A DNA stretch of 36,650 nt, from positions 1 to 36,650 of IMG/VR virus record IMGVR_UViG_3300037882_000429. One strand, given 5' to 3'. Source of the DNA: a virus. Positions within the stretch are counted from its first letter, which is position 1. Every line of letters begins with the position of its first letter. A program made the position numbers and the translations under genes. The notes beneath the pieces were generated by a model. The model was not told the DNA's origin, ran no database searches, and saw only the letters and a program-made list of their open reading frames with translations. Positions 1 through 36,650 of this stretch are shown here, piece after piece.

Positions 1-1
1 C

Positions 2-163
2 CAAATCGGAGCAGGTAAGGGTAAGGTTTACGTTGACCCCACCCTCTTCTCTGCCCGCCACGGGCGCTACTTTGCTGAGTTCGACGTTTACTGGACCGGC
101 GTGCCTCAGACATTCCCCGAACACGACTACGTGTACCTTGTCGTAGTCGAGGATCTGGATTAA
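2..163 (+). CDS. C-terminal end of an unknown protein (5' part outside window)
   Basis: Reading from base 2 there is an open frame with no start in the window, ending at TAA 161-163 and giving the last 53 residues of a protein. The visible part is rich in aromatic and beta-forming residues (motifs RYFAEFDVYW and DYVYLVVVEDLD) and looks like the end of a beta-sandwich. That style is seen in phage baseplate or fibre accessory domains, but I cannot name the family. The next start codon follows after 9 bases, so it belongs to the same transcription unit as the membrane-protein genes downstream. Coding status is good because the frame is open to the left edge with typical codon use; function is unknown. 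Confidence 0.6.
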   Translation, partial: QIGAGKGKVYVDPTLFSARHGRYFAEFDVYWTGVPQTFPEHDYVYLVVVEDLD

Positions 164-172
164 GGATAAGCG

Positions 173-253
173 ATGAAGACTGCCGGACATACCAGGACAA
201 TGTATACTGGTCCTGACACAGTCTCCCGACGTACGCCAGGGCAGGTATTCTGA
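173..253 (+). CDS. 26-residue small ORF, coupled to the next gene
   Basis: ATG at 173 is preceded by AGGATAA (163-169), a plausible ribosome binding site at normal spacing. The frame runs 26 codons to TGA at 251-253. That stop overlaps the ATG of the membrane-protein gene at 253 (TGATG), an arrangement typical of translational coupling. The peptide is basic and hydrophilic (it begins MKTAGHTRTMYTG) with no membrane segment or recognisable domain. It may be a real micro-protein or a leader that delivers ribosomes to the next gene. It also contains TATACT at 203-208, a possible -10 element, so this stretch could instead be promoter DNA read through by chance. Confidence 0.45.
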   Translation: MKTAGHTRTMYTGPDTVSRRTPGQVF

Positions 254-612
254 TGGCGGGCGAGGAGAATCTGGTGACGGACGTGATGAGTCGCCTAGGC
301 GACATCGTTCGTCGGCTCGACGTCAAGGAGATCCGCGACGAGGCTCAAGCCCGCGAGATCAAGACCTTCATCCAGACTGAGGTTGCGGCAATCCAGAAGG
401 ATATGGGCCGCGTGGAGCAGCGGATGGTTGACCTCGAAGATGAGGTAGCGCGGAGCCGCGCGGAAATCACCGCGGACATTCGGGTCAACTACGTTCCGAT
501 CTCTCGGTTCGGGCCGCTCGAGAAGGTCTTCTGGGCGGTCGTCATTGCGGTGCTGCTTGGCCTTGTCGGTGGCGCAATCGCAATCCTCACAGGACAGAAT
601 GCGGTGGCCTGA
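253..612 (+). CDS. XhlA-like coiled-coil/transmembrane protein, possible holin or lysis accessory
   Basis: This 119-residue protein has a long charged helix (about residues 10-78, heptad-like, coiled coil) followed by one strongly hydrophobic segment (about 91-114, ending VLLGLVGGAIAILTG) and a very short tail. Coiled coil plus one C-terminal membrane helix at this length is the plan of the haemolysin XhlA family, small phage membrane proteins linked to host lysis. The start at 253 is fixed by the TGATG overlap with the small ORF upstream. The next gene, also a membrane protein, begins two bases after its stop, so the pair could be part of a lysis cassette. No endolysin is in the window to confirm this. 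Architecture is clear; the lysis role is inferred. Confidence 0.6.
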   Translation: MAGEENLVTDVMSRLGDIVRRLDVKEIRDEAQAREIKTFIQTEVAAIQKDMGRVEQRMVDLEDEVARSRAEITADIRVNYVPISRFGPLEKVFWAVVIAVLLGLVGGAIAILTGQNAVA

Positions 613-614
613 TT

Positions 615-1112
615 ATGAGCATCTTCCGTGGTATGCACGCTTCATGGCTCGATGACGCCCAATATAGTAAACCAGCGAAGGTTGGTATCGCCATCATCAC
701 GCTGGCGATTCTTGCTCTCGGTATTGTCTTTGGTGTGATCATCTACTGGAAGATCAACCCCGCGGTTGGGGTCACCTACTCCTCAAACCACCTCACTGTT
801 GAGCCCACCGAGGTCAAGCCGGGGGATGTCCTGGTGATGACTTCACAGGGTACGTATTGCAACAATGGGTACGACGTGACTGTTGAGCGGCGGATCTCCA
901 GTAGACTCGGTTACCTGTCCCTCCCCACGATTGGCTTTGTCGCACCAGAAGCCCCAGTGTGCTTCGATAACTTCCCCTCGGTCATCACCATCCCTGACGA
1001 GGTTCCTCCAGGTGAGTGGCAGATCGTGACCATCACGTCGTACTCCCCGAACCGGGTTGTTCGTACACAGGTCACCCGCTCGAGCGATTTCTTCACGGTC
1101 GTCAAGCCGTAA
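615..1112 (+). CDS. Single-pass membrane protein with extracytoplasmic beta domain
   Basis: This protein has 165 residues. After a short N-terminal cytoplasmic part there is one hydrophobic segment (about residues 23-45, including IAIITLAILALGIVFGVII). It is followed by about 115 residues that look like a beta-sandwich with two cysteines (near residues 82 and 115) that could form a disulfide outside the cytoplasm. The phrase VEPTEVKPGDVLVMTS resembles the first strands of Ig-like domains. ATG 615 follows the previous stop by two bases, so translation is probably coupled. I do not recognise the family. Next to an XhlA-like protein it could be a lysis-cassette partner or an envelope protein acting on superinfection, but nothing in the sequence decides this. 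Confidence 0.6.
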   Translation: MSIFRGMHASWLDDAQYSKPAKVGIAIITLAILALGIVFGVIIYWKINPAVGVTYSSNHLTVEPTEVKPGDVLVMTSQGTYCNNGYDVTVERRISSRLGYLSLPTIGFVAPEAPVCFDNFPSVITIPDEVPPGEWQIVTITSYSPNRVVRTQVTRSSDFFTVVKP

Positions 1113-1139
1113 CTGCCGAAAGCATGGTAGGGTACGGAT

Positions 1140-1718
1140 ATGTATCTTTCCCGACCCCTGAAGCGGAGGCGTCCGCATAAGACGCGCGCCGACCGCACCC
1201 ACTCGCCCGGCATTCATCCTGACGTTGCCGAGGGCCTCGCTGACCTTGCCTACACCGCAAGGGCTGTGACGCGCCACTCTGCTCCGGGATCACCTGAGGT
1301 GATGGCCCGCGAACTCCTGAACGCGACCCTCGCGTCTCTAAACGCCCGGAAGGTCCCGGTTGAGGAGTTGGCTCGCGCCACTGGCATCAACCATCAGGCC
1401 ATCCGCCGTCGGATCTCCGAGGGCAACCCGAAGGACGGGCTCTTCACGAGCCTGCCCGAGACGGTCGACCCCCATGCTGCGCTGGGTGGTACGTTCCACT
1501 ACTACCTGACGCCCACCGGATCCAACATCGGCAAGTTCACCATCCGAGAGATCAATGGCGACGTCCTCCACGCTGGAGTGCCGGTTCTGTCCACTCCGTA
1601 CGACGCGCTGCAGTGGCTTAACCAGCAGCCTCCGTACAGCCTGTCCCCTGTCCGAACCAGCGGCGAGATCCTCTCCGTTGTGTTCGCCATCGACCCTGGA
1701 GAACTGACGTATGAGTAA
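1140..1718 (+). CDS. Helix-turn-helix protein, unknown role
   Basis: This is a 192-residue protein with a very basic N-terminus (residues 1-20, many Arg and Lys). A helix-turn-helix lies at about residues 74-94 (VEELARATGINHQAIRRRIS), a good match to the pattern of small phage DNA-binding domains. The C-terminal 90 residues look like a mixed alpha/beta domain and are not recognised. GGTAGGG just upstream of ATG 1140 may be the ribosome binding site. It could be a transcription regulator of the late genes or a small terminase subunit, because HTH proteins a few genes upstream of a portal often are. The large terminase that would support the second reading is absent here. Confidence 0.6.
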   Translation: MYLSRPLKRRRPHKTRADRTHSPGIHPDVAEGLADLAYTARAVTRHSAPGSPEVMARELLNATLASLNARKVPVEELARATGINHQAIRRRISEGNPKDGLFTSLPETVDPHAALGGTFHYYLTPTGSNIGKFTIREINGDVLHAGVPVLSTPYDALQWLNQQPPYSLSPVRTSGEILSVVFAIDPGELTYE

Positions 1719-2127
1719 GCCGCCCGCCCCTCGGTGGACCACACAGCCCGCTATCCCTTGGGACCCCACAGTTGAGCCTGAGGCACTGGTTACCCAGGAG
1801 GTCGTGTACGATCTCTATCCCGCGCGTATCTGCCCTGTGGAAGCCGAGCAGAATGCCCAGTTCAATCTGTGCTGGCGTGGTCGAGTTCGCGTGATCGTCA
1901 CACGAACGATGGCCTACTTCTTCGTGGAAGTTCCCGAGGCCCCAGGCATCGGGCTCCTCCATTCTGAGCCACTGGTTACGGCTAGTGGTGGACGTAGCGA
2001 ACCCGGGGGCATCCTCATCGAACTCGAGGGTGGTAGTCTCCGGGCTCACAAGGACAAGGGGTGCGGCTGCGGCTCACGCCTCCGCTCCCTCCGTCCGTTC
2101 CCGAACACAGTTCAAGTTTCCCTCTAG
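1711..2127 (+). CDS. Conserved-looking protein with C-terminal GCGCGS motif
   Basis: This 138-residue protein starts inside the previous gene (8-base overlap, GGAG upstream of ATG 1711). The N-terminal half is proline-rich. The centre (about residues 53-75) alternates hydrophobic and polar residues as in beta strands, and near the C-terminus sits KGCGCGSRLRSLRPF, a Cys-Gly-Cys-Gly motif followed by arginines. The motif could bind metal or nucleic acid, but only two cysteines are close together. I recall similar short GCGCGSR-ending proteins in the structural regions of other actinophages, without an assigned function. The frame and overlaps make it a secure gene; the role is unknown. Confidence 0.6.
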   Translation: MSKPPAPRWTTQPAIPWDPTVEPEALVTQEVVYDLYPARICPVEAEQNAQFNLCWRGRVRVIVTRTMAYFFVEVPEAPGIGLLHSEPLVTASGGRSEPGGILIELEGGSLRAHKDKGCGCGSRLRSLRPFPNTVQVSL

Positions 2128-2142
2128 CCGAAAGGACATCGC

Positions 2143-3135
2143 ATGACTGACGACAGCAACGAAATCTTCGGAGACCACCCGCCCTTTGACGACTCGTTTG
2201 GACAACTGCCTCCGACCCTCGGACTTCTCTACCCTCCGGGCGAGCCCATCCAGGACATCAACGAGTTCATCGTGGCGGTTAACACCTTCACCCCGTACAC
2301 CGTCCTCGCAGGCATCGACTGCCCCGGTGAGGGTTGTCAAGTTGAGGCTAACTACCTCTTCCAGCGCCTCGAGATCCTTGTTGACGCCGAGGTCACTGAT
2401 GGCCTTCTGGTCTACCCTGGCTGGGAGAATGACTACGCCTGCCGCGAGATTGTGAAGATCGCGTACCGCGTCGGCTTCCCCGTCTACCGCTTCGGTATGA
2501 CCGAGGATGGTCCGGCGATTCTCCCGCGCATCACCGTGATCGGCATTGCCGGTTGGGCTCAGTCGGGCAAGGACACCGCCGCCCTCACCCTCGTCCAGAA
2601 CAACGACTTCTTCCGCGCCTCGTTCGCTGACGCGCTCCGTGAGGTCACCACGAAGGTTGACCCGTACATCGGTCTGCGTGCGGATGGGTCCCTCATCCGG
2701 TACAGCGAGGCTGTCATTGAGATTGGCTACGAGGAGACCAAGCGTGTCTACCCCGAGTCCCGCCAGTTCCTCCAGCGTCTCGGTACCGAAGGCGTCCGCG
2801 ACACCCTCGACCGCGATGCGTGGCCGATTGCGCTCGCTCTCAGCCTCCGCGATGGTGCTCGCGTTGTCATCCCGGATGTCCGCTTCGAGAACGAGATTGA
2901 GTTCGTTCACTACGCGGGCGGTCGAGTCTGGTGGGTCCAGCGTCCAGGCATCGATGCCCCGCCGTTCACTCACGCCTCAGAGAACTCGATCTCGGCTGAC
3001 GATTGTGACTTCACCATCGTCAACGACGGTACACTGATCGACCTCGCGCGCAAGACGTCCGAGGGCATCTACCTCGCCAACCTCAACGTCGCTGAGACCC
3101 CCGACAGCCAAGGCCCGGAGGGCTCCAATGCTTGA
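2143..3135 (+). CDS. Deoxynucleoside monophosphate kinase with N-terminal DUF4406-like domain
   Basis: This is a 330-residue two-domain protein. Residues about 20-120 resemble DUF4406 (nucleoside deoxyribosyltransferase-like Rossmann fold), with the hallmark YPGWEND (91-97) followed by a helix and VGFPVYRFG. Residues about 130-310 are a phage dNMP kinase. They carry a P-loop GWAQSGKDT (137-145), the LQRLGTEGVRD segment and VIPDVRFENE, all typical of T4 gp1-type enzymes. These phosphorylate dNMPs to dNDPs for DNA synthesis in the cytoplasm. GAAAGGA upstream of ATG 2143 is a good ribosome binding site. The fusion could sense or process modified nucleotides while feeding the dNTP pool. A metabolic gene next to the portal is unusual but occurs in actinophages. 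The kinase call is strong; the DUF4406-like call is by motif. Confidence 0.85.
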   Translation: MTDDSNEIFGDHPPFDDSFGQLPPTLGLLYPPGEPIQDINEFIVAVNTFTPYTVLAGIDCPGEGCQVEANYLFQRLEILVDAEVTDGLLVYPGWENDYACREIVKIAYRVGFPVYRFGMTEDGPAILPRITVIGIAGWAQSGKDTAALTLVQNNDFFRASFADALREVTTKVDPYIGLRADGSLIRYSEAVIEIGYEETKRVYPESRQFLQRLGTEGVRDTLDRDAWPIALALSLRDGARVVIPDVRFENEIEFVHYAGGRVWWVQRPGIDAPPFTHASENSISADDCDFTIVNDGTLIDLARKTSEGIYLANLNVAETPDSQGPEGSNA

Positions 3136-3448
3136 GGCACTCATCCTGATTGCTTTGGCGGCTTACCGGCTCACTCGTCTGATCGGTGTCGACACCATCA
3201 CGGAGGGCCTGCGCGATCGTATCGCGCAGGCTTCCTTCAACATGGAGCATCCACACCGTCAGCGAGTGGCCCAGTTCGCCACCGGAGCGATCGATTGCCC
3301 CCACTGCCTGAGCGTCTGGGCCGCGGGTCTTGTTGCTCTGATTTGGTTGATTCCGGTCGTTGGACCCGCTCTGGTGCTGGTCGGAGCGGTTGCAGGAGTG
3401 GTCTCTCTGATCTACACGCTTCTCCAAGACACAGAGAATGTCTGGTAG
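3128..3448 (+). CDS. DUF1360 family membrane protein
   Basis: This 106-residue protein begins with AAYRLTRLIGVDTITEGLRDRI and has CPHCLSVWAAG at about residues 57-67. The YRLTRL start and a CPxCLxxW motif at the entrance of a membrane segment are the marks of DUF1360 (PF07098), small integral membrane proteins common in actinophages and Bacillus. There are three hydrophobic stretches: the N-terminal one, one at about 64-76, and one at about 78-98. The CxxC pair could be redox-active or bind metal. The start overlaps the kinase gene by 8 bases with GGAGG just upstream. The function of the family is not known. TAGAGT, overlapping the stop codon, may be a -10 element for the portal gene. Confidence 0.8.
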   Translation: MLEALILIALAAYRLTRLIGVDTITEGLRDRIAQASFNMEHPHRQRVAQFATGAIDCPHCLSVWAAGLVALIWLIPVVGPALVLVGAVAGVVSLIYTLLQDTENVW

Positions 3449-3516
3449 AGTAGAGGCCAACACAGTAAACGACATACGCCGCCGTCGATCCGTGCAAAGA
3501 CCAAGGGGTTATACCT

Positions 3517-5121
3517 GTGGGCGTATTCAGCCGTCGTAAGCGAGAATCTGCTCTCCCGGCGAGCACTGCCACTGGTAGTCCGCGCGCGATCACAGCCGCC
3601 GCTGCCAAGGAGTCCTTCTCTAACCGCGCCAGTATTGACGAGTTCAATACGCGCACTCGTGAGAGTGTCAAGTGGCAGACAGAGGCATGGGACTACTACG
3701 ACGAGATCGGTGAGATCGCGTACGCGGTCGACCTGCTCGCCAACATCACCTCTAAGGTCTTGCTCCACGCCGCCGTTGTCCCTGAGGGGCAGAATGGCTG
3801 GCGTCCGGTTGGTGAGGTCGATGACCTCACCCCGCGCCTCGGGCAGGCTGCGGAGATGGCTCTCGAGCGTCTCCACCCCGCAGATGGCACAATTCAGGAC
3901 ATCATCCGCGATTTCGTACTAAACCTCACGGTGTCTGGCGAGTGCTACCTCGTCAGGTCCCCCGCGCTCATCGGATCCGGCACCCGCGTTTCATGGGACG
4001 TCCGCTCCATTAGCGAGATTCTCGTGTCTGGCCGGGATGCCTTCATCCTCGAAGACCCCCGCGGAATCCGCAAGACCGCGATCAACGAGAGCGCCGGTTA
4101 CTACGTCGCGCGCGTCTGGACCGCCCACCCGCGGTTCAAGTCGCTCCCCCACTCCTCGATGCGCGGTGTCCTTGACCTCTGTGCCGAACTGCAACTCATC
4201 AACACGACCTTCCGTGCAACGGCGCGTTCGCGCCTCAACGCCGGTATGCTCTTCATCCCTGACACGCTGAGCGTCTCTGGTCCCCAGGGCTACGAAGACA
4301 ACGTGGGAGACCCGGACGACGAGTACGAGTCGTTCGAGGACGAGTTGATGGACTCGATGACCACGCCCATCCAGGACGAGACCAACGCATCTGCCGTTGT
4401 TCCGCTCCTGGTGCGCGGTCCTACCGAGGCTGGCGCAGCCATCCAGTACATCAAGTTCGACCGCGTCTTTGATGAGCAGTTGAAGGAGCGCGCGGACCGA
4501 GTTCTCGAGCGCATCCTGCAGGGCATCGACCTGCCGAAGGATGTCGTCAGTGGCTTGGCGAACGTCAAGTACAGCAACGCCGTCAAGATCGATGAGAGCC
4601 TCTACAAGCAGCACATCGAGCCGCTTGTCCAGCGCATCTGTAACTCGATCACGACCGCCTACCTCCGCCCCGTGCTCGAAGCACAGGGCTTCTCGCGTGA
4701 GCAGGCCGCTCGAGTCGGTGTCTGGTTCGACCCGTCCAGCGTCATCGCCTCGCCCGACCTCACCGCGACCTCCGAGTACGCGCACGCCAACTACCTCATC
4801 TCGGATGAGGCATGGTTGCACTACAACGGGTTCGACCCGGCTGACGCTCCCGATCCCGAGGAAGTCGCGCGTCGTGTCGCCTTCGCCAAGGGTCAGGTCT
4901 TGCCTGAGTACCTTGACAAGGTTCTGCAGACGTACGCGCCTAAGCAGACGGCAGCCGTTCAGGAAGCAGCCGCCGAGGAGAGCCCAGGAACTGCCCTTCC
5001 GCCTGAGATCATCCAGGCACTCGGCGGAAAGCCCTCCGACACGAGCCCGCCCGAGGCACCGCCCACCCCGACACCGCCAGCGCCCGAGACACCCGCACCG
5101 ACCGAGGAGCCGACCGCCTGA
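3517..5121 (+). CDS. Portal protein
   Basis: This is a 534-residue protein with the layout of a siphophage portal, the dodecameric ring at the capsid vertex through which DNA is packaged and ejected and to which the neck binds. Seen: an N-terminal helical part followed by AYAVDLLANITSKVLLHA, the segment VSGECYLVRSP, a central wing region, long clip/stem helices (about residues 310-375), LPKDVVSGLANVKYSNAVKIDE, and a Pro/Glu-rich disordered tail (about 480-534). Size is normal for the family. GTG 3517 is chosen because AAGGGG lies upstream and no better start exists. Its stop overlaps the next ATG (TGATG). Large structural and protease genes follow immediately, as expected. Confidence 0.88.
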   Translation: MGVFSRRKRESALPASTATGSPRAITAAAAKESFSNRASIDEFNTRTRESVKWQTEAWDYYDEIGEIAYAVDLLANITSKVLLHAAVVPEGQNGWRPVGEVDDLTPRLGQAAEMALERLHPADGTIQDIIRDFVLNLTVSGECYLVRSPALIGSGTRVSWDVRSISEILVSGRDAFILEDPRGIRKTAINESAGYYVARVWTAHPRFKSLPHSSMRGVLDLCAELQLINTTFRATARSRLNAGMLFIPDTLSVSGPQGYEDNVGDPDDEYESFEDELMDSMTTPIQDETNASAVVPLLVRGPTEAGAAIQYIKFDRVFDEQLKERADRVLERILQGIDLPKDVVSGLANVKYSNAVKIDESLYKQHIEPLVQRICNSITTAYLRPVLEAQGFSREQAARVGVWFDPSSVIASPDLTATSEYAHANYLISDEAWLHYNGFDPADAPDPEEVARRVAFAKGQVLPEYLDKVLQTYAPKQTAAVQEAAAEESPGTALPPEIIQALGGKPSDTSPPEAPPTPTPPAPETPAPTEEPTA

Positions 5122-5504
5122 TGCTGTCTCTCGACACACCTACTGGTATCCGCGAAGCGGTCTCTCTTCTCGAGCAGGTCACGGACGTGACCGACCAAGT
5201 GCTTGCCGCGCGTCGGATGGTCTCACGTCGTGCCCGTGTTCTTCACTGCTCAAGCCTCATCCCGAGCGACTGGCGCAAGATGCCCGTCACCGCGTCGGCT
5301 GGTGCGGTTGAGTTGCCTGAGCACGAGCGTGTGATTGTGGAGAAGGCTGAGGCTTCTGGTGTCGACCCTGACATTCTTCGCCGCGCCTACTTGACAGGAG
5401 TGCGCGAGTACGCAATGCTACCCGTAGAACAACGTCCTCCGTTCACCCGAGACGCCTTTGCACAGGCGCGCGTGAACACCGAACTACGTCAGGAAGGAGT
5501 GTAA
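5121..5504 (+). CDS. Small helical protein, unknown, coupled to the portal gene
   Basis: This 127-residue, mostly helical protein has its ATG overlapping the portal stop (TGATG), so it is probably made in proportion to the portal. Residues about 9-40 form a helix with repeated hydrophobic positions and RRMVSRRAR at its end. The C-terminal half (ELPEHERVIVEKAEASGVDPDILRRAYLTGVREY) looks like a short helical domain. I do not recognise the family. Placed between the portal and the giant polyprotein it could be a connector, a chaperone, or a cargo-loading protein. No catalytic motif is seen. Confidence 0.6.
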   Translation: MLSLDTPTGIREAVSLLEQVTDVTDQVLAARRMVSRRARVLHCSSLIPSDWRKMPVTASAGAVELPEHERVIVEKAEASGVDPDILRRAYLTGVREYAMLPVEQRPPFTRDAFAQARVNTELRQEGV

Positions 5505-5506
5505 CC

Positions 5507-8500
5507 ATGCCGGAAACACATACCGGATCGATGGTTGCCTTCTTCGTGCCCGCAGACGTTGCGCGCGAGTTGGCTATCGAAGGTGGAGAGCCTGTTGAGG
5601 AACTCCACATCACGCTCGCCTACACAGGCAAGGCCGCGGATCTCACCGAGCAGCAGGTCACGGACATGCATCGTGTTGTCGCTGAGTGGGCTGCCGCGAA
5701 TCCCCCGCTCGACGCCAAGACTTCCGGCATCGGCATCTTCCAGAATGATGATGATGTCGATGGTACCGATGTCACCTACGCTTCCGTTGATGCTCCCGGT
5801 CTCCCGAGTACCCGTGAAGACCTCATCGCGCGCCTCCTCGAGGCTGGTGTCCCAGTAGACCAGACGCATGGCTACACGCCGCACATCACGCTTTTGTACC
5901 GAACGACAGACGAACTCGAAGTCCCCACCCTAAGTTTCCCACTCAGTGAGGTCTCTGTCATGGTTGCAGGTAACCGAAACGACTTCGCGCTGGAGGGCAG
6001 CCCCGCTGCCATCACAGCCGCGGGTGCCAACGCGATCGTTGATGCCCTCGGTCGAGTGTGGAAGCCATGGTTGCACCCGCGTGACCACAACGGTCGCTTC
6101 ATCAACACCTTTGGTCAGGTCAAGTTCCGCACCAAGAAGGGTGGCGAGTTCAACGACGCCTCCGGTCGTGTTGAGCGCATCAGCCCGAATGGCGACATCT
6201 GGGTCCGTATGGACAAGGCGCTCTCGCCTGACGCCAAGCAGAAGTTCGGCAAGGGTGACTTGGTCCGTGTCCCGAAGGGCGACATTGAGGTCCTCGACTC
6301 GAAGGCCCGCTTGAGCGGTGCTGGTGGCAAGGCCCGCGCGCTCAATGGTGGACAGCGTCGTCGTCTCGACAACAACATCAAGGCGCTGCGTAACGCGCGC
6401 TCTGGTGGTAACCCGATCCCAGGCGCACTCAAGGCTGCCGACTTGCTTGAGCAGGCGCGCGCTGAGTCCGACGTTCTCGAGCGTCGTCTCAAGAACCGTC
6501 GTGACCCTGACGCCACCCCTGAGAAGCGTGCCGAGAGTGCCGCGAAGATCGGTGAACTCTTCGAGCAGGCTGCCAGTGAGTTGGACACCCTCCGCGGCGA
6601 AGGTCACCAGGACGGCGACAAGTTTGTCCCCGGACAGGCAGGCGCGCTCGAGACTCTGTACGACAACGCATTCGCTACCTCGCTGAGCCTGCAGGGTCAG
6701 GTCCTCGGTGAGACGAAGGGTCGCCTGCAGAAGGGCGCGCTCGCACAGGGTCGTGGTCAGGAGCGCTCGTCGCTTCCTGGCGACACCGAACTCCCTGGTG
6801 CCGAGACGGGCGTCAACGTCTACAAGGACATCGACGGCAACGCGATCGATGACCCGATTGAGGCTGAGCGCGAGACGGTGAACAAGGCGCGTGTTAACGC
6901 GGGTCAGCCCGAACTGACCTCAGAAGAGTTTGTCCGTGACTTCGTCGCTGGTGACCGCTTGGTCAAGCCGCGCGCTGTTAACGGTCTTGACCGCCTCGGT
7001 GCTCTGTTCCGTCGTGGTAAGGGTGCTCCCGCAGACCGCCGTACCACCGACAAGGATGGTACGTCGATCCAGCCCGGATCGATCGTGCAGGTTGACGCTG
7101 GTAGTGGCCGCGGTGGTGGCGCATGGGTTCGTCCCGCCTTCACTGGTCTCGTGGTCCGCATCCACGAAGAGAAGAACGGCGCGAAGACCGCAGTTGTGCG
7201 TGACTTCCGCCCGGACCTGTTCAACACGCCTGAAGCAGACCGTGACCCGAACGTCCCGAAGGGGTACTACGAGAAGGGTTACCACGACTACACGCGTACC
7301 TCGAGTGCGTCGGTCCTGAACGTCACGCCTGAGGATGGCAACAACTTCGGTATCCTCATGGCGAACCTGCAGGGCGAGTTCGGCATCAGTTACGACGAAC
7401 TCTCCAAGGCAATGGTTGAGATTGGCGCTGAGCGCCACTACGCCGGAATGAACGCCGGTCGTCTCTCCGAACTGAGCCGTAACGGCGCGATTGCGATCAC
7501 GCTGCGCCGGAAGATCGACGGTAATGGTCGTGTCATCCAGCAGGGTGACTGGGTCTGGACCGGCGCTGCGTACGCACAGGTTGTGTACATGGAGCCGAAC
7601 ACCAACACGATTGGTGTCCAGGTTGGTGGCGAAGGCAAGATGCAGCGTCTCTCGGCGCGCAAGGTTGCGTTCGCCCACGGTGCTAGTGGTGCTGTCTTCG
7701 GTCGCAACGACCTCGACGCAATCAGTGCTGCCGGTATGTACGCACCGACGCGCGAGGAAGCGGCTGCGGTCGCTCGTCGTCGTGGCCTCGACACGATTGC
7801 TGACGCAATTGAGGGTGGCGCAACTGGTTCTGCTCTCAAGGATGCCTTCGAGAATGACCCCGCGTGGGGCGCATTCGCCGCCGAGGCAATCAACGCGCGC
7901 GGTCGCTTCTATGACCGTGCCCAGCGTGGCCTTGGTGTTGGTAGCGACGAGACGGTGAAGATCCAGGACAGCACGATCCTTGGTGCTGCTTTGAGTGACA
8001 TCTACCGTGACGGCGCTGACGTCCCGCAGCAGAACATTGACATCCCCGAGACCGAGCCGCAGATCGACGTGCCGGATGCTCCGCAGATCCCGGAGGGTAT
8101 CGAGGTGCCCGAGGGTGCCAAGGCGATCCTCAACCCGGACAGTGAGAACTCCGTCCTCGTTCGTGACGCTGACGGCAACGTCAACGAGTGGATCAAGGAC
8201 CCGGAGACGGGTGGCTGGGTCGACGCTGGAACTCCGGTGCCTGACGAAGAGCCCCTCGGCCCGATCGACAACGTGAACGAAGCCCCCGAAGGTTTCGAGC
8301 GTCGGCAGAATGGTCGTGGCCGCAAGGACACGTTCGTCTCGCCGGATGGTCGCATCACGGTCAGTGAGAACAAGCGTGGTCAGTTGGTCGTCACCGACCA
8401 GTCCGACCCGGAAGAGCCGGATGTCATCGGTGTTGCCGAAGACTGGAACGAGGCCCTCGACTTCATCGAGGAGCACTCTCCCGACTCTCTGCCTCAGGGC

Positions 8501-11500
8501 GAGTCCACGATCGAAGAGATCTACGAGACTCGTGAGGAGTCTGCTCGCGCTCGCCTCAGTGAGGTGCTTGGTACGGACGTTACCGACAAGACCCCTGACG
8601 AGATCACGGACACCGACGAGTTCGCTGACGCTTCGACTGGTGAGGCCTACCCGCAGATCGCATTCGACCTCAACGAGATCGCTGCCGCGAACGACCTCAA
8701 GGAGCAGGGCATTATCGAAGAGGGCTCACTGCCCTCTGAGGCCCCTGTTGACGTTGTCGAGCCGGAAGCCGTCGAGGCTCCTGCTGCCCCGGAGACGCCC
8801 GAAGCACCTGCCGAGGCCGGTGGCTTGGGTCAGAACATCATCGACGCTCTGTGGGGCGTCTCTGAGCGCATGAAGGCCGATCAGCGCATCCCCGACGCTG
8901 TCGTGGACGCTGTCGCCAACGAGATCTTCCGTATGGAGGATGCTCTCGAGTCTGGAGACACCGACGCATTCGAGTCGGCGGTCGGTCAGATCATCCGCAA
9001 CCCGGGTGTTCCCGAGCCGATCCGCCGCGGCCTGGGTGGTCAACTCCAGGACTTCAAGCGTAACGGTGGTCTCCAGGAGGTCAACACTCCTGGTGCTGCT
9101 GCCGAGACTCCTGCTGGTGCCTTCGATGATCAGGCTGGTCCCATCGACTACGCCCGTATCGAGGTTCCCGGGGGCGTCAACCACGTTGCTGACATCCCCG
9201 CGTTCATCGAGTCCTTCATGGACAACTTCGGTGACTGGCTGAACAACCGGATCGAGACGGACAAGGTTGGCGACCGCTTCTGGACGACCGAGAAGCAGCG
9301 CACGCGTAACGCCGACACGATCAAGGCGCTGCAGGAGGTCCACAAGCAGGTCAAGACCGCGCTTGAGGACCCGGAACTCGCAGATGAGGACCGGGAGGCG
9401 TCCATCGAGGCTGCCCTGACCCGTCTCAAGAACATCGCGGGAGTTCGCGGCGAGGGTGCTGGTATCTACAGTGGCCTGATCCAGAGCCTGATCGACCGTA
9501 ACCGCAACGGTTACGACCTTCGCGGTACCTCGGAGAACCTCGCCGGACAGGACATCGCTGACGCGCTGCTTGACGACCCGATCTACGAACTCGCCGTCTC
9601 TGGTGAGGTCGAGCCGGGTGGTTACGCTGTGGTCGATGGTGAGGGTGAGCCTGTTGATACTGGTTACGTTGCTGAGTACCCGGAATCGCGCCTCGTTGTT
9701 AACGGTGGCCTGAGTCAGGAAGACTTCAACGACTACTGGGACAACGTGGTCGTGCCCCTCTTCAACGAAGACGAGAGTGCTGCGTTCTTGTTCACGACCG
9801 ACGAGGAGGGCAACACTGTCCTCACGGTCGGCACGTGGACCGAGGATGAGGCCACCGCCAGTGAGGTTGCTGCCGGTAACGGTGACGCCTACTACGACGG
9901 TGGTTCGGGCAACTGGGTTGACCCCAACGCCACGTCTGCCTTCCCGGAGGAAGACCCGCGGATCCAGGACATCATTGATCAGGTCCAGGACAACCGACAG
10001 GCAGCACGTACGCCTGAGGAGAGCGACGAGTACCAGGAAGTCATCCTCGCGCTCGAGGATCTGGCTGAGGCACTCAAGACCGGGGACCGCGACGCGATCA
10101 ACGAGGCCGCTGGGAACCTTACCGAAGGACCGGATGGATCGATCCTCGGTGACATCACCGACCTCCAGCGCGAGTACATGCGCCCGGAAGACTGGGACCC
10201 CAACGCGAACCCGGACGACACTGAGCCGGAAGCCGAGCCTGAGGGCGATGAAGGTCCCGATGGTGGTGGAGGCGGCGGCGGAGACACCGAAGGCCCGAGT
10301 GGCGGGGGCGGTGCAGCGCCGGGTTTTAGCCAGGAGAAGACAGATGCCGTCGCCACAATCCGTGCCAGCGGAGAGCCCGTCTACGTTGTTGAGGAGACGA
10401 ACGACGACTTCCTCCTGCGTGAACTTGGGGACGTCACTGTCACCCCGAGCGCTGTCTACGCGCCCAACCCCGTGCACAAGGATGCCTTCGAGCAGGGTGA
10501 CATCTCGCCCGCGACGTTCGTTGAACTGAACGGAACGGACACGGCGGTCTTCCACGACGCTGTTGGCAAGGGCAAGGACCGTAAGTTCGGCTCCTCTGTC
10601 ACGCAGTACGACTCCCCGGCTGACTACGAGGGCTACCGGATGTTCCTCTCGGAGGATGGCGGCTCTGGTTTCGCTGTCTCTCCTGACGGCGACATCGTTT
10701 CTGCCTTCTCGAACGGTCAGGGTCTCAACTCGGGCGCTGGTGACGCGATCCTGCAGTTGGCAATCCAGCAGGGTGGCACGCGTCTCGATGCGTTCGACAC
10801 CGTCCTGCCCAGTATCTATTCGCGCGCCGGTTTCAAGGCGACGGGACGTACCAAGTTCAACGACGAGTTCGCTCCCGCTGACTGGAACTACGACGAGTAC
10901 AAGGCCTTCAACGATGGCCGACCCGACGTGGTGTTCATGGCGCTGGACAAGGCGAACGACACGCCGTACGCATCTGGCGACGGTGACTACTTTGACGACT
11001 ACGACGAGGCCAGCGCCAACAACAAGGCTGTCGCTGACGAACTGAATGGAGAGAGCAATGCCCCAGGTAACAGCACTGACGCGGAACGAGGGGGAGACGA
11101 CGGAGGAGTTTCGCCTTCGGGTGACGGAGACTCTGGCGGCGGCGGGTCTGTTGACGACGACGGACGCGGCGGATCTGGAGGAGGACCTGACGTAGCAGTG
11201 ATCACGCCCGAGACCCTCGATGAGGCTCTTGGTGCGGAACTGGCTGCGCGGTCCGCAGAGATCACCGACATCGACCTCGGTGACCCTGTCGAGCCCCTTC
11301 TTATTGCTCCGAAGAAGATCTTCGCCCCCGGTGGTATCAACCTCGATGGCAATAACCGTACGACCCCGACGCTCGAGATCACTGAGCGGCTGAACGATAT
11401 TGATCCGGCAGAGATTAGGGCTGTCTGGGACATCTTCGATGAGAAGACGCTCAGTCGAGTCGAAGAGTTTAGTAGGACTGCCAGCGCACAGTTCCGACGT

Positions 11501-13081
11501 ATGGTTAACTCCTACAAGTCGGACACGTACTACGAGCAGAACCCCCAGCGGTCGTACCACGGCACGATGGAGATGATCGGTACAGCGCTGACGCTGGACA
11601 ACTTGCAGCAGGGCCGCATCCTCTCGGAAGAACAGCGTGTCGCCCTCTACGACGTCTACAACAAGGTGGCAACCGGCTCAGTCGAGACCCCCACGCCGCT
11701 CCCTGATGTGGTGCAGACCGCCGTCGACAAGTTCCGTGGCGAGGTCACACAACTAGGCTGGGACTCTGAACCTGAGGCCTTCACTTCGATTACCGACTTC
11801 GTTCGTACCCATGTTGACCCGACCCTGTTGATGATGGAGTCCCTGGGCGACAGCGATCTCTCCGCGGCTTTCGCTCTGTCGTATGTGGCGGACATTGGGA
11901 AGCAGTTGGTCAATTACAGTACCTCCTACTTCGGTAAGAAGGGGGACATGACTGTTGCTTTCCAGAAGGCGATTGATGAGTTCGTTGAGACTGTCGGATC
12001 CACGGTGGATGTCCGAGTTAAGCCCTTCGCCCCGAAGGCGTATGAGGGTGACGAGTCCATCGGTCTTGCTGAGACCGCCAACGGCGAGGTCTCACTGGCC
12101 TCTGTCGCTGGCTACCTTCTGAACGAATCGGGCGTCGACCTTTCCGACCCTGAGGCTGTCCGTAAGTTCGTTGGCACCAACGGAATCAACCTCCAGGATG
12201 GGCTCTCTATTGACCCCATCGCACGACAGGTTGGTGCTGGTATCAACGGTGACTACACGTTCCTTGTTCGGGCTGAGGGTACTGGTCAGCAGTTCGTTCT
12301 CAAGTACGACCACCCTGACCAGACGTATGCTGAGATTGCGGCACCGCGTCTCATGCGCGCAGCGGGTACGTACACCCCAACTGTTCAGCCTCTGGCTAAC
12401 ATGGATGGCGTCCGCGGAGATGCTGGGGGTAAGTTCCCCTTCCTCCAGACGTGGGCTGGTGTTGACGACGGCCTTGACACACTCGGTCAGGCTGACGAAA
12501 TCTTTGCCGAGCACCTGAGTTCTTGGCCGTCCATTAGCCCGACCGGGCTGGAAGCCACAGACGAGAACAAGGCGCGGGCTACCGAAGCGCTGCGTCTCCT
12601 GTGGAGCAACATCTCTGCTCTCCGCTCCGACGCTCACGGTGGTAACGTCATCCTGGCGAAGGACGGGGACACCCTCGCCTTCGTTGGTATTGACAACGGA
12701 TTCGCTGCCAAGGGCCCCGTCTTTGACGTGGCAGGCGCGATCCGTCGTGGTGACTACCTCAACACCCACTACGGTACGTGGGCGATGGAGTTCATCGACG
12801 CAAACCCCGACCTCCAGGGGGAGTACAAGAAGACCCTAGGCCAGTGGGCCGAAGGATTGCGCGACTGGTATGCTGCCAACAAGGACGTCCCCCTGTCCCA
12901 GGGTGGTCTCAAGGGCGCGAGCCAGAGGTACGTGAACTACACGAACTATCTCGATGTGCTCACCGGGCTTGACAACGACGCAATCTGGGATACACTGCGG
13001 GGAGTGGTGTCTCCTTACGATTACCAGGAGCCCGAGACCTACAACTTCTTCACCCTACGCGAAACGGAGGTTCTCTCATGA
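5507..13081 (+). CDS. 2,524-residue multidomain virion protein: 2H phosphoesterase, GNAT-like and PI3/4-kinase-like domains
   Basis: Domains in order. Residues 1-165: 2H phosphoesterase (LigT/Acb1-like) with two HxT motifs, H34-T36 (ELHITLAY) and H126-T128 (YTPHITLLY). Residues 190-198: HPRDHNGRF, an RDxxGRF motif, followed by an SH3-like beta segment (200-265). Residues 270-840: charged helices and further beta modules. Residues 840-1590: very acidic, low-complexity linkers alternating with helices. Residues about 1606-1815: GNAT-like domain between Gly-rich linkers, with LDAFDTVLPSIYSRAGF. Residues about 1830-1900: second Gly/Asp linker. Residues about 2236-2510: kinase-like fold with glycine loop GAGINGDY, K2266, E2276, catalytic SDAHGGN (D2375, N2380) and GIDNGF (D2396). 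The gene directly follows the portal-coupled gene (AGGAAGGAG before ATG 5507) and ends by ATGA overlap. The location suggests a structural or ejected protein; enzyme activities are inferred. It may be cut by the phage protease. Confidence 0.85.
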   Translation: MPETHTGSMVAFFVPADVARELAIEGGEPVEELHITLAYTGKAADLTEQQVTDMHRVVAEWAAANPPLDAKTSGIGIFQNDDDVDGTDVTYASVDAPGLPSTREDLIARLLEAGVPVDQTHGYTPHITLLYRTTDELEVPTLSFPLSEVSVMVAGNRNDFALEGSPAAITAAGANAIVDALGRVWKPWLHPRDHNGRFINTFGQVKFRTKKGGEFNDASGRVERISPNGDIWVRMDKALSPDAKQKFGKGDLVRVPKGDIEVLDSKARLSGAGGKARALNGGQRRRLDNNIKALRNARSGGNPIPGALKAADLLEQARAESDVLERRLKNRRDPDATPEKRAESAAKIGELFEQAASELDTLRGEGHQDGDKFVPGQAGALETLYDNAFATSLSLQGQVLGETKGRLQKGALAQGRGQERSSLPGDTELPGAETGVNVYKDIDGNAIDDPIEAERETVNKARVNAGQPELTSEEFVRDFVAGDRLVKPRAVNGLDRLGALFRRGKGAPADRRTTDKDGTSIQPGSIVQVDAGSGRGGGAWVRPAFTGLVVRIHEEKNGAKTAVVRDFRPDLFNTPEADRDPNVPKGYYEKGYHDYTRTSSASVLNVTPEDGNNFGILMANLQGEFGISYDELSKAMVEIGAERHYAGMNAGRLSELSRNGAIAITLRRKIDGNGRVIQQGDWVWTGAAYAQVVYMEPNTNTIGVQVGGEGKMQRLSARKVAFAHGASGAVFGRNDLDAISAAGMYAPTREEAAAVARRRGLDTIADAIEGGATGSALKDAFENDPAWGAFAAEAINARGRFYDRAQRGLGVGSDETVKIQDSTILGAALSDIYRDGADVPQQNIDIPETEPQIDVPDAPQIPEGIEVPEGAKAILNPDSENSVLVRDADGNVNEWIKDPETGGWVDAGTPVPDEEPLGPIDNVNEAPEGFERRQNGRGRKDTFVSPDGRITVSENKRGQLVVTDQSDPEEPDVIGVAEDWNEALDFIEEHSPDSLPQGESTIEEIYETREESARARLSEVLGTDVTDKTPDEITDTDEFADASTGEAYPQIAFDLNEIAAANDLKEQGIIEEGSLPSEAPVDVVEPEAVEAPAAPETPEAPAEAGGLGQNIIDALWGVSERMKADQRIPDAVVDAVANEIFRMEDALESGDTDAFESAVGQIIRNPGVPEPIRRGLGGQLQDFKRNGGLQEVNTPGAAAETPAGAFDDQAGPIDYARIEVPGGVNHVADIPAFIESFMDNFGDWLNNRIETDKVGDRFWTTEKQRTRNADTIKALQEVHKQVKTALEDPELADEDREASIEAALTRLKNIAGVRGEGAGIYSGLIQSLIDRNRNGYDLRGTSENLAGQDIADALLDDPIYELAVSGEVEPGGYAVVDGEGEPVDTGYVAEYPESRLVVNGGLSQEDFNDYWDNVVVPLFNEDESAAFLFTTDEEGNTVLTVGTWTEDEATASEVAAGNGDAYYDGGSGNWVDPNATSAFPEEDPRIQDIIDQVQDNRQAARTPEESDEYQEVILALEDLAEALKTGDRDAINEAAGNLTEGPDGSILGDITDLQREYMRPEDWDPNANPDDTEPEAEPEGDEGPDGGGGGGGDTEGPSGGGGAAPGFSQEKTDAVATIRASGEPVYVVEETNDDFLLRELGDVTVTPSAVYAPNPVHKDAFEQGDISPATFVELNGTDTAVFHDAVGKGKDRKFGSSVTQYDSPADYEGYRMFLSEDGGSGFAVSPDGDIVSAFSNGQGLNSGAGDAILQLAIQQGGTRLDAFDTVLPSIYSRAGFKATGRTKFNDEFAPADWNYDEYKAFNDGRPDVVFMALDKANDTPYASGDGDYFDDYDEASANNKAVADELNGESNAPGNSTDAERGGDDGGVSPSGDGDSGGGGSVDDDGRGGSGGGPDVAVITPETLDEALGAELAARSAEITDIDLGDPVEPLLIAPKKIFAPGGINLDGNNRTTPTLEITERLNDIDPAEIRAVWDIFDEKTLSRVEEFSRTASAQFRRMVNSYKSDTYYEQNPQRSYHGTMEMIGTALTLDNLQQGRILSEEQRVALYDVYNKVATGSVETPTPLPDVVQTAVDKFRGEVTQLGWDSEPEAFTSITDFVRTHVDPTLLMMESLGDSDLSAAFALSYVADIGKQLVNYSTSYFGKKGDMTVAFQKAIDEFVETVGSTVDVRVKPFAPKAYEGDESIGLAETANGEVSLASVAGYLLNESGVDLSDPEAVRKFVGTNGINLQDGLSIDPIARQVGAGINGDYTFLVRAEGTGQQFVLKYDHPDQTYAEIAAPRLMRAAGTYTPTVQPLANMDGVRGDAGGKFPFLQTWAGVDDGLDTLGQADEIFAEHLSSWPSISPTGLEATDENKARATEALRLLWSNISALRSDAHGGNVILAKDGDTLAFVGIDNGFAAKGPVFDVAGAIRRGDYLNTHYGTWAMEFIDANPDLQGEYKKTLGQWAEGLRDWYAANKDVPLSQGGLKGASQRYVNYTNYLDVLTGLDNDAIWDTLRGVVSPYDYQEPETYNFFTLRETEVLS

Positions 13082-13362
13082 TTCAGTACACGGTTTACTC
13101 GAACCGCCCCGGCGCGGGGCCCACGGCTGCGGCCATGACAGACGGCACCCGGCTCTTCACTGCCGGGATCGACCTGTCCAAGATCTCTACCTACGAGGCT
13201 GCTCATCTGCGTGAGGGCCTCGCCCAGGGCCGACACGACGTGATCCTCACGACCGCTGGGGCTGGGCGTCCTGTCCACACCCCCCGGCAGGTCGAAGAGG
13301 ACGACGACCAGTGGGATGACCTCACAGTGATGCTTGGTCACCTCATTAGCGACACGCTGTAA
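13078..13362 (+). CDS. Small protein of unknown function, coupled to the polyprotein gene
   Basis: This 94-residue protein has its ATG overlapping the stop of the giant gene (ATGA), so the two are probably translated together. It has an N-terminal beta-like part (IQYTVYSNRPG), a middle helix (YEAAHLREGLAQGRHD) and an acidic patch EEDDDQWDD near the C-terminus. No known domain is recognised. A tightly coupled small partner could be an inhibitor or chaperone keeping the kinase-like or phosphoesterase parts inactive in the producing cell, but there is no direct sign of this. Coding status is supported by the overlap and codon use. Confidence 0.55.
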   Translation: MIQYTVYSNRPGAGPTAAAMTDGTRLFTAGIDLSKISTYEAAHLREGLAQGRHDVILTTAGAGRPVHTPRQVEEDDDQWDDLTVMLGHLISDTL

Positions 13363-13450
13363 CTCACGCGTTCGCAGGCTCTAACTCATTGTCACGCAGG
13401 TTCTTCTGGTCCTGTAGACTCAATCAACGGACCGAATAGGAGATCCACAC

Positions 13451-16400
13451 ATGCAGTATCTAGGCCGAACGGGTGACTGGGCCGCTTACGAGCGCGCTGG
13501 TCTCACCGTCTTTGTGAATGTCATCACGCTCGACGTGACTGACCCGCTCGAGGGTGCCCTCGTCGCTGCTGGCGACACCCCCGAGTACACGCAGCATCCC
13601 GAGATCGACAGCGTAGAGATCACCGCACGAGAGGCCTTCATCGGCCCGTCGGTGTTCGCGGACGCGGGACCTGGAGACGAGCGCCTCGTTTCGGTTCCGC
13701 GAGGCGTGCGCGTTGCCGCATCTCGGGCCCTCCAGTGGCACCGCATCTACAGCCGCGGTGGTAACGACGCTGCGCTCGCAACTGCCAAGTTGCTCTCGAG
13801 TCATGACAAGGTGAGCGTCCAGCGCCTCCGCAAGATTTCGCGCTCGCTCCCACAGGCGAGTGACTTCGGTGATAACGAGGGTTGGAAGGCCGGTCAGACT
13901 GGCTTCCCCAGTGCCAACCGCATCACCTGGGACCTGTTTGGTGGTGACGATGGTGCTCGCTGGGTCAACTCGCAGATCCGTCGAGCCGACCGCCGTACCC
14001 TCATCGCCTCTGTGGCCTTCGCTGAAGAAGACATCCCGCTGGACGAGGCTGTCGAGACTGACTCTGCACCGGGTAACGAGCCCCACGCGTACCACCCGAG
14101 CGTCGAGCAGCCGAATGCGTGTATGTTCTGCCTCAACAGCCCGGACAACGAGATCCATGATGACGCCGCCGTTGACTACCTCGCGGCGGAGGTCAATCCT
14201 CAGTGGGCTCACCTCTTCGACGCCAGCGCTGTTGACGAGGAACTGTGCCGCATCTGTGAAGGTGACGAGACCGTGTGGCAGCACGTCCACGCTGCAGCCG
14301 CACAGTCCATCCTTCGTCCGACCTCGTTTGAGTTCCACAGTGGCCTCCTGCAGGACCCGGTTGAGTTGACTCCGGTCACCGCCACCGCACTGCCGGACGC
14401 GGACCGTATGGCTGCCATTACGGCTGCCGTAAGCGCCCGTGTTGCGAGCGCACTTCACGCTGACACGGACTACTACGTCACGATCGACTCCGCGGACTCG
14501 ATGCTGGCGACTGGTCTGTTCCAGCAGACCAAGGGTGAGTGGTACGAGTGGAACGCACTCAGCACCACGTGGCTCAAGTCGCAGCCCGCAGGCCCTGTCT
14601 ACCTCGTGGACGTTGACTACGACACCGCCGAGTTCGTCCTGCAGGGTCTGCAGGAGTTCACTGGTGGCGTCGACCTTCGTCTTGCCGACCCGGAAGAGTA
14701 CGCACTGCACGACTCGTGCCTCAGCGACCTCGATTGGGAGTTCATCGACACCCTCTTGAGTTCACGTCCTGAGGTCGCAATCGTTGCGGCTGGTGCTGAC
14801 GCGGATTACACTCCTGAGGAGCGCGCGGAGAACGCGAGCAAGCAGGTTCGTGACCGCAATGGACGCTTCGCCAAGACCGGCACCCAGATTTACCTGCCGG
14901 ACGGCACCCCCGCGAAGGTCTCGAAGATTCACCCGGACACGGGCGAACTGACAGCCATCTCGGACATCGACGGTACTGAGACGCGGATCAAGGCCGATGA
15001 GGTTGAGGTTCGTCAGGTCCAGTTGCCGACGCGCATTGACCTCGACAAGATCCGCGCGATCCCGCGCGCAACTCGCATTACGCCGAAGGCGTGGGCGAAG
15101 AATCTGTTGCCACCGCTCAATTCTGACGCGCTCAAGCGGATCTTTGAGGACTACGCCAAGTTCATCGATGATGAACTGGGGCAGGTCGTCAAGCCGCTCA
15201 ACGCTGCTGCTGGTGAGGCTGTCGAGACGCAGGGCGTCATGGTCTACGACTCGATCGAAGACCTTGGTGTGCCGCCGATCTACATGGCGCTGGTCGATAA
15301 GGACGACCACGAGGCAATCCTCGACATGGTCGCCATCATCCCCGCAACCAAGGAGGGTGGCACGGTCCAGACCGTTCGCCGCACCGACCTTGGGTGGGAG
15401 ATCGACCCCACGATCAAGGACGAGTTGCTGAGCAGCGTTCCCCCGCCCGTGGTTGCCCTCCAGGGTGATCAGGTTGCGGAGGTCGAGGCACAGGTCACCG
15501 AGTGGTACAGTGCGAATGCTAGTGCTGACCCTGGAGAGGCCTCGCTCTACGACCTGTTCGGTAACCTGACCGCGGCTGGCGGCTCCGACCGCAATCGCGG
15601 CGGTGCTGAGGAGTTGCGTCGCTACTGGCTCAGTGGTAAGGGTGCAGCGAAGATTCGCTGGAACACCCCTGGTGACTGGAAGCGCTGCTACAGCCTGCTC
15701 TCGAAGTACATGGGCCCGCGCGCTAAGGGCTACTGCTCGCTGCGACACAAGGAAGCGACAGGGTCGTGGCCGGGTAGCAAGAACAACATCGGTAACCGCA
15801 AGCGGTTCTCGAACACGAGCCAGTTCTTCACGGCTGGTGACCTCTTCGACCTGAACACGGTTGACGATGTGCTCACGCTCGTTGCGAGTGCTGCCAGTTT
15901 CTCTGACGAGTACATCCCGGAGATCGCATCCGAGGTGGACCCGGAGGCTGGCGGTCTCCCGTTCCTGATTCCGATTGTCGCCCCGGTGAACATCGAGTCG
16001 GGCGACGGTCGGGTCATTCACCCGATGGCCCTGTCCTACCGTGACCTCCCGCTGCCGCTCATGTGGCAGATCAAGACGGGTGCCGGTCACGACGGTGCAG
16101 TGGTCGTCGGACGCATCGACAGCATCGATGTCCTCCCCAGTGGTGGGCTCGGTAATGCTCGTGGTGTCTTCGACATCAACCCGTACGCACGTGAAGCACA
16201 GCGCATGGTGGAGCATGGATTCCTCCGCGGCGTCTCTGTCGATCTCGACAAGTTCCGGGCTGTGAGTAAAATGGATCCGTCGGAGTCTGCCATCGATGGT
16301 GAGACGCGGATCTCGAACGACCGGACCGAGATCGAAGAGGGTCGGGTCATGGGTATCACGATCGTGCCCAAGCCCGCCTTCCAAGAGTGCCACATTCAGA

Positions 16401-18133
16401 TCGACACGACTACCGCAATTGACGATGGAGAGGTGCCCCTCGTGGCAGACGGAACATACGCCGGTCTCCCGGATAGCAAGGATGAGGCTGAAGCGCTAGT
16501 CGCGGCTGCCCTGATTGCTGCCGGTATTCCGGTGAACCCCCCGAGTTCGTGGTTCACAAACCCGCAACTCCGCAAGCCCACCCCGCTGACGGTGAGCGAC
16601 GACGGTCGTGTCTTCGGACACGTCGCAACGTGGCGAACGGACCACATCGGTCTCCCCTTCGCAACCAAGCCGCCGCGCTCTCGCAGCAACTACGCCTACT
16701 TCCACACAGGCACCCTGCACGCCGATGATGGTGACCTGATCCCTGTTGGTCAGATCACTCTCGCTGGCGGGCACGCACCCCTTAACCTTGACGCCGCGTC
16801 TGCTGCCGCTCACTACGACAACACCCGCAGCGCGTGGTGTGACGTTCACGCTGGTGAAGACGAGTTCGGTATCTGGGTCGCTGGTGCTCTCCGTCCGTCG
16901 GTGACCCCGGAGAACGTGCGCGCGATCCGTGCCTCGGCACCTTCTGGTGACTGGCGTCCGATCAGCGGTCGTCTCGAGATGGTCGCGGTTTGCTCCGTGA
17001 ACGTACCGGGCTTCCCGGTTACTCAGGCGACTGTCGCCTCTGGCGCTCTGGTCTCTCTCGTTGCTGCTGGCACCGTCGACTTGCTCGAGGCCCGCAAGAG
17101 CAGCACCGTCGATGGTCTGGACGCACTGGCCGCTCGCATCGAGCGTCTCGAAGCACCTCAGCGTGCGCGTCTCGAGTCCCTCCGTGAGGCCGCTCTTGAC
17201 CGCCGCGCAGAGACTGTCCGCGATCGGTTCAGCCGTCTGGCTGCAGCCACCACCGCGGAGAGCGTCGCATTCGCAACGCAGGAGAGCCCTGAGGGCGCAA
17301 CGGATGGTTCGGCTCTGCCGGATGGTACGTTCCGCATCCAGAGTCTTGATGACCTGACGCTGGCAATTCGTGCCTTCGGTCAGGCCGCAGACAAGTCGGT
17401 GGCTAAGGCTCACATCATTCAGCGCGCTGTCGCGCTGGGTGAGACTGCAGCCCTCCCGCCCGTGTGGCATGAAGTTGCTCTGACCGCCTCTGCTGCCCTG
17501 GCAAAGGGCCGACTGAGTGCGCTGGGTGCCCGGACTCTCTCTGAGCGTGCTGCAGAGGTCCAGGCGCGTATGTCGTCATTCGCTAAGGCGGACGACTTCG
17601 ACCCAAAACGCCACCCCCGAGATGAGCACGGCAAGTTCCGCGGGGTCCTTGCTCGTCTCAAGACGGATCTGAGCGAAGTCGTTGAGGGTGACGAAGAGGC
17701 CGAGAAGGAGAAGGCTCGAAAGATCCAGGAGGTTGAGGAGATCGAGGGCAACCTGACTGGTGGCGACTTGGACGCCGCCAAGATTGCCGGTGCTCGTCTC
17801 CTGCACAACCTGGACCTGACCGACACCGAGATTGGTGATGCTCGTCTTGCTGAGCGTCTCCGCGATGACTACACCCTCCTGGGTGACGTCGTCTACAACA
17901 TCGGAGTGCCTGTCGGTGCTGACGATGCTCTCCGGTACTCGGAACTCCCGCCCGTCCTGCAGACCCTGATCGAAGACCTCGTCGCCAAGATCGAGGCCCA
18001 GGAGCCCGCGGACGAAAAGGGCGAAACGGCCAAGGCTGTGCTGGACCTCAAGTCCTACATCAGCGGCGACGACCAGTTGAAGCAGAACGAGATTTCTGCC
18101 GCTTTGTCGAAGTTGGTCCGTCTGCTGGTCTGA
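13451..18133 (+). CDS. 1,560-residue polyprotein with HK97-type (S78-like) head maturation protease
   Basis: Residues 85-175 match a domain frequent in phage polyproteins (SRALQWHRIYSRGGND, then FPSANRITWDLFGGDDGARW). Residues 224-280 hold C224xxC227 and C266xxC269 with H278 and H280, a possible zinc site. RDRNGRF occurs at 467-473, followed by a small beta domain. Residues 720-785 are a conserved phage module (EELRRYWLSGKGAAKIRW to RAKGYCSLRHKEATG). Residues about 825-1000 look like the capsid protease: GHDGAVVVGRID (H880), HGFLRGVSVDLD (S929) and GITIVPKPAF, a His-Ser arrangement as in family S78. Residues about 1045-1210 are a second module typical of actinophage maturation proteases (VNVPGFPVTQ at its end). 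A coiled coil (about 1220-1260) and RHPRDEHGKF (about 1387-1396) precede a helical tail. AGGAG precedes ATG 13451. It probably processes the capsid precursor and perhaps the polyproteins. Confidence 0.8.
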   Translation: MQYLGRTGDWAAYERAGLTVFVNVITLDVTDPLEGALVAAGDTPEYTQHPEIDSVEITAREAFIGPSVFADAGPGDERLVSVPRGVRVAASRALQWHRIYSRGGNDAALATAKLLSSHDKVSVQRLRKISRSLPQASDFGDNEGWKAGQTGFPSANRITWDLFGGDDGARWVNSQIRRADRRTLIASVAFAEEDIPLDEAVETDSAPGNEPHAYHPSVEQPNACMFCLNSPDNEIHDDAAVDYLAAEVNPQWAHLFDASAVDEELCRICEGDETVWQHVHAAAAQSILRPTSFEFHSGLLQDPVELTPVTATALPDADRMAAITAAVSARVASALHADTDYYVTIDSADSMLATGLFQQTKGEWYEWNALSTTWLKSQPAGPVYLVDVDYDTAEFVLQGLQEFTGGVDLRLADPEEYALHDSCLSDLDWEFIDTLLSSRPEVAIVAAGADADYTPEERAENASKQVRDRNGRFAKTGTQIYLPDGTPAKVSKIHPDTGELTAISDIDGTETRIKADEVEVRQVQLPTRIDLDKIRAIPRATRITPKAWAKNLLPPLNSDALKRIFEDYAKFIDDELGQVVKPLNAAAGEAVETQGVMVYDSIEDLGVPPIYMALVDKDDHEAILDMVAIIPATKEGGTVQTVRRTDLGWEIDPTIKDELLSSVPPPVVALQGDQVAEVEAQVTEWYSANASADPGEASLYDLFGNLTAAGGSDRNRGGAEELRRYWLSGKGAAKIRWNTPGDWKRCYSLLSKYMGPRAKGYCSLRHKEATGSWPGSKNNIGNRKRFSNTSQFFTAGDLFDLNTVDDVLTLVASAASFSDEYIPEIASEVDPEAGGLPFLIPIVAPVNIESGDGRVIHPMALSYRDLPLPLMWQIKTGAGHDGAVVVGRIDSIDVLPSGGLGNARGVFDINPYAREAQRMVEHGFLRGVSVDLDKFRAVSKMDPSESAIDGETRISNDRTEIEEGRVMGITIVPKPAFQECHIQIDTTTAIDDGEVPLVADGTYAGLPDSKDEAEALVAAALIAAGIPVNPPSSWFTNPQLRKPTPLTVSDDGRVFGHVATWRTDHIGLPFATKPPRSRSNYAYFHTGTLHADDGDLIPVGQITLAGGHAPLNLDAASAAAHYDNTRSAWCDVHAGEDEFGIWVAGALRPSVTPENVRAIRASAPSGDWRPISGRLEMVAVCSVNVPGFPVTQATVASGALVSLVAAGTVDLLEARKSSTVDGLDALAARIERLEAPQRARLESLREAALDRRAETVRDRFSRLAAATTAESVAFATQESPEGATDGSALPDGTFRIQSLDDLTLAIRAFGQAADKSVAKAHIIQRAVALGETAALPPVWHEVALTASAALAKGRLSALGARTLSERAAEVQARMSSFAKADDFDPKRHPRDEHGKFRGVLARLKTDLSEVVEGDEEAEKEKARKIQEVEEIEGNLTGGDLDAAKIAGARLLHNLDLTDTEIGDARLAERLRDDYTLLGDVVYNIGVPVGADDALRYSELPPVLQTLIEDLVAKIEAQEPADEKGETAKAVLDLKSYISGDDQLKQNEISAALSKLVRLLV

Positions 18134-18150
18134 CCCTTCTTCACATGATT

Positions 18151-18190
18151 AACCCGGGCATCTTCCAAGATGTCCGGGTTACTCATTTTT
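18151..18190 (+). terminator. Rho-independent terminator after the protease gene
   Basis: A 14-base stem (18151-18164 with 18167-18180, one G-T pair, arms AACCCGGGCATCTT and AAGATGTCCGGGTT) is followed within a few bases by a T run at 18186-18190. It lies 17 bases after the protease stop and before the capsid gene, so it should reduce read-through and separate the polyprotein transcripts from the highly expressed capsid transcript. Confidence 0.9.
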
Positions 18191-18193
18191 GTG

Positions 18194-18202
18194 TGCTAGT
18201 AT
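18194..18202 (+). promoter_or_regulatory. Candidate extended -10 promoter for the capsid operon
   Basis: TGCTAGTAT is a TG-N-TANNNT extended -10 element placed four bases after the T run of the terminator, where a new promoter for the capsid gene would be expected. No clear -35 hexamer is seen at 16-19 bases. The predicted start of transcription would be near 18209, leaving a leader of about 120 bases before ATG 18330. Confidence 0.4.
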
Positions 18203-18236
18203 TCTCCCAGGGACTTAAAGAGCCCAATGAGGCATA

Positions 18237-18318
18237 CCTGCCTACGTCGCAAGATCTACACCCCGAGCGTGCCTATTCGGTGGCGTGATCTCTGCGCCCT
18301 CATATGTAGGCAGGAAGG
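18237..18318 (+). promoter_or_regulatory. Capsid gene leader: long-range stem touching the ribosome binding site
   Basis: CCTGCCTAC at 18237-18245 is the exact reverse complement of GTAGGCAGG at 18306-18314, which runs into the capsid ribosome binding site AGGAAGG (18312-18318). The stem can be extended by a G-T and a T-A pair (18246-18247 with 18304-18305). Folding would partly hide the ribosome binding site, so capsid translation could be tuned by leader structure. Seen: the complementarity. Inferred: the regulation. Confidence 0.4.
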
Positions 18319-18329
18319 TACCCGATCCC

Positions 18330-20384
18330 ATGGACGAGATCAAGTCTTTGCTTGACAGGCTTGCGAGCCTGAACGAGCAAGAGATGAGCGATCTCGAAGC
18401 CAAGATCCTCTCCGAGTACGAGACCGTTGAGTCTCAGGAGCACACCCCCGATAGCGTGGACTCTATGTTCGCGCTGGCCGATGCACTTGAGGCCGTACGG
18501 ACTGAGCAGTCGAATCGAGTGGCTGCGGCCAAGGAACTCGAGTCGCGCGCCGCTGAGGCGGCTGCTCGAATCCGTGGCCCCCAGGACGCTGCGGACGACA
18601 CGGAGGAAGCGCTCGAGGAAGAGGTTGGCGACGAGGTCCAGACTACTGAGCCCGTTGAGACTACTGAGGAGGAGAAGGAGGAGGACGAAGAAGTAGTCGT
18701 CCCCGCCACAGCATCGACTGATGAAGTCGCTGTTGAGGAATCCACTGCAGGAGACAACACCCCCGGGGACGTCGCTGAGGCTTCGGCTGATGACGCGGCG
18801 ACCGATGAGGAGGTCGGGGGCTCGGAGAACGACACGGTAGATGCCACCACCGCTTCGACTGACACCCCCGAGGCTGCGGAAGCCGCAACCGAAGAGACTG
18901 CAGCCACTGAGGCCGCTGTCGAGGATGCTGCAGAAGCAAGCACCGAAACGCCCGCCGAGGCCGAGGCTTCGATCGAGGAAGACACCGAGACGACCCCCGC
19001 TGAACCTGTCACGGCAAGTGCTGACGACAGTACCGCAACCGCAACCGACTCTCAGGAGGAGACCCCGATGACTGCTTCGGGTTCCGACGAGATCCGTAAC
19101 GACGACGCGGCTCTTTCTCGCCCCGAGAGCCACGCGCCTGTCGCATCGGATGTGAACCTCGTCACCATCACCGCTGGAGCCGACATTCCGGGCATCTCTG
19201 CCGGTTCGACGCTCCCCGACATGAAGGCTGTAGCCTCGTCCTTCACCAAGCGCCTTGACACGATCCGTCGTGTCTCTGGTGGCGACGGTGAGCAGCACGT
19301 GGTTGCCTCCTTCCAGACCTCGCTGCCCGAGGACCGCATTCTTGGTGCTGACCGCTCCAAGAACGTGGACCTGATCAACGCGGCGCTCGCCCCGACGGCC
19401 TTGACGGCTGCCGGTGTTTGTGCCCCGATCGAAGCCTATTACGAGGTCCCTGGCCTCGGCGTTGTGGACCGCCCGGTTCGCTCCGCGCTCGTGGGCTTCG
19501 GTGCTGATCGTGGCGGCATCCGGTTCGTCCCGGCCCCGGCCCTGACGTCCTTCATTAGCGAGAGCAACGCGGCTGCAACCGCGGTTGGTCTCTGGGACGG
19601 CGAGACCGGCGACCGCAAGGGTGGCCTCGGCACGGGTGTCAAGCCCTGCCTCGTGGTCGACTGTGGTACCGAAGACAGCGTGTACGTTGACGCTGTCACC
19701 GCGTGCCTCGTGTTCGACAACATGAACGCCCGCGCGCACCCCGAGATGGTCGCGCAGAACAACGAACTCGCGCTCGTTGCTCACGCCCGCCTCGCAGAAC
19801 TGACGCTCCTCCGAGCGATCAAGGCTGCGGGTACGGCACGCACCGCCTCGGCGGCAACCACGCCAGCGGCTGTCGGCTTCGCCCGCCAGTTCCTGTTCGA
19901 CGTGGAGATCACCGCGGCCCGTTACCGTCAGACGCATCGTCTGTCTGACTCGACGTCGCTGCGCGCGATCATCCCGACCTGGGTCAAGGCTGCTATTCGT
20001 TCGGATCTGGTCTTCCAGGCTCCGGGTGACTACACCTTCGACAAGGCTGACAACGAGATCGAGACCTTCTTCTCGAAGCGCAACATCTCGGTTGGCTGGT
20101 CGCTCGAGTCGCTGACCGCCTTCGGTTCTACGGGCCAGGGTCGCTTCCCGACCACGGTCGAGTGGGACCTCTTCGCTGAGGGCACGTTCCTCTTCGTTGA
20201 TGGTGGCAACCTCGACCTCGGTATCATCCGTGACTCCTCACTCGTTGAGACGAACGCCTACAAGCAGTTCGTTGAGACCTTCGAGGCCGTCGCCAAGATC
20301 GGTACCGAGTCGATCCACGTCACCTCGCCGGTTGCTCTGACGGGTGCCGCTGCGGCGTTCGTTGATACCGACACCGTCGTCTGA
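18330..20384 (+). CDS. Major capsid protein with N-terminal scaffold-like domain
   Basis: This is a 684-residue protein. Residues 1-85 are helical (MDEIKSLLDRLASLNEQE...). Residues about 86-250 are an extremely acidic Ala/Glu/Thr/Asp low-complexity stretch. From about 270 a globular HK97-fold capsid protein follows (INAALAPTALTAAGVCAPIEAYY, then DRPVRSALVGFGADRGGIRF, and a C-terminal part ending FVDTDTVV). The N-terminal part is expected to act as a scaffold (delta) domain removed by the maturation protease encoded just upstream; the cut site is not visible by eye. ATG 18330 is preferred over GTG 18285 because AGGAAGG lies upstream of it, though the spacing is rather long. An internal ATG at 19068 has a stronger ribosome binding site. 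Confidence 0.85.
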   Translation: MDEIKSLLDRLASLNEQEMSDLEAKILSEYETVESQEHTPDSVDSMFALADALEAVRTEQSNRVAAAKELESRAAEAAARIRGPQDAADDTEEALEEEVGDEVQTTEPVETTEEEKEEDEEVVVPATASTDEVAVEESTAGDNTPGDVAEASADDAATDEEVGGSENDTVDATTASTDTPEAAEAATEETAATEAAVEDAAEASTETPAEAEASIEEDTETTPAEPVTASADDSTATATDSQEETPMTASGSDEIRNDDAALSRPESHAPVASDVNLVTITAGADIPGISAGSTLPDMKAVASSFTKRLDTIRRVSGGDGEQHVVASFQTSLPEDRILGADRSKNVDLINAALAPTALTAAGVCAPIEAYYEVPGLGVVDRPVRSALVGFGADRGGIRFVPAPALTSFISESNAAATAVGLWDGETGDRKGGLGTGVKPCLVVDCGTEDSVYVDAVTACLVFDNMNARAHPEMVAQNNELALVAHARLAELTLLRAIKAAGTARTASAATTPAAVGFARQFLFDVEITAARYRQTHRLSDSTSLRAIIPTWVKAAIRSDLVFQAPGDYTFDKADNEIETFFSKRNISVGWSLESLTAFGSTGQGRFPTTVEWDLFAEGTFLFVDGGNLDLGIIRDSSLVETNAYKQFVETFEAVAKIGTESIHVTSPVALTGAAAAFVDTDTVV
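19054..19070 (+). promoter_or_regulatory. Internal ribosome binding site and start within the capsid gene
   Basis: AGGAGGAG at 19054-19061 is a near-perfect Shine-Dalgarno sequence 8 bases before an in-frame ATG at 19068. Starting there would give a 438-residue capsid protein without the helical and acidic N-terminal domain. The bases also encode Gln-Glu-Glu-Thr, so the match may be a by-product of the acidic composition. The placement exactly at the boundary between scaffold-like and capsid parts is what makes it notable. Confidence 0.4.
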
Positions 20385-20440
20385 GCCACCTAGCCACACC
20401 TGACCGCAGACACTCAGCAGCCCCGGAAGGACCAGACCAG

Positions 20441-21277
20441 ATGACCTACAAGGGATACTTTCCCACTACAACGGTCACCCCTGCGCCTTTCGGGCTGCTG
20501 AGTGTTGCGGCAGTTGTCGAGCACGGCGAAGACGATCAGAACTGGGCCGGACTGAACTTTGACTATGTCAAGGGCCTGACCGGCTACAAGGCAGGCATTT
20601 GGGCCACTTGTGGTTCGAGTACCGAGACCGACTCTGTCTATGACTCCACCGCAGACGAGCGATTCTCCACTGGCACCGCCATTGGGATCACCGTCGACCG
20701 TGTATGTTCTACGGTGGGCGAATCCATCGAAGACCGCAACGCGGATGCTGAAGCGGCTCTTGATCTGGTAACAGGCAAGGCCATCGAGCAGGAGTTCTGG
20801 ACGGGCACATTCGCCAAGACCCTCACCCCCGACGGATTCTACCTTGCATCGGCTGGTGCCGTGAGTGCTGGTACTGCATCCTCGGTTGCTCACGGACTGG
20901 CACTTCTTGAAGATGCAGTGGCTGCGTGTGGCATGGGCGAGCAAGCCGTCATTCACATGACGCGAGGCACGGCCTCCGGTCTCGGTGGTGATCGCATCAT
21001 CGAGCGTGACGGCGTTCTCCAAACTGTCAGCGGTTCACTCGTGGCCGCTGGTGCAGGGTACGCTGGCACCGGTCCCGACGGGATCGCAAAGACTTTCCTC
21101 TACGCCACTGGACCACTCACTGTTCACCTTGGACCCACTACGGTCGTTGAAGAGCGAGCGTCTGGTGGGTTCGACGCAACTGACAACACACTCCTGGTCA
21201 GGGCCGAGCGATTTGCGGCTGTCACTACTGTTAGTGACTGCCTTCTTGTCGTGCAGGTCGACTTGGCCGATCTCTAA
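20441..21277 (+). CDS. Virion protein, probable second capsid-like protein
   Basis: This 278-residue protein is made directly after the capsid protein (GGAAGGA before ATG 20441). It has a helical segment IEDRNADAEAALDLVTGKAIEQEFWTG and then a C-terminal part of alternating strands (VIHMTRG..., LYATGPLTVHLGP, LVRAERFAAVTTVSDCLLVVQVDL). This order, a long helix followed by an ATGPxxVxLG strand pair and an AERxAxV ending, is the one I know from HK97-fold capsid or capsid-associated proteins of actinophages. It may be a minor capsid protein, a vertex protein, or a diverged duplicate. No decoration-protein hallmark is seen. Structural role is likely; the exact one is uncertain. Confidence 0.55.
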   Translation: MTYKGYFPTTTVTPAPFGLLSVAAVVEHGEDDQNWAGLNFDYVKGLTGYKAGIWATCGSSTETDSVYDSTADERFSTGTAIGITVDRVCSTVGESIEDRNADAEAALDLVTGKAIEQEFWTGTFAKTLTPDGFYLASAGAVSAGTASSVAHGLALLEDAVAACGMGEQAVIHMTRGTASGLGGDRIIERDGVLQTVSGSLVAAGAGYAGTGPDGIAKTFLYATGPLTVHLGPTTVVEERASGGFDATDNTLLVRAERFAAVTTVSDCLLVVQVDLADL

Positions 21278-21295
21278 GAAAGGGGAGCCAATCAC

Positions 21296-22033
21296 ATGGC
21301 TACTCAGGACTACGCGGCCAGCGTCCAGGGTGTCGCTGTCCGCATCACTGCTCTCAGTGCTGCTGGCGTTCCGCTCAACACTGGGCTCAACTCTATCGTG
21401 ACCTCCGCGTTCACGCGCGTTTCGTTCACCCCCGAGTACGAAGAGGGCGACGAGATCACCGAGAAGGGCGCGGACGGCACGACTTGTGTGACGTTCAAGG
21501 CTCCCGACACGCTGAAGCGTGTTAACCTCGAGATCGCCATCTGTGAGCCGGATCCCGAGATCACCAAGTTGCTTGGTGGTGGTGTGCTCCTCGCTGATGG
21601 CTCGCCCCTCTCCTCTCAGGGTTGGGCTGCTCCGGTCACGGGTGAAGACCCGCTGCCCAATGGTGTCGCAATCGAGGTCTGGTCGCGCGCCATCCAGGAT
21701 GGCAAGCCTGCGATCGTCAATCCGTACTACCACTGGGTCTTCCCGTACGTCAAGACGCGCGCGTCTGGCGACCGTGTCATCGAGAATGGTCTACTCGCCA
21801 CGACCTTCGAGGGCTTCGGCTTGGGGAACAGTTCCTTCGGTGAGGGTGTTGACGAGCGCTGGATGTGGCCGGACGTCACCGACCGTGCGTACATGTACGC
21901 ACGATCGACCTACGCGCCCATCGGTCTCCGCGGCCCCTACACGTGGCTGGCTGGTTCGCCCACCGCAGTGACTACGTTCACTGACCCGGGTACGACCGTC
22001 AACGACGGCATCTACGACGCAACACCTGTGTAA
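21296..22033 (+). CDS. Probable major tail (tube) protein
   Basis: This 245-residue, mostly beta protein starts MATQDYAASVQGVAVRIT, with AAAGGGG upstream of ATG 21296. Features that fit tail tube proteins are a two-sheet pattern, the VNLEIAICEPDPEITKLLGGG segment (sequence before the tube loop), and aromatic-rich strands in the C-terminal half (YYHWVFPYVKTR, TTFEGFGLGNSSFGEG). Abundant tail tube genes are often followed by a terminator, and a strong hairpin lies 8 bases after the stop. What is odd is its position upstream of the head-tail connectors, since most siphophages place it after them. The alternative is a capsid decoration or neck protein. Confidence 0.6.
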   Translation: MATQDYAASVQGVAVRITALSAAGVPLNTGLNSIVTSAFTRVSFTPEYEEGDEITEKGADGTTCVTFKAPDTLKRVNLEIAICEPDPEITKLLGGGVLLADGSPLSSQGWAAPVTGEDPLPNGVAIEVWSRAIQDGKPAIVNPYYHWVFPYVKTRASGDRVIENGLLATTFEGFGLGNSSFGEGVDERWMWPDVTDRAYMYARSTYAPIGLRGPYTWLAGSPTAVTTFTDPGTTVNDGIYDATPV

Positions 22034-22041
22034 TCAATGGA

Positions 22042-22080
22042 CAGCGCGTGAATCTGGACCCCCTCCAGGTTCACGCGCTG
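22042..22080 (+). terminator. Strong hairpin after the putative tail tube gene
   Basis: A 17-base stem (22042-22058 with 22064-22080, one G-T pair) closes a loop of five C. Only two T follow, so it is not a classic T-run terminator. Such hairpins after abundant structural genes can end transcription in high-GC hosts or protect the 3' end of the mRNA. It separates the capsid/tube genes from the connector genes. Confidence 0.7.
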
Positions 22081-22111
22081 TTCCACGTCAGAAGTGTGGG
22101 AGAATAGCAAC

Positions 22112-23146
22112 ATGCAATGGATCACAGTCCAGGATCTCGACACTCCCTCTTCCCCCTACGCGGGCGAGGCTGTTCAGGCTGCCTCCTATATCTTGTGGCA
22201 ACTGTCAGGCCGTAAGTTCTCCGGCGTCCAGACCATCACCGAAATCTACCGACAGACCTCGCTAAGTTCTATTGCGACTACCCCTGTGAGTGTCTCAGGC
22301 GGCATGACCAACCGTCCCTGCACTTCGTGTGGTGGCACCCACACACTTTGGCTCCGCAACCGTCCGGTCTCCGGCATCGTCCAGATGAAGTCTGGCGAAA
22401 CCGAGATTGACCCCGGCACCTATCTTCTGTTGGACGGAAACCGGCTGATCCCTTCGTCTCCGTATGCGTGCTGGGGTCACGGTGATATCACCATCACCTA
22501 CACCCACGGTATTGAGGTGCCGTCCGCTGGGAAGTTGGCGGCACGCGAACTCGCTAACCAGATTATCTATGCGGTCACTGGGAGCGACCAGTGCCGCCTG
22601 CCTGACCGTGTCACCTCAATCAGTCGTCAAGGCGTCTCCTGGACGATCATTGACCCGCAGGACTTTCTCGACCAGGGACGTACTGGTCTCTACCTTGTTG
22701 ACCTGTTCATCAAGACGGTCAACCCTACCGGCGCGCGTGTGCGCTCGCGCGTCTTCTCGCCTGACACCCGGCGTCCGGGTAAGGTCGCCCGCCCTGAAGC
22801 GAGCGTCCGGGCTGGTCAGATCACCGTCACCGCGAATACAGGTGAGCCGTTCACTGTCCCGCTTGGGTACTCAACTGAGGCACACATCATCGTGCAGATC
22901 ACAGCGCATGGTGGTTACTCGTGGGAGATCCCACAGCGGATGCTCGTGCGGCACCCGACGACTGGGGTTTGGAGCATCACTGGTACTCTACCAGGAGACA
23001 CCGCTCTTGTTCCGAACAAGGCTCTGTTGGATGTCTACGCCGTAGACGGTACCGCTATCACCTATACCGCGACGAAGACCATCTCGCGTACTGGGTTGGT
23101 CTCTCAGGGGGACAACTACATCGACGCCTTCAGTGACACTTACTAA
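22112..23146 (+). CDS. Head-tail connector (neck) protein with C-terminal beta domain
   Basis: This is a 344-residue protein. ATG 22112 is chosen over GTG 22094 because GGGAGA lies 9 bases upstream of the ATG. The first 210 residues resemble phage head-tail connector/adaptor proteins: an N-terminal helix bundle (YAGEAVQAASYILWQLSGRKFSG), a beta part (LWLRNRPVSGIVQ, LLLDGNRLIPSS, GDITITYTHG) and a helix (AGKLAARELANQIIYAVTG). A CTSCGGTH motif at about residues 68-75 could bind metal. The last 120 residues (RAGQITVTANTGEPFTVPLGYSTEAHIIVQITAHGG...) are a beta domain not usual in connectors and might face the outside. It follows the hairpin and starts the neck gene set. Confidence 0.65.
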   Translation: MQWITVQDLDTPSSPYAGEAVQAASYILWQLSGRKFSGVQTITEIYRQTSLSSIATTPVSVSGGMTNRPCTSCGGTHTLWLRNRPVSGIVQMKSGETEIDPGTYLLLDGNRLIPSSPYACWGHGDITITYTHGIEVPSAGKLAARELANQIIYAVTGSDQCRLPDRVTSISRQGVSWTIIDPQDFLDQGRTGLYLVDLFIKTVNPTGARVRSRVFSPDTRRPGKVARPEASVRAGQITVTANTGEPFTVPLGYSTEAHIIVQITAHGGYSWEIPQRMLVRHPTTGVWSITGTLPGDTALVPNKALLDVYAVDGTAITYTATKTISRTGLVSQGDNYIDAFSDTY

Positions 23147-23158
23147 GGAAGGATGCCG

Positions 23159-24970
23159 GTGGCGTACCCAGAAGAACTCCCAGATTCGGCGGCTACAGAC
23201 GATCCTGGTCACATTGATGACCACAACAAGATCGTCACGGCTGTCGGGAACATCGACGCGCGCCTCTACGAGATCGAGACGAACGACAACGGCGGCGCTG
23301 TTGACAGCGTCAACGGTCAGTTCCCATCCGGTGCCGGTAACGTCGCGCTCGAGATCGAGCACATCCCGGGGCTCGAGACCGAACTTGCCGTAGCCAAGGC
23401 TGCCGGTGACGATGCTCAGGAATCAGTTGACACGCTGTCTGCTGAGGTCGTTCATCTCGAGGGTGACCAAGACGTCGACGGGATCAAGTCCTTCGTCGTG
23501 CCTCCGCGGACTACCGCGAGCCCCGCCGCCGACGACGACCTGACCCGTAAGGCGTTCGTTGAGCAGCGGGTCCAAGCAGCATGGGACTACGCCGCAGGGG
23601 CGTACGATGACGCGCAGTGGGCGCAGAACACGGCTGACGAGGCTGTCACGGCGCTGGAGACGAAGGCCGATCTGGTCGATGGCACGATCCCGACCTCACA
23701 GATCCCCGCCGTGGCGATTACTGAGTATCTAGGAGAGGTTGCTAACGAAGCGGCGATGCTCGCTCTGACGGGCCAGCGTGGTGACTGGTGCATTCGTACC
23801 GATCTGTCCATGGTCGCGGTCCTCAACGCCGACGCCCCGACTGTCCTGGCGTCGTGGACGTTGCTGGAGTACCCTGGCGCACCTGTGGCGTCAGTCAATG
23901 GTCAGACTGGGTTGGTCGTCCTCGCCGCAGCAGATGTGGATGCCGAGGCAGAGGGCGCAGTCGAGAACCACGAGATCGAGTTCAACCACGCAAACATCCC
24001 TGACCCTGATGGACAGACCGAGCAGCGTGTGTGGACGACGGATGGTGCGGGTAACGCCTCCTGGCAGCCTGCCTCCGGGTCGTCCCCGATCGATACGTTC
24101 CGCAGGTTCTCTACTTCGACGGTGGATGCTGACCCTGGCAACGGTAAGTTCCGGTTCAATGCTGCTACTCGTGCGGCCACCACGTTCATCTACATGGACG
24201 ACCTCAACTCCGCGGGCACAGACATCTCCAACTTCGCGCGCTTGCTCCAGGCTGGTGACAAACTTTTCATCCAGCCGCAGGCTGTCCCTACCTCGACCGT
24301 CCGGTACGTAACCACTGGACCTGCTGTCGATGTCGATGGGTACTGGAAGGTCCCCGTCGCGGTTGACGTCGCGCCTGCTGGTGCGGAGATTACAAACAAC
24401 GAGTCAGCACTGATGCTGTGGAGTATTGCGGCACTTGGTGGTGCAGGTGGAGCCAGCGGTCAGGGTCTACCTCTTGGTCTGACTGGTGCGACGAGCCCGA
24501 CCCGCTACGCTGGTGGTACCGCGTCCGTTGCACCCGTCACGGGCACGTTCGGCGTTGGCGACTTCATTCCGACGCTCACCGGTAAGATGTTCGTTTGTAC
24601 CGTCGCTGGTACTCCGGGAACCTGGGTACAGGTTGGTACTGGTGTTGCGCCACGTGTCATCGCTCTCACAGACGCTGCAACCATTACGTCGAACTGTGAG
24701 ACCACCGACGTTGCAACTGTGACTCTGGCGGGCAACCGGACCCTCGGAGCACCGTCAGGTACACCGATGAACGGGCAGCGCCTGCAGTATCGAGTTCGTC
24801 AAGACGCCACTGGCTCGCGCACGCTCGCGTACAACGCGATCTTCCGCTTCGGTGCAGATGTGGTGCAGCCCCTGCTGTCAACCACCCCGGCAAAGACCGA
24901 CTACATCCTGTTCCAGTACAACGCTACTGACTCCAGGTGGGACTGCATGTCTGTGGTCAAGGGGTACTAA
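23159..24970 (+). CDS. Fibre protein (head or neck fibre)
   Basis: This is a 603-residue fibre. GTG 23159 is preferred to ATG 23153: AAGGAAGG (23145-23152) stands 6 bases before the GTG but touches the ATG directly. The protein then begins MAYPEELPDS. Fibre signatures are DQDVDGIKSF (as in DxTVDGxKTF repeats of phage fibres), an EYLGEVANEAAMLALTGQRG segment, two VNGQ blocks (VDSVNGQFPSG near 53 and VASVNGQTGLVVLAAADVD near 245), and a Gly/Ala/Thr-rich C-terminal part ending in a compact beta domain (VATVTLAGNRTLGAPSG... DYILFQYNATDSRWDC). The last fold resembles C-terminal fibre domains. Its position among neck genes, far from the tail tip genes, argues for a head or neck fibre. Confidence 0.7.
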   Translation: MAYPEELPDSAATDDPGHIDDHNKIVTAVGNIDARLYEIETNDNGGAVDSVNGQFPSGAGNVALEIEHIPGLETELAVAKAAGDDAQESVDTLSAEVVHLEGDQDVDGIKSFVVPPRTTASPAADDDLTRKAFVEQRVQAAWDYAAGAYDDAQWAQNTADEAVTALETKADLVDGTIPTSQIPAVAITEYLGEVANEAAMLALTGQRGDWCIRTDLSMVAVLNADAPTVLASWTLLEYPGAPVASVNGQTGLVVLAAADVDAEAEGAVENHEIEFNHANIPDPDGQTEQRVWTTDGAGNASWQPASGSSPIDTFRRFSTSTVDADPGNGKFRFNAATRAATTFIYMDDLNSAGTDISNFARLLQAGDKLFIQPQAVPTSTVRYVTTGPAVDVDGYWKVPVAVDVAPAGAEITNNESALMLWSIAALGGAGGASGQGLPLGLTGATSPTRYAGGTASVAPVTGTFGVGDFIPTLTGKMFVCTVAGTPGTWVQVGTGVAPRVIALTDAATITSNCETTDVATVTLAGNRTLGAPSGTPMNGQRLQYRVRQDATGSRTLAYNAIFRFGADVVQPLLSTTPAKTDYILFQYNATDSRWDCMSVVKGY

Positions 24971-25755
24971 TGCCACAGTATCGGTGGGCGTTTGAGGTTA
25001 ACGCGACCATCTTCCAGGGCAATGAGTTCACCCTCACGGACGGACCGGATGTAGCCGTCCGGCTCATTGATGACCTCGCGGGTGGCGGCGGAGCCGGACA
25101 GGTCCGTGTGGCTGACGCTAAGGTCGGCACGTACTCGATGAACCCGCGCTTTTCGGCTGGGCAGAACGGCGGCTCGGTGGTTACCAATGCCACTGGCGCG
25201 CTCTACACTACCGACAAGACGTGGCACGCAGACTTCTGGTACAAGCCCCGCCCGGGTCTCCTGACAGCGTCTGCGAACCGCCCGATGGTCTTGGGTACTG
25301 AGATTGGCGGTGGGTTCTGGTGGTACTGGGACTACGACGTTGCGAATAGCCGCTGGAATGTCGGTTACTGGAATGGCGGAACGTCTACAGGAGCCGTGGC
25401 CTACACCGTTGGCGGTGGGGGTCTGACACCGATCAACCAGTGGTGCCGCTTTCAGATCGGTCCATGCACCAACCTAGGTGCTGGTCGCTACGACTACCCG
25501 CCAGTCCGCTTGTTCTATCCCGGGAACACGAGTGAGACACCTAGCACCACCCTTGCTGGAGGGACAGGCGCGTACACCTCAGCAGCACAGAACTACGGAA
25601 CCTCATACGCGATGTTTGTCGGCTGCAACGACAACACCGCGAGTGGGGTCACGGGTGACGGAGGACTGATTGACGACCTGATCGTCAACACGTCTGCCTA
25701 CCCATCTCGATTGGACCAGTTCACCCCGAACAAGTCAGGCCAACAGGGCTTCTGA
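24970..25755 (+). CDS. LamG-like (concanavalin A-like lectin fold) protein
   Basis: This 261-residue protein starts at ATG 24970 (TAATG overlap with the fibre stop, AAGGGG upstream). The later half of the domain has the pattern WHADFWYKP, NSRWNVGYWNGG, NQWCRFQIG, YAMFVGCND, and ends with GLIDDLIVNTSAYPS. The final (D)DLIV + short helix is the usual last strand of LamG/pentraxin-like jelly-roll domains in phages. Such domains bind glycans or act as fibre heads. Translation is coupled to the fibre gene, so the two may form one appendage: shaft plus lectin tip. Binding residues cannot be identified by eye. Confidence 0.65.
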   Translation: MPQYRWAFEVNATIFQGNEFTLTDGPDVAVRLIDDLAGGGGAGQVRVADAKVGTYSMNPRFSAGQNGGSVVTNATGALYTTDKTWHADFWYKPRPGLLTASANRPMVLGTEIGGGFWWYWDYDVANSRWNVGYWNGGTSTGAVAYTVGGGGLTPINQWCRFQIGPCTNLGAGRYDYPPVRLFYPGNTSETPSTTLAGGTGAYTSAAQNYGTSYAMFVGCNDNTASGVTGDGGLIDDLIVNTSAYPSRLDQFTPNKSGQQGF

Positions 25756-25813
25756 GGCTCACATATGCGGTATGATGGGACTGACCAACTACACGCTTAG
25801 GAGCGTACCTACG

Positions 25814-26041
25814 ATGGATAACCACACTTTCCGCGCTAGTGGCATCTCGATTGCGAAGCGCCGTCCTCAGGAAGTCGCCGCGCCAACCGAGACGCCCGAG
25901 ACCCCCACGGATGAGACCATCGAGGTCGTCCAGACCCTCGAGGTCACTAGTGACCCTGACGCTGCCACGGACGAGTTCGTGAACGAGGGCGGCGCAACCA
26001 ACGAGGACGTGGATGACGATGACGACTCGGATTCCATCTGA
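25814..26041 (+). CDS. Small acidic protein, unknown
   Basis: This 75-residue protein starts at ATG 25814 after TAGGAG; an in-frame ATG at 25772 has no ribosome binding site. The first 20 residues are basic (ASGISIAKRRPQ), the rest is Thr/Glu/Asp-rich and ends in a run of aspartates (about residues 66-73). It looks intrinsically disordered. TATGAT at 25771-25776 is a possible -10 element upstream. The 3' end overlaps the start of the next gene by 29 bases. A similar acidic, disordered composition appears in the capsid N-terminus, so it might be an assembly helper. Confidence 0.55.
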   Translation: MDNHTFRASGISIAKRRPQEVAAPTETPETPTDETIEVVQTLEVTSDPDAATDEFVNEGGATNEDVDDDDDSDSI

Positions 26042-26513
26042 GTTTGCTCAGACAAGCGAGCGCCAGCGCTCTGTTGTCGATCTCCTGGACTCGGTGCTCG
26101 CATCGATCGTAGACTTCTACGCCCAGGAGAATATTCCGCTGCCCGAGCGGCGTTACTGGACGACTGGAGAGGCGGCAGCCGACTGTGCTCAGTTGGTTGT
26201 CGTCCTCATCCAGACGTACCTCGGCGTCCCTGGCGGTGAGGGCCTCGAGCCCGCGCCATGTCACGGACCGCGTACCGCTGTCATGGGGGTCCAGATCCTC
26301 AGGAAGGCACATGTGCCCCAGGGCGCAAACGCTGCTGACGCCAACACGATCCAGACCATGTCTGTTGGCACCGCTGTCGACTCGTGGGCACTGATGGACG
26401 CGATCAGGCAGTTGGACGAGATGAACAATGGAGTCGTCGTGTCAATCAACACGCAGCCACCGTCCGGTGGACTCCAGGGTATCCTCGCCACCGTTGCATT
26501 GCAGATCCCGTAA
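26013..26513 (+). CDS. Probable tail terminator / neck completion protein
   Basis: This is a 166-residue protein. It begins in the end of the acidic gene (ATG 26013, or ATG 26019, both after a weak GAGG). The long helix ERQRSVVDLLDSVLASIVDFYAQE and the segment GEAAADCAQLVVVLIQTYLGVPGGEG, followed by PRTAVMGVQILRKAHVP and a C-terminal strand pair (GVVVSINTQPPSGGLQGILATVALQIP), match the alpha/beta plan of siphophage tail terminator or neck proteins encoded just ahead of the tail chaperones. The neighbours, an HK97-gp10-like protein and the chaperones, fit this. No close family name can be given from sequence alone. Confidence 0.55.
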   Translation: MTMTTRIPSEFAQTSERQRSVVDLLDSVLASIVDFYAQENIPLPERRYWTTGEAAADCAQLVVVLIQTYLGVPGGEGLEPAPCHGPRTAVMGVQILRKAHVPQGANAADANTIQTMSVGTAVDSWALMDAIRQLDEMNNGVVVSINTQPPSGGLQGILATVALQIP

Positions 26514-26902
26514 TGGCCTCCACCTACAAGTTGAATCAGGATGGCATCGCGTTCATCCTGAACAACCCCAACGGTCCGGTCGGCAAGGATCTGAAGCGAC
26601 GCGGTCGCAACGTCAAGAACGCGGCGCAGCGCTTCGTCGGTGTCGATACGGGACTTCTCCGCGCGAGCATCACGATGCAGATGTCCTACGACGTCCGCGG
26701 ACTCAAGGTCCGGGTGGGCTCCAAGGTTCCGTATGCCCTCATGCACCACAACGGTACCCGCCCGCACCAGATCACTGCGAGTCCGGGAAAACTGCTCCGC
26801 TTCCCAAGCCGCGGGCGGATTGTGATGATCGATCGGGTCAACCACCCAGGAACTCGTCCAAATCCGTTCCTGCTTAAGGCCCTAGCAGCCGCAAAGGTGT
26901 AG
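26513..26902 (+). CDS. HK97 gp10-like neck / tail completion protein
   Basis: This 129-residue protein starts at ATG 26513 (TAATG overlap with the previous stop). It carries an N-terminal basic helix (GKDLKRRGRNVKNAAQRF), then VDTGLLRASITMQM, VRVGSKVPYALMHHNGTRPHQI and a C-terminal NPFLLKAL helix. The order DTGxLRxSI, VxVGSxxxYAxxxxxGTxPH and (R)PxPFL is the signature of the HK97 gp10 family (PF04883). These proteins sit in the neck, joining head and tail. Size is normal for the family. Confidence 0.8.
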   Translation: MASTYKLNQDGIAFILNNPNGPVGKDLKRRGRNVKNAAQRFVGVDTGLLRASITMQMSYDVRGLKVRVGSKVPYALMHHNGTRPHQITASPGKLLRFPSRGRIVMIDRVNHPGTRPNPFLLKALAAAKV

Positions 26903-26946
26903 TACAATTCAGTCTGCAAGGCGACAAACGACACCTCACCCGACAA

Positions 26947-26962
26947 CTGTCTAAGGAGACAG
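26947..26962 (+). promoter_or_regulatory. Hairpin enclosing the chaperone ribosome binding site
   Basis: CTGTCT (26947-26952) and AGACAG (26957-26962) form a perfect 6-base stem around AAGG. The ribosome binding site AAGGAG (26953-26958) thus lies half in the loop, half in the stem, 8 bases before ATG 26967. Such a stem could lower chaperone translation or make it conditional. It may also be coincidence, since 6 bases is short. Confidence 0.35.
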
Positions 26963-26966
26963 AACG

Positions 26967-27389
26967 ATGGCACGTCACAAGGATTTCGGTAGCGAAGGTG
27001 TCTACCGCCCCGAGGAACTCGAGCCCATCTCTTTCGCCCTTCTTGGCGAGACCTTCAACTGCAAGCCGATTCTCCCGGGCGCAACCCTGGTTGAGATCAT
27101 CTCGGCAATCGACGGCTCGACCGGCTCCGGTGGCGACGCTGTCACCGAGACCTTCCGTGCAGCACTGACCCCTGCGGATGTTGACCGCTTCTACGCTCTC
27201 CTGAAGGATGAAGACTACGTCGTCTCGCTGCAGACGCTGGTCGACATCCTGCAGTGGCTCGTGGAGCAGTACGGTCAGCGCCCTACACTGCGGTCGGGTT
27301 CCTCGTCCGATGGAGCGTCGACCACTGGCCCTGGTTCCGAGGGTGGTACCTCGTCAACTCAGGTCACGCCGCTTCCGGTGGAGGTGTAG
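26967..27389 (+). CDS. Tail assembly chaperone (G protein)
   Basis: This 140-residue protein starts at ATG 26967 after AAGGAG. The plan EPISFALLGETFNCKPILPGATLVEI (a beta strand and turn), a helix, TPADVDRFYALLKDEDYVV and LQTLVDILQWLVEQYGQRPT, followed by a Ser/Gly/Thr-rich disordered tail, is the usual one for siphophage G chaperones. G coats the tape measure during tail assembly and is absent from the mature tail. It is placed directly before the tape measure, as expected. The C-terminal disordered tail is the region where a frameshift links G to the T domain in the -1 frame. Confidence 0.85.
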   Translation: MARHKDFGSEGVYRPEELEPISFALLGETFNCKPILPGATLVEIISAIDGSTGSGGDAVTETFRAALTPADVDRFYALLKDEDYVVSLQTLVDILQWLVEQYGQRPTLRSGSSSDGASTTGPGSEGGTSSTQVTPLPVEV

Positions 27390-27706
27390 GAGTAGGGGCC
27401 CTAACGGGCCTCAACTCACCTGACTTCCTCGATGTCGCGCACTACGCGTTCGAGGTCGCGGAAGCAGTAGCGGAGTCCGAGGAAATCAAAGCCCGGACCC
27501 GAGTACGTAGTGTGATCTACTCTCTGTATGGGGTAGAATCATACACATGGGGTTCTACCGACTCCGACGAAGACTTCGCCGGACCGACTGACCTCTCCGA
27601 CCCGCTCGCCGCTTCAAATACGACAAAACCCTTCATCCCTCCTACCCCCATGACAAACGATCCCATGAAGCCCTTCGCTGGGCTCCGTGAACAGCCATTG
27701 GGGTAA
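27212..27706 (+). CDS. Tail assembly chaperone T extension, made as a G-T frameshift fusion
   Basis: The frame -1 relative to G is open from 27212 to TAA 27704-27706. There is no start codon with a ribosome binding site in it after the G stop, so it must be read by a -1 frameshift out of the G gene, making a G-T fusion starting at 26967. The likely T domain begins around LTGLNSPDFLDVAHYAFEVA and ends with TTKPFIPPTPMTNDPMKPF, a TKPxIPPTP ending common in actinophage T proteins. The slip must occur between 27212 and 27389, but I see no canonical X XXY YYZ heptamer there. In lambda the T part recruits the tail tube protein to the tape-measure complex. Confidence 0.75.
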   Translation, partial: RLRRLAADAGRHPAVARGAVRSAPYTAVGFLVRWSVDHWPWFRGWYLVNSGHAASGGGVGVGALTGLNSPDFLDVAHYAFEVAEAVAESEEIKARTRVRSVIYSLYGVESYTWGSTDSDEDFAGPTDLSDPLAASNTTKPFIPPTPMTNDPMKPFAGLREQPLG

Positions 27707-27718
27707 GGAGAACGACCC

Positions 27719-30700
27719 GTGACTCTTGTCGGTGAAGCGCATGTTGACGTGCGCGCTGTCGGCACGAAGTTCCGGGCTGACCTGAAGCGAATCCTTGACG
27801 CATCGCTCAAGGATATGGACAAGGCCGGTAGTGATGCCGGTACCCGATTCGGAGACAACTTCGCAGCGGGGATCCGGTCTTCGCTGTCGGGCAGTCTGGA
27901 CTCGGCCTTCCAGGACATCATTGACCGCGCCGACGTTGCCGGTGCGTCTGTTCGTGATGCCTTTGACATGGACATCGAGTCGCCCTTTGACAATGTCATC
28001 GACGGGGCAGATGAGGCCCGCGATGGTGTTGATGAACTGGATGCGACGAGTGGTCGCCTCTCCAGGACACTTGGCGGTCTAGGTGGTGGCAAGAGTGGCG
28101 GCATCTTCGGGTGGCTGACCAACGGGTCGAAGGGTGCGGCGGCAGCCCTCGATGGACTGATCCTCACTAGCAATGTACTGGGCAGTGCTCTCTTTAGTGC
28201 CGTAGGCGCGCTGTCCTCAGCGGTCTCGGGTCTCTTTGCCCTGGCCTCTGCAGCATTCGCTGCAGCACCCGCTCTTGTTGTTCTGCCAGGACTCCTCTTT
28301 GCTGTCGCTCAAGCCGGTGCCACTCTTGCAATTGGGTTCAAGGGTGTAGGTGCTGCCCTTTCAGCCGGGTTCGACAGCCTCAACAAGGTGGCTGGTGCGG
28401 GCTCGAAGGCGACAAGCGCGTCCGTCTCTAACGCCCGTGCGATCGAGGCTGCACAGCGCCAACTCCGTGACGCATACCAGCGCTCCGCTGACACCGCCGA
28501 GGACTCCGCGAACCGTGTTGCTGACGCTGAGCGTGATCTCGCTGCCGCGACCAACGCGTCCCGTGTGGCTCAGGAAGGTCTCAACGCCGCGCGCGAAGAG
28601 GCTGCCGAGCGGCTGCAGCAACTGGCTTTCAGTGCTGAGGATGCTGTGCTCTCCGAAGAGCGTGCGTCGCTTGCTCTCGAGGATGCCTACTCAGCCTATC
28701 TGGCTGTCCAGAGCCTCCCCGCTGACAACCGATCGCGCCGTGAGGCTGAACTCGCGTTCAAGGAAGCCGAACTCAACTACCGTCAGGCCAAGGACCGCAC
28801 CGCGGATCTGGCGAAGGAGCAGGCGACGCAGTCCAAGGCTGGCGTCGAAGGCTCACAGGAAGTCCTGGACGTTAAGCAGGACATTGCTGACGCGAACGAG
28901 AAGGTCATCGCGGCGGAAGAAGCACTCACTGACGCCCTACGTGATCAGCAGCGCGCTGCACGCGATGCCGCCGAGGGAATCGCTGACGCTCAGCGTGCGC
29001 TCGAACTCGCGTATGCCTCTGGCGCTGCTGGGGCTGCTGCAGCAGCCACAGGGGTGGACAAGTACAAAGAGGCACTGGCGAAGTTGGCACCAGAGCAGCA
29101 GGCTTTTGTCAAGCAACTGATCTCGATGAAGCCGATCTTCAAGGACATCCAGGACGCAGTTGCTGCTGGCCTGTTCCCCCCGATTACTGCTGCGCTCGAG
29201 CAACTGTCGAAGAGTGGATTCTTCGACGTTCTGCAGAAGGGCCTTGGGGACACTGGTGCTGCAATCGGTACCTTCATCGGGGACCTCCTCCGTCTGTTTG
29301 ACACACCGTTCTTCAAGGGTGCTCTCGCACGTATCATGGAGAACAACGTCGGCATCATCAATAAGTTGGCTCCCGCTGGCTTGGCACTGGCTGAAGCGTT
29401 CATCACGATCCTCGATGCTGCCGAGCCCGTCATCAATATGTTCACGGACTGGCTTGCGAAGACGACACTTGCTTGGGCATCTACCAAGAAGGGTAAGGAC
29501 AACGTCGCTGGCCTGACCGACTCCTTTAAGACCGCTGCCATGATCGCTGCACGCTTCGGTGACGTGTTCGGTAAGGTCTTCGACTTGCTTGGTGGCCTTG
29601 GGAAGGCCGCGCAACCGGCAGGAATCGCACTACTGTTCAAGTTGAGTGCCGCTCTCTCCGGCCTTATCGCTGAGGTAGAGCAGGGCACTAAGTCTGGCGG
29701 ACTTGGTAAGTTCTTCAGTGGTGTTGGCGACAACATCAGCGCTGTTATGGACGTGCTGGGCGACTTTGGGCGTGTGTTCCTGTCCTTCGGTGACAACCCG
29801 GGCATTGCTAAGACTGCGAATGCGCTGAAGCCACTCGCTCCGATCGTCAAGGAGATTGGGGACCGCTTCATCGAGACTGGCCCCGCCCTTGCCAACTTGG
29901 CTGTTCAAGTCGGAGAGATGGTCCTGGCGTTCACCCAGTCTGGTGCTATCGACACATTCTTCAACGTCCTCGCAGGCGGAGCAGACGTCATCGGGCGGAT
30001 AGCCAACGCGCCGATCATCTCCACCATCGTCGGGTTCGCTGCTGCAGCGTTCGCGGGTGTTCGCGCTTTCCGCCTCCTCGGAACGATTGTCTCGTTCTTC
30101 GTCAAGGCGACCCTCGGTAACTTCCTCCGCGGGTTCATTGGACTCGCCAAGCGGATCCCGCTGCTGGGTGCCGCCATCAATGGACTTAAGCGCGTATTCA
30201 AGCCCGTCAGTGACCTCTTCGCTCGACTCTTCGGCGGGGGTAAGGGCAAGAGCCCACAGACCAAGTTCGTTGACGACTTTGCTGACAACATGAAGCGGTT
30301 GGCGAAGCAGTTTGGTGAGACAGGTGTGGCGAAGGACAAGTTCATCGACAACCTCAAGAAGTTGTCGAAGCAGTTTGGACAGACCTCCTCGTCTGGTAAG
30401 CCACCGGGCGGGCCGCGCGAGCGGACGGGTCGACCTGTGCCCAGTGGCGCGGCTGAGCGTCGCGGTGGTGGTAGTGACGACAGTCGTAACAGTCGCTCGT
30501 TCTTCCGTGGGCTGACTCAGCAGTTTGGTCGTGTGACCTCGGGCATCAGTAGCAAGTTCAAGGGGATCAACCTCAAGGGCTTGAAGGGCCGACTCGGTGG
30601 CGATGGTGGTCGTGACCGCGGATCCGCCAAGGTTGGCAGCATCGGTAAGGTCGCCGGACTGGGTGCGCTCGCCGCTATTGTCCCGCTGCTCCTCGACCCC

Positions 30701-32281
30701 TCGAAGTTGTCTGGTCTCACCGACATGATCACCAAGATCGTCGGCAACATCCCGAAGGTGGTCGGGGCACTCGCTAAGGAGTTGCCGAAGGTCATTACAG
30801 GACTTGTCGGTGCGATTGGTCCTGTCATCGGGTCAATCGTTGCTGCTTTCCCAAAGATCATCTCCACGATTGCTGGAGCGCTACCAGGACTGATCGGGAC
30901 GATTACCAAGGCGATCCCTCAGGTCATTGGGGCGATCACAACTGCGCTTCCGATTATCATTGACGCTCTCGCTGGGGCGATCCCCATCATCATCGGTGGA
31001 CTTGCAAGCGCGCTCCCGAAGGTGATCGATGCGCTGACTAGCGCAATTCCCCTCGTACTCGATGCCCTCGTTGGTGCTATCCCGATGATCCTTGACGCAA
31101 TTGTTAGTGCGTTCCCCAAGGTCATTGGTGTTATCACGAAGGTCATCCCAGTCCTCATCGGCGGTATCGCCTCGGCGCTGCCTGGGATCATCAAGGCGCT
31201 GGCTGATGCGCTGCCTGATGTGATTGACGCTATCCTTGAAGCAGTACCGATGATCATCAACGCGATTGTCACGGCGCTGCCTCTGATCATCCAGGCGATT
31301 GCTGGTGCGCTCCCGCTGATCATTCAGGCCGTTGTTGGTGCAATTCCCCAGATCATCAGCAGCATTGTTGAAGCGCTCCCGCAGATCATTGGGGCAATCC
31401 TCGGTGTCATCCCGACGATTGTAACTGCACTGATCGCGGCCCTCCCCGCTCTCCTCGAGCCTCTGGCTGGCGACTTCCTTGCGAAGATCGGTGGGATTCT
31501 CACCACCGCTGTGACCAAGGGCATCGAGATCCTCACTGGCATCATCACGTGGTTCGTTGAGTTGCCCGGTAAGTTGGCGACGGCAATGGGCGACGGATTC
31601 AAGTGGCTACGCGAGAAGGTGTCTGCTGCTACCCAGTGGGTCATCGACAAGTTCCTGTCGTTCATCTCGTGGTACTTCAGCCTGCCGGGTAAGTTGGCCG
31701 AGGCTGCAGGTAACGTGTTTGGTTGGCTCGGTGACAAGGTTGTCGCTGCGATCGACTGGGTGAAGACGAAGTTCGGAGAGTTCATCAGTTGGGTCACCGG
31801 GCTCCCTGGTAAGATTGCTACCGCGGCCTCGGGGATGTTTGATGGGCTAAAGACGGCGTTTAGGTCTGGAATCAACTGGCTCATCGACAAGTGGAACGAC
31901 CTGTCGCTCGGGTTCGATGGTGTGACAATCAGTATCCCTGGTCCTGCCCCTGACATTACGATCCCTGGGTTCAGGTTGGAGACGCCGAACATCCCGCGCT
32001 TCGCAAAGGGTGGTGTCGTTGCGGCTGGTCCTGGTGGTACTATTGCGATGGTCGCAGAGGCTGGTAAGGCTGAGCGCATCACGCCTCTTGACTCGAACGG
32101 CTTCAGCGCTGCAGAGCGCGAGATGATCAAGATCCTTACGAAGGCTACGAGCCAGGACAGTGACACGACTGTTCAGGTGTTCCTTGGTACCCGTGAAATC
32201 GAAGACATCGTTGACGTTCGCATTGATGGGAAGTCGGTCAAGGCCGCACGCAACAACCAGTTCTCCCGACGAGGTATCTAA
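27719..32281 (+). CDS. Tape measure protein
   Basis: This is a 1,520-residue protein, the largest gene after the chaperones. GTG 27719 has AAGGAG upstream. Order: N-terminal helices (residues 1-130), a hydrophobic block (about 143-220, several membrane-like helices), a long coiled coil (about 241-436), helices and a further hydrophobic region (about 750-800), a Gly/Arg/Ser linker (about 890-925), 21 units of an 11-residue proline repeat (1012-1242), 40-residue LPGK repeats (from 1282) and a C-terminal IPRFAKGGVV segment usual in actinophage tape measures. It sets tail length and is ejected to open a channel in the membrane. At about 0.15 nm per residue the tail would be roughly 225 nm long (inference). 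No peptidoglycan hydrolase motif was seen. Confidence 0.9.
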   Translation: MTLVGEAHVDVRAVGTKFRADLKRILDASLKDMDKAGSDAGTRFGDNFAAGIRSSLSGSLDSAFQDIIDRADVAGASVRDAFDMDIESPFDNVIDGADEARDGVDELDATSGRLSRTLGGLGGGKSGGIFGWLTNGSKGAAAALDGLILTSNVLGSALFSAVGALSSAVSGLFALASAAFAAAPALVVLPGLLFAVAQAGATLAIGFKGVGAALSAGFDSLNKVAGAGSKATSASVSNARAIEAAQRQLRDAYQRSADTAEDSANRVADAERDLAAATNASRVAQEGLNAAREEAAERLQQLAFSAEDAVLSEERASLALEDAYSAYLAVQSLPADNRSRREAELAFKEAELNYRQAKDRTADLAKEQATQSKAGVEGSQEVLDVKQDIADANEKVIAAEEALTDALRDQQRAARDAAEGIADAQRALELAYASGAAGAAAAATGVDKYKEALAKLAPEQQAFVKQLISMKPIFKDIQDAVAAGLFPPITAALEQLSKSGFFDVLQKGLGDTGAAIGTFIGDLLRLFDTPFFKGALARIMENNVGIINKLAPAGLALAEAFITILDAAEPVINMFTDWLAKTTLAWASTKKGKDNVAGLTDSFKTAAMIAARFGDVFGKVFDLLGGLGKAAQPAGIALLFKLSAALSGLIAEVEQGTKSGGLGKFFSGVGDNISAVMDVLGDFGRVFLSFGDNPGIAKTANALKPLAPIVKEIGDRFIETGPALANLAVQVGEMVLAFTQSGAIDTFFNVLAGGADVIGRIANAPIISTIVGFAAAAFAGVRAFRLLGTIVSFFVKATLGNFLRGFIGLAKRIPLLGAAINGLKRVFKPVSDLFARLFGGGKGKSPQTKFVDDFADNMKRLAKQFGETGVAKDKFIDNLKKLSKQFGQTSSSGKPPGGPRERTGRPVPSGAAERRGGGSDDSRNSRSFFRGLTQQFGRVTSGISSKFKGINLKGLKGRLGGDGGRDRGSAKVGSIGKVAGLGALAAIVPLLLDPSKLSGLTDMITKIVGNIPKVVGALAKELPKVITGLVGAIGPVIGSIVAAFPKIISTIAGALPGLIGTITKAIPQVIGAITTALPIIIDALAGAIPIIIGGLASALPKVIDALTSAIPLVLDALVGAIPMILDAIVSAFPKVIGVITKVIPVLIGGIASALPGIIKALADALPDVIDAILEAVPMIINAIVTALPLIIQAIAGALPLIIQAVVGAIPQIISSIVEALPQIIGAILGVIPTIVTALIAALPALLEPLAGDFLAKIGGILTTAVTKGIEILTGIITWFVELPGKLATAMGDGFKWLREKVSAATQWVIDKFLSFISWYFSLPGKLAEAAGNVFGWLGDKVVAAIDWVKTKFGEFISWVTGLPGKIATAASGMFDGLKTAFRSGINWLIDKWNDLSLGFDGVTISIPGPAPDITIPGFRLETPNIPRFAKGGVVAAGPGGTIAMVAEAGKAERITPLDSNGFSAAEREMIKILTKATSQDSDTTVQVFLGTREIEDIVDVRIDGKSVKAARNNQFSRRGI
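30752..31444 (+). repeat. 21 units of an 11-residue proline/isoleucine repeat in the tape measure
   Basis: Prolines stand exactly every 11 residues from P1012 to P1243 (one position holds Gly). The unit is P-x-[IVL]-I-x-x-[IL]-x-x-[AV]-[LIF], for example PKVIDALTSAI. The DNA period is 33 bases, but the units differ in codons, so the repeat is old and kept at protein level. The stretch is almost free of charge and could insert in the membrane. Confidence 0.9.
31562..31890 (+). repeat. 40-residue repeats (LPGK units) in the tape measure C-terminus
   Basis: Two full 40-residue units begin LPGKLATAMGDGFKWL (31562) and LPGKLAEAAGNVFGWL (31682). A third, partial one begins LPGKIATAASGMFDGL (31802). 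Each has an LPGK turn, an amphipathic helix, and an FISW-type aromatic end. Confidence 0.8.
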
Positions 32282-32284
32282 CCC

Positions 32285-33094
32285 ATGGCGCTGACGATCA
32301 CCGCGGACTACGCCGAGGGCTACACGTCCGTCGCCGTCACGGTGTCTGCAGATTCGCTGGGTACCCTGCGAATCGAGCGGCGGGCGGATGGCAGTAGTGT
32401 CCCGGACGTGCTGCTCAGTGGTGCCACATTCATCGGAGAGATGACCCATATTGACCGCACCGCACCCTACGCGGTCAACATGACCTACACCGCGATCCAC
32501 AGCGTTGATGGGGCTGACAGTGTGGTCATGCTCGCACTCCCCTTCCCTGATGACGAGGGCGTGTGTTATATGTCGGTGCTCAGTGATCCAAGTGAGGGGG
32601 CTCTTCTGCAGGTTGCTACTCTCCAGATTTACCGCCCGGTGTCTTACGCTGCGCGTAACTCTGTCAACGACATCATCGGACAGAGGTTCCCGGTGGTTCT
32701 CAGTGGGTACCGCGGCTCCGCCGCAGGGACAATCACCCTCATCACCCACACCCATGATCAATCGGCGCGCATTCGCCAGATCCTCGCCAGCGGACGCACC
32801 CTGATCTTCCGTGTCCCTCCTGCCGCCCGCCCGGAGGCTCCCAGCGCGGCCATCGAAGTCTCGGGGGTCTCAGAGGAACCCGTAATCCTCACAGACATCT
32901 CCCGCCCGGAGCGTAAGTGGACTCTCGAGTTCACCGAAGTTGCCATGCCCACCATTGAGGATCTCGCTATTGTCGGCGGTAACTCCTGGTCTGGTGTCTC
33001 GGCCTGCTATGACACCTGGGATGATCTCACTGCTGACCCCGCTGCCGACCTCTGGCAGATGGTACGCTATAGTCCTGCAGTCGCGGACTGCTGA
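32285..33094 (+). CDS. Distal tail-like / minor tail protein
   Basis: This is a 269-residue beta-rich protein. ATG 32285 follows the tape measure stop by 3 bases. Its first 110 residues look like an Ig-like or fibronectin-like domain with a repeated polar/hydrophobic pattern (SLGTLRIERRADG, HIDRTAPYAVNMTYTAI). The second part has GQRFPVVLSGYRGSAAGTITLIT and the helix DQSARIRQILASGRTLIFR, which resembles the belt domain of distal tail proteins. It ends with WQMVRYSP. Location directly after the tape measure is where the distal tail protein is found in siphophages. It would form the ring joining the tube to the tip. Confidence 0.6.
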   Translation: MALTITADYAEGYTSVAVTVSADSLGTLRIERRADGSSVPDVLLSGATFIGEMTHIDRTAPYAVNMTYTAIHSVDGADSVVMLALPFPDDEGVCYMSVLSDPSEGALLQVATLQIYRPVSYAARNSVNDIIGQRFPVVLSGYRGSAAGTITLITHTHDQSARIRQILASGRTLIFRVPPAARPEAPSAAIEVSGVSEEPVILTDISRPERKWTLEFTEVAMPTIEDLAIVGGNSWSGVSACYDTWDDLTADPAADLWQMVRYSPAVADC

Positions 33095-33112
33095 CAAAGG
33101 AGACACAGACAC

Positions 33113-34312
33113 GTGGCCGTCACAGGGATGTCACCGAGGTTCTACTCAATCCTCCGTGAGTCGCACACGCCGTTTATCCGGGCCGAAGTGACCTACAACG
33201 GTGCTATTGTCGTGCCTGACCTTCAGGTCACTGGGGGATCGGTCACAATGCAGGCCGACGACCTCTCCCGTTCGTCGCTCTCTGGTCTCACCTATATTGA
33301 CCGCAACCGAACGCTCCTCCCTGATACGCCGAACTCGGTGCTTGGTGTCTACGGGCACGAGATCAACATTTACCGAGGAGTCCGGTTCAGCGGTTCAGAC
33401 TACTCCCCCGACGTGATTGAGGAGGCCCTGGTCGGTAAGTTTCGTGTCCAGTCCCTCAACGCGGAAGAAATCTGGTCACGCCCCGACGGCGAGGCCTATC
33501 ACAGTCCGGCTGAGTGGCTCTATGTCGGGTCCCTCGTAAGTGCGGATGGACAGGACCGCGCGGCCAACATCATTGACGCGCGCTTCATCAACGCAGAGCA
33601 ACCCCTCAGCGGGAACAGCGTGCAGGATGAGATCATCCGCATCTGTGATGACATCATCGAAGTCGACACGTCCAACTGGTACACGCTGCCTGACAAGACT
33701 CCTCCGTCCTCGATCGCATACCAGGAGGATCGCGGCGATGCTCTGGCAGACTTGGCACAAGCCATTGACTGCCGTGTATTCGTGACGCGAGATGGCCTTC
33801 TGCGCCTCGAACCGATTGGTGAACTCCCCAACAGTCTTCTCGGGACGGAGCGTCCTATCCCGGCTGTCCAGTCCATCTCCACGACTACCACCCGGGACGG
33901 TATCTACAACGCGGTAGTGGCACGTGGCGAAGAGATTGATAACGCCTACCCAGTCCAGGGGTTCCACCCGGATGACGATCCAAGTGGCAGGACCACCTGG
34001 GGTGGTCCGTTCGGACGTGTCCCCTACTTCTACGCCTCCCCCATCCTGGGGACGCCCCAGGCCGCGGAACTGGCTGCCGAGACGCGGATGAAGAACCTCA
34101 TCAAGGGTCGTGAGCGTAAGTTCACCCTGACTGGGGTGCCTGACCCCACGCTGGACCCTAACGACTACGTGCGGGTCGTCTTGCCCGGACGCGAGCCTTT
34201 TCCTGGTAAGATTGAGTCAATTACGTTGCCTCTTGATGAGACATCTCTGATGACCCTGGAGATTGTCGCCAGTGAGGCCACTGTTCTCGAGGCGGTGCTC
34301 CCAGGCTCATGA
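33113..34312 (+). CDS. Minor tail protein, DUF5047-type (tail hub)
   Basis: This is a 399-residue protein. GTG 33113 lies behind AAAGGAGAC at proper spacing. The N-terminal strand set (FYSILRESHTPFIRAEVTYNGA, VTGGSVTMQADD, RSSLSGLTYI) is typical of DUF5047 actinophage tail proteins. A central helical region (SVQDEIIRICDDIIEV, DALADLAQAIDCRVFV) and a C-terminal part (FTLTGVPDPTLDPNDYVRVVLPG) resemble the hub proteins of the gp27/gp44 type. It would form the tail tip hub below the distal tail ring. The stop overlaps the next start (ATGA). Confidence 0.7.
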   Translation: MAVTGMSPRFYSILRESHTPFIRAEVTYNGAIVVPDLQVTGGSVTMQADDLSRSSLSGLTYIDRNRTLLPDTPNSVLGVYGHEINIYRGVRFSGSDYSPDVIEEALVGKFRVQSLNAEEIWSRPDGEAYHSPAEWLYVGSLVSADGQDRAANIIDARFINAEQPLSGNSVQDEIIRICDDIIEVDTSNWYTLPDKTPPSSIAYQEDRGDALADLAQAIDCRVFVTRDGLLRLEPIGELPNSLLGTERPIPAVQSISTTTTRDGIYNAVVARGEEIDNAYPVQGFHPDDDPSGRTTWGGPFGRVPYFYASPILGTPQAAELAAETRMKNLIKGRERKFTLTGVPDPTLDPNDYVRVVLPGREPFPGKIESITLPLDETSLMTLEIVASEATVLEAVLPGS

Positions 34313-34785
34313 CGATTCAGCAGAGACAGCGCGAAGTTGCTGACCCGCGGATCCCGCGGCTCATCATGGGTGGCGTCGTGGGTGCCGACTCAGACGGTAA
34401 GCGTATTGTTGTCACGCTAAGTGGTGACGAAGACCAGAACCTGTCAATCTTCAAGGTGAACAACTTTGTTCCGGTTGCGGGTGAAACGTGCGTCATCCTC
34501 GCACAAGGCTCCCGAATGGTCGCCCTCGGGATGATCTCTGACTACACGTCGGACGGCAGTGGTGCTGGTGAAGGTCCAGCCCCTGTGGTAACGGCCTTCG
34601 ATGACCTAAGCGACGTTGACCTCACTGGGGTGGACAAGAACGTAGATAACGTAGTGATTTGGGATGAGTCCCTCGAGAAGTACACGCTTGTTCCTAGTGG
34701 CAGCGTTTTTGAAGATCAGATTACGGTGTCGTCCACGGCACCATCGGCTCCCGCGCTCAACGACCTATGGGTGGAGATCCCGTAA
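34309..34785 (+). CDS. Small tail hub/spike-base protein, OB-like
   Basis: This 158-residue protein overlaps the DUF5047-type gene by ATGA. Residues about 15-80 give a five-strand OB-like pattern (RLIMGGVVGADSDGKRIVVTLSG, NLSIFKVNNFVPVAGETCVIL, SRMVALGMISD), as in the small proteins that follow tail hub genes and complete the tip. Then comes a flexible part with FDDLSDVDLTGVD, a motif common at the base of fibres, and VSSTAPSAPALNDLWVEIP, a typical fibre linker. It is possibly the attachment point of the following paralogous proteins. Confidence 0.6.
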   Translation: MTIQQRQREVADPRIPRLIMGGVVGADSDGKRIVVTLSGDEDQNLSIFKVNNFVPVAGETCVILAQGSRMVALGMISDYTSDGSGAGEGPAPVVTAFDDLSDVDLTGVDKNVDNVVIWDESLEKYTLVPSGSVFEDQITVSSTAPSAPALNDLWVEIP

Positions 34786-35651
34786 TGGCTGGCATATACC
34801 CGGACTACCCGTCCCCGCGCATCGCGTGGCCCGAGGTCGGTGCCACGATGGTCAAGTTGCTTGGCTCGACAGTCGATAACACGCTGTCCTTGGAGTATGC
34901 CCGCGCCATCGCTGACGAGAGCACGGGGTTCTCGACTGAGTGGTACCGCGGGCTGGCTAATGGTAACGCGGTGGTGTTCCCAGAGCCGTTCGATATCTCA
35001 CACCTTTACATCTGCGGTGCAGGTGACTCTGCTGGCGTCAGCAACATCTGGACCAGTACGAACACCACGAGCGGCGGCGACGGAACTTGGGTCTTGAATA
35101 CGTCAGCGTTTGCCCGTGACATGGGTGCAGGTGGTGCCGACGCGCAGCGCACGCAGATCGTGGCTCTGACGACGCCAGCCCTGGGGATCCGGGGACTGAA
35201 GTTGGTGCTGGACGACGGCTCGGTCTACACGAAGAACATCCAGACGCTGCACATCTTCGGCCAGCGCTCCACTACCAACGCGCAGGTCACGACGATCTGG
35301 CACCCGACGCTGGACGAGCCCGTCCCGGCTGCTCACTTCGACTGGGGGGACACTCCCCGCGATTCGGTGGCGGTTCGCACGTTCCGCGTGAAGAACACGA
35401 GCGCTACCTTTACTGCCAACGATGTTGCAGTAACGATGGTAGACTCTACTGACTCATCTCCTTCCTACACTGATGCCCACACCCTGTCCACCGACGGAAC
35501 CACGTACACCGCTGGTCTGTCGAACATCGGTGATCTTGCACCAGGGGCTATCAGTGGTCTTCTGCACGTGAAGCGCACCATTGACCCGGCGCAACCGCTC
35601 GGTCTGTGGAACGCGGTTATCAAAGCAGCAGCAGGAAGTTGGTCAGTGTGA
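34785..35651 (+). CDS. Minor tail protein, tandem paralogue A
   Basis: This is a 288-residue beta-rich protein. ATG 34785 is set by a TAATG overlap with the stop of the preceding gene. Signature segments shared with the next gene are VVFPEPFDISHLYIC, TPALGIRGLKLVL, QTLHIFGQ, WHPTLDEP, TFRVKN and IGDLAPGAISGLLHV. The shared order suggests a first domain (discoidin or galactose-binding-like jelly roll, about residues 1-170) and a second Ig-like domain (about 185-288). Such domains often decorate the tail tip and bind surface glycans; binding is inferred. Confidence 0.6.
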   Translation: MAGIYPDYPSPRIAWPEVGATMVKLLGSTVDNTLSLEYARAIADESTGFSTEWYRGLANGNAVVFPEPFDISHLYICGAGDSAGVSNIWTSTNTTSGGDGTWVLNTSAFARDMGAGGADAQRTQIVALTTPALGIRGLKLVLDDGSVYTKNIQTLHIFGQRSTTNAQVTTIWHPTLDEPVPAAHFDWGDTPRDSVAVRTFRVKNTSATFTANDVAVTMVDSTDSSPSYTDAHTLSTDGTTYTAGLSNIGDLAPGAISGLLHVKRTIDPAQPLGLWNAVIKAAAGSWSV

Positions 35652-35673
35652 TTACAAGCCGAGAGGATGAACG

Positions 35674-36528
35674 ATGACGAGTTCTTTTGATGCCCTACCC
35701 GGCCCACGGTTGGAGTGGGGGAACAACGGCTCCGCATTGGTAGTCTACCCGCTGTCTGGCGGGGTCATCACGACGATAGACGATACGTTTGTTGACCGCT
35801 TCGCCGGGGATAACTGGGGTTCGGGATCGCGGCAGTCCATCTCAGAATACGTCGCCGTGGTGTTCCCTGTGCCGACAGACCTAGTCGGCTACACGATGTG
35901 CCTCGACGGTACGGGGCTGGTGTACCAAGTGGAGAAGTCCACTGATACTACTGACGGTCGAAACGGGTCCTGGACTGTGGCTGTAGCGTCACCGGCCACC
36001 CCATCGGGTGAGAACTCGTCTACGAATATGCCGTATATCCGCCAGGACATTCAGCCTTTGGTGGCGACGGGGGTAAAAGGCATTAGGTTCTTGAAGGTGT
36101 CGGGAACCACGCGTGCGTTCGGAACGCTCCACTTCTACGGGACGCCCAACAACGCTGGTGAGAAGACGCTGTCGTTCTGGCACCCGACGCTCGACCAACC
36201 CCTCGGCGCACTCGACTTTGAGGACATCGCTCGCTCGACCACAGGCACCCACACGTTCCGTATCAAGAACAGCCACGGGACACTGCAAGCGAACAGTGTA
36301 GTGGTTAGCCGATCCTCAGTGCACTCACTTACTGGCTATACGGACTACACCAGGGACTACACGCAGTTCAGTTTTAGTGGGGGCGCGTACGCTAACTCGG
36401 TGACCATTGGCAACATTGCGGCAGGTGCACTGAGTGGCGTCGTCACCGTGCGGCTCCTCCCCGCTACTGACCACCCGGTGTCCCACGCCGCGGTGAGGTT
36501 GAGCGCCACCGCTACCACCTGGACCTGA
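35674..36528 (+). CDS. Minor tail protein, tandem paralogue B
   Basis: This is a 284-residue protein, with GAGAGG before ATG 35674. It has the same domain order as the gene before it: VVFPVPTDLVGYTMC, VATGVKGIRFLKV, GTLHFYGT, WHPTLDQP, TFRIKN and IGNIAAGALSGVVTV. Between these anchors the sequences differ strongly, with no long identical stretch at DNA level, so the duplication is old. Together the pair may form a hetero-oligomeric tip or give two binding specificities. Confidence 0.6.
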   Translation: MTSSFDALPGPRLEWGNNGSALVVYPLSGGVITTIDDTFVDRFAGDNWGSGSRQSISEYVAVVFPVPTDLVGYTMCLDGTGLVYQVEKSTDTTDGRNGSWTVAVASPATPSGENSSTNMPYIRQDIQPLVATGVKGIRFLKVSGTTRAFGTLHFYGTPNNAGEKTLSFWHPTLDQPLGALDFEDIARSTTGTHTFRIKNSHGTLQANSVVVSRSSVHSLTGYTDYTRDYTQFSFSGGAYANSVTIGNIAAGALSGVVTVRLLPATDHPVSHAAVRLSATATTWT

Positions 36529-36529
36529 T

Positions 36530-36650
36530 ATGGCGGTGTCTGAGACCGGTAATCACATCGCGGTCGCCAACGTACTCGTTGACGTCCCGACCGAGACCGG
36601 TGATCACATCGCGGTCGCCAACGTACTCGTTGACGTCCCGACCGAGACCG
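36530..36650 (+). CDS. Start of a repeat-containing tail protein (3' part outside window)
   Basis: ATG 36530 follows the previous stop by one base. The 40 visible codons encode MAVS and then 17-residue units of the form ETG[ND]HIAVANVLVDVPT, repeated twice with the third unit started at the edge. The alternating hydrophobic pattern suggests one or two beta strands per unit, as in fibres. The start choice is by position only; no clear ribosome binding site is seen, so it may depend on coupling. Function beyond a probable fibre or tip protein cannot be told. Confidence 0.6.
   Translation, partial: MAVSETGNHIAVANVLVDVPTETGDHIAVANVLVDVPTET
36542..36650 (+). repeat. 51-base tandem repeat at the start of the last gene
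   Basis: Units at 36542-36592 and 36593-36643 differ only by A versus G at the tenth base; a third begins at 36644. The unit is 51 bases, 17 codons. The near identity, including synonymous positions, shows recent expansion or repeated conversion, in contrast to the old protein-level repeats in the tape measure. The array continues outside the window. Confidence 0.95.

Follow-up and report, generated by a model that had tools for sequence, protein, structure and literature searches.

A giant protein with 2H phosphoesterase and GNAT domains in the portal-to-protease region of an actinobacteriophage-type virus: a candidate polyvalent head cargo

The IMG/VR record IMGVR_UViG_3300037882_000429 encodes, in a phage of the actinobacteriophage type, a giant protein of 2,524 residues that combines in one chain a 2H phosphoesterase domain and a GNAT domain, occupies a slot shared with related phages, and has a sequence module and a short motif in common with other head-region proteins. 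We infer its packaging, cleavage, ejection and activities, and consider it rather likely that the giant is a polyvalent cargo protein which would be packed into the head, cleaved by the head protease and sent into the host along with the DNA. The whole stretch of DNA analysed, hereafter the window, is 36,650 bases long and is probably a genome fragment, the genomes of its closest portal relatives being about 103-194 kb.

The original prediction had described one uninterrupted frame with long acidic and glycine linkers, and both are seen. The gene (Table 1) is a single stop-free frame with a Shine-Dalgarno sequence, AGGAAGGAG, 7 bases upstream of its ATG, GC by codon position is steady over its whole length, and the linkers are evident in the translation. 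As judged by PHROG matches and neighbourhood, it adjoins the virion genes of a phage of the portal/terminase type. The portal and the protease, given at first as its direct neighbours, do lie in the same region, but two small ORFs, of 127 and 94 aa, intervene. The full-length protein, used as a query against IMG/VR, had zero matches; the SPP1-type portal profile was unmatched in the window; and weak Pfam matches of the giant to CATASP, DUF7547 and PipA were set aside as chance. Close upstream of the portal, at 2143-3135, is a deoxynucleoside monophosphate kinase (PHROG) with about 125 aa of extra N-terminal part. At the other end of the record, positions 36542-36650 hold a 51-base unit repeated 2.1 times with 98% identity, which may be genuine or may mark an assembly end.

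Table 1. Features of the giant gene and its neighbours; positions are those of the window, aa those of the giant.
Feature	Position	Strand	Basis
Portal protein, ITAAA near N-terminus	3517..5121	+	phrog_776, E=6e-95
127-aa ORF with one VTASA motif, between portal and giant gene	5121..5504	+	ORF list, motif scan
Giant multi-domain protein, 2,524 aa	5507..13081	+	Frame, codon-position GC, Shine-Dalgarno
2H phosphoesterase domain, aa ~5-160, in propeptide position	5519..5986	+	Pfam, PHROG, PDB 5h7e
Predicted head-protease site ITAAG, aa 169-173	6011..6025	+	Motif analysis
RDxxGRF and predicted SH3-like module, aa 183-271 (RDHNGRF 192-198)	6053..6319	+	Relatives' profile, E=3e-10
Possible weaker site ISAAG, aa 739-743	7721..7735	+	Motif, weak; same variant in Pump84 and Cece70
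Acidic, proline-rich linker, aa ~860-1100	8084..8806	+	Translation
Gly-rich acidic linker, aa ~1575-1610	10229..10336	+	Translation
GNAT fold domain, aa ~1640-1825 (phrog_2563)	10424..10981	+	PHROG, AlphaFold, PDB structure matches
Putative kinase-like C-terminal domain, aa ~2245-2450	12239..12856	+	Motifs only
94-aa ORF between giant and protease polyprotein, no Pfam or PHROG family match	13078..13362	+	
Head maturation protease polyprotein, 1,560 aa; 8 putative sites, 2 RDxxG[RK]F motifs	13451..18133	+	
Major capsid protein, acidic N-terminal extension bearing putative sites	18285..20384	+	phrog_777, E=6e-73

The order portal, small ORF, giant, small ORF, protease and major capsid protein is common to the window and to Pumpernickel, Cece and Zooman, and it recurs with gene splits in Atuin, Racecar, DSL-LC01 and Gordonia phages. 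Between portal and protease, 10 actinophages with related portals encode large proteins whose content varies, many of the compared relatives not being independent of each other. The slot protein has a UvrD helicase and an ART in Atuin (gp71) and an ART in Mareelih (gp79), and Sixama gp75 is annotated as an ART; the C-terminus of Pumpernickel gp82 weakly matches PI3/4-kinase, the slot protein of DSL-LC01 has a weak ATP-cone match only, and that of Cece no PHROG match. Like the giant, Pumpernickel gp82, Cece gp68, Zooman gp70, Atuin gp71 and Racecar gp78 fill this same slot, with an N-terminal RDxxGRW module as the counterpart of its RDxxGRF module. Unlike the giant, these five have the motif within their first ~30 residues and no enzyme at the N-terminus, and their cargo domains are different.

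The N-terminal domain of the giant is a 2H phosphoesterase, as first proposed, an identity established by profile match together with two HxT/S motifs. Two Pfam profiles match above cut-off (2_5_RNA_ligase2, E=2e-11; LigT_PEase, E=2e-6), and both HxT motifs are kept, as HIT at aa 34-36 and aa 126-128. Its PHROG matches are RNA ligase families, and its best PDB sequence match is 5h7e, an RNA 2',3'-cyclic phosphodiesterase (E=7e-6). Orf10 of Gordonia phage GMA2 is likewise a post-portal protein with a 2H domain, set off there by VTAAA (aa 713). In Orf10 the domain stands at the C-terminus, behind a part read by eye as ART-like, and has a weak Acb1 match (E=8e-4, below cut-off), whereas the Acb1 profile of Pfam was unmatched by the giant among matches listed up to E=1. 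ITAAG behind the 2H domain of the giant and VTAAA beside that of GMA2 point to release of the domain by the protease.

Both belong to a motif, [LIMV][TV]A[ASG][AG], which on the simplest reading is probably the recognition site of the head protease, and which could be a binding motif instead of a cleavage site. Across 12 loci, 125 copies fall in head-region proteins, where shuffled sequences give 7.6 (16-fold; reversed motif, 3), and 13 in non-head proteins, where they give 8.8 (reversed motif, 10); these copies are not independent, since the loci are related, and one locus (L014) contributes little because the simple gene caller retained a single head-region protein there. Counted for the window by itself, the motif occurs 14 times in the head region, against 0.95, and 4 times outside it, against 1.45. 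The form [LIMV][TV]A[AS][AG] lies near the portal N-terminus, after a variable leader, in all relatives but Atuin (LTSSA), and capsid proteins have the site motif both within the acidic extension and where the conserved part begins. The copies in the protease polyprotein compare with 0.5 expected; several of them sit where a region ends that Gordonia relatives encode as a gene of its own. Seven relatives have the site, or a form differing from it by one letter (LVAVG, LTAAF), 16-20 residues before RDxxGR[FW] and within the first 20 residues, and in the giant ITAAG is 23 residues before RDxxGRF, with the 2H domain in front. The chance of a site within the 32 aa preceding RDxxGR[FW] is 0.003-0.017; only this placement is unusual, one match being unremarkable for the composition and length of the giant (p=0.22). 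The suggestion that the neighbouring protease processes the giant gains support from this head-specific motif.

The RDxxGRF motif that had been noted is indeed present, within a module whose SH3-like fold is predicted. A profile of the RDxxGR[FW]/SH3-like module, built from 12 relatives' proteins with the window left out, matched just two of 26 window proteins, namely the giant (E=3e-10) and the protease polyprotein (E=1.5e-6). The giant is thus tied to the head by a module common to the protease polyprotein and by the head-enriched site motif. A scan of IMG/VR for the tag HPRDxxGRF gave at least 115 distinct instances; among the matches listed, 106 of 115 are read in frame within an ORF of 120 aa or more, frequently close to the beginning of a very large protein. 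Among these matches, the tag is on the portal strand in all 36 records with a portal match, and within 8 kb downstream of the portal in 31 of the 36 (null mean 4.0, maximum 13), a count that took in portal matches below the Pfam cut-off. After two large families were collapsed by hand, it lay downstream of the portal in 13 of 18 against 2.2 expected, again among the matches listed. The SPP1-type portal profile had one weak match in the listed HPRDxxGRF records. The LTAA-type site precedes 3 of the 106 listed tags, with 1.6 expected, and seems therefore to be confined to the relatives of the window. A limited literature search found no published name for the RDxxGRF motif.

The GNAT-like domain of the original prediction is upheld by structural modelling. 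With a 17-sequence alignment, AlphaFold returned a model with a pLDDT of 83.7, a pTM of 0.79 and the strand-helix order of GNATs, all of whose top PDB matches are GNAT enzymes (probability ~1.0, TM-scores 0.4-0.5); as modelled, the region is a GNAT fold. The top match in BFVD (viral) is named large polyvalent protein associated, and some other BFVD matches belong to Pseudomonas phages such as LKD16 and MPK6. Relatives of the module are encoded at 26 IMG/VR loci. It lies C-terminal to the minor capsid protein (VG15 domain) of Microbacterium phage Caron and at the C-terminus of that of the archaeal virus vir075 (L163, 3900-5552), and in Limnohabitans phage DC33 it is found alongside LPD22 and ART-PolyVal in a protein of 3,125 aa. 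The gene for the module directly follows the portal at one locus (L024) and is separated from it by one 161-aa ORF at another (L031); at two more (L016 and L019) an RDExGRW motif stands ~45 residues ahead of the module. These fusions, the conserved slot and the shared head module favour the proposal that the giant is a packaged head protein. DC33 (L005, 1993-11370) is recorded as Inoviridae despite its 39 kb and its polyvalent protein, a doubtful classification.

The C-terminal kinase domain fared less well. The expected residues are placed as in kinases, namely K2266 (VLK), E2276, D2375/H2377/N2380 (DAHGGN) and D2396 (IDNG), and on these motifs a kinase-like domain is putative. The region has no match in Pfam or by sequence in PDB, searches of IMG/VR and GTDB genomes found no relatives of it, and its single-sequence model has a pLDDT of 34.5. 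Structure prediction, which had been put forward as a check on each module, thus bears out the GNAT domain and leaves the kinase-like domain putative. The alignment with the corresponding region of Pumpernickel gp82 is not significant (E=0.44), and that region, used as a query, found no relatives either. A weak similarity to Mycobacterium phage portals (E=0.2) was rejected as chance.

Several enzymes in one structural-region gene had been taken for an undescribed device. That view is not supported, since polyvalent proteins, the packaged proteins of T4 and SPN3US, and Acb1 are precedents that make the class a known one. The polyvalent proteins of phages in Iyer et al. 2017 (PMC5512222) carry 2H, GNAT and kinase domains and are encoded close to virion genes; their packaging and injection were predicted by inference, and a role in degrading nucleotide signals, or as RNases, was suggested for the 2H domains. 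The giant resembles them in being very large, in lying beside virion genes and in its 2H, GNAT and (by motif only) kinase-like parts. It joins two effector-type domains, the 2H and the GNAT fold, in one large polypeptide, and it shares domains with the class, as seen in the company of the GNAT module in DC33 and in the name of the top BFVD match. It differs from them in having the 2H domain before a predicted protease site and in its RDxxGRF/SH3-like module. A Pfam search found no LPD domain in the giant, such domains being common in the class and not required, and no metallopeptidase domain was found in it.

T4 Alt, the T4 internal proteins and the SPN3US ejection proteins are packaged in the head, cut from a propeptide by the prohead protease and ejected; giant-phage propeptides can exceed 100 residues, and those of T4 internal proteins leave the capsid (PMC5694885). 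The likeness of the giant, from a phage known by sequence alone, to these proteins implies no sequence relation, and the giant is unlike them in that an enzyme domain occupies the propeptide position. With Acb1, a phage-borne 2H enzyme acting against CBASS (PMC9117128), the N-terminal domain has in common the 2H phosphoesterase fold, the HxT/HxT catalytic motifs and its carriage by a phage; it differs in its unmatched Acb1 profile and in its nearest PDB entry, the RNA phosphodiesterase noted above. The Rac acetyltransferase of phiKMV-like phages (PMC7552054) is a phage GNAT too, any relation being by fold only, and is a small separate protein, unlike the GNAT domain of the giant. From a limited literature search, neither a phosphoesterase in propeptide position nor the paired site/tag module appears to have been described.

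If the giant is head cargo, it would be expressed along with the late genes, and its RDxxGRF/SH3-like module would carry it into the prohead. Two genes downstream lies the gene for the head maturation protease, which would cut the giant at ITAAG, freeing the 2H phosphoesterase as an enzyme of ~18 kDa and leaving a chain of ~2,350 residues that bears the kinase-like domain as well as the GNAT fold. Every piece would exit with the DNA on infection; against this, the 2H domain, once freed, could be lost, given the exit of internal-protein propeptides from the T4 capsid (PMC5694885). The 2H enzyme may then remove cyclic-nucleotide alarm signals, or heal or cleave RNA ends, the GNAT may acetylate host proteins, and the kinase-like domain may phosphorylate a target.

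Alternatively, the giant could be made late and stay in the infected cell, acting in the cytoplasm on pathways of the host or of competitors, its place among head genes reflecting operon timing only. In favour of such a role, the solo proteins most closely related to the GNAT module, which belong to Streptomyces phages, have annotated positions near one end of the genome, away from the portal. We regard it as unlikely in view of the head-specific site motif, the module common to the protease polyprotein, the fusion of the GNAT module, in two viruses unrelated to each other, to a minor capsid protein, and the listed HPRDxxGRF tags downstream of portals. A structural or scaffold protein of the head, with its enzyme-like parts as vestigial spacers, would fit the long low-complexity linkers, and the 17-sequence GNAT alignment has no clear instance of the Q/RxxGxG/A acetyl-CoA loop. 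Yet that alignment has 17 invariant columns, the 2H domain retains its two HxT motifs, and the cargo content of the relatives varies, which is unexpected for a structural part; this explanation seems to us quite improbable.

The giant might also be toxin cargo of the polymorphic MuF type, directed at competing cells or phages and not at host takeover; prophage MuF toxins are reportedly among the multi-domain proteins adjacent to portals. We find this very hard to credit, as no MuF domain was found in the giant by Pfam search, no immunity gene was recognised within the window, and the domain set suits polyvalent proteins (PMC5512222).

Beyond head packaging of the giant itself, we tentatively raise a broader and more doubtful idea, in which the site motif followed by the RDxxGR[FW] module would form a cut-and-pack signal. 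The module would dock proteins into the growing head and the protease would then trim or release them; phages of the group could therefore swap cargo enzymes in one slot, and HPRDxxGRF alone may be a signal for head cargo far beyond the group. To our knowledge, the choice of enzymes packed in heads is poorly understood outside T4-like and phiKZ-like phages, and a module of this kind, if real, could account for the loading and release of such cargo. A short tag downstream of portals in many phages, and a protease motif readable in one group, would allow head cargo to be predicted from sequence, and would make it simple to test which enzymes of early counter-defence or takeover enter together with the DNA. 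The 2H domain in propeptide position is in itself a specific, testable prediction.

Six copies of HPRDxxGRF, in at least five ORFs and all on the portal strand, are present on one 25.6-kb IMG/VR contig (L076 and L084).
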